This document shows positions 1-64,000 of a stretch of DNA of 64,000 nucleotides, piece by piece. Made by a program: the position numbers and the translations under genes. The notes beneath the pieces are model-generated. The model did not search any database, was not told where the DNA came from, and saw nothing but the letters and a program-made list of their open reading frames with translations. Origin of the DNA: Psychrobacter sp. bablab_jr014 (GTDB taxonomy: Bacteria > Pseudomonadota > Gammaproteobacteria > Pseudomonadales > Moraxellaceae); assembly GCF_016464015.1 (NCBI RefSeq), contig NZ_JACDXT010000010.1:1-64000 (forward strand), written 5' to 3'. Position 1 is the stretch's first letter; every line of letters begins with the position of its first letter.

Positions 1-142
1 AGCCCGCAGGGACAGGACTCTTTTTTGCCGCTTCATCGTTAAAAATAAACGCTTAGAATGACTAAACTTATTATTTTTAACCTCGAATCGCCTAAAAAAT
101 AGTCGCTGTCAGTGCTATGGTCGAATGTTCAACACGCCCTAT
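1..142 (+). repeat. Partial copy of an inverted-repeat (MITE-like) element
   Basis: Positions 1-140 match 817-956 with no gap and a single mismatch (T at 116 against C at 932). The copy ends in the same terminal sequence, CGAATGTTCAACACGCCC, followed by TA. Its left end lies outside the window. It encodes no plausible protein. Together with the complete copy at 688-958 it defines a repeat family; the two copies lie in the same direction on either side of the GNAT gene. Confidence 0.85.
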
Positions 143-301
143 AATAATTCATGACTTCGGGAAAAAAAGCCCACATCTCATACCAGTTGCTTGCAATAAT
201 CAATCCAAAAGGATTGGTCATTTAGCATTGGTTTTGAGGTGCAGGCAAATGGCCTCGTTTATAGCAGTAATCTTTGTTGACCGTAATCTACTGCGCTGTG
301 A

Positions 302-598
302 TTAATGGGTCAGTTCTTTATATTTTGGGTGTTTTTCAATATATGATGCCACAAATGGACACTGCGGAATGACCTTTTTTTGCTCGTCTTGGGCATAGTT
401 CAACGCATGCTCAACAAGGGCAGAGCCAATGCCACGCCCGCCGATCGCATCAGGGACAATGGTATGGTCATAAACCAAATAGTCGCCTTGTTTTTGGTAG
501 CTGATGTAGGCAAGCTCGCCATCGATGTTGGTTTCAAAACGGTGTTTGTTTAAATTATGCGTGATATCTAGTGCGTTATCTTTTGTGTTATTTGACAT
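302..598 (-). CDS. Small GNAT-fold N-acetyltransferase (YjdJ-like)
   Basis: A 98-residue protein of the short single-domain GNAT group (YjdJ/COG2388 type). The acetyl-CoA pyrophosphate loop is visible as the IGGRGIGSALVEHAL segment near residues 52-66, preceded by the strand LVYDHTIVPDAIG. The Cys-Pro near residues 79-80, followed by VASYIEKHP, is typical of this group. The short length is normal for the family, which lacks the N-terminal half of full GNAT proteins. The acceptor substrate cannot be read from sequence. The gene stands alone, between two copies of an inverted-repeat element lying in the same direction, so it may have moved or be prone to loss with them; that is inference. Confidence 0.85.
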   Translation of the reverse strand: MSNNTKDNALDITHNLNKHRFETNIDGELAYISYQKQGDYLVYDHTIVPDAIGGRGIGSALVEHALNYAQDEQKKVIPQCPFVASYIEKHPKYKELTH

Positions 599-687
599 GA
601 TACTTCCTATGAATGGTATTTTCTATGAATGCTTCTAGTGATTTTAAGCGGTTATCAGTAGTTCTTATTTTTATTGACACAGCTTAA

Positions 688-958
688 TTAGGGCGTGTTG
701 AACATTCGCAAATAGGCACTGCTGATTGCTAAAATTGTTCCAGACAAGGCACAAAGCGACGATAATGCAAATGCCTTAGCGAGATTTGTAACGCAGTATG
801 GGGCAATTTTAGCATCAGCCCGCAGGGACAGGACTCTTTTTTGCCGCTTCATCGTTAAAAATAAACGCTTAGAATGACTAAACTTATTATTTTTAACCTC
901 GAATCGCCTAAAAAATAGTCGCTGTCAGTGCCATGGTCGAATGTTCAACACGCCCTAA
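688..958. repeat. Complete MITE-like element with perfect terminal inverted repeats
   Basis: Positions 688-708 and 938-958 are perfect inverted repeats of 21 bp (outer part TTAGGGCGTGTTGAAC). The outermost TA at 689-690 and at 956-957 could be a TA target duplication flanking a GGGCGTG...CACGCCC core. The interior of about 230 bp has no credible gene. A non-autonomous element mobilised by a TA-targeting transposase (IS630 or IS5 type) is a reasonable inference, but no transposase is present here. It sits 20 bp past the tsaE stop codon and may also act as a transcript-end hairpin. Confidence 0.8.
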
Positions 959-978
959 TAGTTTGAATAAATAAAAAC

Positions 979-1482
979 TTATGCCGTCGGTAAGCACACG
1001 CCTTGCTCGATTGCCGCGTCAGACAGGATTAGCGTCACTGCGCGGCTGCCGTCGTCTTGTTGCCGCATCTTAATACTTAACATCGGCGGCGGTAAATAGC
1101 CCTCAGCGCGGCTCGCCCACTCAATCAATACCAAGGCATGCGGCTCATCCAAATAATCATCAAAGCCGATAAACGACAGCTCTTCAGGGTCTTGCAGGCG
1201 ATACAAATCGGCGTGATAGACCGAAATATATTGTCCCGCGTGGGCAATTTGATACGGCTCAACTAAGGTATAGGTGGGGCTTTTTACCGCGCCTTTGTGC
1301 CCGAGTGCACGCAACCAATAGCGCGTCAAAGTCGTCTTGCCAGCGCCTAGGTCACCTGACAGCCACACGCTGCCTGATAGCGGCAAATCTGCCAGCATAT
1401 GGGCTAAGGCCTCGGTGTCATTTTCTGAATGCAGCACATAATGCTGGGTTTGCGCTGGATTGTCATTGGCATTACTGACCAT
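979..1482 (-). CDS. tsaE: tRNA threonylcarbamoyladenosine biosynthesis ATPase TsaE
   Basis: TsaE is the ATPase partner of TsaB and TsaD, which transfer threonylcarbamoyl to A37 of ANN-decoding tRNAs in the cytoplasm. The 167-residue protein shows the P-loop GDLGAGKTT (about residues 43-51), the conserved SPTYTLVEPY segment and the LIEWASR motif near residue 130, all diagnostic for the family. Length is typical (150-170). The ATG at 1482 lies inside the 3' end of the upstream queD gene (11-bp overlap), which suggests one transcript and coupled translation. A repeat element follows 20 bp after the stop codon. Confidence 0.95.
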   Translation of the reverse strand: MVSNANDNPAQTQHYVLHSENDTEALAHMLADLPLSGSVWLSGDLGAGKTTLTRYWLRALGHKGAVKSPTYTLVEPYQIAHAGQYISVYHADLYRLQDPEELSFIGFDDYLDEPHALVLIEWASRAEGYLPPPMLSIKMRQQDDGSRAVTLILSDAAIEQGVCLPTA

Positions 1483-2077
1483 TGGGGGTCACCTGCAGAG
1501 TCACTTCAGGGTTGATAAAACGCTCGCCGCGCAGTAACTTGGCGTACATCTCAGGGTCATGCCACTCAGCGCATACTTGCGGGCTGAACTCAAAATCTTG
1601 TAAGCGCAATTCGCCCATTTGTGCGTTACTGACATCATCGGCAAAGCACTGGGCGTATCCTGTGGCAGTCTCATGCGCAATGACCGAATACATGCTCACA
1701 TCGGCTTCACCATTTTGCATTTGAGTCTGCGCCAAGATCTCTTGCGCCCAAAAGAAAATCACGCGCGAAAACTGCTCTGCTGATGGTGATACAGGCAGTG
1801 CTATCCAGCGTGCGCTGAACTTTTTACAGGCGGCGATATACTCAGGATCATCGTCTTGCCAAAAACAGATGGCATGGTCAAAGCTGTCAATCATGTCTTT
1901 GATAGAGGATTTTAGTAAGCCAAAGTCATACACCATCTGCCCATGATCAAGGCGATGGGCCTCTAAAATCAGCTCAATCTGATAGCTATGCCCATGAATC
2001 GAGCGCTTGCAGCGATCAGAGCTACAGTTACGCACGATGTGGGCATTTTCAAATTTAAACAGTTTACGAATACGCAT
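1472..2077 (-). CDS. queD: 6-carboxy-5,6,7,8-tetrahydropterin synthase family protein (QueD)
   Basis: A member of the 6-pyruvoyl-tetrahydropterin synthase/QueD family, which converts dihydroneopterin triphosphate to carboxytetrahydropterin on the way to queuosine. The zinc-binding histidines are visible (FENAH near the N-terminus; HGHSY after it), and the candidate catalytic Cys sits in DRCKRSIHGHSY. The conserved YDFGLLK and FDHA segments follow. I start the protein at the ATG at 2077 (201 residues); the frame stays open to 2221, but those extra residues lack family similarity and would be an unlikely leader. At 201 residues it is longer than the E. coli enzyme (about 120), owing to an insertion around the 'PSAEQFSR' region and a C-terminal extension. 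Overlaps tsaE by 11 bp. Confidence 0.88.
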   Translation of the reverse strand: MRIRKLFKFENAHIVRNCSSDRCKRSIHGHSYQIELILEAHRLDHGQMVYDFGLLKSSIKDMIDSFDHAICFWQDDDPEYIAACKKFSARWIALPVSPSAEQFSRVIFFWAQEILAQTQMQNGEADVSMYSVIAHETATGYAQCFADDVSNAQMGELRLQDFEFSPQVCAEWHDPEMYAKLLRGERFINPEVTLQVTPNGQ

Positions 2078-2272
2078 ATCATTCAACCAACACCGTGTCG
2101 CGCACGGCTTCCTCTTATTGTGTTTTGTTAAATCATTAAGACATAGTATAGCAAACCTGCCCGCCGCCGTAATCCTGTATGCATCAACGCAGCGAATACA
2201 CAAAACCAGTAGTGATACCAAGCAAACAGGCAGACATACTGTCTTAAAAGCACTTGGCGGTAGTTAAGAACG

Positions 2273-2303
2273 CAAAAAGGACACCCCTCATGGCGATGCC
2301 CTT
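2273..2303 (-). terminator. Probable intrinsic terminator after nlpD
   Basis: Read on the minus strand, AAGGGCA (2303-2297) pairs with TGTCCTT (2283-2277; one G-U pair) and runs straight into a T tract. It lies about 60 bp past the nlpD stop codon. The loop is about 13 nt and the stem short, so confidence is moderate. Confidence 0.5.
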
Positions 2304-2364
2304 CTTATCACTTGAACTTACATTGATATTGCTACATTACTTAGCTGCTGCAGTTAACGGCGGT

Positions 2365-3141
2365 CTAGCGGCCTAAAACGGTACGCGGATCAATTGGACT
2401 GCCGCCCAAGCGTACTTGGAATTCTAACGCCACTTGGTTGGTTTGACCTGTATTGCCCATGTTGGCGATACGCTGACCACGCTGAACGCTATCCCCTTCT
2501 TTTACCAGCAATTCGCTGTTGTGCGCATAGGCAGTGATATAGTCATTGCTGTGGCGAACCATAATCAGATTGCCGTATTCTTGTAGCCCGTTGCCTGCAT
2601 ACAATACCGTGCCTGATTGGCTGGCATAGACAGGGTCGCCCGCTTGACCACTGAACCACATCCCCAAATTATTGCTTTGCGCATCAAAGTTACGAATCAC
2701 AGGATTGCGCGTTGGGTAATCATAACCTGTGGCATTGTTGCTTGGGGTTTGCGCACTTGGCGTATTAGTGACAGGCGGCGTGGTTTGCGTAGGTCTTGGC
2801 GTGTAGCGCGGCGTACTCTGGGTTTGCTGAACGGCACGCTCATCACCTTGCCAGAGCTTGAGCATCTGACCGCTATAAATCGTATACTGACTGTCTAAAT
2901 TATTCAGCGCACCGATTTGACGATAGTTTAAGTTATAACGTGAGGCAATTTGGCTCACCGTATCACCACGTTTGACTTGGTAGTAATTGGGCACGCCCTG
3001 CGCATTGGTTACGATGGTTGGGCCTGCAGACATGTTTTGTGTTTGGTAGGTTGGCTTGGTAGCGCAACCTGCAAGTCCCATAAATACCGTACAAGCAGCA
3101 CAGGCAGCAGCAAATTTGGCGGTGGCATTGAGTCGGTTCAT
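2365..3141 (-). CDS. nlpD: NlpD-like lipoprotein: LysM plus degenerate M23 peptidase domain
   Basis: A 258-residue outer-membrane lipoprotein predicted to activate periplasmic N-acetylmuramoyl-L-alanine amidases during daughter-cell separation. The start at 3141 (MNRLNATAK) gives a normal lipoprotein signal with lipobox LAGC (Cys about residue 26); the frame remains open to 3198 without a better start. A LysM domain (YYQVKRGDTVSQIASRYNL, about 54-97) is followed by a Pro/Thr/Gln-rich linker and a C-terminal M23/LytM domain (about 150-258). Where active M23 enzymes have LHFE this protein has ALEFQV, so a zinc-binding His is missing, as in E. coli NlpD and EnvC. surE lies immediately upstream, matching the surE-nlpD order of many gammaproteobacteria. 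Confidence 0.9.
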   Translation of the reverse strand: MNRLNATAKFAAACAACTVFMGLAGCATKPTYQTQNMSAGPTIVTNAQGVPNYYQVKRGDTVSQIASRYNLNYRQIGALNNLDSQYTIYSGQMLKLWQGDERAVQQTQSTPRYTPRPTQTTPPVTNTPSAQTPSNNATGYDYPTRNPVIRNFDAQSNNLGMWFSGQAGDPVYASQSGTVLYAGNGLQEYGNLIMVRHSNDYITAYAHNSELLVKEGDSVQRGQRIANMGNTGQTNQVALEFQVRLGGSPIDPRTVLGR

Positions 3142-3261
3142 ACAAAAGTTCCTGTCGTTAATGCGATGAGCAAATATAAATGCTAGCAAATAGTACAATC
3201 AGGATAATTCGCCAGCAGCGTCTTATCCCCTACGCGCTAAAAATAACGCATATTAAGAGTG

Positions 3262-4068
3262 TCATTCAAAATCTAACGCTTGCAGCGCGCGAATACCCGC
3301 TGCTGAGGCGTGATGCAATCTGACCAAAGACACACTGGTATACCCTGCGGCAATGGCATCGTAATCGCTCATGATATCAGCATCATCCGTTTGTGTGCGC
3401 ACGATGTCGTCTGCCGATTTACGCAGCGACAACCAATACGCATCGCGTCCGCGTGGGTCGGTAATGGTATGTATAGGCTTTTTAATATCACGATGACCGA
3501 GGTGCGTAATACGCTGTCCTTTGATCTCATCAGCATAGCGGACATTGGGTGCATTGATATTTAACACATGATAGGGCATATCTTTAAGCATCTTTAGTAG
3601 CGCAGCATTACTGACAATGGCGGCGATTTTTTCAGCAGCCAGCGCATAGTTACTGCCCCTATCTTGACCTTTACTGTCAATAGCCGCGCCGACTAAAGAG
3701 GTTGCGATGGCAGGAACACCAAAAAGTTGCGCGGTCAACGCAGCGCCGAACGTCCCTGAATACATCACATCTTGACCCAAATTCGCGCCAGAATTGATAC
3801 CCGTAATCACACAGTCAAAAGACGTGTCTTTATACAGCTCATTTAATGCCAAATACACGCAATCGGCAGGTGTACCATTGACAGATACAAAGCCAGAGTC
3901 CAACTCATGCACATACACTGGAGATGAAATATGTAGCGCGCTTGCTGTACCGCTTTGCTCAAGCGTAGGTGCAACCACGATCACTTCACCGATGCGCGAT
4001 AGCGCATTATACAACGCTTGCAAGCCAGGTGCTGCCACCCCATCGTCATTACTGATTAAAAATCGCAT
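3262..4068 (-). CDS. surE: 5'-nucleotidase SurE
   Basis: SurE is a metal-dependent nucleotidase/phosphatase with broad action on nucleoside monophosphates and short polyphosphates, linked to stationary-phase survival. The family signature is complete: the N-terminal metal-binding NDDG (Asp 8 and 9), the EQSGTASALH loop with the metal-binding Ser, and GINSGANLG with the metal-binding Asn. At 268 residues the length is normal. I chose the ATG at 4068; a GTG at 4074 is an alternative that adds two residues. It precedes nlpD by 120 bp on the same strand and is probably cotranscribed with it. Confidence 0.95.
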   Translation of the reverse strand: MRFLISNDDGVAAPGLQALYNALSRIGEVIVVAPTLEQSGTASALHISSPVYVHELDSGFVSVNGTPADCVYLALNELYKDTSFDCVITGINSGANLGQDVMYSGTFGAALTAQLFGVPAIATSLVGAAIDSKGQDRGSNYALAAEKIAAIVSNAALLKMLKDMPYHVLNINAPNVRYADEIKGQRITHLGHRDIKKPIHTITDPRGRDAYWLSLRKSADDIVRTQTDDADIMSDYDAIAAGYTSVSLVRLHHASAAGIRALQALDFE

Positions 4069-4406
4069 AATCACTCAATTTTCGTTATGATGAGTCAAAA
4101 ACATAATGAATATTCATAGTTTCACTATATTGAGTATAACTTTCGCTTAATTAGTATAATAGAAGGCTTCTACCTTAAACTAAGTTATTCGACCGTGCAA
4201 TACTCAGACAGCAGATACAAATCCTGAACAGGTTGCGAGAATCATTTGAGACTCTAGCAAGCTTTATACAAATTGACCAGTTATGTTTCTGTCGCGCAAA
4301 ATTCAATCACAAGACCTCTACACAGACCTCAATATTTTATGTGACATTTAATTTCTTTCCCATTACCATTAGCGTATTAAATCATGTAAAGCGAGTGTGA
4401 TACCGA
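4069..4406. other. Intergenic region between divergent surE and the 4407 gene
   Basis: 338 bp without a gene. AT-rich, with a perfect TATAAT at 4155-4160 on the plus strand; the only upstream match is a weak TTGAGT 19 bp before it. It should hold the surE promoter and that of the small secreted protein. No repeat or RNA motif was recognised. Confidence 0.4.
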
Positions 4407-4844
4407 ATGACCAATTCATCAATTTCTTCTGTGGTTTCTATGACAAAAAACACTGTGGGTAAAATCGGTACGGCAGGCTTGGTGACCGCAATAGCAATGA
4501 TGTCGCACACTGCCAATGCAGCCAGCAACAATGCATCGACGACAATTCCTTTAGACATGTCAGGTATGAATATTACCAAGCATGAGATTGCGGTAATGCA
4601 GGTATTGTCTGAGATTTGTCCATCTATGCTCAGTGGTAATCAGCGTCAACGTTTTTATAAGTCTTACAACACGCAGTTGCATGACTTAATGCCGACACTT
4701 GAAGATCCAAAAGCGGCGATTCAGTATTTGTCTACGCAGCAAGATTATCGCCAGATTTTACAAAGCATCCGTAGTTGGACCATGAGCTTTTCTAAACAAG
4801 ACAATAAAGCACTGTGTGTTGATTTGGCTAATGCTGAAGTTTAA
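4407..4844 (+). CDS. Small secreted protein of unknown function
   Basis: 145 residues. After a short polar stretch there is a signal peptide (core AGLVTAIAMM, probable cleavage after SHTANA, about residue 38), so the protein is probably periplasmic or surface-exposed. The mature part is helical in character, with a conserved-looking VMQVLSEICP segment and a second Cys near the end (KALCVDL); a single disulfide between them is possible. It resembles in layout short secreted Moraxellaceae proteins whose core begins 'ITKxExxxxQVLSEICP', for which I know no function. A second ATG at 4440 would give a more compact signal peptide and could be the real start. A strong hairpin terminator follows. Confidence 0.7.
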   Translation: MTNSSISSVVSMTKNTVGKIGTAGLVTAIAMMSHTANAASNNASTTIPLDMSGMNITKHEIAVMQVLSEICPSMLSGNQRQRFYKSYNTQLHDLMPTLEDPKAAIQYLSTQQDYRQILQSIRSWTMSFSKQDNKALCVDLANAEV

Positions 4845-4980
4845 GACTTTTTATTATTAAATACGCACAGTCAATCACCACCATAAAAACCATCCGCTAC
4901 TTACACTCATGATTTTTATTACTGGTTTTTTGAGTGATGACCGTCTTACGCGAATGATTGTTAAGCGCCACAGCGCTGAT

Positions 4981-5020
4981 AAGAAAAGCCCATAGCATGT
5001 GAATGTTATGGGCTTTTCTT
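4981..5020. terminator. Strong hairpin terminator
   Basis: AAGAAAAGCCCATA at the left pairs with TATGGGCTTTTCTT at the right across a short loop, giving a long stem that ends in T-rich sequence in both directions. It closes the 4407 gene and separates it from the carboxypeptidase gene. Confidence 0.85.
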
Positions 5021-5138
5021 ATGCCAATCTATTTGTGTTTTATCGATGGCTCAGATAAGCTGATAAGGTGACAACCCATCGCCATATTAAGCCTTTTGTG
5101 CTTTGATACCCTATTATTTCTATAATAAGTGCGGGACT

Positions 5139-6329
5139 ATGACTTTATCTGCCTTGACTGTGTTTTCTTCCGCACGATGCTTGCCAGCTGTAGCACTGGG
5201 GATTTGCTTTTATGTTGGATATATGGCCAATGCGCAAGCTGTGGCGACTGCGCCGACCATTGAGGCGAGCGCTTATGTATTGATGGACTATAATACAGGC
5301 GAGATATTGGCACAAAAAAACGCCGGTGCCGCCTTACCGCCTGCCTCTTTAACCAAAATGATGACCAGCTATCTGATTGAGCAACGTTTAAACGACGGCA
5401 GTTTAAGCGAAAATGAGCCTGTGCGCATGAGTGAAAATGCTTGGTGCCGTGGTAGCAGTAGCCAATCGTGTATGTATGTACCTGTGAACAGCACTGCGCC
5501 TGTTATAGACATGCTGCGCGGTATTATCATTCAATCAGGTAACGACGCGTCAAAGGCAATGGCCGAGCATCTTGCTGGTGATGAAGCGTCATTTGCCGCC
5601 CTTATGAACACAGAGGCACAAAAGCTGGGCATGACACGCAGTCATTTTGTCAATGCCACAGGTATGCCTGCTGATGGTCATGTGGCATCGGCGCGCGACT
5701 TGGCTGTCCTTGCCCGCGCTATTATCCAAAATAGTGGCAACTATTATAGCCTATATTCTGAGCCGTCCTTTACCTACAATGGCATCACTCAAGGCAACCG
5801 CAACGCGCTACTCACCACTGACCCCACGGTCGATGGGTTAAAAACAGGTCATACCAGTGCTGCAGGTTACTGTTTGGTCGCCTCAAGTCAGCGGCAGAAT
5901 ATGCGTCTGATTTCTGTGATTTTGGGCAGCAAAAGTGCGCAGAGCCGTGCGGATGACTCACGTGCTTTACTGAACTGGGGGTTTGGTCATTTTGCAACCG
6001 TGGTCAAAGCGCCTAAGGGACAGACGGTGACGGATGTGCCTGTGCGCTATGCTGACATTGAACAGGTAAACATCATAATCAGTGACACATTACAAGTACT
6101 GACGACTAAAGCCATGCAGGATAACATTACAACCGTCTTAGACGTGCCTGCGTATATTGATGCACCTATTGTCAAGGGTCAGCAAGTGGGACAGTTGGTG
6201 GCTGTGATGGACGGTAAGCCCGTCGCCGCAGTGCCTGTCATTGCTAGTAATGCTGTTGCAGAAACAGGTATTATAAAGCGGCTTTGGCAGCGTTTTGTTT
6301 ACTGGCTAAAGGACAAAGTCAACCAATAA
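5139..6329 (+). CDS. dacC: D-alanyl-D-alanine carboxypeptidase, PBP5/6 type
   Basis: A low-molecular-weight penicillin-binding protein that trims the terminal D-Ala from peptidoglycan pentapeptides at the outer face of the inner membrane. From the ATG at 5139 (396 residues; the frame is open from a TTG at 5103) there is an N-terminal signal ending near ANAQA, then the serine-hydrolase motifs SLTK (Ser70, Lys73), SGN (133-135) and KTG (235-237). A C-terminal beta domain (about 280-375) and an amphipathic tail (IIKRLWQRFVYWLKDKV) that anchors such enzymes to the membrane follow. Two Cys residues (103 and 111) bracket a short loop before the SGN motif and may form a disulfide. Whether it corresponds to dacA or dacC of other species is not decidable here. 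Confidence 0.93.
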   Translation: MTLSALTVFSSARCLPAVALGICFYVGYMANAQAVATAPTIEASAYVLMDYNTGEILAQKNAGAALPPASLTKMMTSYLIEQRLNDGSLSENEPVRMSENAWCRGSSSQSCMYVPVNSTAPVIDMLRGIIIQSGNDASKAMAEHLAGDEASFAALMNTEAQKLGMTRSHFVNATGMPADGHVASARDLAVLARAIIQNSGNYYSLYSEPSFTYNGITQGNRNALLTTDPTVDGLKTGHTSAAGYCLVASSQRQNMRLISVILGSKSAQSRADDSRALLNWGFGHFATVVKAPKGQTVTDVPVRYADIEQVNIIISDTLQVLTTKAMQDNITTVLDVPAYIDAPIVKGQQVGQLVAVMDGKPVAAVPVIASNAVAETGIIKRLWQRFVYWLKDKVNQ

Positions 6330-6372
6330 AAAATGGCGCTATACGTTACGCATAAAGTACAAGACAGCTCAC

Positions 6373-8271
6373 TTACAACCATCCCAACCATGCTTGTAAT
6401 AGCGTATACAGCTCTTGCGTATCTTCGGTCGAGACATGACAGTAATCAATACCTTTAGCTTTTAGCTCATGCTCAATATCGTTAAACGTATGAATTTGAT
6501 GCTCAGGATACCAGTAGACCAGCAGTGAGCGATGGGTGGTTTCTTGCTCACGGACAAAGCGTGCAATTTGTATGGCACGCTCAGGTCTGACGTCTTCGGC
6601 AATCATGATAATTTCTGCATTGTCGATGGTGGATAAACCTTGTTGCTGACTATTTAGGCTAACTTTAGCGCCCAGTCTTTTTAATGCTTCAGCAACATTT
6701 AAGCTGTCGATATCATGATAGTAATAGCTGATATCTAAGCCAGAAAAACGCTGCTGTAAGTGCGCAGGACGGTATGTGTTGCGAAGAGGCATGACCACGG
6801 TAAACTCACTACCGACACCCAAGACACTTTTAACATCAATAGAAGCGCCTAGCAGATGTAAAATCTGCTTGATAACAGGTAATCCTACCCCTGCACCTTC
6901 ATGCTCACGCGTATGCGTCGGGTCGACCTGAAAAAATGGGGTAAAAATGTCATCTAGGTATTTATCTTCAATACCGATACCTGTGTCTGTGATACTGACC
7001 TGCCAGCGAATGACTTGGTCAAAATGGCTCAGCTGTGACTCTACGACAATCTCACCTGTATGCGTGAATTTAATCGCATTTTCTATTAAGGTACCCAAGA
7101 CTTGCTTGATCTTATCCACGTCACCTTCTAGCGCATAATCGACATGGTTCACTTTACTGATAATTTCTAATTGCTTACGTTTTGCCATTGGCTCATATTC
7201 GGCAAATACGTCAGATAGGAGCTGTAAGGGATTAAAGGTGCTTAAACGAATGACCACTTGACCGCGCTCAATTTTGTTTAACTGAATGATTTGCTCAAGT
7301 GTGGTATCTAATTGCTGACTGCCCTTACGAATTATATTTAAAATGTCTTTCTGCTCAACGCTTAACTGCTGCGGATTAAGCAGTTGTAAGCCTCCTGAAA
7401 TCGCATTTAGTGAGGTTTTTAATTCATGAGTAATCATGCTTTGAAAATTGTGACGCTGCACTTCTAAAGACAAATCCTTGCTACGCAAATTTTCTTCTAA
7501 CGCTGCCAGTTCATCGTTTTTCTGTTGTGCCTCTTGCAGACGACTAAAGACGTTGACAAATGCACGGCGAATCTCACGTAGGTCTTCAAATTCAATACTC
7601 TGTTGTATAACGGGCAGCTGTCTTAAATCAGGGTTGGCATTTACAGTCTCGCATACCTTAGCAAGCTCACTGATATTTTGTGAAGGCCATCCCAGTTGTC
7701 GCAGCACCAACCAAAGCATAAAAATACCAATACTGACCACGGACAACCAAATCAGCAAGTCATAGCATATCCACTCAATACGTATGCGCTCAACATCTAT
7801 AGTGATATTGATATAGCCGACCAGCTGTGCTTGATCATTGTCCGTACTGGGCTCCACATTGGCTGCGCTGTTTAAAGCATTTATTTGGTTGTAACGACTG
7901 TCAGTTACGGGACGGTTAAAACTGATATTGTGAGCGAATAAAGCCGTCGACCAATCATTGGTACTAGGCAGGCTGTCTTCGGCTTCTGAGGTGGTGACAG
8001 GATAATCGGTAGAATAAAAAACAATACTTTGAATACTTGGCTCATCTTGCAGCAAAAACTCGACTTGTTCCGCGACGATGTCTGCGCCGTTTTCTGCTGC
8101 GGCACTGATAGCAAGCAAGCTTGCCAGTTCTTGAATATATGCACGTTTTTTTTGATAGTTATACACACAACCATACACCAAAGAGAATATGGTGATTATC
8201 AGCGATGTTACCACAACAATTCGAATAATCGTGCGGTTGACGAAGGTCGATACGGTCTTGTATGGGCGCAT
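6373..8271 (-). CDS. Orphan membrane sensor histidine kinase with degenerate C-terminal receiver-like domain
   Basis: 632 residues. TM1 about 14-36, a periplasmic sensor segment about 40-168, TM2 about 170-190, a linker/coiled coil about 230-275, then a HisKA domain with the H-box ITHELKTSLNAISG (phospho-acceptor His282). The HATPase_c domain has the N-box LIENAIKF (Asn398), G1 DTGIGI (429-434), the F-box FTPFFQ and G2 GAGVGL (459-464), so the kinase should be active. Residues about 505-632 look like an alpha/beta receiver fold, but I see no convincing phospho-acceptor Asp, so this may be a pseudo-receiver. No response regulator gene is adjacent; the partner must be encoded elsewhere. The signal is unknown. 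Confidence 0.88.
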   Translation of the reverse strand: MRPYKTVSTFVNRTIIRIVVVTSLIITIFSLVYGCVYNYQKKRAYIQELASLLAISAAAENGADIVAEQVEFLLQDEPSIQSIVFYSTDYPVTTSEAEDSLPSTNDWSTALFAHNISFNRPVTDSRYNQINALNSAANVEPSTDNDQAQLVGYINITIDVERIRIEWICYDLLIWLSVVSIGIFMLWLVLRQLGWPSQNISELAKVCETVNANPDLRQLPVIQQSIEFEDLREIRRAFVNVFSRLQEAQQKNDELAALEENLRSKDLSLEVQRHNFQSMITHELKTSLNAISGGLQLLNPQQLSVEQKDILNIIRKGSQQLDTTLEQIIQLNKIERGQVVIRLSTFNPLQLLSDVFAEYEPMAKRKQLEIISKVNHVDYALEGDVDKIKQVLGTLIENAIKFTHTGEIVVESQLSHFDQVIRWQVSITDTGIGIEDKYLDDIFTPFFQVDPTHTREHEGAGVGLPVIKQILHLLGASIDVKSVLGVGSEFTVVMPLRNTYRPAHLQQRFSGLDISYYYHDIDSLNVAEALKRLGAKVSLNSQQQGLSTIDNAEIIMIAEDVRPERAIQIARFVREQETTHRSLLVYWYPEHQIHTFNDIEHELKAKGIDYCHVSTEDTQELYTLLQAWLGWL

Positions 8272-8378
8272 ATTCGTTAATGAAGCTAAAATGACTGTGT
8301 ACTATAGTACAGGATAACTATAAGGTTGCGTATAAGATAAAAGCATTTATATTATGTGCTTTTGCTGTTCTTTATAAC

Positions 8379-8406
8379 GAAAAAAGCGTGATAAACACGC
8401 CTTTTG
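8379..8406 (-). terminator. Terminator of the der operon
   Basis: On the minus strand GGCGTG pairs with CACGCT around a TTTAT loop and is followed by a T run (8386-8381). It begins a few bases after the der stop codon and would end the rlmN-to-der transcript. Confidence 0.8.
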
Positions 8407-8409
8407 TCT

Positions 8410-9837
8410 TTACTTGTTTTTTTTGCTGGCTTTTTTCGTGCCTTTTTTGACATCTTGAGCCCATTTGCGTTTACGCAGCTGCTGATTTTTTGCTTTTACT
8501 GGCGTGTCGTTACGATTGGCATAGGGGTTTTCATTGAGCTTAAAGACCACATTGAGTGGCGTGCCTTCGAGTTTGAAAACACCGCGAAACTGGTTTTCTA
8601 AATAGCGCTGATAGCTCTTTGGCAACGAGCCTGTTTGATTACCGTGAATCACAATGACAGGCGGATTATGTCCTCCAATATGCGCGTAGCGTAGCTTGAT
8701 ACGGCGGCCTGCCACAGCAGGTGGCGGGTTGGCAGTAACAGCATCTTGCAAGATTTGCGTCAAGCGGTTGGTTGAGACATTAAACATCGATGAATCATAA
8801 GCACGGCGAATCGATGGGTACAAATTACCTACCCCTGTACCATGCAAAGCAGAAATCAGATGCACTTTGACAAAAGGAATAAAGCTAAAACGACGATCCA
8901 TCTCAAGCTTAATAAAGTCTTTTTGGTCTTGGCTTAGACCATCCCATTTATTAATAGCAACGACGAGCGCACGGCCTTTATCCAGTGCATAACCAATCAT
9001 GTGCAAATCTTGATCTACGATACCCTCTTTGGCATCAATAACGATGACGGTCACGTTTGAGTCTTCAATCGCTTGCAAGGTTTTAATGACTGAGAATTTT
9101 TCGACCTTTTCATTGATACGTCCGCGGCGACGCACACCTGCGGTATCAATCAAGACGTAGTTTTTACCATCACGCTCATAAGGAATATAGATACTGTCGC
9201 GAGTCGTGCCTGGCATATCATAGACCACCACGCGCTCTTCGCCAAGTAAGCGATTGACCAGAGTCGATTTGCCCACGTTTGGACGACCAATAATGGCAAG
9301 CTTTAAACCGTCTGGATCTTCAGTTGTGACTTGCTCTGGCATATCCGCGGTAATGTCCTCAAGCAAATTGCCCAAACCGCGACCGTGACTGGCTGCCATT
9401 GGGTACGGCTCGCCTAGACCCAGCGCATAAAATTCGGCAGGCGCAGCATCATGGACACCGTCAATTTTATTGGCAACCAAATAAACAGGCTTGCCCAACG
9501 TGTGCAAAAACTTGCCAATCTCTTCATCTGCACCAATCAGTCCTGAGCGTGCGTCAGTCACAAACACGATAATGTCAGCTTCATGAATAGCGGTATGCGA
9601 CTGCTCTGACATATAGTCGTCAATGTTGCCACTACCATCGTCTGCTTCCCCGATACCTCCCGTATCAACGACGATAAATGACTTGCCTTCATATTCGGCA
9701 TCACCATACTGACGGTCGCGCGTCAGTCCTGACATGTCTGCCACCAAGGCCTGACGGCTTTTGGTGAACTGGTTAAATAAAGTGGATTTACCAACATTTG
9801 GACGACCAATTAAGGCAACCACGGGCTTGATACTCAT
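8410..9837 (-). CDS. der: Ribosome biogenesis GTPase Der (EngA)
   Basis: Der is an essential double GTPase that assists 50S subunit maturation. Two tandem Era-type G domains are visible: the first with GRPNVGKST at residues 11-19 and DTGG, the second with another GRPNVGKST near 184-192 and DTAGVRRRG. The KH-like C-terminal domain (about 360-445) and a Lys-rich tail ([20 protein letters not shown]) end the protein. At 475 residues it is normal. It is the last gene of the long minus-strand operon, downstream of bamB as in most gammaproteobacteria; a hairpin between bamB and der (10005-10040) may modulate its expression. Confidence 0.97.
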
Positions 9838-10004
9838 GTGATACTCTCAGTGACAGACGATAATGACAGCAGAGGCGCTGTTTTTATAGATAAATAGCAA
9901 TAAACGCTGCTCTATGATAACAGACCAGCGAGAATAATAGGACATTATACGCAGGTGCATATTATGGGCGCATAGATTACGTCAAATGCGCGCTTTTCAC
10001 AAGG

Positions 10005-10040
10005 CAAGAAACGCTGACCATGCAGCGTTTCTTGTTTTAT
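10005..10040. terminator. Perfect 12-bp hairpin between bamB and der
   Basis: CAAGAAACGCTG (10005-10016) and CAGCGTTTCTTG (10023-10034) are exact inverted repeats with a 6-nt loop. A TTTTAT tract follows on the plus strand; on the minus strand, the direction of transcription, there is no good T run beyond the stem itself. It may be a partial terminator or attenuator inside the operon, or an RNA-stability hairpin. Confidence 0.55.
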
Positions 10041-10095
10041 CTCTTACATTGTAGGTATCTGCTTAATAAATACCTAACGCCTAACCCGTCACTGG

Positions 10096-11289
10096 CTAGC
10101 GTACCGACTGCCAGACGGAGACTTGGCCGCTTTGGCTTTGGGTCAGCAGACGATTGCCAACCACTTGCAGGCTGCTGAGTGCGCCTTTGGTGCTGACGCG
10201 GCTCACAATATTACCATTGGCAGGGTCAAACAGATGTACCACACCATCCAAATCACCTACAGCAATATAACCGTCAATCATCACAGGATTGGTCAGCTCA
10301 CGATACATGAGCGAGTCATTTTCCCACAAGACTTGGCCATTTTGACGGTCATAAGCGACGACTTTACCATCAAGACTGGTACCAATGACTTGACGCGGAT
10401 TGACCGCCAATGATTTTAAGCTGGCAAGCTCGTTCATGTACATGACTTGGCGTGAGGTCAAATCAATACCAATCAGTTGACCGCTATAGCTGACCGCAAA
10501 CAGTTGGTTATTATCAATAATAGGCTGGCCATCAACATCGCTCATGCGCTCAACCTCGCTGCTACCATTGCCCACACCGACGCGGCGCGACCATAGTGGC
10601 AGACCATTATCCACCGTCAACGCATGTAAGCGGCCATCTGCGGTAGCAAGCAGTGCCGTTTCGTCATCAAGTAAGGTTGGCGCTGCACTACCACGGACGC
10701 TAATTGCAGGCACTTGCGTGGCAAATTTCCAAATCGACTGACCTGTTTGTAGCGACAGGCCATGTAAAAACCCATCGTTGGCAGAAAGTACTACGCGGTT
10801 ATTATGAATCAATGCAGGTGTCAGTACTGAGCCTGACAGTTGCTGTGTCCAGCGCTGCTCGCCTGTAGTACTATCAAAGGCAATCACACGACCTGAGCGG
10901 GTACTGACAATCGCTGTCTGACTAAAGGCATCCAGCGCCACGCCACCTGTGATGGCTTCGTCAACTTTTACTGACCACAGACGCTGACCTTGCGCATTGT
11001 AACCTGTAACCTCGCCGCCGCGAGAGGCTGTAACCATCTGACCGTTGTCATAACCGACTTGTAAATCAAGAGGGTCTTTGCTGCTGGCACGACTGCTGCC
11101 TGCATCCGTGCTAAAAACTGGCTGTAACAGCTGTATTGATTGCGACAAAGCCACTAACTTAACAGGCTCATGCACCTCAGGCTTGATACCACGATTACAG
11201 CCCACCAGTGCTGTTGCGGCAATAGCCAACACAGCAACAGGCATCAAGGTCGCTTTTAGGCGATTATTAGCGCGAATAGATTGGGTCAT
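10096..11289 (-). CDS. bamB: Outer-membrane protein assembly factor BamB
   Basis: BamB is the beta-propeller lipoprotein of the BAM complex, which folds beta-barrel proteins into the outer membrane. The 397-residue protein has a lipoprotein signal with lipobox LVGC (Cys31) and then repeated PQQ-type blades with recurrent 'G.VxAxDxxTGxxxW' patterns (for example VIAFDSTTGEQRW and VVAYDRQNGQVLWE). Length is typical (380-400). It lies between the YfgM-like gene and der, as in E. coli and Pseudomonas. The start is supported by a GAGAG Shine-Dalgarno sequence upstream of the ATG. Confidence 0.96.
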   Translation of the reverse strand: MTQSIRANNRLKATLMPVAVLAIAATALVGCNRGIKPEVHEPVKLVALSQSIQLLQPVFSTDAGSSRASSKDPLDLQVGYDNGQMVTASRGGEVTGYNAQGQRLWSVKVDEAITGGVALDAFSQTAIVSTRSGRVIAFDSTTGEQRWTQQLSGSVLTPALIHNNRVVLSANDGFLHGLSLQTGQSIWKFATQVPAISVRGSAAPTLLDDETALLATADGRLHALTVDNGLPLWSRRVGVGNGSSEVERMSDVDGQPIIDNNQLFAVSYSGQLIGIDLTSRQVMYMNELASLKSLAVNPRQVIGTSLDGKVVAYDRQNGQVLWENDSLMYRELTNPVMIDGYIAVGDLDGVVHLFDPANGNIVSRVSTKGALSSLQVVGNRLLTQSQSGQVSVWQSVR

Positions 11290-11381
11290 TGTGTACTCTC
11301 ACTACATATAAAGGGACAATCAACAAGTCTGCAACTATAGGATGACTTTGTTGTTGCAAGGCTACGCCTTTGTTGTTTTTA

Positions 11382-12170
11382 TTATGCTGCAGGCTCGGCA
11401 GCGTTGCTTGCACTTTGTTCCACTGCAGGCGCGCTCGTCGCTGGCGCTTGCTGAATCAGCTCAGGCGCAGCTTCAATAGGCTCGACGGTCATGCCAAGAC
11501 TTTCCATCTTTAGTGCCAACACGGCACGGCTTTCTTGACGCTTACGCAAAAGCTCCCACGCATTGTTGTATGCCTGCTTTGCAGCGTCTTCATCTTTTTG
11601 TGCCATATAGATATCACCCAGCAGCTCTTGCTGACTGGCTTCAAAGGGGCTTGGCATATCGCTCTTGGCTTCTGAGAGTGCGGCATCCGCATCACCTGCC
11701 GCCAGCAAGGTCTCGGCGTAACGCAGACGAGTAATGGCGCTTAATCCTGCATCGCCCAAATCAATCGCCGCAGCTTGTTTTAAACTCTCGCTCGCTGCCG
11801 CAAAGTCGTTGGCATCTGCTTCACTACGCGCTTTAATCATCAACGCTTGCCATGCGTATACCGAGTCGCCATGCGTGGCAACCAAGGCATCGATGTTTTT
11901 ATCAAGCTCGCTGCGGCTTTTGTCTAGTGCAGCAGTTGCTTCGGCGTTTAGGTCTGGATTTTGCGCTGCAAGATTAATTTCTTGGTTTAAATTTTGGATG
12001 TCCGCATAGTGATCAGCCGCCACTGTATCAACGCGCGCGTGATTGTTTTGCCAGTAGGTCCAGCCAAAATAACCTGCCAGCACAAGTAAAATGACAGTAA
12101 TGATGTAACTGCCGTATTGTTTTAGCGCATCCATATTGCTTTCTGATGGCGAGTTTGGGGTCTGAACCAT
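11382..12170 (-). CDS. YfgM-like membrane-anchored tetratricopeptide protein
   Basis: 262 residues. An inner-membrane protein with one N-terminal TM helix (YIITVILLVLAGYFGWTYW, about 21-39) and a periplasmic helical-repeat domain of TPR type (about 50-215), ending in an Ala/Pro/Glu-rich tail. The family (YfgM, TPR_21) is an accessory of the Sec translocon that hands substrates to periplasmic chaperones in E. coli. The start at 12170 (MVQTPNSPSES) is set by an AGGAT Shine-Dalgarno sequence; the frame is open to 12251, but the upstream residues look like untranslated leader. Position between hisS and bamB is the conserved one. Confidence 0.9.
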   Translation of the reverse strand: MVQTPNSPSESNMDALKQYGSYIITVILLVLAGYFGWTYWQNNHARVDTVAADHYADIQNLNQEINLAAQNPDLNAEATAALDKSRSELDKNIDALVATHGDSVYAWQALMIKARSEADANDFAAASESLKQAAAIDLGDAGLSAITRLRYAETLLAAGDADAALSEAKSDMPSPFEASQQELLGDIYMAQKDEDAAKQAYNNAWELLRKRQESRAVLALKMESLGMTVEPIEAAPELIQQAPATSAPAVEQSASNAAEPAA

Positions 12171-12279
12171 AACTGTATCCTGATAAAACCAATCACTAAA
12201 GAACCAATCAAAATCAAACGGTACAAAACCGATAATGCTAAGCAAAACCACGTTGTACCGTTATCATATAAAACCGCGG

Positions 12280-13557
12280 TTAAGGGCGCAGGTTACCCGC
12301 TTGCAGTAGCCAATCGCGAGAGACGCTGCGCTGCTCACCACTGTGCATGTCTTTTAGGCTGACCGTGCCGTCCTCTAACTCTTGCTGGGCCAAAATCACC
12401 GTCACTGCGGCACCTGACTTGTCTGCCTTTTTCATTTGTGCCTTTAAGCTGGTAGCGCTTGCCATTTTCACACGCAAATCAGGGCGATTTTGACGCAATT
12501 CATGCGCGTAACGCATGCCCGCATCATACACATCAGGGTGCGCAGCGATAAATACATCACAAGCGTGTTGCTCTTCAAAAGGTGCAACCGCTTCAATCAA
12601 TAACAACAAGCGTTCCAGACCCATAGCAAAGCCAACCGCTGGCTCAGACTTGGCCTCCTTGCCGCCCATAGATTTAAGCTGACCAATCAGCCCATCGTAA
12701 CGCCCGCCAGCACATACTGTGGCTTGACTACCCAGCTTGTCCGTCACCCACTCAAACACGGTCTTGTTATAATAATCCAGACCGCGTACCAGATGCGGAT
12801 TGATACGGAACGCGATACCCAGCGCCGTCAAATACGCCTGTACTTGGGCAAAATGCGCGCGGCTGTCTTCACCCAAAAAATCTGCCAATTTTGGCGCGTC
12901 TTGCAATAGTGCTTGCGTGCTCGCTTCTTTACTGTCGAGGATACGTAGCGGATTGGTGTCTAGGCGGCGCTGACTATCCGCGTCCAGCTCAGATTTTTTA
13001 TCGGTCAAATAAGCAACCAAGGCATCACGATATGCGCGGCGCTCGTCAATCTCACCAAGACTGTTCAGCTCCAGCGTCAGCTCGTCTTGGATGCCCAGCG
13101 CCTTCCACATCATCGCCGTCATGGCGATCAGCTCGGCATCGGCGTCTGGCAGCGCACTGCCAAAGCTCTCCACACCCAGTTGGTGAAACTGACGATAGCG
13201 GCCTTTTTGCGGACGCTCATAGCGGAACATCGGTCCGATGTACCACAGCTTTGGGGTATCGCCGCGCAGCATGTTGTGCTCAATCACTGCACGTACCGCA
13301 CCTGCGGTGCCCTCTGGACGTAGCGTTAATGGCGTTGGCGGCTCAGACTTGTCCGCAAAGCTATACATTTCTTTTTCAACGATATCCGTCGCCCCGCCAA
13401 TCGCGCGCGCAAACAAATCGGTCTGCTCCACGATGGGCAAGCGAATATGCTCAAAACCGTATCTACCAAGCACGTTCGCCAGTATCGACTCCAGCTTTAG
13501 CCACTGTGCCGATTGGTTGGGTAAAATGTCATTAAATCCTTTGATTGCTTTAATCAT
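12280..13557 (-). CDS. hisS: Histidyl-tRNA synthetase
   Basis: Class II aminoacyl-tRNA synthetase that charges tRNA-His. Motif 2 ([21 protein letters not shown] region, about 112-133), the histidine-specific signature [13 protein letters not shown] (about 259-271) and motif 3 ([13 protein letters not shown], about 305-317) are all present, followed by the C-terminal anticodon-binding domain. Length 425 residues is normal. It lies in the ispG-hisS-yfgM order, with small gaps, and is probably cotranscribed. A HisS paralogue without catalysis (HisZ) is encoded separately at 20613-21887. Confidence 0.97.
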
Positions 13558-13723
13558 GATACGGTCTGATCCTCAATACTAACGATGACGGTGCGTTATG
13601 CTTATTATCTTAAATAGTGTTTTGTAGCGGCGGCAAGCCAGCGCCTAACACTTTAATGTAAAGTGAAGCCAATATTAAATTTGTATCAACTTCACTAAAG
13701 TGCGTCTTATATTAAAATACGCC

Positions 13724-14842
13724 TTAGCCTTTTACACGTAAAATTTCATTTTCGCGGGCTTTTTCTAATTCTGCAGCGCGGGCGCGTACCATACTTTCAA
13801 TTTCATCTACCAAGTCATTGGTATCAATCAGATGGCTTTTTTGTCCCATACGGTAGACCAGCGATTTTGGTGCCGCCCCCACGACCCCAATATCGGCTTC
13901 TTTGGCCTCACCTGGTCCATTGACTTTACAGCCAATAACCGATAAGTCCATCGGTTCACGAATATCTTCAAGGCGTGCTTCTAATGCCATCATGACTTTA
14001 ATCACATCAAACTCTTGACGCGAGCAGCTGGGGCACGCAATAAAGTTGACGCCATTTGAGCGGATGTTTAATGACTTTAGAATATCAAAGCCAATTTTAA
14101 TCTCTTCTTCAGGCTCAGCGGCGAGCGAAATACGCATGGTATCGCCAATCCCTTCTAATAACAAGCCGCCCAGTGCAATCGCTGATTTGACCGTGCCTGT
14201 ACGATATACGCCCGCTTCAGTCACGCCAAGATGTAACGGGTTGTCAATCTGCGCTGACAACAAGCGATACGCATCCATCGTCAAAAATACGTTAGAGGCC
14301 TTTACTGAGACTTTATACTGGTCAAAGTTTAAGCGGTCTAAGATGTCAATGTGACGCATGGCCGATTCGAGCATCGCCTCGCCTGTCGGCTCGCTGTACT
14401 TACGCTGGATGTCTTTTTCTAATGAGCCTGCGTTAACCCCGATACGAATAGGAATATTGTGATGACGCGCACAAGCGACCACCTCGCGCACCTTGGCATC
14501 ATTACCAATATTGCCTGGGTTAATACGCAAGCAATCTGCACCCGCCTCGGCAACCGCCAAAGCAATTTTGTGGTCAAAATGCACGTCCGCAATCAATGGG
14601 ATATTAACTTGTTTACGAATCTCGGCAAAGGCGGCGACCGACGCCATCGTTGGCGTCGATACACGCATCAAGTCCGCGCCTGCGTCCACACAGCGCTCAA
14701 TCTGAGCAACTGTGGCTGCCACGTCACAAGTATCAGTGTTGGTCATGCTTTGTACGCTAATCGGTGCATCACCGCCGATAGCGACATCACCGACATGAAT
14801 TTGTTTGGTTAAGCGGCGTTTGATTGGCGATGCTGTTGACAT
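13724..14842 (-). CDS. ispG: 4-hydroxy-3-methylbut-2-en-1-yl diphosphate synthase (IspG)
   Basis: IspG carries out the penultimate step of the MEP isoprenoid pathway, reducing MEcPP to HMBPP with a [4Fe-4S] cluster. The N-terminal TIM barrel ([29 protein letters not shown]) is followed by the C-terminal cluster domain with ACPSCSR and [10 protein letters not shown], which carry the cysteine ligands. At 372 residues it is the short bacterial form. It sits between rodZ and hisS, as in E. coli. A small inverted repeat (CACTTTA/TAAAGTG, 13649-13665) lies in the 166-bp gap to hisS. Confidence 0.97.
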
Positions 14843-14916
14843 ATAAAATCCTTATCGACAAAGTAAGCAGGCAAAAAATCATGCCGTGCGCGCAATATAG
14901 CATTATCGCGTCTGTA

Positions 14917-15735
14917 TTATTCAGGCATTAATGTAAAATCAGCGCGGTTGTCTTGTGTGTATTCACGCATATCCACAGGCGATCCGTTCATTTGTAGGGT
15001 CACGCTGTCAACCGTAGCAATCTGGATAGCAAATGGCGGCGCGCCCTCAAAATGATAGCTGCCTGCGGGTAGACGCTTGGACACCAATGTATTGCTATCG
15101 GCGTCAGTGATTGAGACCATTGTGTCCTCTGTGACCACAAGGTCTAAACTGGCAGGTGCAGTGCTGGTGACGTCGAGCGCTGAACCACTGGCACCAATTG
15201 CGCTACCTGTCGCATTTAAGGCTGCGCCAGCTTGTTGGTCAGCACTGTCCATATTGATAACCGTCGGTGTGGTGGTTGGCTTATCGTCATCTGTACTGCT
15301 ACTCACCAGTAACCAAAGCGCTACTGCGCCTATAATCAGTGCAATGAGCGCTAAAAGTAGCCATGGATTAAAACGCATACGGCGCGCGCTGCGTGTCTTG
15401 TTTGATTGTATGGGTAACGCACTGATGTTTTCGGGCGGTTTACGGTAGTCGCTCGGACAGGCAGCGTCAAAACGGCTGGCGAGCATCTTGGCATCGAGTC
15501 CCAAAAACCTTGCATAGTTCACCAAAAATCCGCGTGCGTATACTACTGGTGGCATGGCGCTAAAGTCTTCAGCTTCGAGCGCTGTCAGATACGGCGTCAC
15601 GATATACAGCTCGTCCGATACGGCTTGTACGCTCAGTCCTTTTTCTTCTCGTACGTGACGTAAAGGCGCGCCAAATGCTAATGTATCGGGCTCAGCGGCA
15701 CTGTCTGTAGATGTCATAGATGGGGTCATTGCCAT
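14917..15735 (-). CDS. rodZ: RodZ-like cytoskeletal helix-turn-helix membrane protein
   Basis: RodZ links MreB filaments to the cell wall elongation machinery. From the start chosen the protein has 272 residues: a Cro/CI-like HTH domain (about 20-85; APLRHVREEKGLSVQAVSDEL...), a basic stretch (RSARRMRFNP), one TM helix (LLLALIALIIGAVALWLLV, about 126-144), a low-complexity periplasmic linker and a C-terminal DUF4115 domain (about 190-272). Three starts are possible. The ATG at 15735 overlaps the pilW stop codon by 10 bp and has AGAGG upstream; the ATG at 15729 makes an ATGA overlap with pilW; 15759 would overlap more. Coupled translation with pilW is likely either way. Confidence 0.92.
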   Translation of the reverse strand: MAMTPSMTSTDSAAEPDTLAFGAPLRHVREEKGLSVQAVSDELYIVTPYLTALEAEDFSAMPPVVYARGFLVNYARFLGLDAKMLASRFDAACPSDYRKPPENISALPIQSNKTRSARRMRFNPWLLLALIALIIGAVALWLLVSSSTDDDKPTTTPTVINMDSADQQAGAALNATGSAIGASGSALDVTSTAPASLDLVVTEDTMVSITDADSNTLVSKRLPAGSYHFEGAPPFAIQIATVDSVTLQMNGSPVDMREYTQDNRADFTLMPE

Positions 15736-16661
15736 GAAGCCTCTGGATTTTTCAGCCATACTTTAACCTGCTTTGCCTCTTCACTGAGCGGATAAGCAGA
15801 AAGCAGCTGCTGTGCCAGCTGTTGCCGAGCGCGATTGTCGTTTTGGGCAGCTGCCAGACGGATACCTTGCATGAGTAAGCGCGGCGTCGTGCCTTGTCCG
15901 CGAATCAATAGCTGCGTCTCATCATATAGACTTTGCGCCTGCATAATACGCTTGGCATCGAGCAGCAAATCAACCAGTTCAATATGCGCAATTAAGCTGT
16001 TACGATTGCCTTCAAGCGCACGCAAGAATGCCTTCGTAGCAGCAGGACGGTCATTCAGCTGTAGATAAGTGCGACCTAAGTTTTCTAGAGCACCAATTCG
16101 TCCATCGTAGCCAAGCGCCGTACCTGCAATCTCAAATTGCTCAGCTGCCTCACGATAGCGCTTCATCTGTGACAGATACACACCATAGTTATTACGTGCC
16201 TGCTCAAATTCAGGGTCATATTCAATGGCTTTTTTAAAGTAGCCTTCTGCCTTTTTTAGATTGCGAGCGCTGCCTTCTTTTTGTAACAAAACGCCCATCA
16301 TATCATAGGCAGGCGCGTATCGGCTATTGGCGGCAAAGGCTTTTTCGAGCTGCTGCTGCGCGGCATCTAAGCCGTTTTCGCGGATGTATTGCGCCGCCAG
16401 TGCCGTACGCACTTTTGCCACCTCATTCTTATCAACATCACCCTTGTTACTGGCTTGAGTCATGCTCTGTGCGTACACAGGCTCCATCACCAGCGCGTCG
16501 CTACTGCTGCTTTGACACCCTGATAGCACCACTGTCCCCAGTAATGCCGCACACAGCAAACCCACCTGTCGCGATTGCGTCAAGGTGGGCGCTGGTTGCT
16601 GATTGCTGATTTGCTTGTTGTTTTTTTGATTGCTTGTCATAAAAGTCATCGGAGCCGCCAT
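15726..16661 (-). CDS. pilW: Type IV pilus biogenesis/stability lipoprotein PilW (PilF)
   Basis: A TPR lipoprotein that helps assemble the PilQ secretin in the outer membrane. The 311-residue protein has a signal peptide with lipobox LSGC (Cys about residue 49 from the start chosen) and five to six TPR units (for example RTALAAQYIRENGLDAAQQQ, YAPAYDMMGVLLQ, FEQARNNYGVYLSQ). The N-terminus is ambiguous: a TTG at 16682 and ATGs at 16661, 16649 and 16640 are in frame, none with a strong Shine-Dalgarno sequence. Its stop overlaps the rodZ start, and rlmN lies upstream, the standard gammaproteobacterial arrangement. Confidence 0.92.
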   Translation of the reverse strand: MAAPMTFMTSNQKNNKQISNQQPAPTLTQSRQVGLLCAALLGTVVLSGCQSSSSDALVMEPVYAQSMTQASNKGDVDKNEVAKVRTALAAQYIRENGLDAAQQQLEKAFAANSRYAPAYDMMGVLLQKEGSARNLKKAEGYFKKAIEYDPEFEQARNNYGVYLSQMKRYREAAEQFEIAGTALGYDGRIGALENLGRTYLQLNDRPAATKAFLRALEGNRNSLIAHIELVDLLLDAKRIMQAQSLYDETQLLIRGQGTTPRLLMQGIRLAAAQNDNRARQQLAQQLLSAYPLSEEAKQVKVWLKNPEASWQ

Positions 16662-16817
16662 CGTAAAACTGTAATTGAACAAATATCTGATTCAACGAGC
16701 CTTAAGTTTAATAGATTTTTTGCCCATAAGTACAGTTTAGTGAGTGTCGCTACACTTTTGTTACCATTCTGACGCAAAAATGACAACTTTATAAGTTGGG
16801 GTTTCAAATCCTACTTA

Positions 16818-18074
16818 TTATTGTGCGTCTGCTTGTACCGCGTTTTGCTGGCGTTCAGCGATACTTTTTTGCCACGCCGCTTGACGACGTGTACGGTCGG
16901 CGACTTGTCCCACGAGTTGCCCACAGGCGGCATCAATATCATCACCGCGTGTCTGGCGCACCGTACACACAAAGCCCGCTTGGCTTAAAATATTGCTAAA
17001 CGCATGGATACGGTTGTTGCTTGAGCGACCATATGGCGCGTGCGGGAACGGGTTAAATGGAATCAAATTGATTTTGCTGGGCAAATCGTCCAAAAGCGCG
17101 ACCAGTTCATGCGCGTGTTTGTCACTGTCATTGACACCCTCTAGCATGACATATTCAATAGTCACGTGCTTCTTATGGCGTGGGTTGATGTCGTTGACAT
17201 AATGCTTCGCTGCTGCTATCAGCTCGCTTAGCGGGTACTTTTTATTAATCGGTACCAGCTCATTACGCAGCTCGTCATTAGGCGCGTGTAAAGAGATGGC
17301 AAGTGCCACGTCAATGTCTTTTGCCAAGTCATACATTTTCGGCACAACGCCTGAGGTGGACAGAGTAACACGGCGCTTGGATAAACCATACGCATGATCG
17401 CTCAGCATCAGCTCCATCGAGCTTACTACTGGCTTATAGTTCAGTAGCGGCTCGCCCATACCCATCATCACCACGTTGGTGACATTATTTTGCCATTCGC
17501 TATGATCAACGTGCTCAAGGCTTTCGTTTTCATCGGTCATGTACGAGGCGTTCGCCACCCACAGCTGACCAATAATTTCGGCGGCGCTCAAGTCACGCTC
17601 AAAGCCCTGCTTGCCCGTGCTACAAAAGCTGCAATCAAGTGCACAGCCGACCTGCGATGAGATGCATAAGGTCTTACGTCCATTTGCCTTATTGTCATCG
17701 GCAGGAATCAGTACCGTCTCTACCAAGGAACCGCCCGTCACTTCAAAAATCCACTTACGCGTGCCGTCATCACTGTATTTGCGGTGCAAGACTTTCGGCG
17801 GTGTCACGCATGCATGCGCGCTTAATTTTTCACGCAGTGATTTGCTTAAATTGGTCATTTGTGCAAAATCAGTCACGCCATATTGATAAATCCACTTAAT
17901 GACCTGAGTCGCTCGAAATGGCTTTTCGCCAATCTCTTTAAAGTAGGCTGCGAGCTCTTCAGGCGTCATACCCAGTAAATTGGTTTTGGCTTGTGCTTCA
18001 TCAACGAGACGAATGCTCTCGCCCTTAGCAGTACGGGCAGGCTGTGATGAGACGGGCGTGGGTGCAGTTGACAT
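16818..18074 (-). CDS. rlmN: Dual-specificity 23S rRNA/tRNA adenine-C2 methyltransferase RlmN
   Basis: A radical-SAM enzyme that methylates C2 of A2503 in 23S rRNA and A37 of some tRNAs. The cluster motif GCALDCSFC (CxxxCxxC) is present, as is the methyl-carrying Cys near the C-terminus in the DAACGQL segment. Other family features are the N-terminal HhH-like RNA-binding region ([15 protein letters not shown]) and GMGEPLLNY. 418 residues from the ATG at 18074; a TTG at 18080 is the only upstream alternative. It is the first gene of the operon that runs to der; a palindromic terminator (18264-18300) isolates it from ndk. Confidence 0.97.
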
Positions 18075-18263
18075 AAGCAAGAACCTATCGACATAAACTA
18101 TAAAGAGGGGCTATCGCATTTGGACTATCGACTGCCAAAAGACAATAACAAAGAAAAATATGAGGTATCTAATCAAGAATTACGAATAAGGCGTACTCAT
18201 TCATAGGGGTCTATGATAACAAAAACAATGACTTATCGGCGTAAAATAATGATAAATCATAAC

Positions 18264-18300
18264 TCAAACGGCTTATACCCTAAGGATATAAGCCGTTTGA
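18264..18300. terminator. Perfect 14-bp palindromic terminator between ndk and rlmN
   Basis: TCAAACGGCTTATA (18264-18277) and TATAAGCCGTTTGA (18287-18300) are exact inverted repeats around a 9-nt loop. It follows ndk on the minus strand. The T run after it is weak, but the stem is strong. Confidence 0.75.
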
Positions 18301-18411
18301 TGGTGGCATTATGACAAATATCAACCGTATTGCCGCATAAGCGCGTGCCTGCATCAGCAGTGCGTAAACATGAGCTTACTCTTACAGCTTAGGCTAATAT
18401 TTGCTAATCCC

Positions 18412-18843
18412 TTAACGTGTACGTGGGCATACTTCGTTATCAGCGAAGAAGTAGCTGATTTCGCGCTCTGCAGATGCTGCAGAATCTGATCCATGTACCG
18501 CGTTTTCGTCGATGCTGCTCGCGAAGTCTGCACGAATCGTGCCTTCAGCCGCTTCTTTTGGATTGGTTGCGCCCATGATGTCACGGTGCTTAGCAATCGC
18601 GTCTTCGCCTTCTAGTACTGATACCAATACAGGGCCTGAGGTCATGAAAGATTTTAGGTCGTTGTAAAATGGACGCTCAGCGTGCTCAGCGTAAAAACCA
18701 CCCGCCTTTTCGTCGTCCAGTTGCAGCATTTTTGCGCCAACAATGCGTAGACCTGCTTTTTCAAAACGGTCGTAGATTGCACCGATGTGGTTGCCGCCAA
18801 CAGCGTCAGGCTTGATGATAGATAGCGTACGTTCGATAGCCAT
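18412..18843 (-). CDS. ndk: Nucleoside diphosphate kinase
   Basis: Transfers the terminal phosphate of ATP to nucleoside diphosphates through a phospho-histidine. The catalytic His lies in [17 protein letters not shown] (His about 117), and the N-terminal [11 protein letters not shown] strand is typical. 143 residues, the normal size. Gene is isolated, with its own terminator downstream and a 343-bp spacer upstream that should hold its promoter. Confidence 0.97.
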
Positions 18844-19186
18844 GAAAGACTCCTAATCCAAATAAAATAAACCAATGATAAAATCATTATCGCGCAAAAT
18901 TATGATCGTTATATGTCAGTGCTCAGGGTGCAGCCTATTATTTTACTGCGCCTGCCATGACCCATAAGCTTGGCAATAGGTTGCCCAAGTGCGCTTGCTG
19001 CCTATTATAACGATTACGTTTATAAATGATAGGGGCAATTTACGCTTAATGGACGCGCCTGTAAGGTTATCAGCAAGACGATAAGCAAGGTTGTAAATAA
19101 AGCTATAAAAAGCCCCAATGTTTCCATCAGGGCTTTTGTATTATTGGCGACGCTCGGCGATGTCCCACCGAGCAGCGCGTATCTGA
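18844..19186. other. Intergenic region purA-ndk
   Basis: 343 bp with no gene. It contains the purA terminator hairpin (19107-19137) and presumably the ndk promoter on the minus strand. A GATAATCA-like AT-rich stretch lies just before ndk, but I could not assign -35/-10 boxes with confidence. Confidence 0.4.
19107..19137 (-). terminator. Terminator of hisZ-purA
   Basis: AAAAGCCC and GGGCTTTT form a stem around a 14-nt loop, with U-rich sequence following on the minus strand. It lies 50 bp after the purA stop codon. Confidence 0.8.
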
Positions 19187-20485
<1,299 letters not shown>

Positions 20486-20612
20486 TTACGATTGTGTATT
20501 AAGGTGTGTACTCAAAAAAAATGATGCCGAAAACATGCATCAAAGTTAGTGCTGTCTTTAATAAAGAAAAAATGGGCAGCGCACAGCAGACCACGATACG
20601 CGCCCTTATCCG

Positions 20613-21887
20613 TTATAGCGCAGTAAGCTGCCAAGCGTTATCAGCGCACACGATACGATGTGTGGCGTTGGTTGGCGTATCATCGGCACCGAGCGGTATG
20701 GTCACGCGCACACCTGAGCGGCGCAGCTCTTGTACATAAGTTTTGAGCGCCTCTTTGTGTGCGTTATTTGCTTGGCTAAGCGCCTCAAAATCCACCACTG
20801 CAATACGCGGCGTGACTAGGCCGATATGCGCCAGCAAGCGGCTGATGTCCATACTAAAGCCTGTGGCCTCGCGAGTGCCTTCGCTATGACGCTGCATACC
20901 ATCAAAGCGACCACCACGCACTAGCGGCTGTGTTTCGTTATGGATATAGCCGTTAAAGATAAGGCCTGTATGATAGTGATACCCTGACAGCTCGGTAATA
21001 TCGATACTTACAGGACATTGCCATTGACTCTCTAGATAAGCTTTCATACGTTCAAGCTCGTCAATAGCCGTCGTAATCTTGCTATCGGCTTGTGCAGTGG
21101 CAGATAACTTTTCAAGCAGGCTACTGACATCATGACCATGACGCGCCAGCGCGTAAAAGTCACTGCCCATAGTGATGCTTTGGCACACACGTTTTAGCTC
21201 AGGAAGGTTTTTATTGGCATAAAGGTGCATCAATTGCTCAGTATCTGTTTCTGATACTTCCGCAAGCATCGATAAGCGCTTAAAGATAGCCACATGACCC
21301 AAATCAATGTGCAAAGCGTCATTCAGCTCAAGCTGACCGAGCATACTAAACAGGACATCAATCAGCTCAATATCAGCGCTCATTGAGCCGCAACCAAAAA
21401 TCTCCGCACCCAACTGTAATGGTGTACGCGAGCCAAACAAACCTGATGGCAGCGTATGAATGACGTGACCTGCGTAGCAATAGCGGGCAATAGCGTCACC
21501 GCCATGATGAGCATCAATACGTAAAATCTGCGGCGTAATGTCTGCGCGCACCCCCATCAGACGACCTGTTAACTGGTCGATGATTTTAAAAGTTTGGCGC
21601 TTTAAATCTTCTGAGGCGTCGCTTAACAATGATTCGGTATACTCAATCATCGGCGGGCTGACCAAGCGATAGCCATGCAAAATCAAATGCTGGGTCAACT
21701 GATAGCGCAGCAGCTCTTGCTTTTGTGCGTCTTCAAACAAAACATCCACCACCCCATCAGGCAGCAACCAGCTGTTGGCAACTTCAGCAGCAAAGTTGCT
21801 CATCAAAGGCAAGCTTTTATGCGCCTGTTGAGTAGGATTGGCGGCGGTTAACGAGGCAGAATCAGCAAAATCAGAACTGGCAGACAC
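20613..21887 (-). CDS. hisZ: ATP phosphoribosyltransferase regulatory subunit HisZ
   Basis: HisZ is a catalytically dead paralogue of histidyl-tRNA synthetase that activates the short form of HisG in histidine biosynthesis. The class II fold is recognisable (SWLLPDGVVDVLFEDA, MGVRADITPQILRIDAH, PLQLGAEIFG, ITELSGYHYHTGLIFNGY, RGGRFDGM), but the protein lacks the tRNA synthetase anticodon-binding domain. 424 residues with an N-terminal extension of about 30 residues. It starts with GTG at 21887, supported by an AAGGA sequence 8 bp upstream. The presence of hisZ implies that this organism has the short HisG. Confidence 0.94.
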   Translation of the reverse strand: MSASSDFADSASLTAANPTQQAHKSLPLMSNFAAEVANSWLLPDGVVDVLFEDAQKQELLRYQLTQHLILHGYRLVSPPMIEYTESLLSDASEDLKRQTFKIIDQLTGRLMGVRADITPQILRIDAHHGGDAIARYCYAGHVIHTLPSGLFGSRTPLQLGAEIFGCGSMSADIELIDVLFSMLGQLELNDALHIDLGHVAIFKRLSMLAEVSETDTEQLMHLYANKNLPELKRVCQSITMGSDFYALARHGHDVSSLLEKLSATAQADSKITTAIDELERMKAYLESQWQCPVSIDITELSGYHYHTGLIFNGYIHNETQPLVRGGRFDGMQRHSEGTREATGFSMDISRLLAHIGLVTPRIAVVDFEALSQANNAHKEALKTYVQELRRSGVRVTIPLGADDTPTNATHRIVCADNAWQLTAL

Positions 21888-22407
21888 AATAAATCCTTGT
21901 TTGGCGTATCGTTTGCCAAAAAACGTGGCGTAATAAGAGAGTCGTCGCTATCGGGCACTATCTTTTGCGCCTTGCGCTACAACACACCATAATGTGCATG
22001 TTGGTATATTTTTGGCACGCAGCATTACTGACCCAATTATTATAAAATCAGGTAACCCAAAAGGGATATGATGCTTAAGTATGCGGGATGCTAAAAACGA
22101 CGATATGAATAGTGACTATGTTCCTAGGCACTTTATGATGCAGTTTAGCATAGCCGTCTGATTTCTCCTAGTCACAATTGGACACAATTTTTAATGCGTC
22201 GTTACTATCATCACATGAGGTATAGCATCGTCTTTTTTGCTCTACTTTTCTGAGCAACTTTGCATATCTATACCAATAGGTCATGTTACACTAGCAAGCA
22301 CTTAGACAATCATATGTATTTATACTTATCGCTAATTTTTATTTTTTATAAATATCATCAAATAAGCGCAGTCTAGGCGTTTTTTTGCTATGCATTTTGG
22401 AGGCGCT
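21888..22407. other. Long intergenic region between divergent hisZ and the DUF2237 gene
   Basis: 520 bp without a supportable gene on either strand. AT-rich, no repeats, no tRNA. It should hold promoters for hisZ-purA (minus) and the DUF2237 gene (plus). The plus-strand Shine-Dalgarno GGAGG at 22399-22403 belongs to the next gene. Confidence 0.5.
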
Positions 22408-22797
22408 ATGCCATTTGACCATCATCCAATTCCAGAACTCAACCAAGCCAATGTCTTAGGTACAGCGCTTGCCAGCTGCTGTTTTGACCCCATTACGGGG
22501 TATTATCGCAATGGTTTTTGTCATACAGGCATGAATGATGTCGGTCAGCATACGGTATGCGCCAAAATGACCAGCGAGTTTTTAAATTTTTCGGCAGCGC
22601 GTGGTAATGATTTGATTACGCCGCTGCCTGAATACAACTTTGCAGGACTACAGCCTGGCGATTATTGGTGTATCTGTGCCCTGCGCTGGGTAGAGGCTCT
22701 TGATTTTGATGTTGCGCCGCCACTCAAACTTGAAGCTTGCCATGAGAGCTTGCTGGCGTTGGTCGATATGGACACGCTCAAACAATACGCGCTATAA
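22408..22797 (+). CDS. DUF2237 family protein
   Basis: 129 residues with strong family features: NVLGTALASCCFDPITGYYRNG, VGQHTVCAKMTSEFLNF, GNDLITPLPEYNFAGLQPGD and WCICALRWVEAL. Function of DUF2237/COG3651 is not known; it is a small, probably cytoplasmic protein rich in conserved Cys, His and Trp, which suggests metal binding, but that is inference. The start is fixed by a GGAGG sequence 4 bp before the ATG at 22408; an ATG at 22390 lies before that sequence and is rejected. corA follows after about 100 bp on the same strand and may share the transcript. Confidence 0.92.
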   Translation: MPFDHHPIPELNQANVLGTALASCCFDPITGYYRNGFCHTGMNDVGQHTVCAKMTSEFLNFSAARGNDLITPLPEYNFAGLQPGDYWCICALRWVEALDFDVAPPLKLEACHESLLALVDMDTLKQYAL

Positions 22798-22893
22798 CCG
22801 TAACGGCGCAGAGGCGCCTTATCCATACATGACATACAGCTAGGATGGCTGGATAGATGGCATGGTTAGACATTTTTAGATTGAGGTATCGGC

Positions 22894-24108
22894 GTGAGCA
22901 CAGAATATGATCATCAGCAATCCCCTGCCACGGCCAACCGTATTGCACCTGATTCAAATATTGAGCAATTAAGCGATAGCCACTTAAGCGAGCAGCCTTA
23001 TAGTCCAGACAGTTATATTTATGGCGATGCCAGCACCTCAGATGCGGATGCACTAGAGACCATGACCATCTATGATCCTGAATCGGAGCGTTATGAGGAC
23101 ATTCATATCGCCAATCCCAATGAAGTGGTCAATTGCTACGCCTATTCGCGTAAGACAGGACAGCAAATTGGCGCGCTAGCGCTCGATGATGTCAGTAAGG
23201 CGCTCAGCAATAACAATCAGTTTATTTGGCTAGGGCTGTACAACCCCAGCTTTCAAACCATCTCTGATGTGCAAAGTGCCTTTGACTTACACGAGCTGGC
23301 GATTGAAGATGCGTTCGGTGACCATCAGCGTCCCAAGGTCGAAAACTACAATAACGACACCATTTTCGTGGTTGTCCGTACCGCCAAGCTTGAAGGCAAT
23401 CTGATTCGCTATGGTACGACCGCCATTTTTATGGGCAAAAATTATATCATTACCATCCGCACAGGCCCTTCAAACTCTTATGCGCCTGTGCGTGAGCATT
23501 GTCATCGTCGCCCCGAAAAATTGCGTATGGGGCCGATTTTTATTTTGCACGCCATTCTTGATTTTATTGTCGATAACTATTTGCCGATTACCGACCGTTT
23601 GGGCAGCTATTTGCGTGAGCAAGAGCGCAATATTTTTACGTATGAATTTAGCAAAGACACGCTTAAGCATTTATATGAATTAAAGTCGCAGCTCGTACAT
23701 ATGCGTGCTGTGATTTCGCCTGTACAAGACATCTGTAACTTTTTTATTAACCATAAGAAAAACGACTTATTGTCGTCTTTTCCTTATGCGGCAAAACCCT
23801 ACTTTCGTGACGTCAATGACCATCTATTGCGAGCGCTAGACGCGGTCAACGGTATTAACGAGATGCTGAGCGTGGCGATGGACACCTATATGGCCATGGT
23901 CAATATGGGACAGAACGAGGTGGTACGTAAACTGGCCGCTTGGGCAGGTATCCTCGCTGTGCCAACGGCTGTGGCGGGTATCTATGGTATGAACTTTGAC
24001 TTTATGCCTGAGCTGCATTGGCACTATGCGTATTTTGTGATTTTGGTGTTGATAGCGCTCTTGTGTAGCTATTTATATTATAAGTTTAAAAAAGCGCATT
24101 GGTTATAG
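22894..24108 (+). CDS. corA: CorA-type magnesium/divalent cation channel
   Basis: A pentameric inner-membrane Mg2+ channel. The 404-residue protein has a long cytoplasmic N-domain, then TM1 (WAGILAVPTAVAGIYGMNFDF, about 350-370) ending in the signature YGMN, the MPEL loop and TM2 (about 377-397) with a basic C-terminus (YKFKKAHWL). The first 70 residues are polar and rich in Ser, Asp and Glu, longer than in E. coli CorA. The start is a GTG at 22894 with TGAGGT upstream. A terminator hairpin follows 20 bp after the stop codon. Confidence 0.93.
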   Translation: MSTEYDHQQSPATANRIAPDSNIEQLSDSHLSEQPYSPDSYIYGDASTSDADALETMTIYDPESERYEDIHIANPNEVVNCYAYSRKTGQQIGALALDDVSKALSNNNQFIWLGLYNPSFQTISDVQSAFDLHELAIEDAFGDHQRPKVENYNNDTIFVVVRTAKLEGNLIRYGTTAIFMGKNYIITIRTGPSNSYAPVREHCHRRPEKLRMGPIFILHAILDFIVDNYLPITDRLGSYLREQERNIFTYEFSKDTLKHLYELKSQLVHMRAVISPVQDICNFFINHKKNDLLSSFPYAAKPYFRDVNDHLLRALDAVNGINEMLSVAMDTYMAMVNMGQNEVVRKLAAWAGILAVPTAVAGIYGMNFDFMPELHWHYAYFVILVLIALLCSYLYYKFKKAHWL

Positions 24109-24127
24109 ATGAGAGAGAAACAACCAT

Positions 24128-24162
24128 AAAAAAAGGCGCTAACTGTCAGCGCCCTTTTTTAT
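24128..24162. terminator. Bidirectional terminator between corA and the psiE-like gene
   Basis: AAAAAAGGCGCT and AGCGCC followed by CTTTTTTAT: a 6-bp GC stem extended by A/T, with A runs on the left and T runs on the right, so it can serve both convergent genes. Confidence 0.88.
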
Positions 24163-24190
24163 TTAAAGATTATATTGCTATACACTTGCC

Positions 24191-24691
24191 CTACTCACGG
24201 CGGCGCTTGGTATTGTCATCACTAGAATACGTGCCCGCTTGATGGCTGGCATGATGATCATCCAAATAATCTTCAGGACGACCAAACATACGCGCTGTCC
24301 ATGTCAGTATCACAATTGACGCACTGAGCGCCATAATAGCGACAGCAATGGTCGCAAGCAGCCACAGATGAAAATAATCAGACACGGCCTGCACATCTAC
24401 CACCAAGTGACGCGATAAGGCGGTAATGGCAATAAATATCAAAAACTGCACAGGCAAGCGATGGGTTTTAAAATATATACCAATCATTGCCAAAAGCTCA
24501 AGATAAATGAACAGCATTAAAATGTCTTTTAATTCTGCCGAGCCTTTATAAATAATGACCAAAAACTCTTTGCCCGCCGTCCAAATCACCACCAGACCAA
24601 TCAAAAATAGAATGATGTAGTGAAAAATATCGACAATCTCTCTGCCAATGTACTGTAATCGCTCATGAATATCATCATATTTATTAGACAT
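24191..24691 (-). CDS. PsiE-family inner-membrane protein
   Basis: 166 residues with four predicted TM helices (about 25-45, 60-78, 85-103, 117-140). The segment LMLFIYLELLAMIGIYFKTHRLPVQF and the ITALSRHLVVD motif match the phosphate-starvation-inducible PsiE/COG3223 family; molecular function is unknown. The C-terminus is a charged tail (DDHHASHQ...TKRRRE). The start at 24691 has AGG in range; the frame is open to 24727. It is convergent with corA and upstream of no cotranscribed gene; no Pho box was identified. Confidence 0.85.
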   Translation of the reverse strand: MSNKYDDIHERLQYIGREIVDIFHYIILFLIGLVVIWTAGKEFLVIIYKGSAELKDILMLFIYLELLAMIGIYFKTHRLPVQFLIFIAITALSRHLVVDVQAVSDYFHLWLLATIAVAIMALSASIVILTWTARMFGRPEDYLDDHHASHQAGTYSSDDNTKRRRE

Positions 24692-24783
24692 TTGAGAACC
24701 TATCAAGACATGTTGGTAGATTGGCACTGATGCCTAATACAATCAGTACCTGCCTGTGCTATCAGCGAGCAACGTTCGAGACA

Positions 24784-25686
24784 TTATGCCTCGATGCCTG
24801 CTGCTTTTTCTGCTGCTTCTACGGTCTGACGAATTAGGGTATTGATGGTCATTGGACCGACGCCACCTGGTACAGGCGTGTAGGCGCTTGCGATATTCTC
24901 GACGCCGCTCAGCTCAATATCGCCCACACCGCCATTGTCGGTTGGGTGAAAGCCTGCATCGACCACGACCGCACCGTCTTTAATCCATGCCGCTTTAATC
25001 AGCTCAGGCACACCTACCGCGCCGACGATGATGTCTGCACGCTTGACGTGGTCGGCTAGGTTTTTGGTTTTTGAATGGCAGATGGTCACCGTGCAGTTGG
25101 CGTTTAATAGCATTTGCGCCATTGGTTTGCCCAAAATCGCACTGCGACCAACGACCACTGCTTCTTTGCCTGCAAGCTCAATGCCGTAATGGTTTAACAA
25201 GTGCATGATGCCTTGTGGGGTGCAAGAGCCATATGCAGGCTCGCCCATGCTCATACGCCCAAAGCCAAGGCAGGTCACCCCATCCACGTCTTTGGTCAGC
25301 GCGATACGATCAAAGCACGCACGCTCATCGATCTGCGCAGGCACAGGATGCTGAAGCAAAATGCCGTGTACGTCAGGATTGTTATTTAGCTCATCTATTT
25401 TTGCCAGCAGCTCTTCTGTGGTGGTTGCCTCTGGCATCTCGACACGGATAGAGTCCATACCGATACGCTTGCAAGCATTGCCCTTCATACGCACATACGT
25501 CGCTGACGCTGGGTCATCACCGACCAAAATGGTCGCAAGGCTCGGCGTACGGTCGGTCTTGGTTTTGATGGCGTCTACACGCGCACTTAATGACTGCTCA
25601 ATTTGTTTTGCGAGCGCTTTGCCGTCTAACAGCGTAGCGGATTTTTGCTCAGTTGATGGCTCAGTAGTGTTTGACGCACTTGACAT
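24784..25686 (-). CDS. folD: Bifunctional methylenetetrahydrofolate dehydrogenase/cyclohydrolase
   Basis: FolD interconverts 5,10-methylene-, 5,10-methenyl- and 10-formyl-tetrahydrofolate using NADP. Key segments: [16 protein letters not shown] with the catalytic Tyr and Lys, [22 protein letters not shown], and the nucleotide site [17 protein letters not shown]; the family-ending [15 protein letters not shown] is intact. The start at 25686 is set by GGAG 7 bp upstream; the frame is open to 25737. 300 residues, slightly longer than usual because of a polar N-terminus of about 18 residues. Confidence 0.97.
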
Positions 25687-26146
25687 GATAACTCCAAAGT
25701 TTTGGCGATGAACAGAAAGGAAACCCGTATAATTCACGCGTGATATTGTACCTCTGTTACAGCCAAAAGCCTACCCACTTATACCTATTAAATGCCTTTC
25801 ATAAGCTTAGCTGCTTTTTTATATCCAAGTTATATCCAAGTTACATTGAAGCTTATTTAAAATGCATTAAGCCTTTTTATCACTTCTCACATTACTTACT
25901 AATAGTATAAGTAATAGTGCATATATTAAGATTTGCAGTAAGAGCTGAGCTTGCGATTCTTGCATTCTCACAAAGTTAAGCGAAGAAAGGTTAACTGGGC
26001 GGTCAATAGATTTGAAGTTACATCTGTGTTAGGTTATTGACACAAAAATCAAATACTAATGGTCTACTCCTTTGGTATTTATCTTTTTTACGTTTCTATC
26101 CCATGTCAGTTTATGACGTCAATGATAAATATAGTGAGGTGCGAAC
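25687..26146. other. Intergenic region between folD and the symporter gene
   Basis: 460 bp without a gene. Contains AT-rich sequence and a near-tandem TATATCCAAGTTA repeated at about 25828-25850. Divergent promoters for folD (minus) and the symporter gene (plus) are expected. No known regulatory RNA recognised. Confidence 0.45.
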
Positions 26147-27814
26147 TTGCAAAACGAGTCACTGTTTCAATTTTCGGCACTAACTGTTATTTTACTGTTA
26201 GTCGCTTTTTATGGAGGTACTTACTTACTCTCTTTACTGATCAAAAAAGACAAAGAATCGACCAGTGGGTTTATGGTCGCAGGGCACGGCGTTGGTTTCG
26301 GCATGGGCGCCGCTAGTATGACCGCCACTTGGATTTGGGCAGCCTCCTTTTATGCTGCGGCCACTTCTGGTTATAAATACGGTGTGTCCGGTCCGATTCA
26401 TTATGGCTTTTGGGGCGCATTGATGATTTTATTCATCTACCCATTTGGCATGCGCTTTCGCGAACTGGCCCCTAACGGTCACACTTTAGGCGAGCTTATT
26501 CACGCCCGCCATGGCTCATCAAGCCAATTGATTTTAGCCGTATCTAACCTTATGGGCAGCTTAATTAGCTTGATGGTCAACTTCACCGCCGCCGGCGCCT
26601 TAGTTTCCGTACTCTCACCGTTATCGTTTCAGACCGGTGTACTTATCGCGGGTATCGGCGTCTTAAGCTATACGCTAACCTCAGGCTTTCGAGCATCTGT
26701 CTTTACCGATTTCGCTCAGCTTGTCGCCTTAATGGCTATCGGCGTGGTAATTATTCCGGCTGTATTGTTCTCTATGGGTGGTCCTAGCGTCATGGTAGAA
26801 GGGCTGTCCAATTTAACTCTTGAGCAGCAAGACTTCTTTTCATCAGAAGCTTTCTTGCAGCAAGGTGCACCTTTCTTCGTCGCGGTATTGGCATATGCTA
26901 TCGGTAACCAGACGATTACCCAAAGGCTATTCGCCATTGATCAAGACAAGATCAAACCCACCTTTGTTACTGCCACTATCGGTTACGCAGGTATCGTCAT
27001 CGGTCTAGGTATGATAGGTCTAATGGCTTTGACCATCGGTGTCGAGCCGCTAAATGGCGATATGAATAATCTGATTCCGCAAATGGTCAGCACTTATTTG
27101 CATCCGATATTTATTGCACTGTTCTTTATTTTAGTTATCGGCTCATTATCTTCAACGGCAGATTCTGATTTGTCTGCATTATCGACGATTATGATGGCGG
27201 ACGTCTACGGTAAAAACATCGCCAAAAAAGGTCAAGTCAAACCAAGAACGATGATGCTAGTCGGCCGTGGTACGATGATTGTCGCCACCGCTGCTGGTCT
27301 GATATTTGCAAGCTTTAAGCTCGATATCTTAGTGATGCTCGTATTCGTCGGTGCATTATGGGGCGCGGTCGTCTTCCCGGTCATCGCAAGCGTGTTTTGG
27401 AACCGCGTTACCAATGTCGCGTTTACCTCTGCGGTGATTGTCTCCTTGATACTCTTCTGTATCGCTCGTTTTGAGCTAATCCCTATCACAGGTGTTACCG
27501 CTCTATTCTTCGAGGCGATGGCGAGTGTTGGCGCAGCTGTAGTTATTGGTCTGATGGTCTTTGGTTTCTTAGGCCGTAAGGCAGGTATGGGTGCAGCCCT
27601 GATAACGCTAATCTTGATGTTGATCTTTGCCACTGGCTTCTTGCGTGATTATATGGTGTTAGTCGCTTCCCTAACGGCTTATGGCGTTAGTGCGATCGTC
27701 TGTACGCTAGTGAGCTTAATGGGTAATGAGCGCTTCGACTTTGATTTAATCAAACAACGCGTCGGCAACTATGATAAAAAAGCTAAGGTCGCCTCCGCCT
27801 CTAAGAACCCGTAA
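26147..27814 (+). CDS. Sodium:solute symporter (SSS family)
   Basis: 555 residues with about 14 predicted TM helices, the SSS/LeuT-fold layout. Family landmarks include GFMVAGHGVGFGMGAASMTATWIWAA near the N-terminus and SLSSTADSDLSALSTIMMADVYG (about 345-367), the sodium-site helix. It looks closest to the DUR3/urea-like branch of the family, but the substrate is not readable from sequence. It starts with TTG at 26147, supported by a GAGG sequence. A 44-residue one-helix protein follows 133 bp downstream with a strong ribosome-binding site and is likely its partner. Six Gly- and Ser-rich helices show no breaks; the gene looks intact. Confidence 0.9.
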   Translation: MQNESLFQFSALTVILLLVAFYGGTYLLSLLIKKDKESTSGFMVAGHGVGFGMGAASMTATWIWAASFYAAATSGYKYGVSGPIHYGFWGALMILFIYPFGMRFRELAPNGHTLGELIHARHGSSSQLILAVSNLMGSLISLMVNFTAAGALVSVLSPLSFQTGVLIAGIGVLSYTLTSGFRASVFTDFAQLVALMAIGVVIIPAVLFSMGGPSVMVEGLSNLTLEQQDFFSSEAFLQQGAPFFVAVLAYAIGNQTITQRLFAIDQDKIKPTFVTATIGYAGIVIGLGMIGLMALTIGVEPLNGDMNNLIPQMVSTYLHPIFIALFFILVIGSLSSTADSDLSALSTIMMADVYGKNIAKKGQVKPRTMMLVGRGTMIVATAAGLIFASFKLDILVMLVFVGALWGAVVFPVIASVFWNRVTNVAFTSAVIVSLILFCIARFELIPITGVTALFFEAMASVGAAVVIGLMVFGFLGRKAGMGAALITLILMLIFATGFLRDYMVLVASLTAYGVSAIVCTLVSLMGNERFDFDLIKQRVGNYDKKAKVASASKNP

Positions 27815-27947
27815 GAGGTAGGCTATAAAACTTAGCTTGATATAACTTAGCTTAATTTAGGATGGTCTTGAGTCTATAGCCACTATTGAAAACTGATTTA
27901 GTGGCTATGACTGAAACCCTATTTATTAGCCATAAAAAGGAGATAAC

Positions 27948-28082
27948 ATGGATAACACTTTTATTTACGGCTTGTATATCCTGATTTGGCCCGCTATCAC
28001 TTTAGCCGTGCTAGTCTTAATTTGCACTGCAACCTATCGTGATATCAAACGAGCCAAACGCGATAACAAAGATATCGTCTAA
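27948..28082 (+). CDS. 44-residue single-helix protein, probable symporter small subunit
   Basis: MDNTFIYGLYILIWPAITLA begins the protein; the TM helix spans about residues 7-27 and is followed by a strongly charged tail (TYRDIKRAKRDNKDIV). It has a very good ribosome-binding site (AAGGAG, 6 bp before the ATG at 27948). Small proteins of this form are encoded directly after certain SSS-family transporters and are annotated as transporter small subunits; I take this to be one. Role probably assembly or regulation of the carrier; inference. No terminator is evident before the tRNA genes. Confidence 0.8.
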   Translation: MDNTFIYGLYILIWPAITLAVLVLICTATYRDIKRAKRDNKDIV

Positions 28083-28224
28083 TCAATATTATTAAAGCAA
28101 GCTAACTGCTTGTATTCGCTCTATTAATTAACACTTGCATGCGTGCGACGATAAATAAGCACAAATTTAGCCAAAAAATGACTTGTAATTTAAATTATTT
28201 TTGCTAATATAGTCCACCTTGATT

Positions 28225-28298
28225 GGCTGGATGGCAGAGTGGTCATGCAGCGGACTGCAACTCCGTTAACGCCGGTTCGATTCCGACTCCAGCCTCCA
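28225..28298 (+). tRNA. tRNA-Cys (GCA)
   Basis: Cloverleaf with acceptor GGCTGGA/TCCAGCC, anticodon GCA in the loop GGACTGCAACTCC, T-arm GGTTCGATTCC and an encoded 3' CCA (28296-28298). Confidence 0.95.
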
Positions 28299-28424
28299 AT
28301 TATTTATTAACGTCATGTTAATTTAGGCTTGCATTATCAGCATAACCGCTTATAATAGCGACCACTTATCTTACCAGCGAAAAGCACTATCAACGCTTTT
28401 TAATGTATAGATAACACAAGTTTT

Positions 28425-28511
28425 GCCCGGGTGGTGAAATTGGTAGACACAAGGGATTTAAAATCCCTCGCTAGCAATAGCGTGCCGGTTCAAGTCCGGC
28501 TCCGGGTACCA
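28425..28511 (+). tRNA. tRNA-Leu (TAA)
   Basis: 87 nt including CCA. Acceptor GCCCGGG/TCCGGGT, anticodon TAA in GGGATTTAAAATCCC, a long variable arm (CGCTAGCAATAGCG) typical of leucine tRNAs, and T-arm GGTTCAAGTCC. Confidence 0.95.
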
Positions 28512-28517
28512 TTATAT

Positions 28518-28558
28518 GAAAAACCCTTACAGCATCAGCGCTGTAAGGGTTTTTTTAT
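28518..28558. terminator. Terminator after tRNA-Leu
   Basis: AAAACCCTTACAGC and GCTGTAAGGGTTTT form a 14-bp stem with a short loop, followed by T-rich DNA. It directly follows the tRNA and could also stop readthrough from the minus-strand catabolic operon. Confidence 0.9.
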
Positions 28559-28761
28559 TGTCTGCGATTTAACAAAGCGACTGCTCTCTTGTCTCCTCGA
28601 AAAACCTATTTTGATATTGTTTTGATACTGTTAGAAACCGTGATATATGGCGTTCTGACTGTGGCTGTCTGCGCTTTGTCTACCTTAAATACCGTGTGCC
28701 CACTGCTAGCGAAAACATTTCAATATTCACAGAGGCACGCGATAGCGTCATTACAGCAGTA
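28559..28761. other. Spacer between tRNA-Leu terminator and the porin gene
   Basis: 203 bp. No gene, terminator or repeat seen. Confidence 0.4.
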
Positions 28762-29961
28762 TTAAAAGCTAAATCCAACATTTAGGTTGATTCGTGACAA
28801 CCATTCATCGCTGTTTTCTGATGTGGTTGATGTAAAGCCCGTACCATTAGTTGCACCACCAATAATATTAGAATTCTTTCCATAAGTATGATCCAACCAA
28901 ACCAAAAATGGTGGCGCAATAAACATCACACCTGTGGTGTTCATTTGTGAATCAGACCAATCATCATGGTGCTTTTTGAGATAACTGTAGTCGTTATAGA
29001 CCTTGACGGCTTTTAACGGCCCCTTATCTTGCATAGGAATGGTATACGCTACATTTAGACTGCCTACCGTACCCTCTGAAGCAATAAAGTAGGCTGGCGT
29101 TAAACCATTTGCGCCCATCAGCGTCATACTGTCATCAACACCGCTAGGATTTTTGGCATCATAGTCATAATGTATCAGCGAGCTTTGCACATTAAACTTA
29201 TCAAAGTTGTTATTGGTGTGTAGACCGACGGCATAGTAGCTACCATCATCGTTGGTCAAATTGTTTTCCAACTGCGAATAAGCCCCTGATACCCCAAGCT
29301 CTTGCTTGCCCGCTGCAGTTTCAAATTTACGCGCAACGCGGGCGTTGACTTGATTCTTCTTTTCGTTCTCATATTGGCTCATAAAGGGAAACGTATTGTC
29401 CAACTCACTATAAGCCCCACTTTCAGGCGAGTATCTTAAGTCTTCTGCCAACATTTCAGGATAATAGCCAAGCTTGATGTCCCAGTCATTACTGTTATGA
29501 TTGATGTTTACGCCTGGCGCGATGTTGTTACCATAGCCCAAAAAGAAAGGCAGATGGTATGTCCAGCCGTTTTGCGGATAAGGGTAAATGGCAAAAGGCT
29601 TGTAGACCAAACCCGCCTCAACGCTGTTTACATCATCAATGTTATAACCAATATACGCTTTTTCAATCGAGGTCTTGTCATCGTCTTGAAAAATGTAGCT
29701 GCCGTTCAAGTAAAAATCATCATACTTTCCATCCACATCTAAACGCAGAATATCAAAATCAGCGTCGCCCAAACCTGAATTGTATTTATCATCGCTCCAG
29801 CTTTGATAGCGCTGATTGAATCGAATGACGCCGCCCACATTAAGCGCTTTTGAACCATCCTCACTTTTTAGTTCAATCACTTTGGCTTGTGCCCCTGTGA
29901 TGGTTGTCAGCCATAGCAGTGGCGCCAATACGATTAAGGGTTTTAAAATAAATTTGATCAT
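28762..29961 (-). CDS. Outer-membrane porin of the catabolic operon
   Basis: 399 residues: signal peptide ending about ITGAQA (residue 26), then alternating-residue beta strands with aromatic girdles (FYLNGSYIF, WDIKLGYYP, LNVAYTIPM, HWLSRINLNVGFSF-like end) and a C-terminal Phe, the BAM recognition mark. It resembles the OprO/OprP-like phosphate-selective/carboxylate porin superfamily in the opening 'ALNVGGVIRFNQRY' strand and the size, but the substrate is unknown. It is the last gene of the minus-strand operon, 61 bp after the TPP enzyme, and so presumably admits the substrate of the pathway. AGGAAG precedes the ATG. Confidence 0.82.
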   Translation of the reverse strand: MIKFILKPLIVLAPLLWLTTITGAQAKVIELKSEDGSKALNVGGVIRFNQRYQSWSDDKYNSGLGDADFDILRLDVDGKYDDFYLNGSYIFQDDDKTSIEKAYIGYNIDDVNSVEAGLVYKPFAIYPYPQNGWTYHLPFFLGYGNNIAPGVNINHNSNDWDIKLGYYPEMLAEDLRYSPESGAYSELDNTFPFMSQYENEKKNQVNARVARKFETAAGKQELGVSGAYSQLENNLTNDDGSYYAVGLHTNNNFDKFNVQSSLIHYDYDAKNPSGVDDSMTLMGANGLTPAYFIASEGTVGSLNVAYTIPMQDKGPLKAVKVYNDYSYLKKHHDDWSDSQMNTTGVMFIAPPFLVWLDHTYGKNSNIIGGATNGTGFTSTTSENSDEWLSRINLNVGFSF

Positions 29962-30022
29962 GATAACTTCCTATTATCCAATGCGTAAACATCCTGTTTA
30001 TAAAACCAACGAACCTCTATTT

Positions 30023-31672
30023 TTAATACAATTTCTTTTGCGGCGGCCCTGCAAAATTCAGTGGACCAATGGCATTCATATTGACTTCGACCAAACACAT
30101 GCCTTCTTGTTTCATGGCTTCTTTGATGGTTGTGTCAAACTCCTCTAAAGAGCTTGCCAGATAAGACGTACAACCCATCGCCTCACCCAGCGCCACAAAA
30201 GAAGGCGTGTGTAGCTCGTTGTAGTATTGTCGGCCATCAAAGTATTGTTTTTGAATGCCGCGCATGACGCCATAACCGCCGTCATTCATGACCATCAAGA
30301 CCATATTGACGTTTTCTTGTACCGCTGTGGCAATCTCGCCCACACCCAGCATCAGACCGCCATCGCCGACCAACGCCACTGTTTTTTTATCTGGGTTGGC
30401 GATAGCCGTACCAATACCATGCGCCAGACCTAAGCCAATCGCACCTGCCAGCGAGTGAATGTTTTTTAACGGCTGGTTAACTGGAAATAGGCGGCTGCCC
30501 CACGTGCTGCCTGACATCGTGATGTCTCTGACTAAAATACCGTCCTCAGGCAGGGCGTCACGCAATGAATAGCAAAGTTTGGCATATGGCCCTAGCTGCG
30601 TTTCTAGTGCATCGATAGCAAACTCTTTGGCGGCTTTAATACGCTCATCATAGTCACTATCTGTTTTATCTGTACCTTGTAGCTCTTGAATGACAGCGCG
30701 CAAAAAGGTTTTGGCTTCAGCACAAAAAAAGTGTTTGACCGCATAGTTTCTTTGCTGCGCCATCGGACTTGCGTCTATCTGTATCAGATTTTCTGGAAAA
30801 GGTAACGAATAGGTTTTGGTCTCATTACTGCGCAGCCTTGAACCGACGACAAAGCAAGCATCACTTTGAGCAATCAGTTCTTCGACCGCCGATGAGTTAT
30901 GAAATGCGTTTAAGCTTCTTGGATGGGTGTCAGGCAATACACCGCGTGCATGCGTGGAAGAAACAATCGGTATACCCATATCGGCTAAGGCTTTAACCTC
31001 TTCGCTTGCCTCAAGGCAGCCGCCACCAATCCAAACAATAGGACGACTGGCTGATTTTATTTGTTCTGCTACAAATAAAACAGCTTGTTCAGGCGACTTC
31101 GGCAGCGCCATAGCACCGACATAAGACAAGTCGCTCGGCAAATCAATAGTAGCGGCTTGTACATCAATGGGTATTTCGATACTCACTGGACCTTTGGGTA
31201 CGGTTGTCGCTACGCGTATGGCTTCTCTAAGCATACCAACAGCATGCTCTGGGCTAACAATTCTAAAAGCGGCTTTGCTGCTAGATTTTAGATAGCCCAG
31301 TTGGTCCGCCGCTTCATGAATAAAGCTGGCATCACGATCTAGGTATTCTTTTTCTACTTGTCCTGTGATATGAATGACAGGGCTGCCGGCATTACAAGCT
31401 TCAACTAAAGAGCCAATCGCATTGCCCGACCCTGCCCCTGTACTGGTAATAGCAACGCCCAATCCTTTAAATCGGGCATAAGCGTCTGCCATATTGACGC
31501 AGCCCGCCTCGCCACGTGAGCAAACAAATCTGATTTTATTTCTTCTACCAATGGCGTCAGCAATTGGTAAATTATGAATAGAAATCAGACCAAAAACATC
31601 GTTCACGCCATGCGCTTCTAAGACTCTTGCGACCAATTCACCAACGGTTACTTTGACTGTCATCCTCTTCAT
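30023..31672 (-). CDS. Thiamine-diphosphate-dependent enzyme, acetolactate synthase/decarboxylase type
   Basis: 549 residues with three-domain architecture: PYR domain (about 10-175) with the coenzyme-activating Glu55 in CSRGEAGCVNMADAYAR, a central domain (about 190-330), and the PP domain (about 370-530) with the TPP signature GDGG (436-439) to Asn463 in MNDGGYG. The family covers acetolactate synthase, glyoxylate carboligase and benzoylformate or phenylpyruvate decarboxylases; I cannot choose between them, and no regulatory small subunit gene is near, which argues against anabolic acetolactate synthase. In its operon it follows an aldehyde dehydrogenase, so decarboxylation of a 2-oxo acid to an aldehyde is a good guess. 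M4 at 31663 could be the start instead. Confidence 0.85.
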   Translation of the reverse strand: MKRMTVKVTVGELVARVLEAHGVNDVFGLISIHNLPIADAIGRRNKIRFVCSRGEAGCVNMADAYARFKGLGVAITSTGAGSGNAIGSLVEACNAGSPVIHITGQVEKEYLDRDASFIHEAADQLGYLKSSSKAAFRIVSPEHAVGMLREAIRVATTVPKGPVSIEIPIDVQAATIDLPSDLSYVGAMALPKSPEQAVLFVAEQIKSASRPIVWIGGGCLEASEEVKALADMGIPIVSSTHARGVLPDTHPRSLNAFHNSSAVEELIAQSDACFVVGSRLRSNETKTYSLPFPENLIQIDASPMAQQRNYAVKHFFCAEAKTFLRAVIQELQGTDKTDSDYDERIKAAKEFAIDALETQLGPYAKLCYSLRDALPEDGILVRDITMSGSTWGSRLFPVNQPLKNIHSLAGAIGLGLAHGIGTAIANPDKKTVALVGDGGLMLGVGEIATAVQENVNMVLMVMNDGGYGVMRGIQKQYFDGRQYYNELHTPSFVALGEAMGCTSYLASSLEEFDTTIKEAMKQEGMCLVEVNMNAIGPLNFAGPPQKKLY

Positions 31673-31759
31673 CCCTGTGTATGTCTATCATTTGGTTACT
31701 TAATAAGTGTGTCGAACATGACGATTTGCCATCTTCCTGACATATATGCTTGCTTATCG

Positions 31760-33229
31760 TTATTTAACTTCGCACCATGGATTTGGTGTGTCATCGAGAT
31801 TTAAAAATATGCTTTTGGTTTGCATATAATCCAAAATACCCAGCCTGCCCTTTTCTTTACCGACCCCACTTTCTTTATGACCACTAAAAGGCGTTGCGAT
31901 AGAGAATTTCTTATACGTATTAATCCATATGGTTCCTGCCTCAAGGCGCTTTGCTGTCGTTAAGGCTTTACGGTAATCCTCTGTCCATATACCCGCCGCA
32001 AGCCCATAAATACTATTGTTCGCCTCAGCGACTAATGCTTCTTCATCACTAAATGGCATCACAACCAACACCGGACCAAAGATTTCTTCTTGACAAACTT
32101 GCGCCTCATTACTTAGACCTGTGATGATGGTTGGGGCATAGTAAGATCCTTGGTCACGACCATCACTCATCAATCGCTCACCGCCAGCCATCACCTTGCC
32201 ACCTTCGGCTTTGGCCATATTGACGTAGTCATCCACACTCTTAAGATGACTTTCGCTGATTAAAGGTCCCATTTGGGTATCGGGTGCTTCTGGGTCACCG
32301 ACAATAATGTTTTTGGTTTTCTTAACTAGGGCGTCTAAAAATTCATCATAAATATGTTGGTGAACAAACAGTCTTGAGCCTGCAATACACGCCTGCCCTG
32401 ATGAACTAAAAATACCGTAGATAACACCATTTACCGCCATGTCGATGTTGGCATCTGCAAACACAATCGTCGGAGACTTGCCGCCCAGCTCTAACGCCGT
32501 AGAAATGAGCTTATCCGCAGCCACATGTGCCAGATGCTTGCCTGTACTGGTACTGCCTGTGAAAGAAATTTTTTGTACCAGTGGATGGTGGACAATGGCT
32601 TCGCCAACCACAGAGCCTTTACCTGTGAGTACGCTCAACAACCCAGCAGGCAAACCAGCTTCTTCAAAGATAGCGGCAAGCTCAAGCGCAATCAGCGAGG
32701 TGGCTTCGGCAGGCTTTAAAATTACAGCGTTACCACCTGCAAGCGCAGGTACGATTTTTTGGATTTCGGACGCGATGGGCGAATTCCACGGCGTAATGGC
32801 AGCGACCACCCCTATTGGTTCGTACGTGGTAAAGGTTAAGACAGACTGAATACGCTGATTGGTCAGCTCGCTATCTAATGTCTCAAGGCAGCTGGCAATA
32901 TAACGGGTCGTGGCGATTGCGCTGTTGACCAGACCTGTGGTTTCTGAAATGGGTTTGCCATTGTCTCGGGTTTGCAGCTTTGCCAAAAATGTTTTTTTCT
33001 CTTCTAAAAGATTGGCAGCTTTAAATAAAATGGCAGCCTTTTCTGATGGCAGCGAGTTGCGCCAAGCGGGGTCTCGCCAAGCCGCTTCAGCCGCTAAAAT
33101 GGCGTCATTAACATCATCCACACTGGCGGTAGAGATTTCTGCGTTTTGTGAGTAATCGGCAGGATAATGGCTCTTTGTTGGTTTCCCACGCCCAAGCTTC
33201 CATTGACCTGCGATAAATATTTTTTTCAT
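31760..33229 (-). CDS. NAD(P)-dependent aldehyde dehydrogenase
   Basis: 489 residues, the normal ALDH size. Cofactor helix and catalytic residues are present: TPWNSP (about 146), FTGSTSTGK (223-231), the general base Glu247 in ELGGKSP and the nucleophile Cys281 in SSGQACIAG. The protein resembles the betaine/2-aminomuconate-semialdehyde/aromatic-aldehyde group. Sits between the AspDH-like gene and the TPP enzyme in the catabolic operon; it probably oxidises the aldehyde that the TPP enzyme makes. Substrate not assigned. Confidence 0.93.
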   Translation of the reverse strand: MKKIFIAGQWKLGRGKPTKSHYPADYSQNAEISTASVDDVNDAILAAEAAWRDPAWRNSLPSEKAAILFKAANLLEEKKTFLAKLQTRDNGKPISETTGLVNSAIATTRYIASCLETLDSELTNQRIQSVLTFTTYEPIGVVAAITPWNSPIASEIQKIVPALAGGNAVILKPAEATSLIALELAAIFEEAGLPAGLLSVLTGKGSVVGEAIVHHPLVQKISFTGSTSTGKHLAHVAADKLISTALELGGKSPTIVFADANIDMAVNGVIYGIFSSSGQACIAGSRLFVHQHIYDEFLDALVKKTKNIIVGDPEAPDTQMGPLISESHLKSVDDYVNMAKAEGGKVMAGGERLMSDGRDQGSYYAPTIITGLSNEAQVCQEEIFGPVLVVMPFSDEEALVAEANNSIYGLAAGIWTEDYRKALTTAKRLEAGTIWINTYKKFSIATPFSGHKESGVGKEKGRLGILDYMQTKSIFLNLDDTPNPWCEVK

Positions 33230-33253
33230 AAGATGTCTCGCATATATAGGGAT

Positions 33254-34045
33254 TTATAGTTGTAAGGTTTGATCAAGCTGACAACACAAGCGCAATGCAC
33301 TAAACGCAGCCAAACTTGATGTTTTAGGGTTTTCGGCCAGTGGCAGACCCGTCATGCTAATCTCAAGCTTGCCAAACACGCCCTCAGCGGTTATATGATG
33401 AATATTGTGCTCAAGCGTTGGGTCAGCAATGAGCTCAACTTGCGTGTTATCAAGACCCACGCCCGCCAGCGCAATCGTCGCTGCAACGTTAGAATTGGCT
33501 GGAAACAAAGCGGCAGCTTCTCGCGCCGTTCCTGTAAAAAATACCGTCGCCTCTTGTAGCGTGTCATAATCAATAAGCTGGTCAGCGTGACTGCCACGCC
33601 AGCTGTCTGGCTGTTTTCGGCCTTGGTACACTACTTTATTCAGCCCTGCCAAACTGGCCGCGTTGATACCATCAACACCAGCGACAGCGCCTGCTAGGAT
33701 ATGAATTTTTACCCCATTTTTGATTGCGGTATCTGCCAGGGCAGCTGCGAACGCTTCATCGGTAAAGGCACCAACAGAAACGATGCCGAGCGGAATACAT
33801 TTTTCTAATATTTTGAGCGCATGTTCCTTGAGTCCCGCTTGACCCGCCATTTCAATGGCCAAATCAGGCATGTTGTGCAAATCATCAACGCAAGTGATTA
33901 CTTCGACAGCGTCGCCCACTTCTGCCTTGATATCATCTGCGCCCTCTGGGGTGGCAACTACCGTTGATAAAACGATATTTTTAGGCAGCATTTCATGTAC
34001 CTTCCTTGCCATCGAGCCATAGCCTATAAACATCACGCTTTTCAT
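33254..34045 (-). CDS. Aspartate dehydrogenase-like (NadX/DUF108) oxidoreductase
   Basis: 263 residues. N-terminal Rossmann fold beginning MKSVMFIGYGSMAR (GxGxxA form), then the aspartate-dehydrogenase domain with GAVAGVDGINAA (117-130), PANSNVAAT (182-190) and the catalytic-region DPTLEHNIHHI (208-218). These enzymes interconvert L-aspartate with iminoaspartate using NAD(P). No nadA, nadB or nadC gene is close, so it is unlikely to be feeding NAD synthesis; homologues in Pseudomonas aeruginosa and Cupriavidus have been shown to be aspartate dehydrogenases yet also lie away from nad genes. In this operon it may act on a related amino or imino acid. Strong Shine-Dalgarno AGGAG. Confidence 0.87.
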   Translation of the reverse strand: MKSVMFIGYGSMARKVHEMLPKNIVLSTVVATPEGADDIKAEVGDAVEVITCVDDLHNMPDLAIEMAGQAGLKEHALKILEKCIPLGIVSVGAFTDEAFAAALADTAIKNGVKIHILAGAVAGVDGINAASLAGLNKVVYQGRKQPDSWRGSHADQLIDYDTLQEATVFFTGTAREAAALFPANSNVAATIALAGVGLDNTQVELIADPTLEHNIHHITAEGVFGKLEISMTGLPLAENPKTSSLAAFSALRLCCQLDQTLQL

Positions 34046-34067
34046 GCCTTACTCCTGTTCATCTCTT

Positions 34068-34862
34068 TTATATTTCTTTGCTTAATCCACCAGAGACATC
34101 AATCACTGAGCCTGTAGTGTAAGAAGACAATGGTGACGCCAAAAACATCAAAGCGTAAGCGGCCTCTTCAGGTTTACCTAAGCGCCCCATAGGAATCTGT
34201 TTTTTGTTGGCAACGCCAGCTGTCCACCCTACCCAATCTTTGGTTTTATCAGAGCGCGCTTCAAAACGTCTACGCCACTGTCCAGACTCCACCAGACCAA
34301 TCAATATTGAGTTGACTCTGATGTTCTCTTTGACCAATTCATTAGCGAGGTTTTTGCTGAGGTTCAATAGACCCGCTCTGGCAACCGAGGTGGCAACCAT
34401 ATGCGTCTCTGGCTTAAGACCTAAAAGTGAGTTCACATTGGTGATTGAGGCAATATCCGACTGTTTTAGATAAGGCAATGCCGCATGGATCATATTGACG
34501 ACGCTAAAAACTTTAAGCTGCAACTCATCTATCCAGTCTTGTTCCTCGGTCGCAAAAAAATCAGCCACCTTACCTTGGCCTGCGTTATTGACGAGCATGT
34601 CAATGGCGCCAAACTTTTTGACCACCAAAGCGACGTAATTGGCCACTTGCTCTTTTTTTAGGACATCGCATTGATGAATAAACATCTGACTGGAATCGTA
34701 ATCCTTACTCAGTAGGTCAAAGGTGGCTTGGAGTTTTTTATCGTCTCTGCCACACCAAGCCACACGCGCACCTTCTGCCAAAAACAGCTTGACCAACGCA
34801 AGCCCGATACCAGAGGAACCACCAGTGACGATGACTACTTTATTTCTTACTTGAAAACTCAT
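34068..34862 (-). CDS. SDR-fold protein lacking the catalytic Tyr and Lys
   Basis: 264 residues. Classical SDR outline: cofactor loop TGGSSGIG (13-20), NNAG (92-95), Ser145 and the C-terminal TGSVIDVSGG. The YxxxK catalytic pair is replaced: the expected Tyr is Thr158 and the expected Lys is Arg162 (HMVATSVARAG), confirmed by reading the codons ACC and AGA. Dehydrogenase activity by the standard mechanism is therefore doubtful; it may be a pseudo-enzyme, a subunit, or use another chemistry. The start overlaps the stop of the upstream hydrolase gene as ATGA, so the two are translationally coupled and probably made in equal amounts. Confidence 0.88.
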   Translation of the reverse strand: MSFQVRNKVVIVTGGSSGIGLALVKLFLAEGARVAWCGRDDKKLQATFDLLSKDYDSSQMFIHQCDVLKKEQVANYVALVVKKFGAIDMLVNNAGQGKVADFFATEEQDWIDELQLKVFSVVNMIHAALPYLKQSDIASITNVNSLLGLKPETHMVATSVARAGLLNLSKNLANELVKENIRVNSILIGLVESGQWRRRFEARSDKTKDWVGWTAGVANKKQIPMGRLGKPEEAAYALMFLASPLSSYTTGSVIDVSGGLSKEI

Positions 34863-35668
34863 AAATCATCACCTTGTATGATGGACAATAAAACTTGATT
34901 AAAACGCGCTGGCTGATCCAAATACGACAAATGACTGGCATCCTCAATCGCGTGCAGTGAAATATGTTGGTGCCGCTTTGCAATCTCAAACATAATCTTA
35001 GGCGGGGTAATACCATCCTCAGTGCCATAGATTAAATCGATAGGTTTGTCTATTTTTGCCAAATAATGATGGATGCTGTCATGCGCCAGTAATCGTGACG
35101 ACTTTTCAAACCCTGTCAGCGTAATTTGCGTCATGATGCTTTCAAGTAAGGCAACATTGTCGTCATTGGCATGAAACAATAAGACACTACTACGGCGGCG
35201 CGCCATTTCTGCACCGCCGAGCTGTTTTAATAGTGCTGGACGCATCTTAGCGACTTCATCTTGCTTGACTTCTTCAAACTCACCGTAACCTTGCGCAGGA
35301 TTGACCAGTATCAGACGATTAACGATCTCTGGATACTCCGCGGCAAAGCCTGCCGCGATGAGTGCGCCTAAAGAATGCCCAACAAGAGTGATATGCTTGA
35401 TATTTCTTGCAACCAAAAGGCAGTGTAAACGCCGGCTGTAATCACGTGCCGTGGGCACCTGCTGTGTCATCTGTCCACTTTTTCCATACCCTGGCGCATT
35501 CCATGCCAGTGCTGGGCTCTTACCTGCAAAAAATGCCATTTGGTTCGTCCAAGACGCGCAACCTGAGCTAATACCATGCAAAAAGACCGTCGTCTCACTA
35601 CCTTGCGTGTCGTTTTGAATAAACTCAATGTCACTGACTGAGTCATACTGTTTGTCAAAATGCGTCAT
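34859..35668 (-). CDS. Alpha/beta hydrolase, probable meta-cleavage-product hydrolase
   Basis: 269 residues. Oxyanion loop HGISSG (31-36), nucleophile Ser99 in GHSLG, Asp218 in GTEDGITP and His246 in ASHLSYL complete the triad. Layout and length fit the C-C hydrolases that act after extradiol ring cleavage (BphD/MhpC group) but also esterases and haloperoxidase-like proteins. The start at 35668 is fixed by AAAGGAG 6 bp upstream, although the frame stays open to 35800. It is overlapped by the SDR-like gene and is preceded by the cupin gene; the extradiol dioxygenase gene is in the same operon. Confidence 0.9.
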   Translation of the reverse strand: MTHFDKQYDSVSDIEFIQNDTQGSETTVFLHGISSGCASWTNQMAFFAGKSPALAWNAPGYGKSGQMTQQVPTARDYSRRLHCLLVARNIKHITLVGHSLGALIAAGFAAEYPEIVNRLILVNPAQGYGEFEEVKQDEVAKMRPALLKQLGGAEMARRRSSVLLFHANDDNVALLESIMTQITLTGFEKSSRLLAHDSIHHYLAKIDKPIDLIYGTEDGITPPKIMFEIAKRHQHISLHAIEDASHLSYLDQPARFNQVLLSIIQGDDL

Positions 35669-35732
35669 ACAGACTCCTTTCTGTGTACAATCACTGCCAC
35701 CTTTTATATAGCCAGCGCGTGAGCTAAAAGAC

Positions 35733-36254
35733 TTAACGCTTAATCTTCGATAGCGGATGATCTTCTGGATAAGTTGGAATGACAGGTTTTGGGTTGCCAA
35801 TCATCACGCACATCAGTGCATCTTCTTGCGTATGATTGCGCAGCCCTCTGTACACATTGGGCGGAATCGAAATCAAATCTCTATAATTAAGAATTAAAGA
35901 GGTCTCTTCACCATTGTCTTCAACCGTCAACTCAATCGAGCCGCGCAGCATAAAAAAGACTTCTTCAGCATCGGTATGGACATGCGGCGGACCTTCGCAG
36001 CCTGCGGGCAACAGCATGGTTGAAAAGGTAAAGTTTTCAGCGGGCACCGTATTGTTGTCTCCTGACACCCCTGTTGCGCCTGTGCCCATATAGCGCATTT
36101 GGGCGCGGCGGTACTTGGGATCAAAGTCCGCTTGGAATTTTAGGGCGCTAAAGTCATATTCACGATTTTCAAATCTGGCCACACGGGTCGATATCCAATC
36201 TTTTAATGTGCTGCCTTCTGGTCTGTGCCACGTGCTGGTATTTTTGGTATTCAT
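35733..36254 (-). CDS. Cupin-domain protein
   Basis: 173 residues from the ATG at 36254, which has AAGGAG upstream. A single cupin barrel: motif 1 is PPHVHTDAEEVFFMLRGSIE (HxH...E), so two histidines and a Glu for metal are there. Motif 2 is IPPNVYRGLRNHT, where the usual metal His is Arg. Such proteins in aromatic operons are often dioxygenases or isomerases, or bind a pathway intermediate, but the missing His makes activity uncertain. Operon position between hydrolase and MFS gene. Confidence 0.85.
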   Translation of the reverse strand: MNTKNTSTWHRPEGSTLKDWISTRVARFENREYDFSALKFQADFDPKYRRAQMRYMGTGATGVSGDNNTVPAENFTFSTMLLPAGCEGPPHVHTDAEEVFFMLRGSIELTVEDNGEETSLILNYRDLISIPPNVYRGLRNHTQEDALMCVMIGNPKPVIPTYPEDHPLSKIKR

Positions 36255-36332
36255 AACCGTACTCCTTGTTGTTTGGTTCACTATTTGCTAGATAACTTGC
36301 ATAAACATGTTTTAAATAACTTTCTTTTATTC

Positions 36333-37571
36333 CTAGTACTTTTTCAGTAGTGGTAATAAAAAGAAAGATGAAACGATAGCCACCCCTGCCAAAAACATAA
36401 TGCCGTAATCAATATTTCCGGTATAAACGACAATATAACCAATCAAAACTGGGGCTAAGGCGCTACCAAAGTTGCCAAAGCCGTTGAAAATACCGCCTGC
36501 TGTGGTTGCGACTTCTTTTGCTGTTGTATTGGCAAGCAGCGCAAAAATGGCAGAGACATTAAACCCCCATAAAAAAGCACTTGCCGACATAAAGATAAGT
36601 ACATTGACTACGCTGTGTTGATAGATAAGCAAGAACATAGTAATGCCCGCACCAAACAATCCACCGAATACTTGTAGCGCACGTTTATTTGGAAATCTGT
36701 CTGAATTAAATGCCCCGACAACCTCACCAATCAGCATGGCTAAAAAGGGAATCATAGATAAAGTACCAAACTGTTTTAAATCAAAGCCTTTTGCTTCTAT
36801 GAGATAAGTCGGTATCCAGCTGTTTAATCCCCAAAGATATGCTAATGTGCCCACATTAAAGAAAGTCACCAACCAAAAGGGCTTACTGCTTAGCAGTTTT
36901 GTGAAGTTTGTTTTATGGTCAACGCTCTTTCTATTCGCTTTCACATACGTGATACCCTTTAATCCAAAAAACACAAGGATGAATAGGAATATGGTGATAA
37001 ACGACATGAAGTAAAACGTGGCTTCCCAATGATAGTTTTGTAAAATGAGCGCGGTAAGCGGAAACCCAAGTGCTGCGCCTAGTGGTGTACCGAGTAAAAA
37101 TAAGGTAGAGGCGCGTGCCTGTTCTGATTCGGTATAATTTTGCTTTACAATGCTATAGCACAGCGCCAATAAAGGACCTTCAGCGATACCAAGTAAAACT
37201 CGATAAAATAGCAGCATATAAAAATTATTGGTTAAGCCCATAAGCAACATTAAAATGCCCCAACTGGCGATACCGCCGAGCAGTATTCTTTTGGGGCCAA
37301 AAATATCACCAACGAAACTTAAAAAGACAGAAGAAAGACCATAGGCCAATAAGAAAATACTCATCAACCAACCGAGTTTGGTTTTGTCCCCTGCAATACC
37401 AAAGTCAGATAAAAACGCAGGATCTGAAAACAAGACAGCAATACTGATTTTGTCAAAAAATGCTAATATTACAGTTATCATTAATACAATAGCAGGCAGC
37501 CAGTATTTAAACCCGCCCGGTCTGTTTCTTTGTACGCCTACAGCGTCCACATTGTCTATGGTTGTATCCAT
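36333..37571 (-). CDS. MFS transporter (anion:cation symporter-like)
   Basis: 412 residues, 12 predicted TM helices in two six-helix halves with a cytoplasmic loop at about 190-215 (KANRKSVDHKTNF). Topology and the opening 'LPAIVLMITVILAFFDKISIAVLFSDPAF' region suit the ACS/aromatic-acid transporter branch that imports organic anions by proton symport. The ATG at 37571 is 9 bp after AAGG; the alternative ATG at 37580 has that sequence immediately in front of it and is unlikely. It probably carries the substrate of the surrounding pathway across the inner membrane. Confidence 0.88.
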   Translation of the reverse strand: MDTTIDNVDAVGVQRNRPGGFKYWLPAIVLMITVILAFFDKISIAVLFSDPAFLSDFGIAGDKTKLGWLMSIFLLAYGLSSVFLSFVGDIFGPKRILLGGIASWGILMLLMGLTNNFYMLLFYRVLLGIAEGPLLALCYSIVKQNYTESEQARASTLFLLGTPLGAALGFPLTALILQNYHWEATFYFMSFITIFLFILVFFGLKGITYVKANRKSVDHKTNFTKLLSSKPFWLVTFFNVGTLAYLWGLNSWIPTYLIEAKGFDLKQFGTLSMIPFLAMLIGEVVGAFNSDRFPNKRALQVFGGLFGAGITMFLLIYQHSVVNVLIFMSASAFLWGFNVSAIFALLANTTAKEVATTAGGIFNGFGNFGSALAPVLIGYIVVYTGNIDYGIMFLAGVAIVSSFFLLPLLKKY

Positions 37572-37702
37572 GTCTATCATCCTTGATAATCAACTTAAAA
37601 TTTAATGACTTAATCCGTAACTACATAACACTCAAACTCTTTAGCATTTTCCTGTCCATAAAAAATAAAAATTGAATTTTATATGTTTATTTTTTACATA
37701 GA

Positions 37703-38932
37703 CTATTTCGGCTTTATTTTCATCAGATTAAAAGACGTATCCGCCAGCACTTCTGAATCTAATGGTAGCGATGCCTTAATCCATCGTTTGGCTATTTTGA
37801 CAACTTTGTTGTTATTAATTGCGACCAGATAGCGCAGTTTTTTTTCATCATCAAGATAAAAGAAACAATCATCACCCGACCCATCGGCTCGGATAACCCG
37901 CTGGCAAACGTCAATATCAACAGGGGTGCCTAATATTTGGATGTTTTTGTCATATTGATCCGACCACAGCCATGGTGTCTCTTTATAAGGTATGTTTTGA
38001 TTCAGCATCGACTTGGCAGCAGTCACGCCTTGATGCTGCGCGTTTGACCAAGACTGGATACAAAACCCTAAGCTGGGATGGATAGCCACATCACCTGCGG
38101 CATAAATGTCAGGGTCATTGGTTTGACAGTACTCATCGACGATGATGCCATCTTGTGTTTCAAGGCCTGATAGCTCAGCCACTTCTTTGTTGATGTGCGC
38201 TCCTGTGCCCAAAAACACCACATCATGAGACATTGTCTCGCTGGCGCCCTCGTTGTCAGTGATATGCACCTTGACGGATGAGTGTGCATCATCTTGCGTC
38301 AGGTCAATGTTTTTACAGGACAATTTGATATGGACGCCATGCTGCTCATGTAGGTTAAAAAGATAGTCTGAAACCTCTTGGCTGACGCTTCTGGCACACA
38401 ATCTGTCATTCATCTCATAGACAGTTACGTTGATGTTGCGTTTGGATAAGGATGCGGCGACTTCTAAACCAATCCAGCCCCCACCAATGATGCCCACATT
38501 CTTTGCGTGCTTAATTTTGTCTTGAATATGCAGACTGTCTTCAATGTTACGTAGGCTTACCACGCTGTCATAAGACGACCATCGCTCAACAGGAATTTTT
38601 GCCTTGCTGCCAGTGGCAATCAGTAGCTTGTCGTAAGCAATGTTTTGATGGTCATTGGTCTGCACCTGTTTGTTTTGACGATCAATGTGCGTCACAGTGA
38701 CAGGTTTTAATAGCGTAATATCAAGTGCATCGACCACGTCATCTTTAAATATTTTTAAAGAGTCGTGCGTGGCTTCACCCAACAGCACTTGCTTAGATAA
38801 AGGAGGCCGCTCATAAAAGGCATAGTCTTCGTTCCCTATGATTATCAGGCTGCCTGTATAGCCTTCTTCTCTTAGGGTTTTTGCTGTCCATATTGCAGCT
38901 TGACCTGCACCGACGATGACAATCTTATTCAT
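37703..38932 (-). CDS. FAD-dependent ferredoxin reductase of the ring-hydroxylating oxygenase
   Basis: 409 residues. FAD-binding GAGQAAIWTA (8-17), the NERPPLSK-type signature YERPPLSK, the NAD loop GGGWIGLEVAASL (about 149-161) and the second FAD motif GDVAIHP identify a BphA4/TodA-like reductase that passes electrons from NADH to a Rieske ferredoxin. The C-terminal reductase domain (about 330-409) completes the protein. It carries a perfect AGGAGG ribosome-binding site. It lies in the same operon as the Rieske ferredoxin and oxygenase, and so makes up the third component of that system. Confidence 0.92.
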   Translation of the reverse strand: MNKIVIVGAGQAAIWTAKTLREEGYTGSLIIIGNEDYAFYERPPLSKQVLLGEATHDSLKIFKDDVVDALDITLLKPVTVTHIDRQNKQVQTNDHQNIAYDKLLIATGSKAKIPVERWSSYDSVVSLRNIEDSLHIQDKIKHAKNVGIIGGGWIGLEVAASLSKRNINVTVYEMNDRLCARSVSQEVSDYLFNLHEQHGVHIKLSCKNIDLTQDDAHSSVKVHITDNEGASETMSHDVVFLGTGAHINKEVAELSGLETQDGIIVDEYCQTNDPDIYAAGDVAIHPSLGFCIQSWSNAQHQGVTAAKSMLNQNIPYKETPWLWSDQYDKNIQILGTPVDIDVCQRVIRADGSGDDCFFYLDDEKKLRYLVAINNNKVVKIAKRWIKASLPLDSEVLADTSFNLMKIKPK

Positions 38933-38982
38933 GCTAAACCTCCTGTTTGCTGTTCACGCTTTGTACCGATGACGGTAGTGCT

Positions 38983-39915
38983 TTACATGTTATTGATTTG
39001 CCGTCTGGTGGCGTCATCGATACCGCCTTCTACGGCCCACTCTGTAAATAAATCTAAAGAGTAGTCATAGTGGCGCGCTTGCCATTCGGGTGTGAGATAG
39101 TCGTCATTGGTGTAATATTCAAAAGCACCGCCAAACGGAGAATGTACATACCAAAAGTAAGCAGAAGAAACAGGATGTCTGCCAGGACCAATAAACGAAT
39201 CCCATTTTTTTCGGTTCATGTGTAGACCGCCACCGATGACTTCATGAATGTCTCGCACAATAAAGGCCACGTGATTTAACCCCGGCGTTTCTTTATGCGG
39301 CAGCTTTAACAAAAACAGATTGTGGTGCCAACCTTCGCCCGCGCAGCGCATAAAGGCGCCTCTGTTGTTGTAAGCGTCTGATAAATAAAAGCCCAGCTTG
39401 TCTTCATAAAAAGTTTGCGCGGCAGCAAGATTTGGACTAAAGAGCACGACGTGCCCTACACCAAGTGGCGAGGCTTTTTCATAGACTGGGCTGGCTTCAT
39501 TGACTCGATTGATAGCGCCATATTGGTTGATGCCTGCGCTTGCCTTGTCAAGATTGGTTTGCAGCACATACACCTCAAAAGAGAGTGTCAATCTATTAGG
39601 GTCGCGGCAATACAAAGTCTCTGGCGTTACGTGATAGCCATCGACATCTTTTAAACGCTCTTTTAAGGTATCGAAACTCGCTTGATTATCGACGGCCCAA
39701 GTGATTTCTCTGAGCGTCGAGCCGTCTTCAAATGCAGGCGGCAGTCTGTCATCGTCTTTGTCATAGACATAAATTGTGCTGCCATTGTCCATAGAAAATT
39801 TTGTCGTGCCGTCGATATCGGTACTGACTTCTTCTAAGCCAAAATCAGTAGCAAACTTTTGACACTGAGCTCGGTCTTCAACGCCGAACTTTAAGGTTTT
39901 AATTCCGTTTATCAT
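38983..39915 (-). CDS. Type I (VOC) extradiol ring-cleavage dioxygenase
   Basis: 310 residues made of two VOC modules: the N-terminal one (about 1-120) is structural and the C-terminal one (about 145-270) is catalytic. Iron ligands are visible at His155 (GVGHVVLF), His215 (GLNHVAFIV) and Glu266 (GAFEYYTNDD), matching the spacing of BphC-type enzymes. A Tyr in that last segment and a His in HPVSSAYFWY complete the active site outline. It should cleave a catechol-like or N-heterocyclic diol next to the hydroxyls; the exact substrate is not known. AAGGAG precedes the ATG. Confidence 0.93.
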   Translation of the reverse strand: MINGIKTLKFGVEDRAQCQKFATDFGLEEVSTDIDGTTKFSMDNGSTIYVYDKDDDRLPPAFEDGSTLREITWAVDNQASFDTLKERLKDVDGYHVTPETLYCRDPNRLTLSFEVYVLQTNLDKASAGINQYGAINRVNEASPVYEKASPLGVGHVVLFSPNLAAAQTFYEDKLGFYLSDAYNNRGAFMRCAGEGWHHNLFLLKLPHKETPGLNHVAFIVRDIHEVIGGGLHMNRKKWDSFIGPGRHPVSSAYFWYVHSPFGGAFEYYTNDDYLTPEWQARHYDYSLDLFTEWAVEGGIDDATRRQINNM

Positions 39916-39965
39916 GTGAGCTCCTTAATGAGAGTGCTTTGGTCAGTGGCGATGGCGCATACGCC

Positions 39966-40724
39966 TCAGTTGAATACAAAGCCACCATTTACTGGAATAT
40001 TTTGACCCGTGACAAAAGAGGCAAGGTCAGACAGCAAGTAGATTGCAGTACCATCAATGTCTTCAGGGTATTGTTTTCTGTTTAGCGCTCGACCATTGAC
40101 GTAGTGGTCATGGCGCTGCTGCGGAACATAAGCGGTGGCCTCAACGATAGTGAGTCCAGGCGCGATACAATTGACACAAATATTGTCTTCACCCAGCTCA
40201 CGCGCCATAGAGCGCGTCATGGCAATGATGGCGCCTTTGCTTGCGGTATATGCCATAAGATTCGGTGCGCCCCAAAGCGCGGTGTCTGAGGCAATATTGA
40301 CAATCTTTCCTGCTTTGGCTGCTTTTAGATACGGGGTCAGTGCTTTACTCAAGAGCCAAGTGCCTTTGACATTGATTTGCATCACGCGATCCCACAGATT
40401 TTCGTCATAGTCCATCATGTTTTTACCGCCAACGCCTGTTGCCAGCGCGCCGCAGTTTATCAGGCCATCAATCTGCGCATTTTGAGCAACCACGCTATCT
40501 ACGGTGGCTTGAATACTGGAGGCGCTTGCCAAATCGATATGCCACGCGCTGGTCTTTAGTCCCTGTGCTTTTAGTTGCGCAGCTTGTTTGGTGACCTCAT
40601 CTTCTAAAACATCCAACATCACCACTTCTGCGCCTTCTTTAGCGCAGGCAACGGCAAACGATAATCCCAAACCGCGTGCGGCACCTGATACCACAATTCT
40701 TTTATCACTTAATAGCTGGCTCAT
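39966..40724 (-). CDS. SDR-family dehydrogenase, candidate dihydrodiol dehydrogenase
   Basis: 252 residues, classical SDR. TGxxxGxG appears as SGAARGLG (13-20), the NAG motif as NCGAL (90-94), and the catalytic set Ser146, Tyr159 and Lys163 (YTASK) is intact. It lies between the ring-hydroxylating oxygenase gene and the extradiol dioxygenase gene, where a cis-dihydrodiol dehydrogenase is expected. Contrast with the second SDR of the operon (34068-34862), whose Tyr and Lys are lost. Confidence 0.9.
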   Translation of the reverse strand: MSQLLSDKRIVVSGAARGLGLSFAVACAKEGAEVVMLDVLEDEVTKQAAQLKAQGLKTSAWHIDLASASSIQATVDSVVAQNAQIDGLINCGALATGVGGKNMMDYDENLWDRVMQINVKGTWLLSKALTPYLKAAKAGKIVNIASDTALWGAPNLMAYTASKGAIIAMTRSMARELGEDNICVNCIAPGLTIVEATAYVPQQRHDHYVNGRALNRKQYPEDIDGTAIYLLSDLASFVTGQNIPVNGGFVFN

Positions 40725-40775
40725 TGGTACTCAAACTCCCTTTTGATTCATCTGCCCCGCTCTATAGAAAAACTA

Positions 40776-41819
40776 TTAAGCGCCGGCTTGCTCTTCTTTT
40801 GCTGCCTTTTGATCTTGCAGCTGGCTAAATTGCTTTTTGCCTTCTTTTTGAAATATTCTTCTTAAACGCGCCAGCCCGACATCATGCTGATATAAAAATT
40901 CATGAGCCTGTGCATTCGGTGCTAGATTTTCCAAAATGATTCTGTCTTGCTCCAAGACATCCCAGTGCAATTTTTCAAGATGCGTGCGGTACATAAAGCG
41001 CCATGTATCACGCTGCCAGCCTTGTACTTCGCGGCAACGCCAAAAGAAAACGCGGGTATGATGCTCATCAATGGGTGTGGCAAAACCCACAATCCAAAAC
41101 ACACCGCCTGGGCCAAACGATTTTTTGTAAGGAATGGACAGTCGCAACCAAGGACTTCCTGTATCGCCATACTCTACCCAGTCAAAATTCACACCTTTTT
41201 GACCTGTTTTTTCAAACACAAAACCATTCTCAGTACGATTAAAGGCCATGTCCGACTGCTTATCGCCCTCTGACATCGAATGAGATGTGGCATGCAAAAA
41301 GGTGCCGTGCATGGGGTCCATGACATTATCAACGGCATATTGATAATTGACTTTCCAATCCGCCATGCACAAAAAGCTGCTCCAATCTTCACTGGCAAGC
41401 TGTTCAGGCAATACCAAAGGCGTTGGTTCCTGTCCATCTTCTAAACCAAACCAAACAAAGATAGCGCCATTTTTTTCTTGAACAGGGTAACTGCGGACAC
41501 AAGATTGACCTTCTAATGGACAGTTATTAACAGCAGGCACATCTACGACCGTACCTGTTTGGTCCACTTCCACGCCGTGATACCAGCAAGCCACCTTATT
41601 ACCTAGGTTCCAGCCCAATGACAGTCGAGCGCCGCGATGCGGACAGCGGTCTTCTAATGCGTGTACCTCACCTTGGTCGTCTCGCCACAACACCAGATTC
41701 TCGCCCAAACGGGTAATACCGACTGGATTGGCCGCTATCTCCCAAGAAGACAGCACGGGATGCCAGCGATTTCTAAGTCCTAATGACAAATATTCTTCCA
41801 ATGATTGAAACGGTCTCAT
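40776..41819 (-). CDS. Rieske ring-hydroxylating oxygenase, alpha subunit
   Basis: 347 residues. Rieske [2Fe-2S] ligands Cys59, His61 (CPHRGA) and Cys78, His81 (CWYHGV), then the mononuclear iron site NVMDPMHGTFLH (Asp168, His171, His176) and a later candidate Asp in LEQDRIILENL. No beta-subunit gene is adjacent, so this is an alpha-only (alpha-3-type) oxygenase, as in vanillate demethylase and phthalate-type enzymes. With the ferredoxin and reductase genes of the same operon it can form a three-component oxygenase. A charged C-terminal tail (GKKQFSQLQDQKAAKEEQ) is unusual and probably disordered. Shine-Dalgarno GGGAG. Confidence 0.94.
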   Translation of the reverse strand: MRPFQSLEEYLSLGLRNRWHPVLSSWEIAANPVGITRLGENLVLWRDDQGEVHALEDRCPHRGARLSLGWNLGNKVACWYHGVEVDQTGTVVDVPAVNNCPLEGQSCVRSYPVQEKNGAIFVWFGLEDGQEPTPLVLPEQLASEDWSSFLCMADWKVNYQYAVDNVMDPMHGTFLHATSHSMSEGDKQSDMAFNRTENGFVFEKTGQKGVNFDWVEYGDTGSPWLRLSIPYKKSFGPGGVFWIVGFATPIDEHHTRVFFWRCREVQGWQRDTWRFMYRTHLEKLHWDVLEQDRIILENLAPNAQAHEFLYQHDVGLARLRRIFQKEGKKQFSQLQDQKAAKEEQAGA

Positions 41820-41846
41820 CGTCTTGTACTCCCTACTTGATGATTA

Positions 41847-42146
41847 TTAGTGACCCAGCCGTGCCATTTCTTGTTCAAATGACGCTGTGGTAAATGCGGT
41901 TCCATCGCTATGCAGCATGCCTTGCGCATTGAGCGCACTGACGACCGCTTCTAAAGTTTCAGCCCCTGATGAAAACGCTTCGATTAGATGGTTTGCCAAA
42001 GACACTTCGTAGTCGGTCGGCTGATGATCGCGGGTCTGCCATACGATTAACGTGGGCTTATCTGGCATTTGAATGTTGTTGATACCCGCATCCTTGCTGG
42101 GACTGTGTTGCTTCCAACGGATTAAACCTTCGTTGTAGTGCTGCAT
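41847..42146 (-). CDS. Small recombinase-like helix-turn-helix protein
   Basis: 99 residues. It begins MQHYNEGLIRWKQHSPSKDA and ends in a helical region (YEVSLANHLIEAFSSGAETL... ALNAQGMLHSDG) that resembles the short HTH of recombinase-type proteins; such a small protein is often encoded beside Rieske oxygenases of this kind. It has no catalytic recombinase domain and I do not think it moves DNA. Role unknown: regulator, assembly factor or oxygenase accessory. Between ferredoxin and oxygenase genes; strong AGGAG ribosome-binding site. Confidence 0.72.
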   Translation of the reverse strand: MQHYNEGLIRWKQHSPSKDAGINNIQMPDKPTLIVWQTRDHQPTDYEVSLANHLIEAFSSGAETLEAVVSALNAQGMLHSDGTAFTTASFEQEMARLGH

Positions 42147-42184
42147 CGTCTTTCTCCTGAGTGATTGTCCTACCTAGACGTGAA

Positions 42185-42496
42185 TTACGCTTTATCCTGA
42201 AGATAAATTTTGTCTGCTTCGATTTTTAAGGCATACGTGCATAAGTTTCTATCGGCAGGACCACTTAACAACTTACCGCTTTTGATATCAAAAATAGCCT
42301 CATGTAGCGGGCACTCTACCGTCTCATCTTCAATAAAACCGTCAGTCAATAGGGCATAAGCATGCGGACATACGTTTTCTACAGCAAAGTAAGCGTCTTC
42401 GATTTGAAACACCCCAATCTTTTTGCCATTGACTTCTACAGATTTTGGCTCATCTTCGTTGACATCGGATAAATCGCATATGGGTAACCAGTCCAT
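42185..42496 (-). CDS. Rieske-type [2Fe-2S] ferredoxin
   Basis: 103 residues from the ATG at 42496, which follows AAGGAC; the open frame continues to 42577 but that would overlap the promoter. Ligands are Cys43 and His45 (CPHAYA) and Cys62 and His65 (CPLHEA), the CxH/CxxH pair of oxygenase ferredoxins. The electron route would be NADH, the reductase at 37703-38932, this ferredoxin, the oxygenase at 40776-41819. First gene of the minus-strand operon. Confidence 0.93.
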   Translation of the reverse strand: MDWLPICDLSDVNEDEPKSVEVNGKKIGVFQIEDAYFAVENVCPHAYALLTDGFIEDETVECPLHEAIFDIKSGKLLSGPADRNLCTYALKIEADKIYLQDKA

Positions 42497-42520
42497 GTAA
42501 ACCGTCCTTAGTTTTATATA

Positions 42521-42535
42521 TGAAACAATGTTTGA
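42521..42535. promoter_or_regulatory. Candidate IclR operator
   Basis: Inverted repeat TGAAAC-aat-GTTTGA with one mismatch, placed just downstream of the predicted transcription start of the catabolic operon and 24 bp before the ferredoxin start codon. A position overlapping the start region fits repression by the divergent IclR protein. Assignment to that regulator is inference. Confidence 0.45.
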
Positions 42536-42540
42536 TGTGT

Positions 42541-42577
42541 AAAACTTAATATAGCTTACCCTTTCTGCGCTTGTCAA
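42541..42577 (-). promoter_or_regulatory. Sigma-70 promoter of the catabolic operon
   Basis: Minus strand: -35 TTGACA (42577-42572), 18-bp spacer, -10 TATATT (42553-42548); predicted start about 42541. This is a near-consensus promoter located directly upstream of the ferredoxin gene and reading into the 14-gene operon. Confidence 0.75.
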
Positions 42578-42830
42578 CAGCAGATTTTGTGGCTAAAAAA
42601 GAAAGCGGCTCTAAAAAACCTTGTATATTCAATAATTTAAATAATGTCTAAAATATATTTTATAAAAATATGCAAAATTATAGAGCCATCATTCAACGGT
42701 ATGGATATGCAAGCGAGGTATGTTGGTGTCATTAAAATGGCAGATAAGCAGATGAAGTTGAGCAATACAAAGATGCGACTGTGCGTCATTATGATAGAAT
42801 ACGGCCAATTAAATTTTTGAGATTATAAGA

Positions 42831-43628
42831 ATGACCAAAACATTGTCTGATGAAAAATACATAGTAAACAGCTTGCGTAATGGCATTTTGCTGATGGAGC
42901 TTTTTAATAAAGATGATATTAATGAGATGTCATTATCAGAGATTGCAGCACAGCTAAGGATAAACAAATCCAGCGCTTATAGATTATTGTTTACTCTAGA
43001 ACAGATGGGTTATATCAAAAAAGACCACAACAAAAACTATATGTTAGATCTTAAAGTGGTAGATTTATCGCACTCGTATTTAAAGTCCATTTCTTTTAAA
43101 CAAGAAGCTTATGCTGTCATGGAGCAGTTGCGAGACGATACAGGAACAGCGATACACTTGTTTACTCTAGATGGTACAGAAATTGTCAACTTACAAAATA
43201 TTCAGCCGCTAGGCAGCTTTACCTCGAACATTTTGCCTGGTTTAAGATGGCCAGCGTACGCTACCGTTATTGGACAAATGCTGTTAAGTGACTTATCAGA
43301 TGAAGAAGTCAAAAGCAGATTCGAGCACTTTTCTACATGGGAATCTTATTCTGATGCGACGCCGACCAACCTTGATTCCCTATTACAAGCTGTCCAGCGT
43401 GCTCGGGGTAAAAAACACCTAACAAGCTGGCAAAAGTTTAATAACGACATGGTTGCCTGTACCGCACCTATCAAGGATCTTTCTTCTAATAAAATGGTTT
43501 ATGCATTGTCTTTGAGTTTCCCAGCACATGCGTTTACTCCAGAGCATTTTGAGCAGCACATCGTACCTGCTATCGTTGAGGCAGCGGACAATCTGAGCAG
43601 AATTTATAAACCTAATAGCAATTGGTAA
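42831..43628 (+). CDS. IclR-family transcriptional regulator
   Basis: 265 residues. Winged HTH at about 15-75 (MSLSEIAAQLRINKSSAYRLL with wing GYIKKDHNKNY), an interdomain helix, and the IclR effector domain (about 85-260) with LFTLDGTEIVNLQ and YALSLSFPAHAF. The gene is divergent from the catabolic operon with a 334-bp shared region containing the operon promoter and a candidate operator. It probably controls the operon in response to a pathway compound, acting as repressor or activator; both are known for the family. Its own -10 may be TATGAT at 42790-42795. It ends before a bidirectional terminator. Confidence 0.92.
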   Translation: MTKTLSDEKYIVNSLRNGILLMELFNKDDINEMSLSEIAAQLRINKSSAYRLLFTLEQMGYIKKDHNKNYMLDLKVVDLSHSYLKSISFKQEAYAVMEQLRDDTGTAIHLFTLDGTEIVNLQNIQPLGSFTSNILPGLRWPAYATVIGQMLLSDLSDEEVKSRFEHFSTWESYSDATPTNLDSLLQAVQRARGKKHLTSWQKFNNDMVACTAPIKDLSSNKMVYALSLSFPAHAFTPEHFEQHIVPAIVEAADNLSRIYKPNSNW

Positions 43629-43694
43629 GGGTTATAAAAAATAAAAGTTCGTAAAAAACTCAAAGCAGATTTGCGTTACCTGATTATTTTGTAT

Positions 43695-43726
43695 AAAAAA
43701 AGCGGCCGTTACTCAGCCGCTTTTTT
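43695..43726. terminator. Bidirectional terminator between iclR and the DMT pair
   Basis: AAAAAAGCGGC pairs with GCCGCTTTTTT around a 10-nt loop; A and T runs lie at both ends, serving the two convergent transcripts. Confidence 0.9.
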
Positions 43727-43750
43727 CTTCTAAGATGCCTGATGATAAAA

Positions 43751-44239
43751 TCAAGCTGACTCTTCCGCCACTTGCGCACGCTTGGTTGCCGCTTTATTAC
43801 TGGCGTAAATAAAGTACAGCGCGATTGCCAAACACGCAATAGCAATCAGGCGGCTGCTCGATAGCGGTATCATCTCATTACCAAACCAGCCAAAGTTATC
43901 AATCAGCACACTCATCGCCAGCTGACCAAAGATAACTGCCACAGTCGCCACCGCCGTACCGATACGTTGCACCGCCACCACCATAATAATAATGTATGGC
44001 ACGCCGCAAAATGCGCCTAGCAGTTGCCACTTTGGCACATCAAGCAAGGTGATACTGTGGCGCGGCTCAAAGAACAAAATTAATAAAGCCGTAATCAATG
44101 CCCCGACCGAAAAGGTCAAAAATGCACTTTTAAACACGCCGACATTGTTACCAAGCCGACCATTAAGCGCCGCTTGTATACTGAGTGCTGCACCGCCGAC
44201 CATCGCGAGTATAATCATAAAAATCAATGTCATCGTCAT
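43751..44239 (-). CDS. DMT-family (YdcZ/DUF606) transporter half B
   Basis: 162 residues with five predicted TM helices, the half-size DMT layout, ending in a cytoplasmic charged tail (KRAQVAEESA). It is the partner of the 144-residue homologue upstream: TAATG overlap (stop of one, start of the other) shows coupled translation, and the pair likely forms a heterodimeric carrier. Substrate unknown. The divergent LysR gene probably regulates both. Confidence 0.87.
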   Translation of the reverse strand: MTMTLIFMIILAMVGGAALSIQAALNGRLGNNVGVFKSAFLTFSVGALITALLILFFEPRHSITLLDVPKWQLLGAFCGVPYIIIMVVAVQRIGTAVATVAVIFGQLAMSVLIDNFGWFGNEMIPLSSSRLIAIACLAIALYFIYASNKAATKRAQVAEESA

Positions 44240-44673
44240 TACCCCTGTGCCATAAATATCAATGCAATAATCATGAAGATCAACGCAATGACGCGTCTGC
44301 TATCAATCTTGCGCGTCTGCGTGGCGAACCAGCCATAATGGTCGATGACCAAACTCTGTATGATTTGCCCTGCCAAAATGCCAATCATGGTCAGTGCAAT
44401 GCCGATGACGGGCGTGACGACGGTCAACGTCACTACATATACAGGACCCAAGATGCCACCGATTAACAAGAGCGGCGGCTGGGAGAAAAACGAGGGACTG
44501 CTCCGCGGACTAAAAAACAACATGAGTAAAAAGGTCAATGCCGCACCCACCCCGAAAATACTGAGCGTGGCCCACAGCTCGCCGACCTGTGCGCCCAGTG
44601 GTCCAAGTAAGCCTGCCTCTACAGACAGGCCCATACCGCCAATAACGACGATAAGTATCAATACAATCTGCAT
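44239..44673 (-). CDS. DMT-family (YdcZ/DUF606) transporter half A
   Basis: 144 residues, five TM helices (about 2-22, 34-54, 67-88, 94-114, 122-142). Recognisable repeated theme with its neighbour: 'LGAQVGELWATLSIFGVGAALTFLLMLFF' against 'LGNNVGVFKSAFLTFSVGALITALLILFF'. Half-size DMT genes of this kind come in pairs in many bacteria. Stop codon overlaps the next gene's ATG by one base. Confidence 0.87.
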   Translation of the reverse strand: MQIVLILIVVIGGMGLSVEAGLLGPLGAQVGELWATLSIFGVGAALTFLLMLFFSPRSSPSFFSQPPLLLIGGILGPVYVVTLTVVTPVIGIALTMIGILAGQIIQSLVIDHYGWFATQTRKIDSRRVIALIFMIIALIFMAQG

Positions 44674-44782
44674 AACGCTGCCTTTAATAGATTACTAATA
44701 ATGGAAATGGAGGCAGTCTAACGCAGCATATTGTTTTAAAAAACGTTATAATCCAAAAATCAGTTTTGCAAAATTGGCATAG

Positions 44783-45718
44783 ATGAAACAGACACCCACT
44801 ATCAGCATCAGCACACTCGCCTTGTTTATTGACGTTTTTGACGCGCAAAGTTTTTCTGTGGTGGCGCGCAAAGAAGGCGTATCCGCGTCTAAAGTGTCAC
44901 GCCTTATTAAGCAGCTAGAGGACACACTTGGGCAGCAGTTGTTTTATCGCAATACGCGGGCGGTGATGCCGACAGAGGCTGGGCGGGTGTTTATGGATTA
45001 TGCGCGTAGCATCACTGAGCAGATGGACAGTGCGCAAAAGGCGCTGCAAGCGCGTACACAAACGCCGACGGGACTACTGCGGATTAATGCGCCTGTGTTT
45101 TTTGGGCAACGGCATATTGCGCCATGGCTGCCTGAATTTTGTAACCGCTACCCAGCGCTTGAGATTGATTTGACCTTAACCGATGATTTTGTTGATCCCC
45201 ATCACTATGCGACCGATATAATTTTTCGGATAGGCAGACTGCACGACTCAGGCTTACACGCCCGCGTATTTGCAGAGCAGACCTATCATCTCGCCGCCGC
45301 GCCCGATTATGTGGCGCGTTACGGCGACATAGATAACCTGCAAGCGCTGGCTCAGCACCACTGCCTACTGTATAAAGGCAGCTCAGGGCCTAACCGCTGG
45401 TTATTTAAAACCGACGAGCATTCATGGCAGTCTTATACCGTCCCTGCTCGGATGATATCGAACAATGCAGAATCGCTATTAACGGCGGCGCTCCAAGGTA
45501 TGGGGGTTGTTTTGTTCCCCGATTGGCTGCTCGGTGATTATTTAAAAAGTGGCGCGCTTATTAAACTGCTACCGCAGTATCAGGCGACGGTAAATACCGA
45601 CTCGCAACAGATAGCAGCGATTTATCCCAACACCCGTCATTTATCATTGAATGTGCGTGTCTTGATTGACTACTTTTCCAAGGTCTATGGCAGCCCGCCT
45701 TATTGGCAGTACCACTAG
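44783..45718 (+). CDS. LysR-family transcriptional regulator
   Basis: 311 residues. N-terminal winged HTH (ALFIDVFDAQSFSVVARKEGVSAS...RLIKQLEDTLG, about 12-72) and a periplasmic-binding-like effector domain (about 95-300) with LLRINAPVFFG near its start. The gene is divergent from the DMT pair with a 109-bp spacer, so it likely controls these transporters in response to their substrate. The subgroup is the CrgA-like one (short RINA start of the effector domain). No strong operator dyad was found in the spacer. Confidence 0.92.
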   Translation: MKQTPTISISTLALFIDVFDAQSFSVVARKEGVSASKVSRLIKQLEDTLGQQLFYRNTRAVMPTEAGRVFMDYARSITEQMDSAQKALQARTQTPTGLLRINAPVFFGQRHIAPWLPEFCNRYPALEIDLTLTDDFVDPHHYATDIIFRIGRLHDSGLHARVFAEQTYHLAAAPDYVARYGDIDNLQALAQHHCLLYKGSSGPNRWLFKTDEHSWQSYTVPARMISNNAESLLTAALQGMGVVLFPDWLLGDYLKSGALIKLLPQYQATVNTDSQQIAAIYPNTRHLSLNVRVLIDYFSKVYGSPPYWQYH

Positions 45719-45816
45719 CGATTACTGTAATGCGTTTATAAACTCAATAGCAGATGTCTATTCCGGCCATCAACACGCCAGCAACCAAAACCTCTCATTA
45801 CAATAACAAACTATCG

Positions 45817-45846
45817 TTGACATTATATCCACCCGCTATATATAGT
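45817..45846 (+). promoter_or_regulatory. Likely promoter of the flavin monooxygenase gene
   Basis: TTGACA at 45817-45822 and TATAGT at 45841-45846 with an 18-bp spacer (or TATATA at 45839-45844 with 16). The 289-bp region upstream of the monooxygenase gene has no other feature. Confidence 0.55.
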
Positions 45847-46007
45847 CGTGAGTGGTTGATAGGTTTTTCGCTTATCAACCTCATTTTTGCCGACTTTTTT
45901 GTGCGTTAGTGATTCACTAGTAATAAGTAACGCCTCAATAGTCAGGTATCTTCGATTGTTGCACACGGATTTTTGCAACATGACCTAAAACCAAGGAGAG
46001 GTGTGTT

Positions 46008-47819
46008 ATGACGGCGCAAACATTAGAGACGCAATCGGCTGCCCAGCAGCAAGCGAGCGACTGGCTACAAAACTTCGAACAAGCACTCAAAGACAAAGAT
46101 ATCGACAAAGCGGCAGACTGTTTTGAAAAAGACGGTTACTGGCGCGACTTGATTGCCTTTACGTGGAATATTAAGACGTTAGAGGGTCAAGAGGATATCA
46201 AAGACATGCTCACGCATACGCTGGAGACTGCCGAGCCGCATCACTGGGAGGTGGACGATGCAGTCGAAAATGGCGGCGTGATTGAGGCATGGATTCGCTT
46301 TCAGACCAAAGTCGCCAAAGGGTTTGGACATTTGCGGTTGCGCGATGGCAAGGCATGGACGCTGCTGACGACCATGACAGAGCTCAAAGACTATCCTGAA
46401 AAACGCAACAAACTGCGCGCAAAAGGTGCAGAGCACGGCGTCAATCCTGATCGCGAAACGTGGAAAGAAAAACGCGAAAATGAAGCGGAAACCCTTGGCT
46501 ACAGTGAGCAGCCTTATTGCCTGGTGATTGGTGGTGGTCAAGGCGGCATCGGTCTTGGGGCGCGCTTACGTCAATTAGAAGTGCCGACCATCGTCATTGA
46601 CAAACAGCCAAGACCTGGCGACACGTGGCGCAACCGCTATAAATCCTTATGTCTGCATGACCCTGTGTGGTATGACCATCTGCCCTATTTGCCCTTTCCT
46701 GAGAACTGGCCTGTCTTCACACCCAAAGACAAAATCGGCGATTGGCTTGAGATGTATACCAAAATTATGGAAATCAACTATTGGGGCTCGACTGAGTGCT
46801 TGAGCGCCGAGTTTGACGAAGAGGCGCAGCAATGGAATGTCGAAGTCGATAGAGATGGCGAGCGCCTGACCTTGCATCCTAAGCAGTTGGTCTTGGCCAC
46901 GGGTATGTCGGGATTGCCCAACATTCCCAAGATTAAGGGCATGGAAGACTTTGAGGGTGAGCAGCACCATTCTAGCCAGCATCCAGGTGGCGAAGCGTTT
47001 CGCGGTAAAAAATGTGTGGTGCTTGGCGCAAACAATTCGGCACACGATATCTGCGCGGCATTATGGGAAAATGGCGCAGACGTGACTATGATTCAGCGCT
47101 CATCGACGCATATTATTAAGTCGGATACCTTAATGAAAGAGGTCTTGGGCGGGCTGTATTCAGAAGAAGCGATTGAGAACGGCATGACCACCTACAAGGC
47201 GGATTTAACCTTTGCCTCGATTCCTTTTAAAATCATGCCGCAGTTTCATGAGCCTGTATACCGTAAGGTTGCCGAGTTGGATGCCGATTTTTATCAGCGC
47301 CTAGAAGACGCAGGCTTTATGCTTGACTTTGGTGATGATTACACGGGTTTATTCATGAAATATCTGCGCCGCGGCTCAGGCTACTATATTGATGTGGGTG
47401 CCTCCGAGCTGGTCGCCGATGGCAAAATCAAATTAAAATCAGGCGTCAGTATCGACCATATCAAGCCGCATTCGGTGGTCTTGACCGATGGCACGGAGCT
47501 GGAAGCCGACTTAATCGTTTATGCTACAGGCTTTGGCTCCATGAATGGCTGGGCGGCCAAAATCATCTCTCAAGAGGTCGCGGATAAGGTCGGTAAATGC
47601 TGGGGCATGGGCTCGGAGACCAAAAAAGACCCCGGTCCATGGGAAGGCGAGCTTAGAAACATGTGGAAGCCCACGCAGCAGGAGGCGCTATGGTTCCATG
47701 GCGGTAACTTGCATCAGTCGCGGCACTACTCGCAGTATCTGTCCTTGCAATTAAAGGCGCGTATGGAGGGTTTGGACACGCCTGTATATGGACTGCAAGA
47801 AGTGCATCATTTGACGTAG
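46008..47819 (+). CDS. Flavin-containing monooxygenase with N-terminal NTF2-like domain
   Basis: 603 residues. Residues about 12-130 form an NTF2/SnoaL-like domain (QNFEQALKDKDIDKAADCFE, WRDLIAFTW, IEAWIRFQTK). The flavoprotein part has FAD-binding VIGGGQGGIGLGARL (Gly175, 177, 180), the GDTWRNRYKSLCLHDP segment, the NADPH motif VVLGANNSAHDI (about 337-348) and LIVYATGFGS. It belongs with YUCCA/FMO-like and CzcO-like monooxygenases, which oxygenate nucleophilic or ketone substrates with NADPH and O2; the substrate cannot be told. An AAGGAGAGG ribosome-binding site precedes the ATG. Monocistronic; downstream is a 15-bp inverted repeat. Confidence 0.9.
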   Translation: MTAQTLETQSAAQQQASDWLQNFEQALKDKDIDKAADCFEKDGYWRDLIAFTWNIKTLEGQEDIKDMLTHTLETAEPHHWEVDDAVENGGVIEAWIRFQTKVAKGFGHLRLRDGKAWTLLTTMTELKDYPEKRNKLRAKGAEHGVNPDRETWKEKRENEAETLGYSEQPYCLVIGGGQGGIGLGARLRQLEVPTIVIDKQPRPGDTWRNRYKSLCLHDPVWYDHLPYLPFPENWPVFTPKDKIGDWLEMYTKIMEINYWGSTECLSAEFDEEAQQWNVEVDRDGERLTLHPKQLVLATGMSGLPNIPKIKGMEDFEGEQHHSSQHPGGEAFRGKKCVVLGANNSAHDICAALWENGADVTMIQRSSTHIIKSDTLMKEVLGGLYSEEAIENGMTTYKADLTFASIPFKIMPQFHEPVYRKVAELDADFYQRLEDAGFMLDFGDDYTGLFMKYLRRGSGYYIDVGASELVADGKIKLKSGVSIDHIKPHSVVLTDGTELEADLIVYATGFGSMNGWAAKIISQEVADKVGKCWGMGSETKKDPGPWEGELRNMWKPTQQEALWFHGGNLHQSRHYSQYLSLQLKARMEGLDTPVYGLQEVHHLT

Positions 47820-47824
47820 GGTTT

Positions 47825-47875
47825 TAGGGCGTGTCTTCAATTCAAAAATGGTGATAAAAATGAAGACACGCCCTA
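47825..47875. repeat. Short inverted repeat related to the MITE termini
   Basis: TAGGGCGTGTCTTCA (47825-47839) and its exact complement TGAAGACACGCCCTA (47861-47875), 21 bp apart. It shares TAGGGCGTGT with the ends of the element at 688-958, so may be a tiny relative or its remnant, and can fold as a hairpin after the monooxygenase gene. Confidence 0.65.
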
Positions 47876-48122
47876 GCTTCATTATTAATATAAAAATTTT
47901 TGATGGCGGTACTGATGCCATGAGTACCGCTATTTTTATGTACTGCCTAACGTTGTTTACAGGCACAGCTTAGTATTTGTTAACAACATCTTTTTTTTAC
48001 TCTATTCCTTTTTATAGTTACACCTCATTTCCCATAAAAACAACCACTTAATAACAACCATTAGCGGATAAGGCAAGCTTGTGCTTTAATAGCCACTTTT
48101 TTTGGGCTGTGGAGCATGGGCG

Positions 48123-49613
48123 ATGGCAACATCAGATAAGCAAAATGCCAAATATTTTCAGGTTTGGCGCTGGCACTTTTATGCAGGAATGTTCGTTGCG
48201 CCGTTTTTGATTGTCTTAAGCCTGACAGGGCTTGGCATGCTGCTGACTGCCAACACCACAGGGCGCGACTTGGACAGAATGGCGATTGACGCGCCAACGG
48301 ATACCGCACAAACCGAGCCTGTCTCTGTGCAGGCAAAAGCCGCCCTGCAAGCACTGCCTGACAGCACACTCATTCAATATATCGCGCCGCGAGATGATAA
48401 GACAGTGGCGCTGTTTCGTGTGCAGAATACCGATGTCAGCTACATGGTGGCGGTCAATCCCTATGATGCAAGCGTGGTCAAATCCTTTGCCGCAGACAGC
48501 AATCTGTATCATACTTTTGATGATATTCATGGGGATTTGCTGCTCGGAACGGTGGGCGATTATATTCAAGAGACCACGGCAGCGTTGACGATTTTGCTGA
48601 TTTTAAGCGGTCTGTATCTATGGTGGCAAAAGCGCCGTTCGGTAGCGCGCATGCTGGTGCCCACTGCCCCGCAGCCAAGCATCAAACGGCACAAATTGCG
48701 CCTGATACACGCGACGCTCGGCAGTTGGGTGTCTGTAGTGCTGCTGTTTTTTTGCGTCTCTGGTATGGCGTGGGCAGGCATTTGGGGCGGTAAAGTGGTG
48801 CAGTCGTGGAGTCAGTTCCCTGCGGGAAAATGGGGTGTCGCGCCGATGCCAATGTCAATCGACCCCAACGCGCATGATATGCACGATATGGATATGAGCG
48901 CCGCCGCGCCACACGTTCATGGCGCAGGTGCGGCACCGATGCCAGCGCCAACGCACGGCGAAGCACTCAATCATGGCAGCTCAAAAGATGTGCCATGGGT
49001 GCTAGAGCTGACGCCGATGCCGCAATCAGGTACAACGATGGGCACAGACGGTATCAAAGCAGATGTGCCGATTGTACTGGATACGGTCGATAAGTTCGCG
49101 CGCGAAAGCGGCTTTGTCGGGCGTTATCAACTCAGCCTCCCGCAAGGGGCAACTGGCGTTTGGAGCATGAGCCAAGACTCCATGAGCCACGATATCAAGA
49201 ACCCTTTTGCTGACCGTACCCTGCACCTTGACCGCTACTCAGGTAAAGTGCTCGCAGACATTCGCTTTGCCGACTACAATGCTTTTGGTAAATTTATGGC
49301 GGCAGGTATCGCCCTGCATATGGGGACGCTCGGCTGGTGGAGCGTGCTCGCGAACGTGCTTTTTTGCTTAGCAGTTATTGCCATGTCGGTGCTCGGCTAT
49401 GTGATGTGGTGGCAGCGCCGTCCAAGCGCGGCAGCAGGCACACTGGCTGCGCCTGCCTCCCATCAGCCCCTAGCCATAAGCAAGCCCTTACTTGCTGTAT
49501 TATTAATCGTGGCGTGTATTTTTCCGACCGCCATCATTGCGATTGTGGTGATGACACTGCTGGATGTTATTCTGATATCGCGTGTGCCCTCGCTCAAGCG
49601 TTTATTAAAATAA
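48123..49613 (+). CDS. PepSY-associated transmembrane protein with His/Met-rich loop
   Basis: 496 residues from the ATG at 48123 (GGAG upstream; a TTG at 48102 is the other option). Four TM helices: about 22-43, 154-173, 200-222 and, near the C-terminus, about 420-445, with an extra pair at 465-490. The PiuB/PepSY_TM family contains ferric-siderophore reductases and related proteins. A periplasmic stretch (about 242-284) is rich in Met and His (HDMHDMDMSAAAPHVHGAG, MPAPTHGEALNHG), as in copper-binding proteins. No TonB receptor gene is beside it. Function probably metal-linked; inference. Confidence 0.85.
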   Translation: MATSDKQNAKYFQVWRWHFYAGMFVAPFLIVLSLTGLGMLLTANTTGRDLDRMAIDAPTDTAQTEPVSVQAKAALQALPDSTLIQYIAPRDDKTVALFRVQNTDVSYMVAVNPYDASVVKSFAADSNLYHTFDDIHGDLLLGTVGDYIQETTAALTILLILSGLYLWWQKRRSVARMLVPTAPQPSIKRHKLRLIHATLGSWVSVVLLFFCVSGMAWAGIWGGKVVQSWSQFPAGKWGVAPMPMSIDPNAHDMHDMDMSAAAPHVHGAGAAPMPAPTHGEALNHGSSKDVPWVLELTPMPQSGTTMGTDGIKADVPIVLDTVDKFARESGFVGRYQLSLPQGATGVWSMSQDSMSHDIKNPFADRTLHLDRYSGKVLADIRFADYNAFGKFMAAGIALHMGTLGWWSVLANVLFCLAVIAMSVLGYVMWWQRRPSAAAGTLAAPASHQPLAISKPLLAVLLIVACIFPTAIIAIVVMTLLDVILISRVPSLKRLLK

Positions 49614-49627
49614 GCACTGAAAAATGT

Positions 49628-49644
49628 TAGGGCGTGTCCCTAAT
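49628..49644. repeat. Palindromic TTAGGGCGTGTCCCTAA
   Basis: TTAGGG and CCCTAA flank CGTGT. The left half repeats the outer end of the 688-958 element (TTAGGGCGTGT) exactly; probably a remnant of the same family. Confidence 0.5.
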
Positions 49645-49653
49645 TTAAATAAT

Positions 49654-49688
49654 AAAAAAACGCGGACAGTCACCTGTCTGCGTTTTTT
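49654..49688. terminator. Bidirectional terminator between the PepSY and LD-carboxypeptidase genes
   Basis: AAAAAAACGC-G-GACAG and CTGTC-T-GCGTTTTTT pair around a 4-nt loop (TCAC) with one mismatch; runs of A and T lie at the two ends, so it suits both convergent genes. Confidence 0.9.
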
Positions 49689-49703
49689 ATTGCGCTATCA
49701 TGG

Positions 49704-50870
49704 CTAAGCCTTTTGCCACAGTGCAGGCGGGTGAATCTGCGAGGCATCAAGCGTCGGGTAGCCGCTAAAGCTAAGCTGATAGCCACCTAAGCTGTCCGTT
49801 GTCAGACGACACTGGGTACCTAAAGGGAAGCTGCGTTTTTTGCCCACATGACCGAACGGCATACCTGTATAAATGGGCAAGCCTGTTAATTCGTGTAGCT
49901 GCTCGATGACCGCTCGCGCGTCAAAGCGCTTGTCATAGCTGTCCTCGCCTGTGCCTGAGAGCGCCCCAAAGACAATCGCTTGCTGTCCTTTGAACGCGCC
50001 TGCCAAATACAAGTCATACAGCATACGCTCGACACGGTACGACTGCTCGCCCACGTCTTCCAAAAACACCATGCCGCCATCCATGCGCGGCAGATAGTCG
50101 CTACCTGCCAGCGCAGACACTACGCTCAGATTGCCGCCCCATAGTATACCTGTAATGGAATCACGGGTCTGTTTTGCCATGATGCGCGGTAAGGTGTCGG
50201 GCGCGCTATTCGTATCTAGCGCAGGCACGTCAATCGTTAATGCCTTATCGGTTAAGGCGCTGACAAATTCTTGACTACTAATCGTATCAGGCTGCGTCTT
50301 GCCAAATTCGCTGTACAGCATCGGCGCAGCGAGCGAGCTCATGCCACCTTTTGCGAGCAGCGCACACTGGATGGCGGTCACATCGCTAAAGCCTGCCAAT
50401 ATCGTGCCGCGCTCTTGCATGATGCGCCCGAGCGTCTGCCAATCGACCTTGGGCAAAATGCGCATTGCGCCATAGCCGCCGCGCACCCCGAGCAGCAACT
50501 TGGGCGCAGCGATTGCCCCTGTCGCAATGTTTTGTAAATCGGCAGCGCGCTGGGCATCTGTCCCTGCAAAGCGCAAATATTGACGACTGACAATCTCAGG
50601 ATTTTTGACATCAAAGCCTGCACAGCGCATCCGTGCCAGCGCCAGTGTACTGCGCGCCATCTGCTCACTGACATTGGAGCTGGCAAACAGGCGCGTCTCA
50701 ATCGCTGGGTTATGGCAAGTTGCCGCCAATGTGCTGCTATTGGCTTCAGCATAGCTGCGGCGTATGCCCACACTGCCCAGCGCACCGACGCCAAGACACG
50801 CACCAAGCGCCCCCAAAAACTGGCGGCGATTGGTAAGATTGGCGGGTGTATTGGCGTTGGACTGCGACAT
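49704..50870 (-). CDS. LD-carboxypeptidase (peptidase S66) with Tat-like signal
   Basis: 388 residues. Cuts the L,D bond of peptidoglycan tetrapeptides in cell-wall recycling. S66 landmarks: GVRGGYGAMRILPKVDW, the nucleophile region GFSDVTAIQ, LWGGNLSVVSALAGSDYLP, the Glu region FLEDVGE and the His region GMPFGHVGKKRSFPLG. Unlike E. coli LdcA, which is cytoplasmic, this protein has an N-terminal twin-arginine-like signal (TNRRQFLGALGACLGVGALG), so it is probably exported to the periplasm. Start at 50870 with AAGGA upstream; an ATG at 50885 is also in frame. Confidence 0.9.
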   Translation of the reverse strand: MSQSNANTPANLTNRRQFLGALGACLGVGALGSVGIRRSYAEANSSTLAATCHNPAIETRLFASSNVSEQMARSTLALARMRCAGFDVKNPEIVSRQYLRFAGTDAQRAADLQNIATGAIAAPKLLLGVRGGYGAMRILPKVDWQTLGRIMQERGTILAGFSDVTAIQCALLAKGGMSSLAAPMLYSEFGKTQPDTISSQEFVSALTDKALTIDVPALDTNSAPDTLPRIMAKQTRDSITGILWGGNLSVVSALAGSDYLPRMDGGMVFLEDVGEQSYRVERMLYDLYLAGAFKGQQAIVFGALSGTGEDSYDKRFDARAVIEQLHELTGLPIYTGMPFGHVGKKRSFPLGTQCRLTTDSLGGYQLSFSGYPTLDASQIHPPALWQKA

Positions 50871-51010
50871 GGTATTCCTTAGCATTGATATGTGAGGCGC
50901 GAAAATCAGCGTTAGCGTTATTTTTATACAGCAGGCTATAGCAACTTTAACGGCTTTGTAGGAAAAATATAATTTGCCAGCATATTATTGGCACGGCTTT
51001 GGGACAGGGC

Positions 51011-51313
51011 TTAATCAGGCAAGTCGTATTTTTTTTGGTCAGGATTGACGCCGAACGAATAGACAAAGGTCGCCGCCGCGCTATTCACAAAGATAAACAG
51101 CATATCCACACTGCCATGCCCAAGCACATAGCGACCGAGCAAAAACGATATCGCCAGCATGATAATAAAAAACGCCAGTAGACACATGACGATTTTGGGA
51201 TGGGTAAAGCTATAAGGCGCGTCCACATCCGCAGGCGGCAAGATATGCTTACGCGTTGCCCAGCCTGCGGCATACGACAGTCCGCCCAAGATAAGGTAAC
51301 TCAAAAAATTCAT
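51011..51313 (-). CDS. Small integral membrane protein of unknown function
   Basis: 100 residues, three predicted TM helices (about 3-21, 41-62 and 70-90), with a polar loop (THPKIVMC) and a charged C-terminus (NPDQKKYDLPD). I do not recognise the family. A GTG at 51322 is an alternative start adding three residues. It lies 140 bp from the adjacent lipoprotein gene on the same strand and could share its transcript. Confidence 0.68.
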   Translation of the reverse strand: MNFLSYLILGGLSYAAGWATRKHILPPADVDAPYSFTHPKIVMCLLAFFIIMLAISFLLGRYVLGHGSVDMLFIFVNSAAATFVYSFGVNPDQKKYDLPD

Positions 51314-51457
51314 AACAAACACTCAATAAGACGTGATAAAACAACATCAAAAAATACAATAAAAAATAAGAAAAGGCACGCTGATTTTCGCGCGCCCTTG
51401 TAGTGATCATCTATCAAGATATATAGGCTGCGCGCATTATTGCGCTGGCGCGTTGGT

Positions 51458-52108
51458 TTATGTTTTTTGTGTACTAGCCATATCCGACCCATTATCGGTG
51501 CTCGCGGCGTCTTGGTTTAGCTGACGGTGTATGTCATCATTTGGCATCTCCCCTGTCGTCGCACTTTGCGGGGCATTGATATGGTCAATAACGATGTTGG
51601 ACTTGCCGTGCGGATTGGTCAAATCAACATTTACATTGTCGCAATCGACCTTAAAAATGGTATTCGCGCCGCGATAGATATACGCCAGATATTCGCTATC
51701 GAGTAGCGGGTCAATATTGGCATACGCTGTTTTGACGTGTGCCATGACCATTACTTTATCAGGGCGCGCGAGTATGGCATCGACATGCTGCGGGTCAATC
51801 GAAAAATAGTTTGGCACATCACCGTTTGTAAGTTCTTCAAGCTCGGTCGGCTCATCCCACACCTTGGCTGCGCCTACAGGCTCTTTCATTTGCATGACCC
51901 ACTTACCCGCCTGTTCGCTGATGCGTATTTGTGCAGGCTCATCGTGACTGACGGTGTAGCAGCCTGCAAACACAGACAAGTCCGTGCTGTCATCGCGTAC
52001 CACTTGCTTAGATTCGCTACAGCCTGCGCTCAGCATGCCGCCCATAACCACACTTAACATTAAATATTTAAAGCCTTTGCCCGTACCCTTTATGCTCATG
52101 CGCGTCAT
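51458..52108 (-). CDS. Hypothetical lipoprotein
   Basis: 216 residues with a lipoprotein signal: basic start, hydrophobic core LMLSVVMGGM and lipobox LSAGC (Cys about residue 30). The mature part carries a short beta-rich segment (FAGCYTVSHDEPAQIRI) with a second Cys, and a third near CDNVNVDL, so a disulfide is possible. The tail is acidic and Gln/Asn-rich. No known domain recognised. Start at 52108 has AGGA in range; 52099 is the alternative. Confidence 0.75.
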   Translation of the reverse strand: MTRMSIKGTGKGFKYLMLSVVMGGMLSAGCSESKQVVRDDSTDLSVFAGCYTVSHDEPAQIRISEQAGKWVMQMKEPVGAAKVWDEPTELEELTNGDVPNYFSIDPQHVDAILARPDKVMVMAHVKTAYANIDPLLDSEYLAYIYRGANTIFKVDCDNVNVDLTNPHGKSNIVIDHINAPQSATTGEMPNDDIHRQLNQDAASTDNGSDMASTQKT

Positions 52109-52303
52109 CAAAGTGTCCTATCGCTGTCAGAAACGCGCTTATTTTAACAGAAAAGCGCCGCGCTTACGCTGATGAAATACCAAGGATATTTGTACATTGC
52201 CCCTATTGATGGCGAGATTTGTTATAATTTGTCCTTGCTAGCAGTGCACCCTTATCAGGCTGCACAATGGCGTTTTTCTTTTGCTATTTTAGGTCGGTTT
52301 TTT

Positions 52304-53851
52304 ATGTCTTCTATTTCTGATATGCCCGCCAATACGGTATCCCGTGACCCCTTAGCGGCGAAAGCTGCCACCACCGTTGCCTACACCGATGGCGCGTGTA
52401 AAGGCAATCCTGGCGCGGGCGGTTGGGGCGCGCATCTGATATTTAGCGATGGCAGCACCCAAGATGTGTACGGCGGCGAAAAGAACACCACCAATAACCG
52501 TATGGAGTTGATGGGCGCGATTCAGGCGATTGAAAATAGCCCAGCGGCGCACACGCTTGAGATTTGGACGGATTCTAGCTACGTACAAAAAGGCATTACC
52601 GAATGGGTGGCAGGCTGGAAAGCGCGCGGCTGGAAAACGGCGAGCAAAAAGCCTGTTGCCAACCAAGACCTGTGGCAACGCCTCGATGACTTGTGCAGCA
52701 AACGCGATGTCAGCTGGCACTGGGTCAAAGGGCACGCAGGACATGCAGGCAATGAAAAGGCGGACGCACTCGCCAACCTTGGGGTACACGGTTCAAGCGC
52801 AGATGCCACAGATACTAAAAAAAAACCGCCTGCTGATGCCATAGACGCGCCCGCAACCGATGATTGGCTGGCGAATGACCCTTTAGGATTCAATGTGATG
52901 TCTGACAGCTTTATGGATGATATACCGATGGACACTGCCACCGAAGACGACTACGAAGACAGCACAGCAACCAGCCAACCTGCCAGCACAGAGGTATCTA
53001 TGATGGACACGCCAATACATAATGCGCCTGTGGATGTTCATAATGACGACACCGACAGCATGCCCTTTGATGGTGACACGAGCCGCGCCAACCCCAACTT
53101 TCAGCCATCATTACCGCACCCTAAGCACCGCCATGAGAGCAACCGTCAGCTGATCATGGATACCGAGACCACGGGGCTTGACGCACAAAAAGGCGATCGC
53201 GTGATTGAAGTGGGTATCGTTGAGCTGGTCGGACGCCGCTTTACGGGCGAAAAGCTACACGTCTATATCAACCCTGAGCGCGGTATGGATGAAGAAGTCA
53301 TTCGCATTCACGGTATTAGCGAAGCGTTTTTGGCGGACAAGCCTGTGTTTGCCAATGTCGCGCAAGCCTTGTACGACTTTATGGACGGCGCAGAGATTAT
53401 CGCGCACAACGCGCCCTTTGATATGACCTTTTTATCTATGGAGTTTGACAAGGTGGGTCTGCACGACTTTGCGCAGCGCGTTAAAGTGACCGATTCGCTG
53501 GTCATGGCAAAGCAGATGTATCCTGGGCAAAAAAACACCCTAGATGCCTTAGTGCGCCGCCTCGATGTGGGCAAGCAAGACCGTACTTTCCACGGCGCAT
53601 TGCTCGATTCGGAGATTCTTGCCGAGGTTTACCTTGCCATGACAGGCGGACAGGTGTCGCTTGCCATCGAGGACGACACCCAAAACGAACAAGGACAAGG
53701 CAGCCACCATCATTTTGCTGCGCTTGCGGACAAATTGATTCGTTCATCCTTCGATACCAAAGCGCATCAAGACTGGTTTGCCAAACTTTCAGACGATTAT
53801 CCTGAATTAAAAGCAGCAATGCCACAATGGTCAGTGGCGCTTGACTCATAG
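52304..53851 (+). CDS. RNase HI fused to DNA polymerase III epsilon (DnaQ) exonuclease
   Basis: 515 residues. N-terminal RNase HI (about 22-165) has all four catalytic acids: Asp29 ([11 protein letters not shown]), Glu68 (NRMELMGAI), Asp90 (WTDSSYV) and Asp154 (NEKADALAN). After an acidic, low-complexity linker (about 165-282), a DEDDh exonuclease follows with Asp286 and Glu288 (DTETTG), Asp373 (HNAPFD), and His430 and Asp435 (FHGALLDSE). So it should remove RNA from RNA-DNA hybrids and proofread for Pol III in one chain. In E. coli rnhA and dnaQ are adjacent divergent genes. The start at 52304 has AGGTCGG upstream; the frame is open from 52172 but the extra residues match no family. Confidence 0.95.
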
Positions 53852-53891
53852 ATGTTGTATGTTATCTGTTTTCTACGACCATTTTTGAAAC

Positions 53892-53972
53892 GTTTGCGTT
53901 GCAATAAGGCCGACAGACAACGAAAATAAATGTTTGCGTTGCAGAAATTCTGTCTTTGAACAAAATTTCTGC
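53892..53972. repeat. Direct repeat and dyad upstream of fimL
   Basis: GTTTGCGTTGCA occurs at 53892-53903 and 53932-53943, 40 bp apart (almost four helical turns). It runs into an inverted repeat GCAGAAATT (53941-53949) and AATTTCTGC (53964-53972). The position upstream of fimL suggests binding by a regulator; unproven. Confidence 0.5.
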
Positions 53973-54056
53973 TACCCTAAAGCCTACTATTGACGGCAAA
54001 AGACACGCTTAATAATAACTCTATCTTTATAATTGGCACTTTATGGAAGAATCGCT

Positions 54057-55739
54057 ATGAGTCAGCTTGACCCCATTACTCTACACACTCCAAACTTAAG
54101 TATCACCAATTTTGGCTTGCCATCGTTGCATGTCTTGCGTGATGAGATTGTTGTTACCCTAAAAGACACTGAAACGCATTTAAGTGAATTTAATGACGAT
54201 AGCGAACAAGCGCGCCTACTTCTCGATTCTGCCAGCGTTTTAATGCAGCTATCACGTATTTTTGAGCTGATATCCCTAACGGGCGCACAGATGCTCAGCA
54301 AAGCCATTGCTGGCGGCTTACAAAAGCTATATGACAATGGCGACAATAATGACAGCGCACTGATTATGGACTTATCAGAGGCCATCATGACACTTGATCG
54401 TTATGTTGAGTTTGTACTGCTCACTGAGACTATTGAGCCATCACTACTTTTGCCGATTATCAACACCTTGCATAAAGCGACTGGTCAGCCTGAACTCGAA
54501 AAAGATGTCTTTGCTAATTTTGGTAGCAGCAGTGTGGTGATTGCCAATCCTGAACAAAACTTTCAATCGCTTGACGATTTGAGTCTCGATCGTGACTTAT
54601 TGAGCCACGCCTATCGCAGTGGTCTATTTATTGCGCTCACCTGTAAAGGTCAAACGCTTAGCGATGATGAACAGCGACAGCTAAAAGCGATGAGCGCTGC
54701 TTGTATGGCAGTCACCGCGCAGACCAGCAGTCTATTTTGGCAAGCCGCTGCCGCTGCTGTGATGGACATCGAGCAGATTTTGCCATTAACGCCGACCCAA
54801 AAGCATACGCTGGTGTATTTAGAGCAGCAGTTCCACAACTATATGCCTGTCATGGACACACGTTTTGCGGACTTAGTGACACTGGCGTGTCAACGTCGTA
54901 ACGCACTTGCAGGTGCAATTCGTGACCAGTACGCGCACAATCAGCTAGAGGCTGAGCAGCGTGATAAGCTACGCAGCTTTTTGTTTGGCCCCAATCGTCA
55001 AATTACAGATACCCTAAACGAGCTGATTCAGCACCAGATTAATGAGATCAAAGATAAGGTCGATGAATACGCACGCGGCGAGTCCATTCATGATCCACAA
55101 ATGCAAGCCAAACAAATCGCAGATGAGATGATTGTCCTAAAGTCAACGCTACAGCTGCTCGGTCTTGGTTCAACAGCAAACGCGCTACAATCTGCCGCAC
55201 ATGCCATTGTGACTTGGCAAACCCCAACGCCAAGTGACTTTGATATGTTACTGATCGCCTTGATGGGCGCAGAAAACGCCACCATCGCGATGACACGCCA
55301 GCACACACCAGGTGCCGTGAGTCTACCGCTGCACAATAACAACATTTCACTCCATCAGCTAAATACGGCCTACGACACCCTCGTTGAAGAAAGCCGTACC
55401 ACTATCGCTAGTGCAGAGCAGGCAATTTCTGATTATATTGCTGATGACAGCCGTGAAATTTTTAACATCACCAATATTCCAGAGATGCTGCGTCAAGTCT
55501 CTGGTGCAATACGCTTTTTAAATCTGCCTGTCGCAGCAAGTCTACTGAGTCAGCTGTCTGTCTATCTTGACCGTCGCCTGACTATGGATACTCCGCTTGA
55601 TGACAAGACTTTGGGCTATATTGCTGACGTGATGATGTCAGTTGACTATCGTCTAGACAGCTTTGAGCACAATCGTCCTATCAGTAACCAATCACTGGAT
55701 GTCGCCCAAAACAGCTTAAGCCATTTATTGGCAGCATAA
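54057..55739 (+). CDS. fimL: FimL-like type IV pilus/cAMP signalling protein
   Basis: 560 residues, helical throughout, similar in size and style to Pseudomonas FimL, which is related to the N-terminal HPt-like part of ChpA but lacks phospho-accepting His sites. In Pseudomonas FimL helps to localise FimV and to stimulate CyaB/Vfr signalling and twitching. The HPt/CheA-like helical repeats are seen as DEIVVTLKDTETHLSEF and LDSASVLMQLSRIFELI. The start at 54057 follows GGAAG by 7 bp; the upstream TTG at 54033 is less good. The call rests on general similarity, so moderate confidence. A direct repeat and a dyad precede the gene. Confidence 0.75.
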   Translation: MSQLDPITLHTPNLSITNFGLPSLHVLRDEIVVTLKDTETHLSEFNDDSEQARLLLDSASVLMQLSRIFELISLTGAQMLSKAIAGGLQKLYDNGDNNDSALIMDLSEAIMTLDRYVEFVLLTETIEPSLLLPIINTLHKATGQPELEKDVFANFGSSSVVIANPEQNFQSLDDLSLDRDLLSHAYRSGLFIALTCKGQTLSDDEQRQLKAMSAACMAVTAQTSSLFWQAAAAAVMDIEQILPLTPTQKHTLVYLEQQFHNYMPVMDTRFADLVTLACQRRNALAGAIRDQYAHNQLEAEQRDKLRSFLFGPNRQITDTLNELIQHQINEIKDKVDEYARGESIHDPQMQAKQIADEMIVLKSTLQLLGLGSTANALQSAAHAIVTWQTPTPSDFDMLLIALMGAENATIAMTRQHTPGAVSLPLHNNNISLHQLNTAYDTLVEESRTTIASAEQAISDYIADDSREIFNITNIPEMLRQVSGAIRFLNLPVAASLLSQLSVYLDRRLTMDTPLDDKTLGYIADVMMSVDYRLDSFEHNRPISNQSLDVAQNSLSHLLAA

Positions 55740-55945
55740 TGGTTTATCTGCCTAATGCCTATAGAATGATGCGTACCTGCGCGTTATATTAGTGCCAGAT
55801 GACCAAAAGAGCGATAGATGACCCGCATGAAGTCGCCTATCGCTTCTTTTTTATTGTCTTTTTCTGATCCTATTTATTTCTTTACTTTTTATCGTGTGAC
55901 CTGTGCGTGCGGTGCGCTGGGCACGTCATGCAGGATGTTAATACT

Positions 55946-56848
55946 ATGCCTACTGCTCTCGTTTTTGATGCGGATACCTTACTTTGTCGTCATACCAAAT
56001 TAGGCTGGCAGCCTGTCTGTCTTGATTTGCCTGAGTCACTGTCTATTGAGGGTTACGAAACCTTAGGCGCAGTGCCTTTAGCAAACGACAAGCAGGATAC
56101 GCAAACCATCATTGCTACAGCTGCGCTCAGTCGCGCGTTCTCCAAAGCGCATCATCTTTTGCCCCATTCTATTGTGACCGCTGGTGATAACGCGCGTGAC
56201 GAGTATGGCGATGCATATGCCTTTATCGCCTATCGTGAGCTGATCAGCCATTTGTCCGCAGCTGATGTGGCACTACTTAATCAATCTTTGCAGTTATTGC
56301 GCTGGCAGTCAGATACCCAGTTTTGTAGTCGCTGCGGACATAGCGTACACGCGCACCCAGCAGGTGAGCGCGCCATGGTCTGTGGCAGTTGCAACCTGCA
56401 TCAATACCCACGTATTCAGCCATGCGTTATTACCGCCATTACCCGCCCCAATCCAGAAACAGGCGCAATACAGATTTTGCTTGCGCATCATCGCCGCTAT
56501 GGTCAAAACAGTCAGTTCAAGCGCTATGGCTTGATTGCAGGCTTTGTTGAAGTTGGCGAGAGTCTAGAGCACGCGGTCGTGCGCGAAGTGGGCGAAGAAG
56601 TAGCGATTGAGATAACCGACATTCGCTACGTCAGTAGCCAGCCGTGGCCGTTTCCGTCCAATCTGATGCTGGGTTTTCGCGCCACTTATGTTAAGGGCGA
56701 TATTGTGATTGAAGAAGAAGAGCTGACCGAAGCGGCCTTTTTTGATGTGAGTGATATGCCGCAAATACCGCCTGTCGGTAGCATCGCGCGCGACTTGATT
56801 GAACAAGTCGCCGCTGAACACACTATTGATTTGCGCCATCACCCTTAG
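55946..56848 (+). CDS. nudC: NAD(H) pyrophosphatase / NADH-capped RNA hydrolase NudC
   Basis: 300 residues. Zinc-ribbon CSRCG...CGSC at the centre (about 128-150), Nudix box GFVEVGESLEHAVVREVGEE (about 211-230) and the NudC-specific SQPWPFP motif (about 245-251). NudC hydrolyses NADH and removes NAD caps from RNA. Start taken at 55946 (MPTALVF), with AGGA upstream; ATG at 55928 and a GTG at 55907 are in frame. Convergent with the EamA gene at its 3' side. Confidence 0.93.
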   Translation: MPTALVFDADTLLCRHTKLGWQPVCLDLPESLSIEGYETLGAVPLANDKQDTQTIIATAALSRAFSKAHHLLPHSIVTAGDNARDEYGDAYAFIAYRELISHLSAADVALLNQSLQLLRWQSDTQFCSRCGHSVHAHPAGERAMVCGSCNLHQYPRIQPCVITAITRPNPETGAIQILLAHHRRYGQNSQFKRYGLIAGFVEVGESLEHAVVREVGEEVAIEITDIRYVSSQPWPFPSNLMLGFRATYVKGDIVIEEEELTEAAFFDVSDMPQIPPVGSIARDLIEQVAAEHTIDLRHHP

Positions 56849-56887
56849 CAGTCGATGGCGTTTGTACTGGCCTTGGTAAGGCTATTA

Positions 56888-57820
56888 TTATGAGTTACAC
56901 GGTTTGAGCGTACTAAAGCGAAGGCGGGCTGCAATCTGTGGCAGCAGCAAACCAACGATGACCACGCCCATACCCACTACTTGTAATGCGCTGGTGTGTT
57001 GACCGTATGCCAGCGCGACTAAGGCGGCAAAAATAGGCACAAAGTTAAAGAACAGCGCGGCTTTAGGTGCACCTAATTGATTAACACCTGATATCCAAAG
57101 AAAGTACCCCGCAACCGTACCAAAAATACCGATAAAGACCAAGTCCGTAAACACCATAGGACTGATAGCAAGGCTCTCTTGTATCGGATGCGTGCCACTG
57201 CTAACGCTCAAAACCAATAGCGTCATCACGACCGCAGAGAGCATACCAACAAAGATATAAACCACCATCGGCACAAAACGGCTGATGTACTGACTAAAAT
57301 GGGTATAAAAGCTCCAAAACAGCATGCCCACCACAATAATCTTGTCCCCGCGATTAAACTCAAACGCCAATAGACGAGTTAAATCTCCTTGAGTTAATAC
57401 CAGTACAACACCGAATAAACTGACTGCCAGACTCAAGCATACCGCGATACTCGGCGGCTGGCGCTTGTCCACACTACCAATCAAGGAAGTCATCAGCGGG
57501 CTGAGCGCCATAATCAGCGCGCCATTATTAGGATTGGTCAGCTCAAGTCCTGTAAAGAGACACAGGTTTAACCCGCCAATACCCACCATGGATACCGCGA
57601 TTGCCGCCAGCCATTGCTTGGCACTCAGTTTCGGTATCGGTACGCGCCGCCATAGGATGTATAAACCAATACACAATGCAGCCAAACCAAAACGCCACAA
57701 AATCAGAGTCAAGGCATGCACTTCGGTCAACGCATGCTTACCAATTGGAAAACTGGCACCCCAAAAAGCGGTACAAATAAGCAAAAGACCAATGGCCTTA
57801 ATATCTTTGGAGAGGTACAT
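56888..57820 (-). CDS. EamA/DMT-family exporter (10 TM)
   Basis: 310 residues, two EamA modules of five helices each (about 8-140 and 150-295), the RhaT/YdcO layout of drug/metabolite exporters. AAGGAG 6 bp upstream fixes the start at 57820; the frame is open to 57919. The gene faces a LysR regulator across a 101-bp spacer that carries a perfect palindrome; the exporter is probably its target. Substrate unknown. Confidence 0.9.
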   Translation of the reverse strand: MYLSKDIKAIGLLLICTAFWGASFPIGKHALTEVHALTLILWRFGLAALCIGLYILWRRVPIPKLSAKQWLAAIAVSMVGIGGLNLCLFTGLELTNPNNGALIMALSPLMTSLIGSVDKRQPPSIAVCLSLAVSLFGVVLVLTQGDLTRLLAFEFNRGDKIIVVGMLFWSFYTHFSQYISRFVPMVVYIFVGMLSAVVMTLLVLSVSSGTHPIQESLAISPMVFTDLVFIGIFGTVAGYFLWISGVNQLGAPKAALFFNFVPIFAALVALAYGQHTSALQVVGMGVVIVGLLLPQIAARLRFSTLKPCNS

Positions 57821-57875
57821 CGTACGCTCCTTATCATCATTGTATTCATCGTTTATGGGCTCTAGTCTATAGATT

Positions 57876-57894
57876 TTATTTATGATATAAATAA
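57876..57894. promoter_or_regulatory. Perfect palindrome between the EamA and LysR genes
   Basis: TTATTTAT-gat-ATAAATAA, two exact 8-bp arms with a 3-bp spacer, 27 bp before the LysR start codon and 55 bp before the EamA start codon. The two arms are AT-only, and a T-N11-A core is present, so it is a good LysR operator candidate. Confidence 0.6.
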
Positions 57895-57921
57895 GCAAAA
57901 ATAAAAGCACATTTCCCATAT

Positions 57922-58812
57922 ATGAAACTTAATTGCTCACTCGATGATTTATATGGCTTTTGTATGGTGGCGCGCTATGGCAGCTTTACGCAGGCAGCGC
58001 GTGCGCTGCACATGCCGTTATCAACGCTCAGCCGCCGCATTGCCCACCTTGAAGATCAGCTGAATCTAAAGCTGCTACACCGTGACGCGCATAAAGTACA
58101 GCTGACACAAGAAGGACAAGACTATTATCAAAAAAGTATGAGCTGGTTAGATGGTTTATACGATACCGTCGGCACGCTACAACAGAACAATCAGGCTGCC
58201 AGCGGGACGGTACGTGTCACTGCGCCTATCAGCTTGTGTCAACAAAGCCTTGCGCCGTTATTTACGGAATTTTTGCAGTGTTATCCTGACATTCAGCTCG
58301 ATTTGCGCTTGTCGAATCGGCACATTGATATCGAAGAAGACGCCATTGATGTGGCATTTCGAGTGGGCGAGCATACACATGCCGATTGGGTTGGGCGTGC
58401 ATTGTACTCAACGCATATGATGGTCTGCGCTGCGCCGCAGTTAAGTACAGACCATATTCGTCATCCCAAAGACTTGATTGATGTGCCAAAAATACTGATG
58501 CGTCCTATTGTGCCTAGACACTTTAAGCATGATCGCTCAGGGGCGCGTTATGAGTTTGTGACGACAGAGAATGTGCGGATGTGGGTCAATGACATGCAGG
58601 TGCTGACACAAGCGGTTATTGCTGGTATTGGTATTGGTTTTATCCCTGATAATATCGCCAAACCGCTGATTGCGTCAGGGCAAATCGTCCCTGTATTGCC
58701 TGAATGGAGCAATGAACCGCGTACCTGTCATCTGCTCTATCGTCACCGTGCCAACATTCCATGCAGAGTACGCTTGTTTATTGATTTTATAACTGAGCGT
58801 TTTGAGGCGTGA
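57922..58812 (+). CDS. LysR-family transcriptional regulator
   Basis: 296 residues. Winged HTH (YGFCMVARYGSFTQAARALHMPLSTLSRRIAHLEDQL, about 10-65) and an effector domain (about 90-290) of the CrgA-like subgroup (GTVRVTAPISLCQQSLAPLF). It is divergent from the EamA exporter gene, which it likely regulates, with a shared palindrome in between. Autoregulation is probable because the palindrome lies 27 bp from its ATG. Confidence 0.93.
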   Translation: MKLNCSLDDLYGFCMVARYGSFTQAARALHMPLSTLSRRIAHLEDQLNLKLLHRDAHKVQLTQEGQDYYQKSMSWLDGLYDTVGTLQQNNQAASGTVRVTAPISLCQQSLAPLFTEFLQCYPDIQLDLRLSNRHIDIEEDAIDVAFRVGEHTHADWVGRALYSTHMMVCAAPQLSTDHIRHPKDLIDVPKILMRPIVPRHFKHDRSGARYEFVTTENVRMWVNDMQVLTQAVIAGIGIGFIPDNIAKPLIASGQIVPVLPEWSNEPRTCHLLYRHRANIPCRVRLFIDFITERFEA

Positions 58813-58866
58813 TGTGTTACCCTTTGCGCTTTATTTTTATCGCTTGTTAAGACAGGACAGACTCCG

Positions 58867-59730
58867 ATGGTAGCCGCTACACGCCCCCATACTCAGACAA
58901 CCCAAACAGACGAAGCGCCCGTACGCTTTGTGGGTTTGCCCATTTTGTTTGATGCGTTGGCCTTAGAAAAGCTGCCCGTCCCTATCCAGCAGCAAATCGC
59001 CGCCGTAGACGACTGCCTGCCGCAGACCCAGTGCGGACTGTGCGAGCATCCTGATGGCTGTTTGCCTTATGCTGCCGCCATTGTCACCGAAGGCGAAGCA
59101 CATAATAAATGCGTACCCGGTGGTCAACCTGTGGCCGATACCATCGCTGAGATTTTGCGTCGTACGCCGCTTGATGCTGCGCCATCAAAATGGCCACTGG
59201 ATAACGATAGTGGCCGTCCGCAAGAAGTGCGCGCCATCATTCGTGAAGACGAGTGTATCGGCTGCACCAAATGTATTCCCGCCTGCCCTGTCGATGCCAT
59301 TATTGGTACAGGCAAGCACATGCACACCATTATGACCGACCTGTGTACGGGCTGCGAGCTGTGCCTTGCGCCCTGCCCTGTTGATTGTATCGACCTTGAA
59401 CCTATTGAGCGCGACTTGACTGAGGCGGCGCGCGAAGATGAAGAAGATGCCTTGCGCACCCGTTACCACACCCACTTACGCCGCGTGGCTGACCAACTAA
59501 GTGACCGCAGCAACACCAAGCCTGTCGTGAGTATGGTTGAGGCAAAAATCAACAACGCTACCAATCAAAGCATCGACATCAGTGAAGACGAAGCGCGTAA
59601 TACGATTAAAGCAGCAAAACTGCGTAGCCAAATCAAAAAGTTAGAAAAACAGCTGTCTGTACGCCCCAATCCCCAAAAAGCACAACAGTTAAGCGAACTA
59701 CAAGCCGAGCTTGCACAGCTGGGTGCTTAA
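58867..59730 (+). CDS. Soluble RnfB-like multi-cluster ferredoxin
   Basis: 287 residues. An N-terminal cluster motif ([18 protein letters not shown], then a distant Cys in NKCVPGG) as in RnfB, followed by two [4Fe-4S] ferredoxin motifs ([12 protein letters not shown] and [12 protein letters not shown]). The N-terminal membrane helix of true RnfB is absent; instead there is a polar leader. The first motif has one extra residue between the second and third Cys compared with E. coli RnfB. The C-terminus (about 220-287) is a predicted coiled coil. No other rnf gene is next to it; nth follows 120 bp on. Electron carrier for an unknown partner. Confidence 0.87.
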
Positions 59731-59851
59731 TAAGTGATACTAAAAAAATCGTGTCCGTTACTTTTTGCCTGAACTTTGCTGCATAACCGTGCTTTTTTTA
59801 TGCTATTTTTGACCTACCTTATGATAAATAATAACCAAACAGCCAAACGCT

Positions 59852-60547
59852 ATGAGTAAAACTGTCCGCCACAAAACTGCCGAAACCCCGCCATCACGCC
59901 GCATGCCCAATCGCTCAGTGATGCCATTTTTTGAAAAGCTCGCCGCGACCATTGACGCGCCTGTCACCGAGCTGAACTATAGCAGCAATTTTGAACTACT
60001 CATCGCCGTGATTTTGTCCGCGCAGGCGACTGATGTCAGCGTTAATATCGCTACCGACCAGCTGTATCCCGTTGCAAACACGCCTGAGGCGATACTAGAA
60101 CTGGGTGAAGACGGCTTAAAAAATTATATTAAAAACATCGGCCTATATAACAATAAAGCCAAAAACGTCATGAAAACTTGCCGCGACTTGTTGGATAAGT
60201 TTGACGGCATTGTCCCTGACAACCGTAAAGACCTAGAGTCCTTGGCAGGCGTGGGACGTAAAACCGCAAACGTGGTGCTGAACACTGCCTTTGGTCAGCC
60301 TACTATGGCCGTCGATACGCATATATTTCGTGTGGGCAACCGCACTGGACTGGCCACAGGCAAAAACGTACGCATCGTCGAAGACAAGCTGGTAGAGCGC
60401 ATTCCTGAGCCTTACATGCTAGATGCGCATCATTATTTGATATTGCACGGGCGCTATACCTGCCAAGCGCGTACACCCAAATGCGGCGCGTGCCCTGTAT
60501 ATATGGAATGCATGTTTAAGGACAAAGCGGACTTTGCGACCCAGTAG
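59852..60547 (+). CDS. nth: Endonuclease III
   Basis: Base-excision DNA glycosylase/AP lyase for oxidised pyrimidines. HhH-GPD fold with the catalytic Lys in LESLAGVGRKTANVV and Asp in MAVDTHIFRVGNR; the C-terminal [4Fe-4S] motif is CQARTPKCGACPVYMEC (Cys-x6-Cys-x2-Cys-x5-Cys). 231 residues; the N-terminal 20 are basic and specific to this lineage. It follows the RnfB-like gene, as nth often lies beside rnf/rsx genes. Confidence 0.96.
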   Translation: MSKTVRHKTAETPPSRRMPNRSVMPFFEKLAATIDAPVTELNYSSNFELLIAVILSAQATDVSVNIATDQLYPVANTPEAILELGEDGLKNYIKNIGLYNNKAKNVMKTCRDLLDKFDGIVPDNRKDLESLAGVGRKTANVVLNTAFGQPTMAVDTHIFRVGNRTGLATGKNVRIVEDKLVERIPEPYMLDAHHYLILHGRYTCQARTPKCGACPVYMECMFKDKADFATQ

Positions 60548-60864
60548 CACATGAGCCACAATCTGCTATACCACTTTGCAAGCGATTCATCAGCTTCAAC
60601 ATGAAGCTTCTTTAGCGCAGACTAAATGCTGCTCACTAGAGTTTTAGTGCATTTCAAGGTAGAATAGGCCTATTTTTCTATTACGGTAGATCGTTCGGGT
60701 CATACCGCCGCAGCAAATTTGGCGCACCGATACCGACCCTTACTCCTACACTTGCAGTATCCACGAACATATGTACCGAATCTGTGCTGTGCGGCGCCTT
60801 TATTAGCGCTGCCTGCTCGTATCATGTGTTTTTCTCATTATTGATTCAACTAAGCGACTCCACT
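60548..60864. other. Region between nth and metK
   Basis: 317 bp without a gene. I see no SAM riboswitch core nor a good terminator. A possible signal peptide-like reading from 60784 is in frame with metK but has no family support; the leader may hold the metK promoter. Confidence 0.45.
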
Positions 60865-62031
60865 ATGCGTGACTACAATCTATTTACTTCTGAATCCGTA
60901 AGCGAAGGCCATCCTGATAAAATGGCTGACCAAATCTCTGATGCCTTACTTGACGCTATCTTGCGCGAAGACTTACACGCACGCGTTGCCTGTGAGACGT
61001 TGGTAAAAACGGGTGCTGTGGTATTGGCGGGTGAGATTACCACCTCAGCCAACATTGATATCGAGCGTATCGTCCGCGATACCGTCAACGGCATTGGCTA
61101 TCATCATTCAGACCTCGGCTTTGATGGTGAGACCTGCGCAGTAATCAATATGATTGGTAAGCAGTCACCTGAGATTGCCCAAGGTGTCGACCGCAGCAAC
61201 CCTGAAGAGCAAGGCGCTGGTGACCAAGGCTTGATGTTCGGTTATGCCAGTAACGAAACGGAAGTACTGATGCCTGCACCGATTGAGTTTGCGCATCGTT
61301 TGATGGAGCGCCAATCAGAGCTGCGCCGTTCAGGTGAGCTGCCTTGGTTACGTCCTGATGCCAAAGCACAGGTTACCCTAAAGTACGACGGCAACACGCC
61401 AGCCGCGATTGATGCGGTGGTACTCTCAACCCAGCATGACCCCAGCATTTCACAAAAAGACTTGCAAGAAGCGGTCATGGAATCGATTATCAAGCACGTG
61501 ATTCCTGCCAACTTGCTGCACGCGGATACCCGTTACCACATTAACCCAACGGGCAAATTTGTCATCGGCGGCCCTGTCGGTGATGCAGGTTTGACTGGTC
61601 GTAAAATTATCGTTGACACTTATGGCGGTATGGCGCGTCACGGTGGCGGGGCGTTCAGTGGTAAAGATCCTTCAAAGGTTGACCGCAGTGCTGCCTACGC
61701 GGTACGTTATGTCGCCAAAAATATCGTCGCCGCAGGTCTTGCTGAACGCTGTGAAGTGCAAGTCAGCTATGCTATCGGTGTCGCTGAGCCAACATCAATT
61801 TCGGTTAACACCTTTGGCACAAGTAAAGTCAGCAATGACGAGATTATCCGTCTGATTCGCACGCACTTTGACTTGCGTCCTTATGGCATCACGCGTATGC
61901 TCAACCTTCTTCAGCCTATGTACCAAAAGACTGCCACGTTCGGACATTTCGGCCGTATCGGTTCTGAAACTGAATTTACATGGGAAAAGACGGACAAAGC
62001 AGACGTCTTACGCGCAGACGCTGGACTGTAA
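60865..62031 (+). CDS. metK: S-adenosylmethionine synthetase
   Basis: Makes SAM from methionine and ATP. 388 residues from the ATG at 60865. Landmarks: [31 protein letters not shown], the P-loop-like [19 protein letters not shown] (catalytic Lys and Asp), and the C-terminal [12 protein letters not shown]. The open frame starts at 60784, but those 27 residues match no family. The Shine-Dalgarno sequence is weak for this start, which is the family's. The DUF3144 gene follows 28 bp on. Confidence 0.95.
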
Positions 62032-62058
62032 TTGTAATTATCGCTTAGGAGCATTTAT

Positions 62059-62397
62059 ATGTCGCAAGACACTCAAAACAACGTCGAAATCACCCCTGAA
62101 ATGCAAGCCTTCTATCAGCGTGCAGACAGTGTTATTGCTTTGGCGAACAGCCAGCTCGGCCCTGACGCGCACTCTGGTCAAGTCGGCGCATCATTGCTAT
62201 ACGCTGCGGCTCGCTATAGCGCTTCGGTTGCGTCTATCGGCTTTGTTAAAGGCGATGACTTTGCTAAAGAAAAAGAAGACATCATCGAATTTTATGTCAA
62301 ACAGTATCGTCAAATGCTGAGCGACAACCTCACCGATTATGCGCAAAACTTTGAAAAGTACATTCAGCTGAATAAAGCTGATGGCGACGCTGAATAA
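62059..62397 (+). CDS. DUF3144-family small protein
   Basis: 112 residues, helical, acidic. The core (MQAFYQRADSVIALANSQLGP, VGASLLYAAARYSASVA, FYVKQYRQMLSDNLTDY) fits DUF3144, for which I know no function. GGAG precedes the ATG. The 27-bp gap to metK suggests cotranscription. A strong terminator follows. Confidence 0.83.
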   Translation: MSQDTQNNVEITPEMQAFYQRADSVIALANSQLGPDAHSGQVGASLLYAAARYSASVASIGFVKGDDFAKEKEDIIEFYVKQYRQMLSDNLTDYAQNFEKYIQLNKADGDAE

Positions 62398-62436
62398 ATC
62401 ACGCTATTTAAGCATAATTTTCTGAATATATTATGC

Positions 62437-62475
62437 TAAAAAAAAGCCCCAGTTCTCGGACTGGGGCTTTTTTGT
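62437..62475. terminator. Bidirectional terminator after the DUF3144 gene
   Basis: AAAAAAAGCCCCAG pairs with CTGGGGCTTTTTT around an 8-nt loop, and has T and A runs at both ends. It separates the convergent DUF3144 and BCCT genes. Confidence 0.95.
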
Positions 62476-62501
62476 TAAACGTCTAATTATTCAACTATGA
62501 A

Positions 62502-64000
62502 TCAATCACCTTTCACAATCTTTGGTGGTCCTTTGAGCAGATGCTCGTCCACAAATTCATTGGCTGAGTTGTGTTCCGCAGATTCATCCGTGATAAAGCG
62601 CTGTTGATTGCGGTATAGAATTAGACGGTCGCGACCGAGGCCACGAAGCAGAGCATACATAATCACAAAGATAACCAAAGCAAATGGCAAGCCTGCGATA
62701 ATTGCAGCAGACTGTAACGCTGCCAAGCCCCCTGCGGCAAGCAAGATAGCGGCAATCGCACCTTCGGTCAATGCCCAAAATAAGCGCTGAATTTTCGGTG
62801 GATCCGTATCGCCACCTGCGGTCAACATGTCAATAACGAAGCTGGCTGAATCTGATGAGGTCACAAACCATAAGATAATCATCACCACAATCATCATAGT
62901 GATAGGCTGTGCAAACGGATAGTATTCGACCAGCTTAAAGATGGCACTACCTGTATCTTCTTGCACTGCCGCGACCAAACCAGGATCACCGAGCAGTTCC
63001 ATATGGATACCGACACCACCGAAGGTCGTAAACCAGAAGAACAAAATCGTCATCGGGATTAAGAGCACACCCCAAATAAACTCGCGGATGGTACGACCAC
63101 GGCTAATACGCGCAATAAAGATACCCACGAATGGTGACCAACTGACCCACCATGCCCAATAAAATATCGTCCATGCACTACGCCAGTCACCATTATTATA
63201 AGCCTCACCCCACGTTCCTAACGGAATGATAGAAGTCGCATAATTACCGATGTTCTCTAAAAAGCTGTCAAAGATAAAAAGTGTTGGACCGAGGATAACC
63301 ATAAATACAAGTAGCAATACAGTCAGACCAATATTAAGATCACTAAGACGTTTAATCCCTTTATCAAGGCCCATCATCACGGACATCGCGGCTAAAACTG
63401 TAATAAAGGCAATCAAAGCAAACTGGATACCTAGGCTATCAGGAATACCAAATAAGTTGGTCAAACCTGAGTTAATTTGCATGACGCCAAGGCCTAACGA
63501 GGTGACAACACCGAACATCGTACCGAATACTGCCAAAATATCTACAGTATGCCCCCACCGGCCATAAATCTTTTTACCCAGCAGTGGATAAAGGGTTGAG
63601 CGTATAGACAGCGGTAACCCACGGCGAAAATGAAAATAAGCAAGCGCCAAGGCCACGATGGTATAAATGCCCCAAGCGTGCAGTCCCCAGTGCATAAATG
63701 AAATGCTCATCGCCTGCTTGGCAGACTCTATGGTCTCTGCTTCACCTAGGGGCGGTGCCATAAAATGATACAGCGGCTCAGCAGTACCCCAATAGACCAA
63801 GCCAATACCAATACCCGCAGAAAACAGCATACCAATCCACGATAATAGGCTGTATTGTGGCGTTTCTGTCTGCGCTCCCAAACGGATGTCCCCGTAACGG
63901 CTCATGGCTAGATAAAGACACAGTCCCAATGTTAGATTGACTAAAATTACAAACAGCCAACCAAACTTATGGGTAATAAAACTCTGTAGCGTATCGAACA
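62502..64000 (-). CDS. BCCT-family betaine/choline/carnitine transporter (5' end beyond the window)
   Basis: The 3' part of a gene whose frame stays open to the window end at 64000; the residues before 63929 read as a normal TM1 region (HKFGWLFVILVNLTLGLCLY), so this is truncation by the window. BCCT landmarks are the sodium/substrate motif GIGIGLVYWGTAEPLYHF, WWVSWSPFVGIFIARISRGRTIREF, and a C-terminus with charged residues. About 500 residues are visible. Betaine, choline or carnitine uptake by sodium or proton coupling is expected; the substrate is not determinable. Confidence 0.93.
   Translation of the reverse strand, partial: FDTLQSFITHKFGWLFVILVNLTLGLCLYLAMSRYGDIRLGAQTETPQYSLLSWIGMLFSAGIGIGLVYWGTAEPLYHFMAPPLGEAETIESAKQAMSISFMHWGLHAWGIYTIVALALAYFHFRRGLPLSIRSTLYPLLGKKIYGRWGHTVDILAVFGTMFGVVTSLGLGVMQINSGLTNLFGIPDSLGIQFALIAFITVLAAMSVMMGLDKGIKRLSDLNIGLTVLLLVFMVILGPTLFIFDSFLENIGNYATSIIPLGTWGEAYNNGDWRSAWTIFYWAWWVSWSPFVGIFIARISRGRTIREFIWGVLLIPMTILFFWFTTFGGVGIHMELLGDPGLVAAVQEDTGSAIFKLVEYYPFAQPITMMIVVMIILWFVTSSDSASFVIDMLTAGGDTDPPKIQRLFWALTEGAIAAILLAAGGLAALQSAAIIAGLPFALVIFVIMYALLRGLGRDRLILYRNQQRFITDESAEHNSANEFVDEHLLKGPPKIVKGD

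Follow-up and report, generated by a model that had tools for sequence, protein, structure and literature searches.

Which reaction, if any, can be catalyzed by an SDR that has lost both the tyrosine and the lysine of its active site? The question is raised by a gene, here called SDRx, in Psychrobacter sp. bablab_jr014 (contig NZ_JACDXT010000010.1). The window, that is the whole stretch of DNA that was analyzed, comprises 64,000 nucleotides of this contig. At a probability of roughly 0.4, our reading is that SDRx belongs to the Q9HYA2/PRK07062 family as a functional SDR that binds NADP(H) and has the tetrad K-S-T-R, and that it would serve as an ene reductase in the lower portion of a pathway for aromatic compounds, most likely that for kynurenate or xanthurenate.

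SDRx and its catalytic residues

SDRx is part of a gene cluster with the following features:

42831..43628, plus strand: IclR-type regulator, divergent
42185..42496, minus strand: Rieske-type ferredoxin
41847..42146, minus strand: 99-amino-acid protein; relatives are annotated 'recombinase-like helix-turn-helix'
40776..41819, minus strand: Rieske oxygenase, alpha subunit type
39966..40724, minus strand: SDR2, an ordinary SDR with YTASK; putative dihydrodiol dehydrogenase
38983..39915, minus strand: VOC-fold extradiol dioxygenase; H155, H215 and E266 are likely iron ligands (motif reading)
37703..38932, minus strand: ferredoxin reductase type flavoprotein
36333..37580, minus strand: MFS transporter; family matches below cut-off
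35733..36281, minus strand: cupin, weakly similar to quercetinases; coordinates of the longest ORF, GTG start
34859..35668, minus strand: alpha/beta hydrolase with GHSLG; likely start ATG 35668 behind AGGAG (269 amino acids), not TTG 35800
34068..34862, minus strand: SDRx, 264 amino acids, ATG start; K117-S145-T158-R162 replaces N-S-Y-K; Q9HYA2 orthologue, NCBIfam PRK07062
33254..34045, minus strand: aspartate dehydrogenase family protein (AspDH); NF009828, 381 bits against a cut-off of 177
31760..33229, minus strand: aldehyde dehydrogenase (ALDH)
30023..31672, minus strand: thiamine-diphosphate (TPP) enzyme; NF005470 PRK07064, 794 bits against a cut-off of 495; GDG motif
28762..29961, minus strand: porin-like outer-membrane protein; relative in 4 of the 27 loci described below

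Along the minus strand the genes follow each other as listed, from the ferredoxin to the porin, and an A. baumannii record displays the same gene order. The hydrolase is 269 amino acids long in three Psychrobacter relatives as well. The catalytic motifs of the TPP enzyme, the ALDH and the extradiol dioxygenase are presumably all kept. The gene for the 99-amino-acid protein, matched in 12 of the 27 loci, either separates the ferredoxin gene from the Rieske gene or adjoins an ABC transporter. Near the cluster, at 46008-47819 on the plus strand, the window encodes a 603-amino-acid flavin-type monooxygenase-like protein with an N-terminal extension.

The SDRx reading frame is intact, and internal stops are absent. 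The original prediction placed Thr158 and Arg162 at the tyrosine and lysine positions of an SDR that retains Ser145, the TGGSSGIG loop (residues 13-20) and NNAG (residues 92-95), and the reading frame and the codons (ACC, AGA and, for the serine, TCA) agree with this. The altered catalytic pair is thus real, but the change was slightly understated; residue 117, the asparagine of the usual tetrad, is a lysine (AAA) that had been overlooked. The full tetrad, K117-S145-T158-R162, retains only the serine of the usual catalytic four. SDRx consequently does not display the classical Asn-Ser-Tyr-Lys tetrad (YxxxK), while the features of the SDR fold family, the TGxxxGxG cofactor loop, NNAG and a Rossmann fold, are all present. 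SDR2 does keep YTASK, as was stated.

The AlphaFold model of SDRx has a mean pLDDT of 85.7, with residues 250-264 below 50. By fold it is closest to 3LF1/3LF2 (Z 35.6, rmsd 1.7 over 261 residues), the 'Short Chain Oxidoreductase Q9HYA2', which is also the best sequence match in the PDB (E 1e-85). These entries have been in the PDB since 2010, their titles mention an 'atypical catalytic center', and 3LF2 contains bound NADPH. The cofactor-type fold that had been proposed is supported. Since the title of this relative names NADPH, and since R39 of SDRx is invariant in the alignment of 21 operon homologues, SDRx itself probably binds NADPH. NCBIfam places the protein in NF005468 PRK07062 (SDR family oxidoreductase) with 398.6 bits against a cut-off of 266 and no difference from the family was seen; the model names no specific function.

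Could SDRx simply be a decayed gene of this strain? Nothing but the missing tyrosine and lysine speaks for this, and its probability is negligible. Comparison with three other Psychrobacter gave dN/dS values of 0.040, 0.043 and 0.052, which are rough because dS (1.6-1.9) is near saturation, and the relatives have the same tetrad. All 21 aligned operon homologues, the window included, have K117, S145, T158 and R162, and 17 further operon loci read KSTR (16) or KATR (1), so that K, T and R are kept in all 17 and S in 16; the plasmid loci L087, L090, L091 and L092 are left out of these counts. The Thr/Arg pair is thus conserved in the same operon context. No operon homologue that was read keeps the tyrosine and the lysine, a result that would have refuted the original prediction, and together with the low dN/dS (0.04-0.05) the conserved tetrad rules out a pseudogene. 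The altered chemistry that had been suggested is likely. The single K-A-T-R protein (L113:9581-10351) is encoded in a draft genome, and in this case the catalytic serine is also replaced, by alanine.

Among 50 distinct SDRs, each protein being counted once (L001 equals L002), 22 read KSTR, eight KNTR and 20 NSYK. The tree of these proteins puts the 30 that have the T/R pair on the same side of a branch supported at 100/98, although several branches are long and the deep joins unsure. K, T and R change together across the whole T/R clade. The deep relatives with K-N-T-R include L081:9499-10302, L083:8518-9300 and L085:6711-7514, which have the same odd tetrad in another gene context; their neighbours we take to be lgt, thyA, folA and a TANGO2-like gene. 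Another deep relative, L082, is itself KSTR and has an ALDH and a TPP gene nearby. None of five deep K-[SN]-T-R relatives tested reached the PRK07062 cut-off. As their gene contexts differ, these relatives were dropped as a hint to the substrate, and the tetrad alone cannot name one. A second SDR adjoining the cluster on the Caballeronia plasmid pNK84 (L094:23456-24244), 43% identical, reads K-S-S-R and has a serine at the tyrosine site.

Gene content of the loci

A first set of 27 loci, including a contig of only 4.4 kb, was examined by tblastn. SDRx and the hydrolase are found in all 27, the TPP enzyme and the extradiol dioxygenase in 26 each, AspDH in 25, ALDH in 24 and the cupin in 23. SDR2 is present in 18 loci and the Rieske oxygenase in 17; ten loci have a flavin monooxygenase and six a sulfatase. 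A second set of 17 loci, several of which are cut by contig or record ends, contains SDRx, the hydrolase and the TPP enzyme in 17 each, the extradiol dioxygenase in 16, the cupin, SDR2 and the Rieske oxygenase in 15 each, AspDH and ALDH in 13 each, the flavin monooxygenase in seven and the sulfatase in one. SDRx thus belongs to a nearly constant lower-pathway set consisting of extradiol dioxygenase, hydrolase, SDRx, TPP enzyme, ALDH, AspDH and cupin, while the upper part is a Rieske oxygenase with an ordinary SDR, a flavin monooxygenase, or both.

The two upper parts display a pattern when L072, a short contig, and L087, the incomplete locus of pCAR3, are set aside from the first set. Of the 25 loci that remain, all 17 with a Rieske oxygenase also have SDR2, which is absent from the other eight; the flavin monooxygenase is found in 8/8 without and 2/17 with a Rieske oxygenase. 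As the loci of both sets are related by descent, the Fisher values (9e-7 and 4e-5) are to be taken as a description of this pattern. In the second set L112 follows the Rieske/SDR2 rule, L097 has a Rieske oxygenase without SDR2, and L114 (4 kb) has SDR2 without a Rieske oxygenase; the flavin monooxygenase is found in six of its 15 Rieske loci as well. As SDR2 tracks the Rieske oxygenase, it fits the dihydrodiol step. SDRx does not track it, and would therefore act after the catechol has been formed, whichever enzyme formed it. SDRx as the dihydrodiol dehydrogenase was rejected for the same reason, the exceptions being L097 and L114.

At L074 and L077 a sulfatase, DctM/DctQ-type TRAP genes and the flavin monooxygenase occupy the place that the Rieske module has in other loci, and these loci may point to a sulfated phenolic substrate. 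The L077 copy, the one flavin monooxygenase compared with the PDB, has 6-hydroxynicotinate 3-monooxygenase as its closest relative there, and the acids on which that enzyme works are hydroxylated N-heteroaromatics. L112 encodes both a flavin monooxygenase and a sulfatase, and AspDH was not found between its ALDH and TPP genes.

The original prediction described SDRx as fused by ATGA coupling to the hydrolase and suggested a structural partner. The coupling exists, in that the ATG of SDRx overlaps the hydrolase stop by four bases, in the window and in L001-L003 alike, but these are two overlapping genes and not a fusion. The overlap and the loss of tyrosine and lysine would suit a non-redox, NADPH-binding protein with a structural or regulatory role. 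Against such a role, which we consider very improbable, the hydrolase gene is directly upstream of SDRx in just 12 of the 27 loci, the others having the extradiol dioxygenase (eight), the IclR gene (six) or SDR2 (one) in this position, so that a structural partner of the hydrolase finds no support. Residues Q195, W196, R198 and R199 are moreover invariant in the alignment of 21 operon homologues, which suggests a ligand site.

On plasmid pCAR3 (L087) the hydrolase, SDRx and SDR2 adjoin genes for a 4-hydroxy-2-oxovalerate aldolase, an acylating acetaldehyde dehydrogenase and a member of the fumarylacetoacetate hydrolase family, and no TPP enzyme, AspDH, ALDH or VOC-type dioxygenase was found within 12 kb. 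A 2-hydroxypentadienoate lower pathway was considered and rejected, aldolase and hydratase-type genes adjoining SDRx in pCAR3 only.

MhpC releases succinate. By analogy, the substrate of the cluster could be of the aryl-alanine type, with the hydrolase releasing L-aspartate from the ring-cleavage product for use by AspDH. The two-way upper part, which resembles that of hca/mhp, is in favour of this. So is the substrate range of the aspartate dehydrogenases from Klebsiella and Delftia, which act on oxaloacetate and L-aspartate according to the available part of PMC5554190. Such a route is nevertheless improbable; it leaves no task for the TPP enzyme, the ALDH, the cupin and SDRx, and of the aldolase and hydratase-type genes that it needs, relatives of the pCAR3 copies adjoin SDRx at only one of the 27 loci, pCAR3 itself.

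A possible role in kynurenate and xanthurenate degradation

Extradiol cleavage of a fused catechol yields a 2-oxo-3-enoate. In the kynurenate route of Pseudomonas the ring-cleavage product is reduced at the C=C bond, decarboxylated and oxidised. To our knowledge, the enzymes for degradation of kynurenate and xanthurenate have been without genes since the 1960s. Given the missing tyrosine and the gene context, SDRx is best read as a putative C=C reductase that would use NADPH and take the ring-cleavage product as its substrate. The Tyr/Lys-assisted alcohol-ketone chemistry would be lost, and hydride would be transferred from NADPH to the activated C=C bond in the 2-oxo-3-enoate side chain of the extradiol product, while Lys117, Arg162 and the invariant R198/R199 might hold its carboxylates. 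The saturated 2-oxo acid would then be passed to the TPP enzyme for decarboxylation and further to the ALDH.

SDRx might alternatively still be an alcohol/ketone oxidoreductase with a rebuilt centre, in which Thr, Arg, Lys and a bound anion stand in for the tyrosine hydroxyl. All four positions hold conserved polar residues and the closest relative has an NADPH-bound entry, as would be expected of such an enzyme. It would also match the structure paper on Q9HYA2 from 2010, in which a chloride bound at the catalytic centre is reportedly suggested. We nevertheless regard it as rather unlikely, as K, T and R change together in the clade, and as precedents among SDRs without the tyrosine reduce C=C bonds. 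One such precedent is presumably AerF. Another is found in Mentha, where exchange between Glu and Tyr switches an SDR between ene reduction and ketoreduction, as described in the available part of PMC4988501. These precedents are redox enzymes, and together with the NADPH-bound relative they leave the view that SDRx is 'probably non-redox' unsupported.

A C=C reductase would fit into the following scheme. Kynurenate, by way of the Rieske oxygenase and SDR2, or xanthurenate, by way of the flavin monooxygenase, would be converted to 7,8-dihydroxykynurenate, the ring of which would be cleaved. Reduction by SDRx, decarboxylation and oxidation would follow, whereupon the hydrolase and the cupin might open the pyridine ring and provide iminosuccinate or oxaloacetate, a C4 fragment to which the nitrogen may belong, for AspDH. 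The sulfatase could, more speculatively, free xanthurenate from a sulfate ester. In its most specific form, which is a tentative proposal, the cluster would be a bacterial pathway for degradation of kynurenate and xanthurenate, the K-[SN]-T-R SDRs would make up a separate catalytic class of ene reductases, and SDRx would reduce 5-(3-carboxy-3-oxopropenyl)-4,6-dihydroxypicolinate.

The enzyme classes in the cluster resemble those of this route, and candidates for its steps are found together there. The TPP enzyme needs a reservation, since among solved structures it is closest to BbmA and acetolactate synthases (5.6e-55 and 7.6e-47), and benzoylformate decarboxylases rank lower (8.2e-33), so that homology does not by itself make it a decarboxylase. 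Enzymatic formation of 7,8-dihydroxykynurenate is cited for P. fluorescens in the available part of PMC5610271, and that of PMC11354673 mentions kynurenic acid degradation with glutamate synthesis in Pseudomonas extracts. A literature search, most subscription journals being outside its reach, found neither a gene cluster nor a gene assignment for kynurenate or xanthurenate degradation.

Tryptophan dioxygenase is encoded in 13 of 19 genomes with the cluster against 21 of 120 genomes of a phylum sample, a difference confounded by kinship and genome size; the genome of the window has none. G266 is the only one of the 13 in which a single contig holds both this gene and the cluster. In G266 tryptophan dioxygenase and kynureninase are about 9-12 kb from the cluster with unrelated genes between, just beyond the flank examined. 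Neither gene was found in the window or in the flanks of the 27 and 17 loci (mostly 8-15 kb on each side, less where a contig ended). Linkage to kynurenine genes, being seen only in G266, lends the pathway little support at most; genes that break down a substrate from outside the cell do not have to be close to them.

The locus comparison assigns SDRx to the lower steps of a pathway for aromatic compounds and turns an 'atypical SDR' into an enzyme with a testable reaction. Kynurenic acid is a tryptophan product and a host signalling molecule. If the kynurenate reading is true, the cluster supplies a group of long-known enzymes with candidate genes, and bacteria, among them strains of A. baumannii, could use it to remove this molecule.

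Distribution and comparison with known systems

In the genus sample the PRK07062 cut-off was exceeded in one of 60 genomes, that of the window, and three named Psychrobacter contigs carry the SDRx gene. With the best candidates of each genome scored, 18 of 398 genomes of the phylum sample matched at E <=1e-40, and identity was >=48% in 15 of these; the order sample gave matches in 11 of 390, five with >=51% identity, the own genome being included in both identity counts. The same type of search found 12 of 248 genomes at 1e-50 in the family of G266. In a plasmid collection 36 records, some of them megabases long, match SDRx at 1e-30, from Acinetobacter, Burkholderia, Caballeronia, Klebsiella, Vibrio, Novosphingobium and others. 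Loci of the pathway come from Gamma-, Beta- and Alphaproteobacteria, with one on a plasmid of Streptomyces. This scattered distribution suggests horizontal spread of the SDRx gene.

The closest known protein, Q9HYA2 of P. aeruginosa PAO1, is from another species, and is 54% identical to SDRx over 262 columns; the K-S-T-R residues of the two proteins coincide in the alignment. The same cluster is presumably found around Q9HYA2 in P. aeruginosa. In the available part of PMC9732424, PA3505 is predicted to be essential in three of four media. The literature search found no function for an atypical SDR centre of the Q9HYA2 type. The atypical catalytic centre as such is rare but already known, and SDRx is one more orthologue. 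What is new is the assignment of SDRx to the lower pathway from 44 loci, together with a pathway hypothesis that is testable but unproven.

AerF of Microcystis aeruginosa (PDB 6JH7, 6JHA and 6JHB) shares the SDR fold (Z about 30) and NADPH with SDRx, although the two are only 27-28% identical. In the alignment AerF, like SDRx, has Lys at the Asn site; its Ser, Tyr and Lys sites are occupied by Gly, Ser and Asn, respectively, and it is thus itself without both the tyrosine and the lysine. According to the PDB titles it was solved with NADPH and 4-hydroxyphenylpyruvate, a 2-oxo acid; the enzyme, which we take to reduce a double bond, presumably belongs to a biosynthetic pathway. Isopiperitenone reductase from Mentha is likewise an SDR that reduces a C=C bond with its catalytic tyrosine replaced, as described in the available part of PMC4988501. 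It differs in being a plant enzyme with Glu in place of Tyr, and the likeness to SDRx is one of description, not of sequence.

At the level of the pathway, the closest parallel is the phenylpropionate pathway encoded by hca/mhp. Here too the upper part is two-way, and a Rieske oxygenase with an SDR or a flavin monooxygenase converge on an extradiol dioxygenase, as they do in the SDRx loci. The lower part of hca/mhp uses a hydratase and an aldolase, whereas the SDRx cluster has the TPP enzyme, the ALDH, AspDH, the cupin and SDRx in their place.
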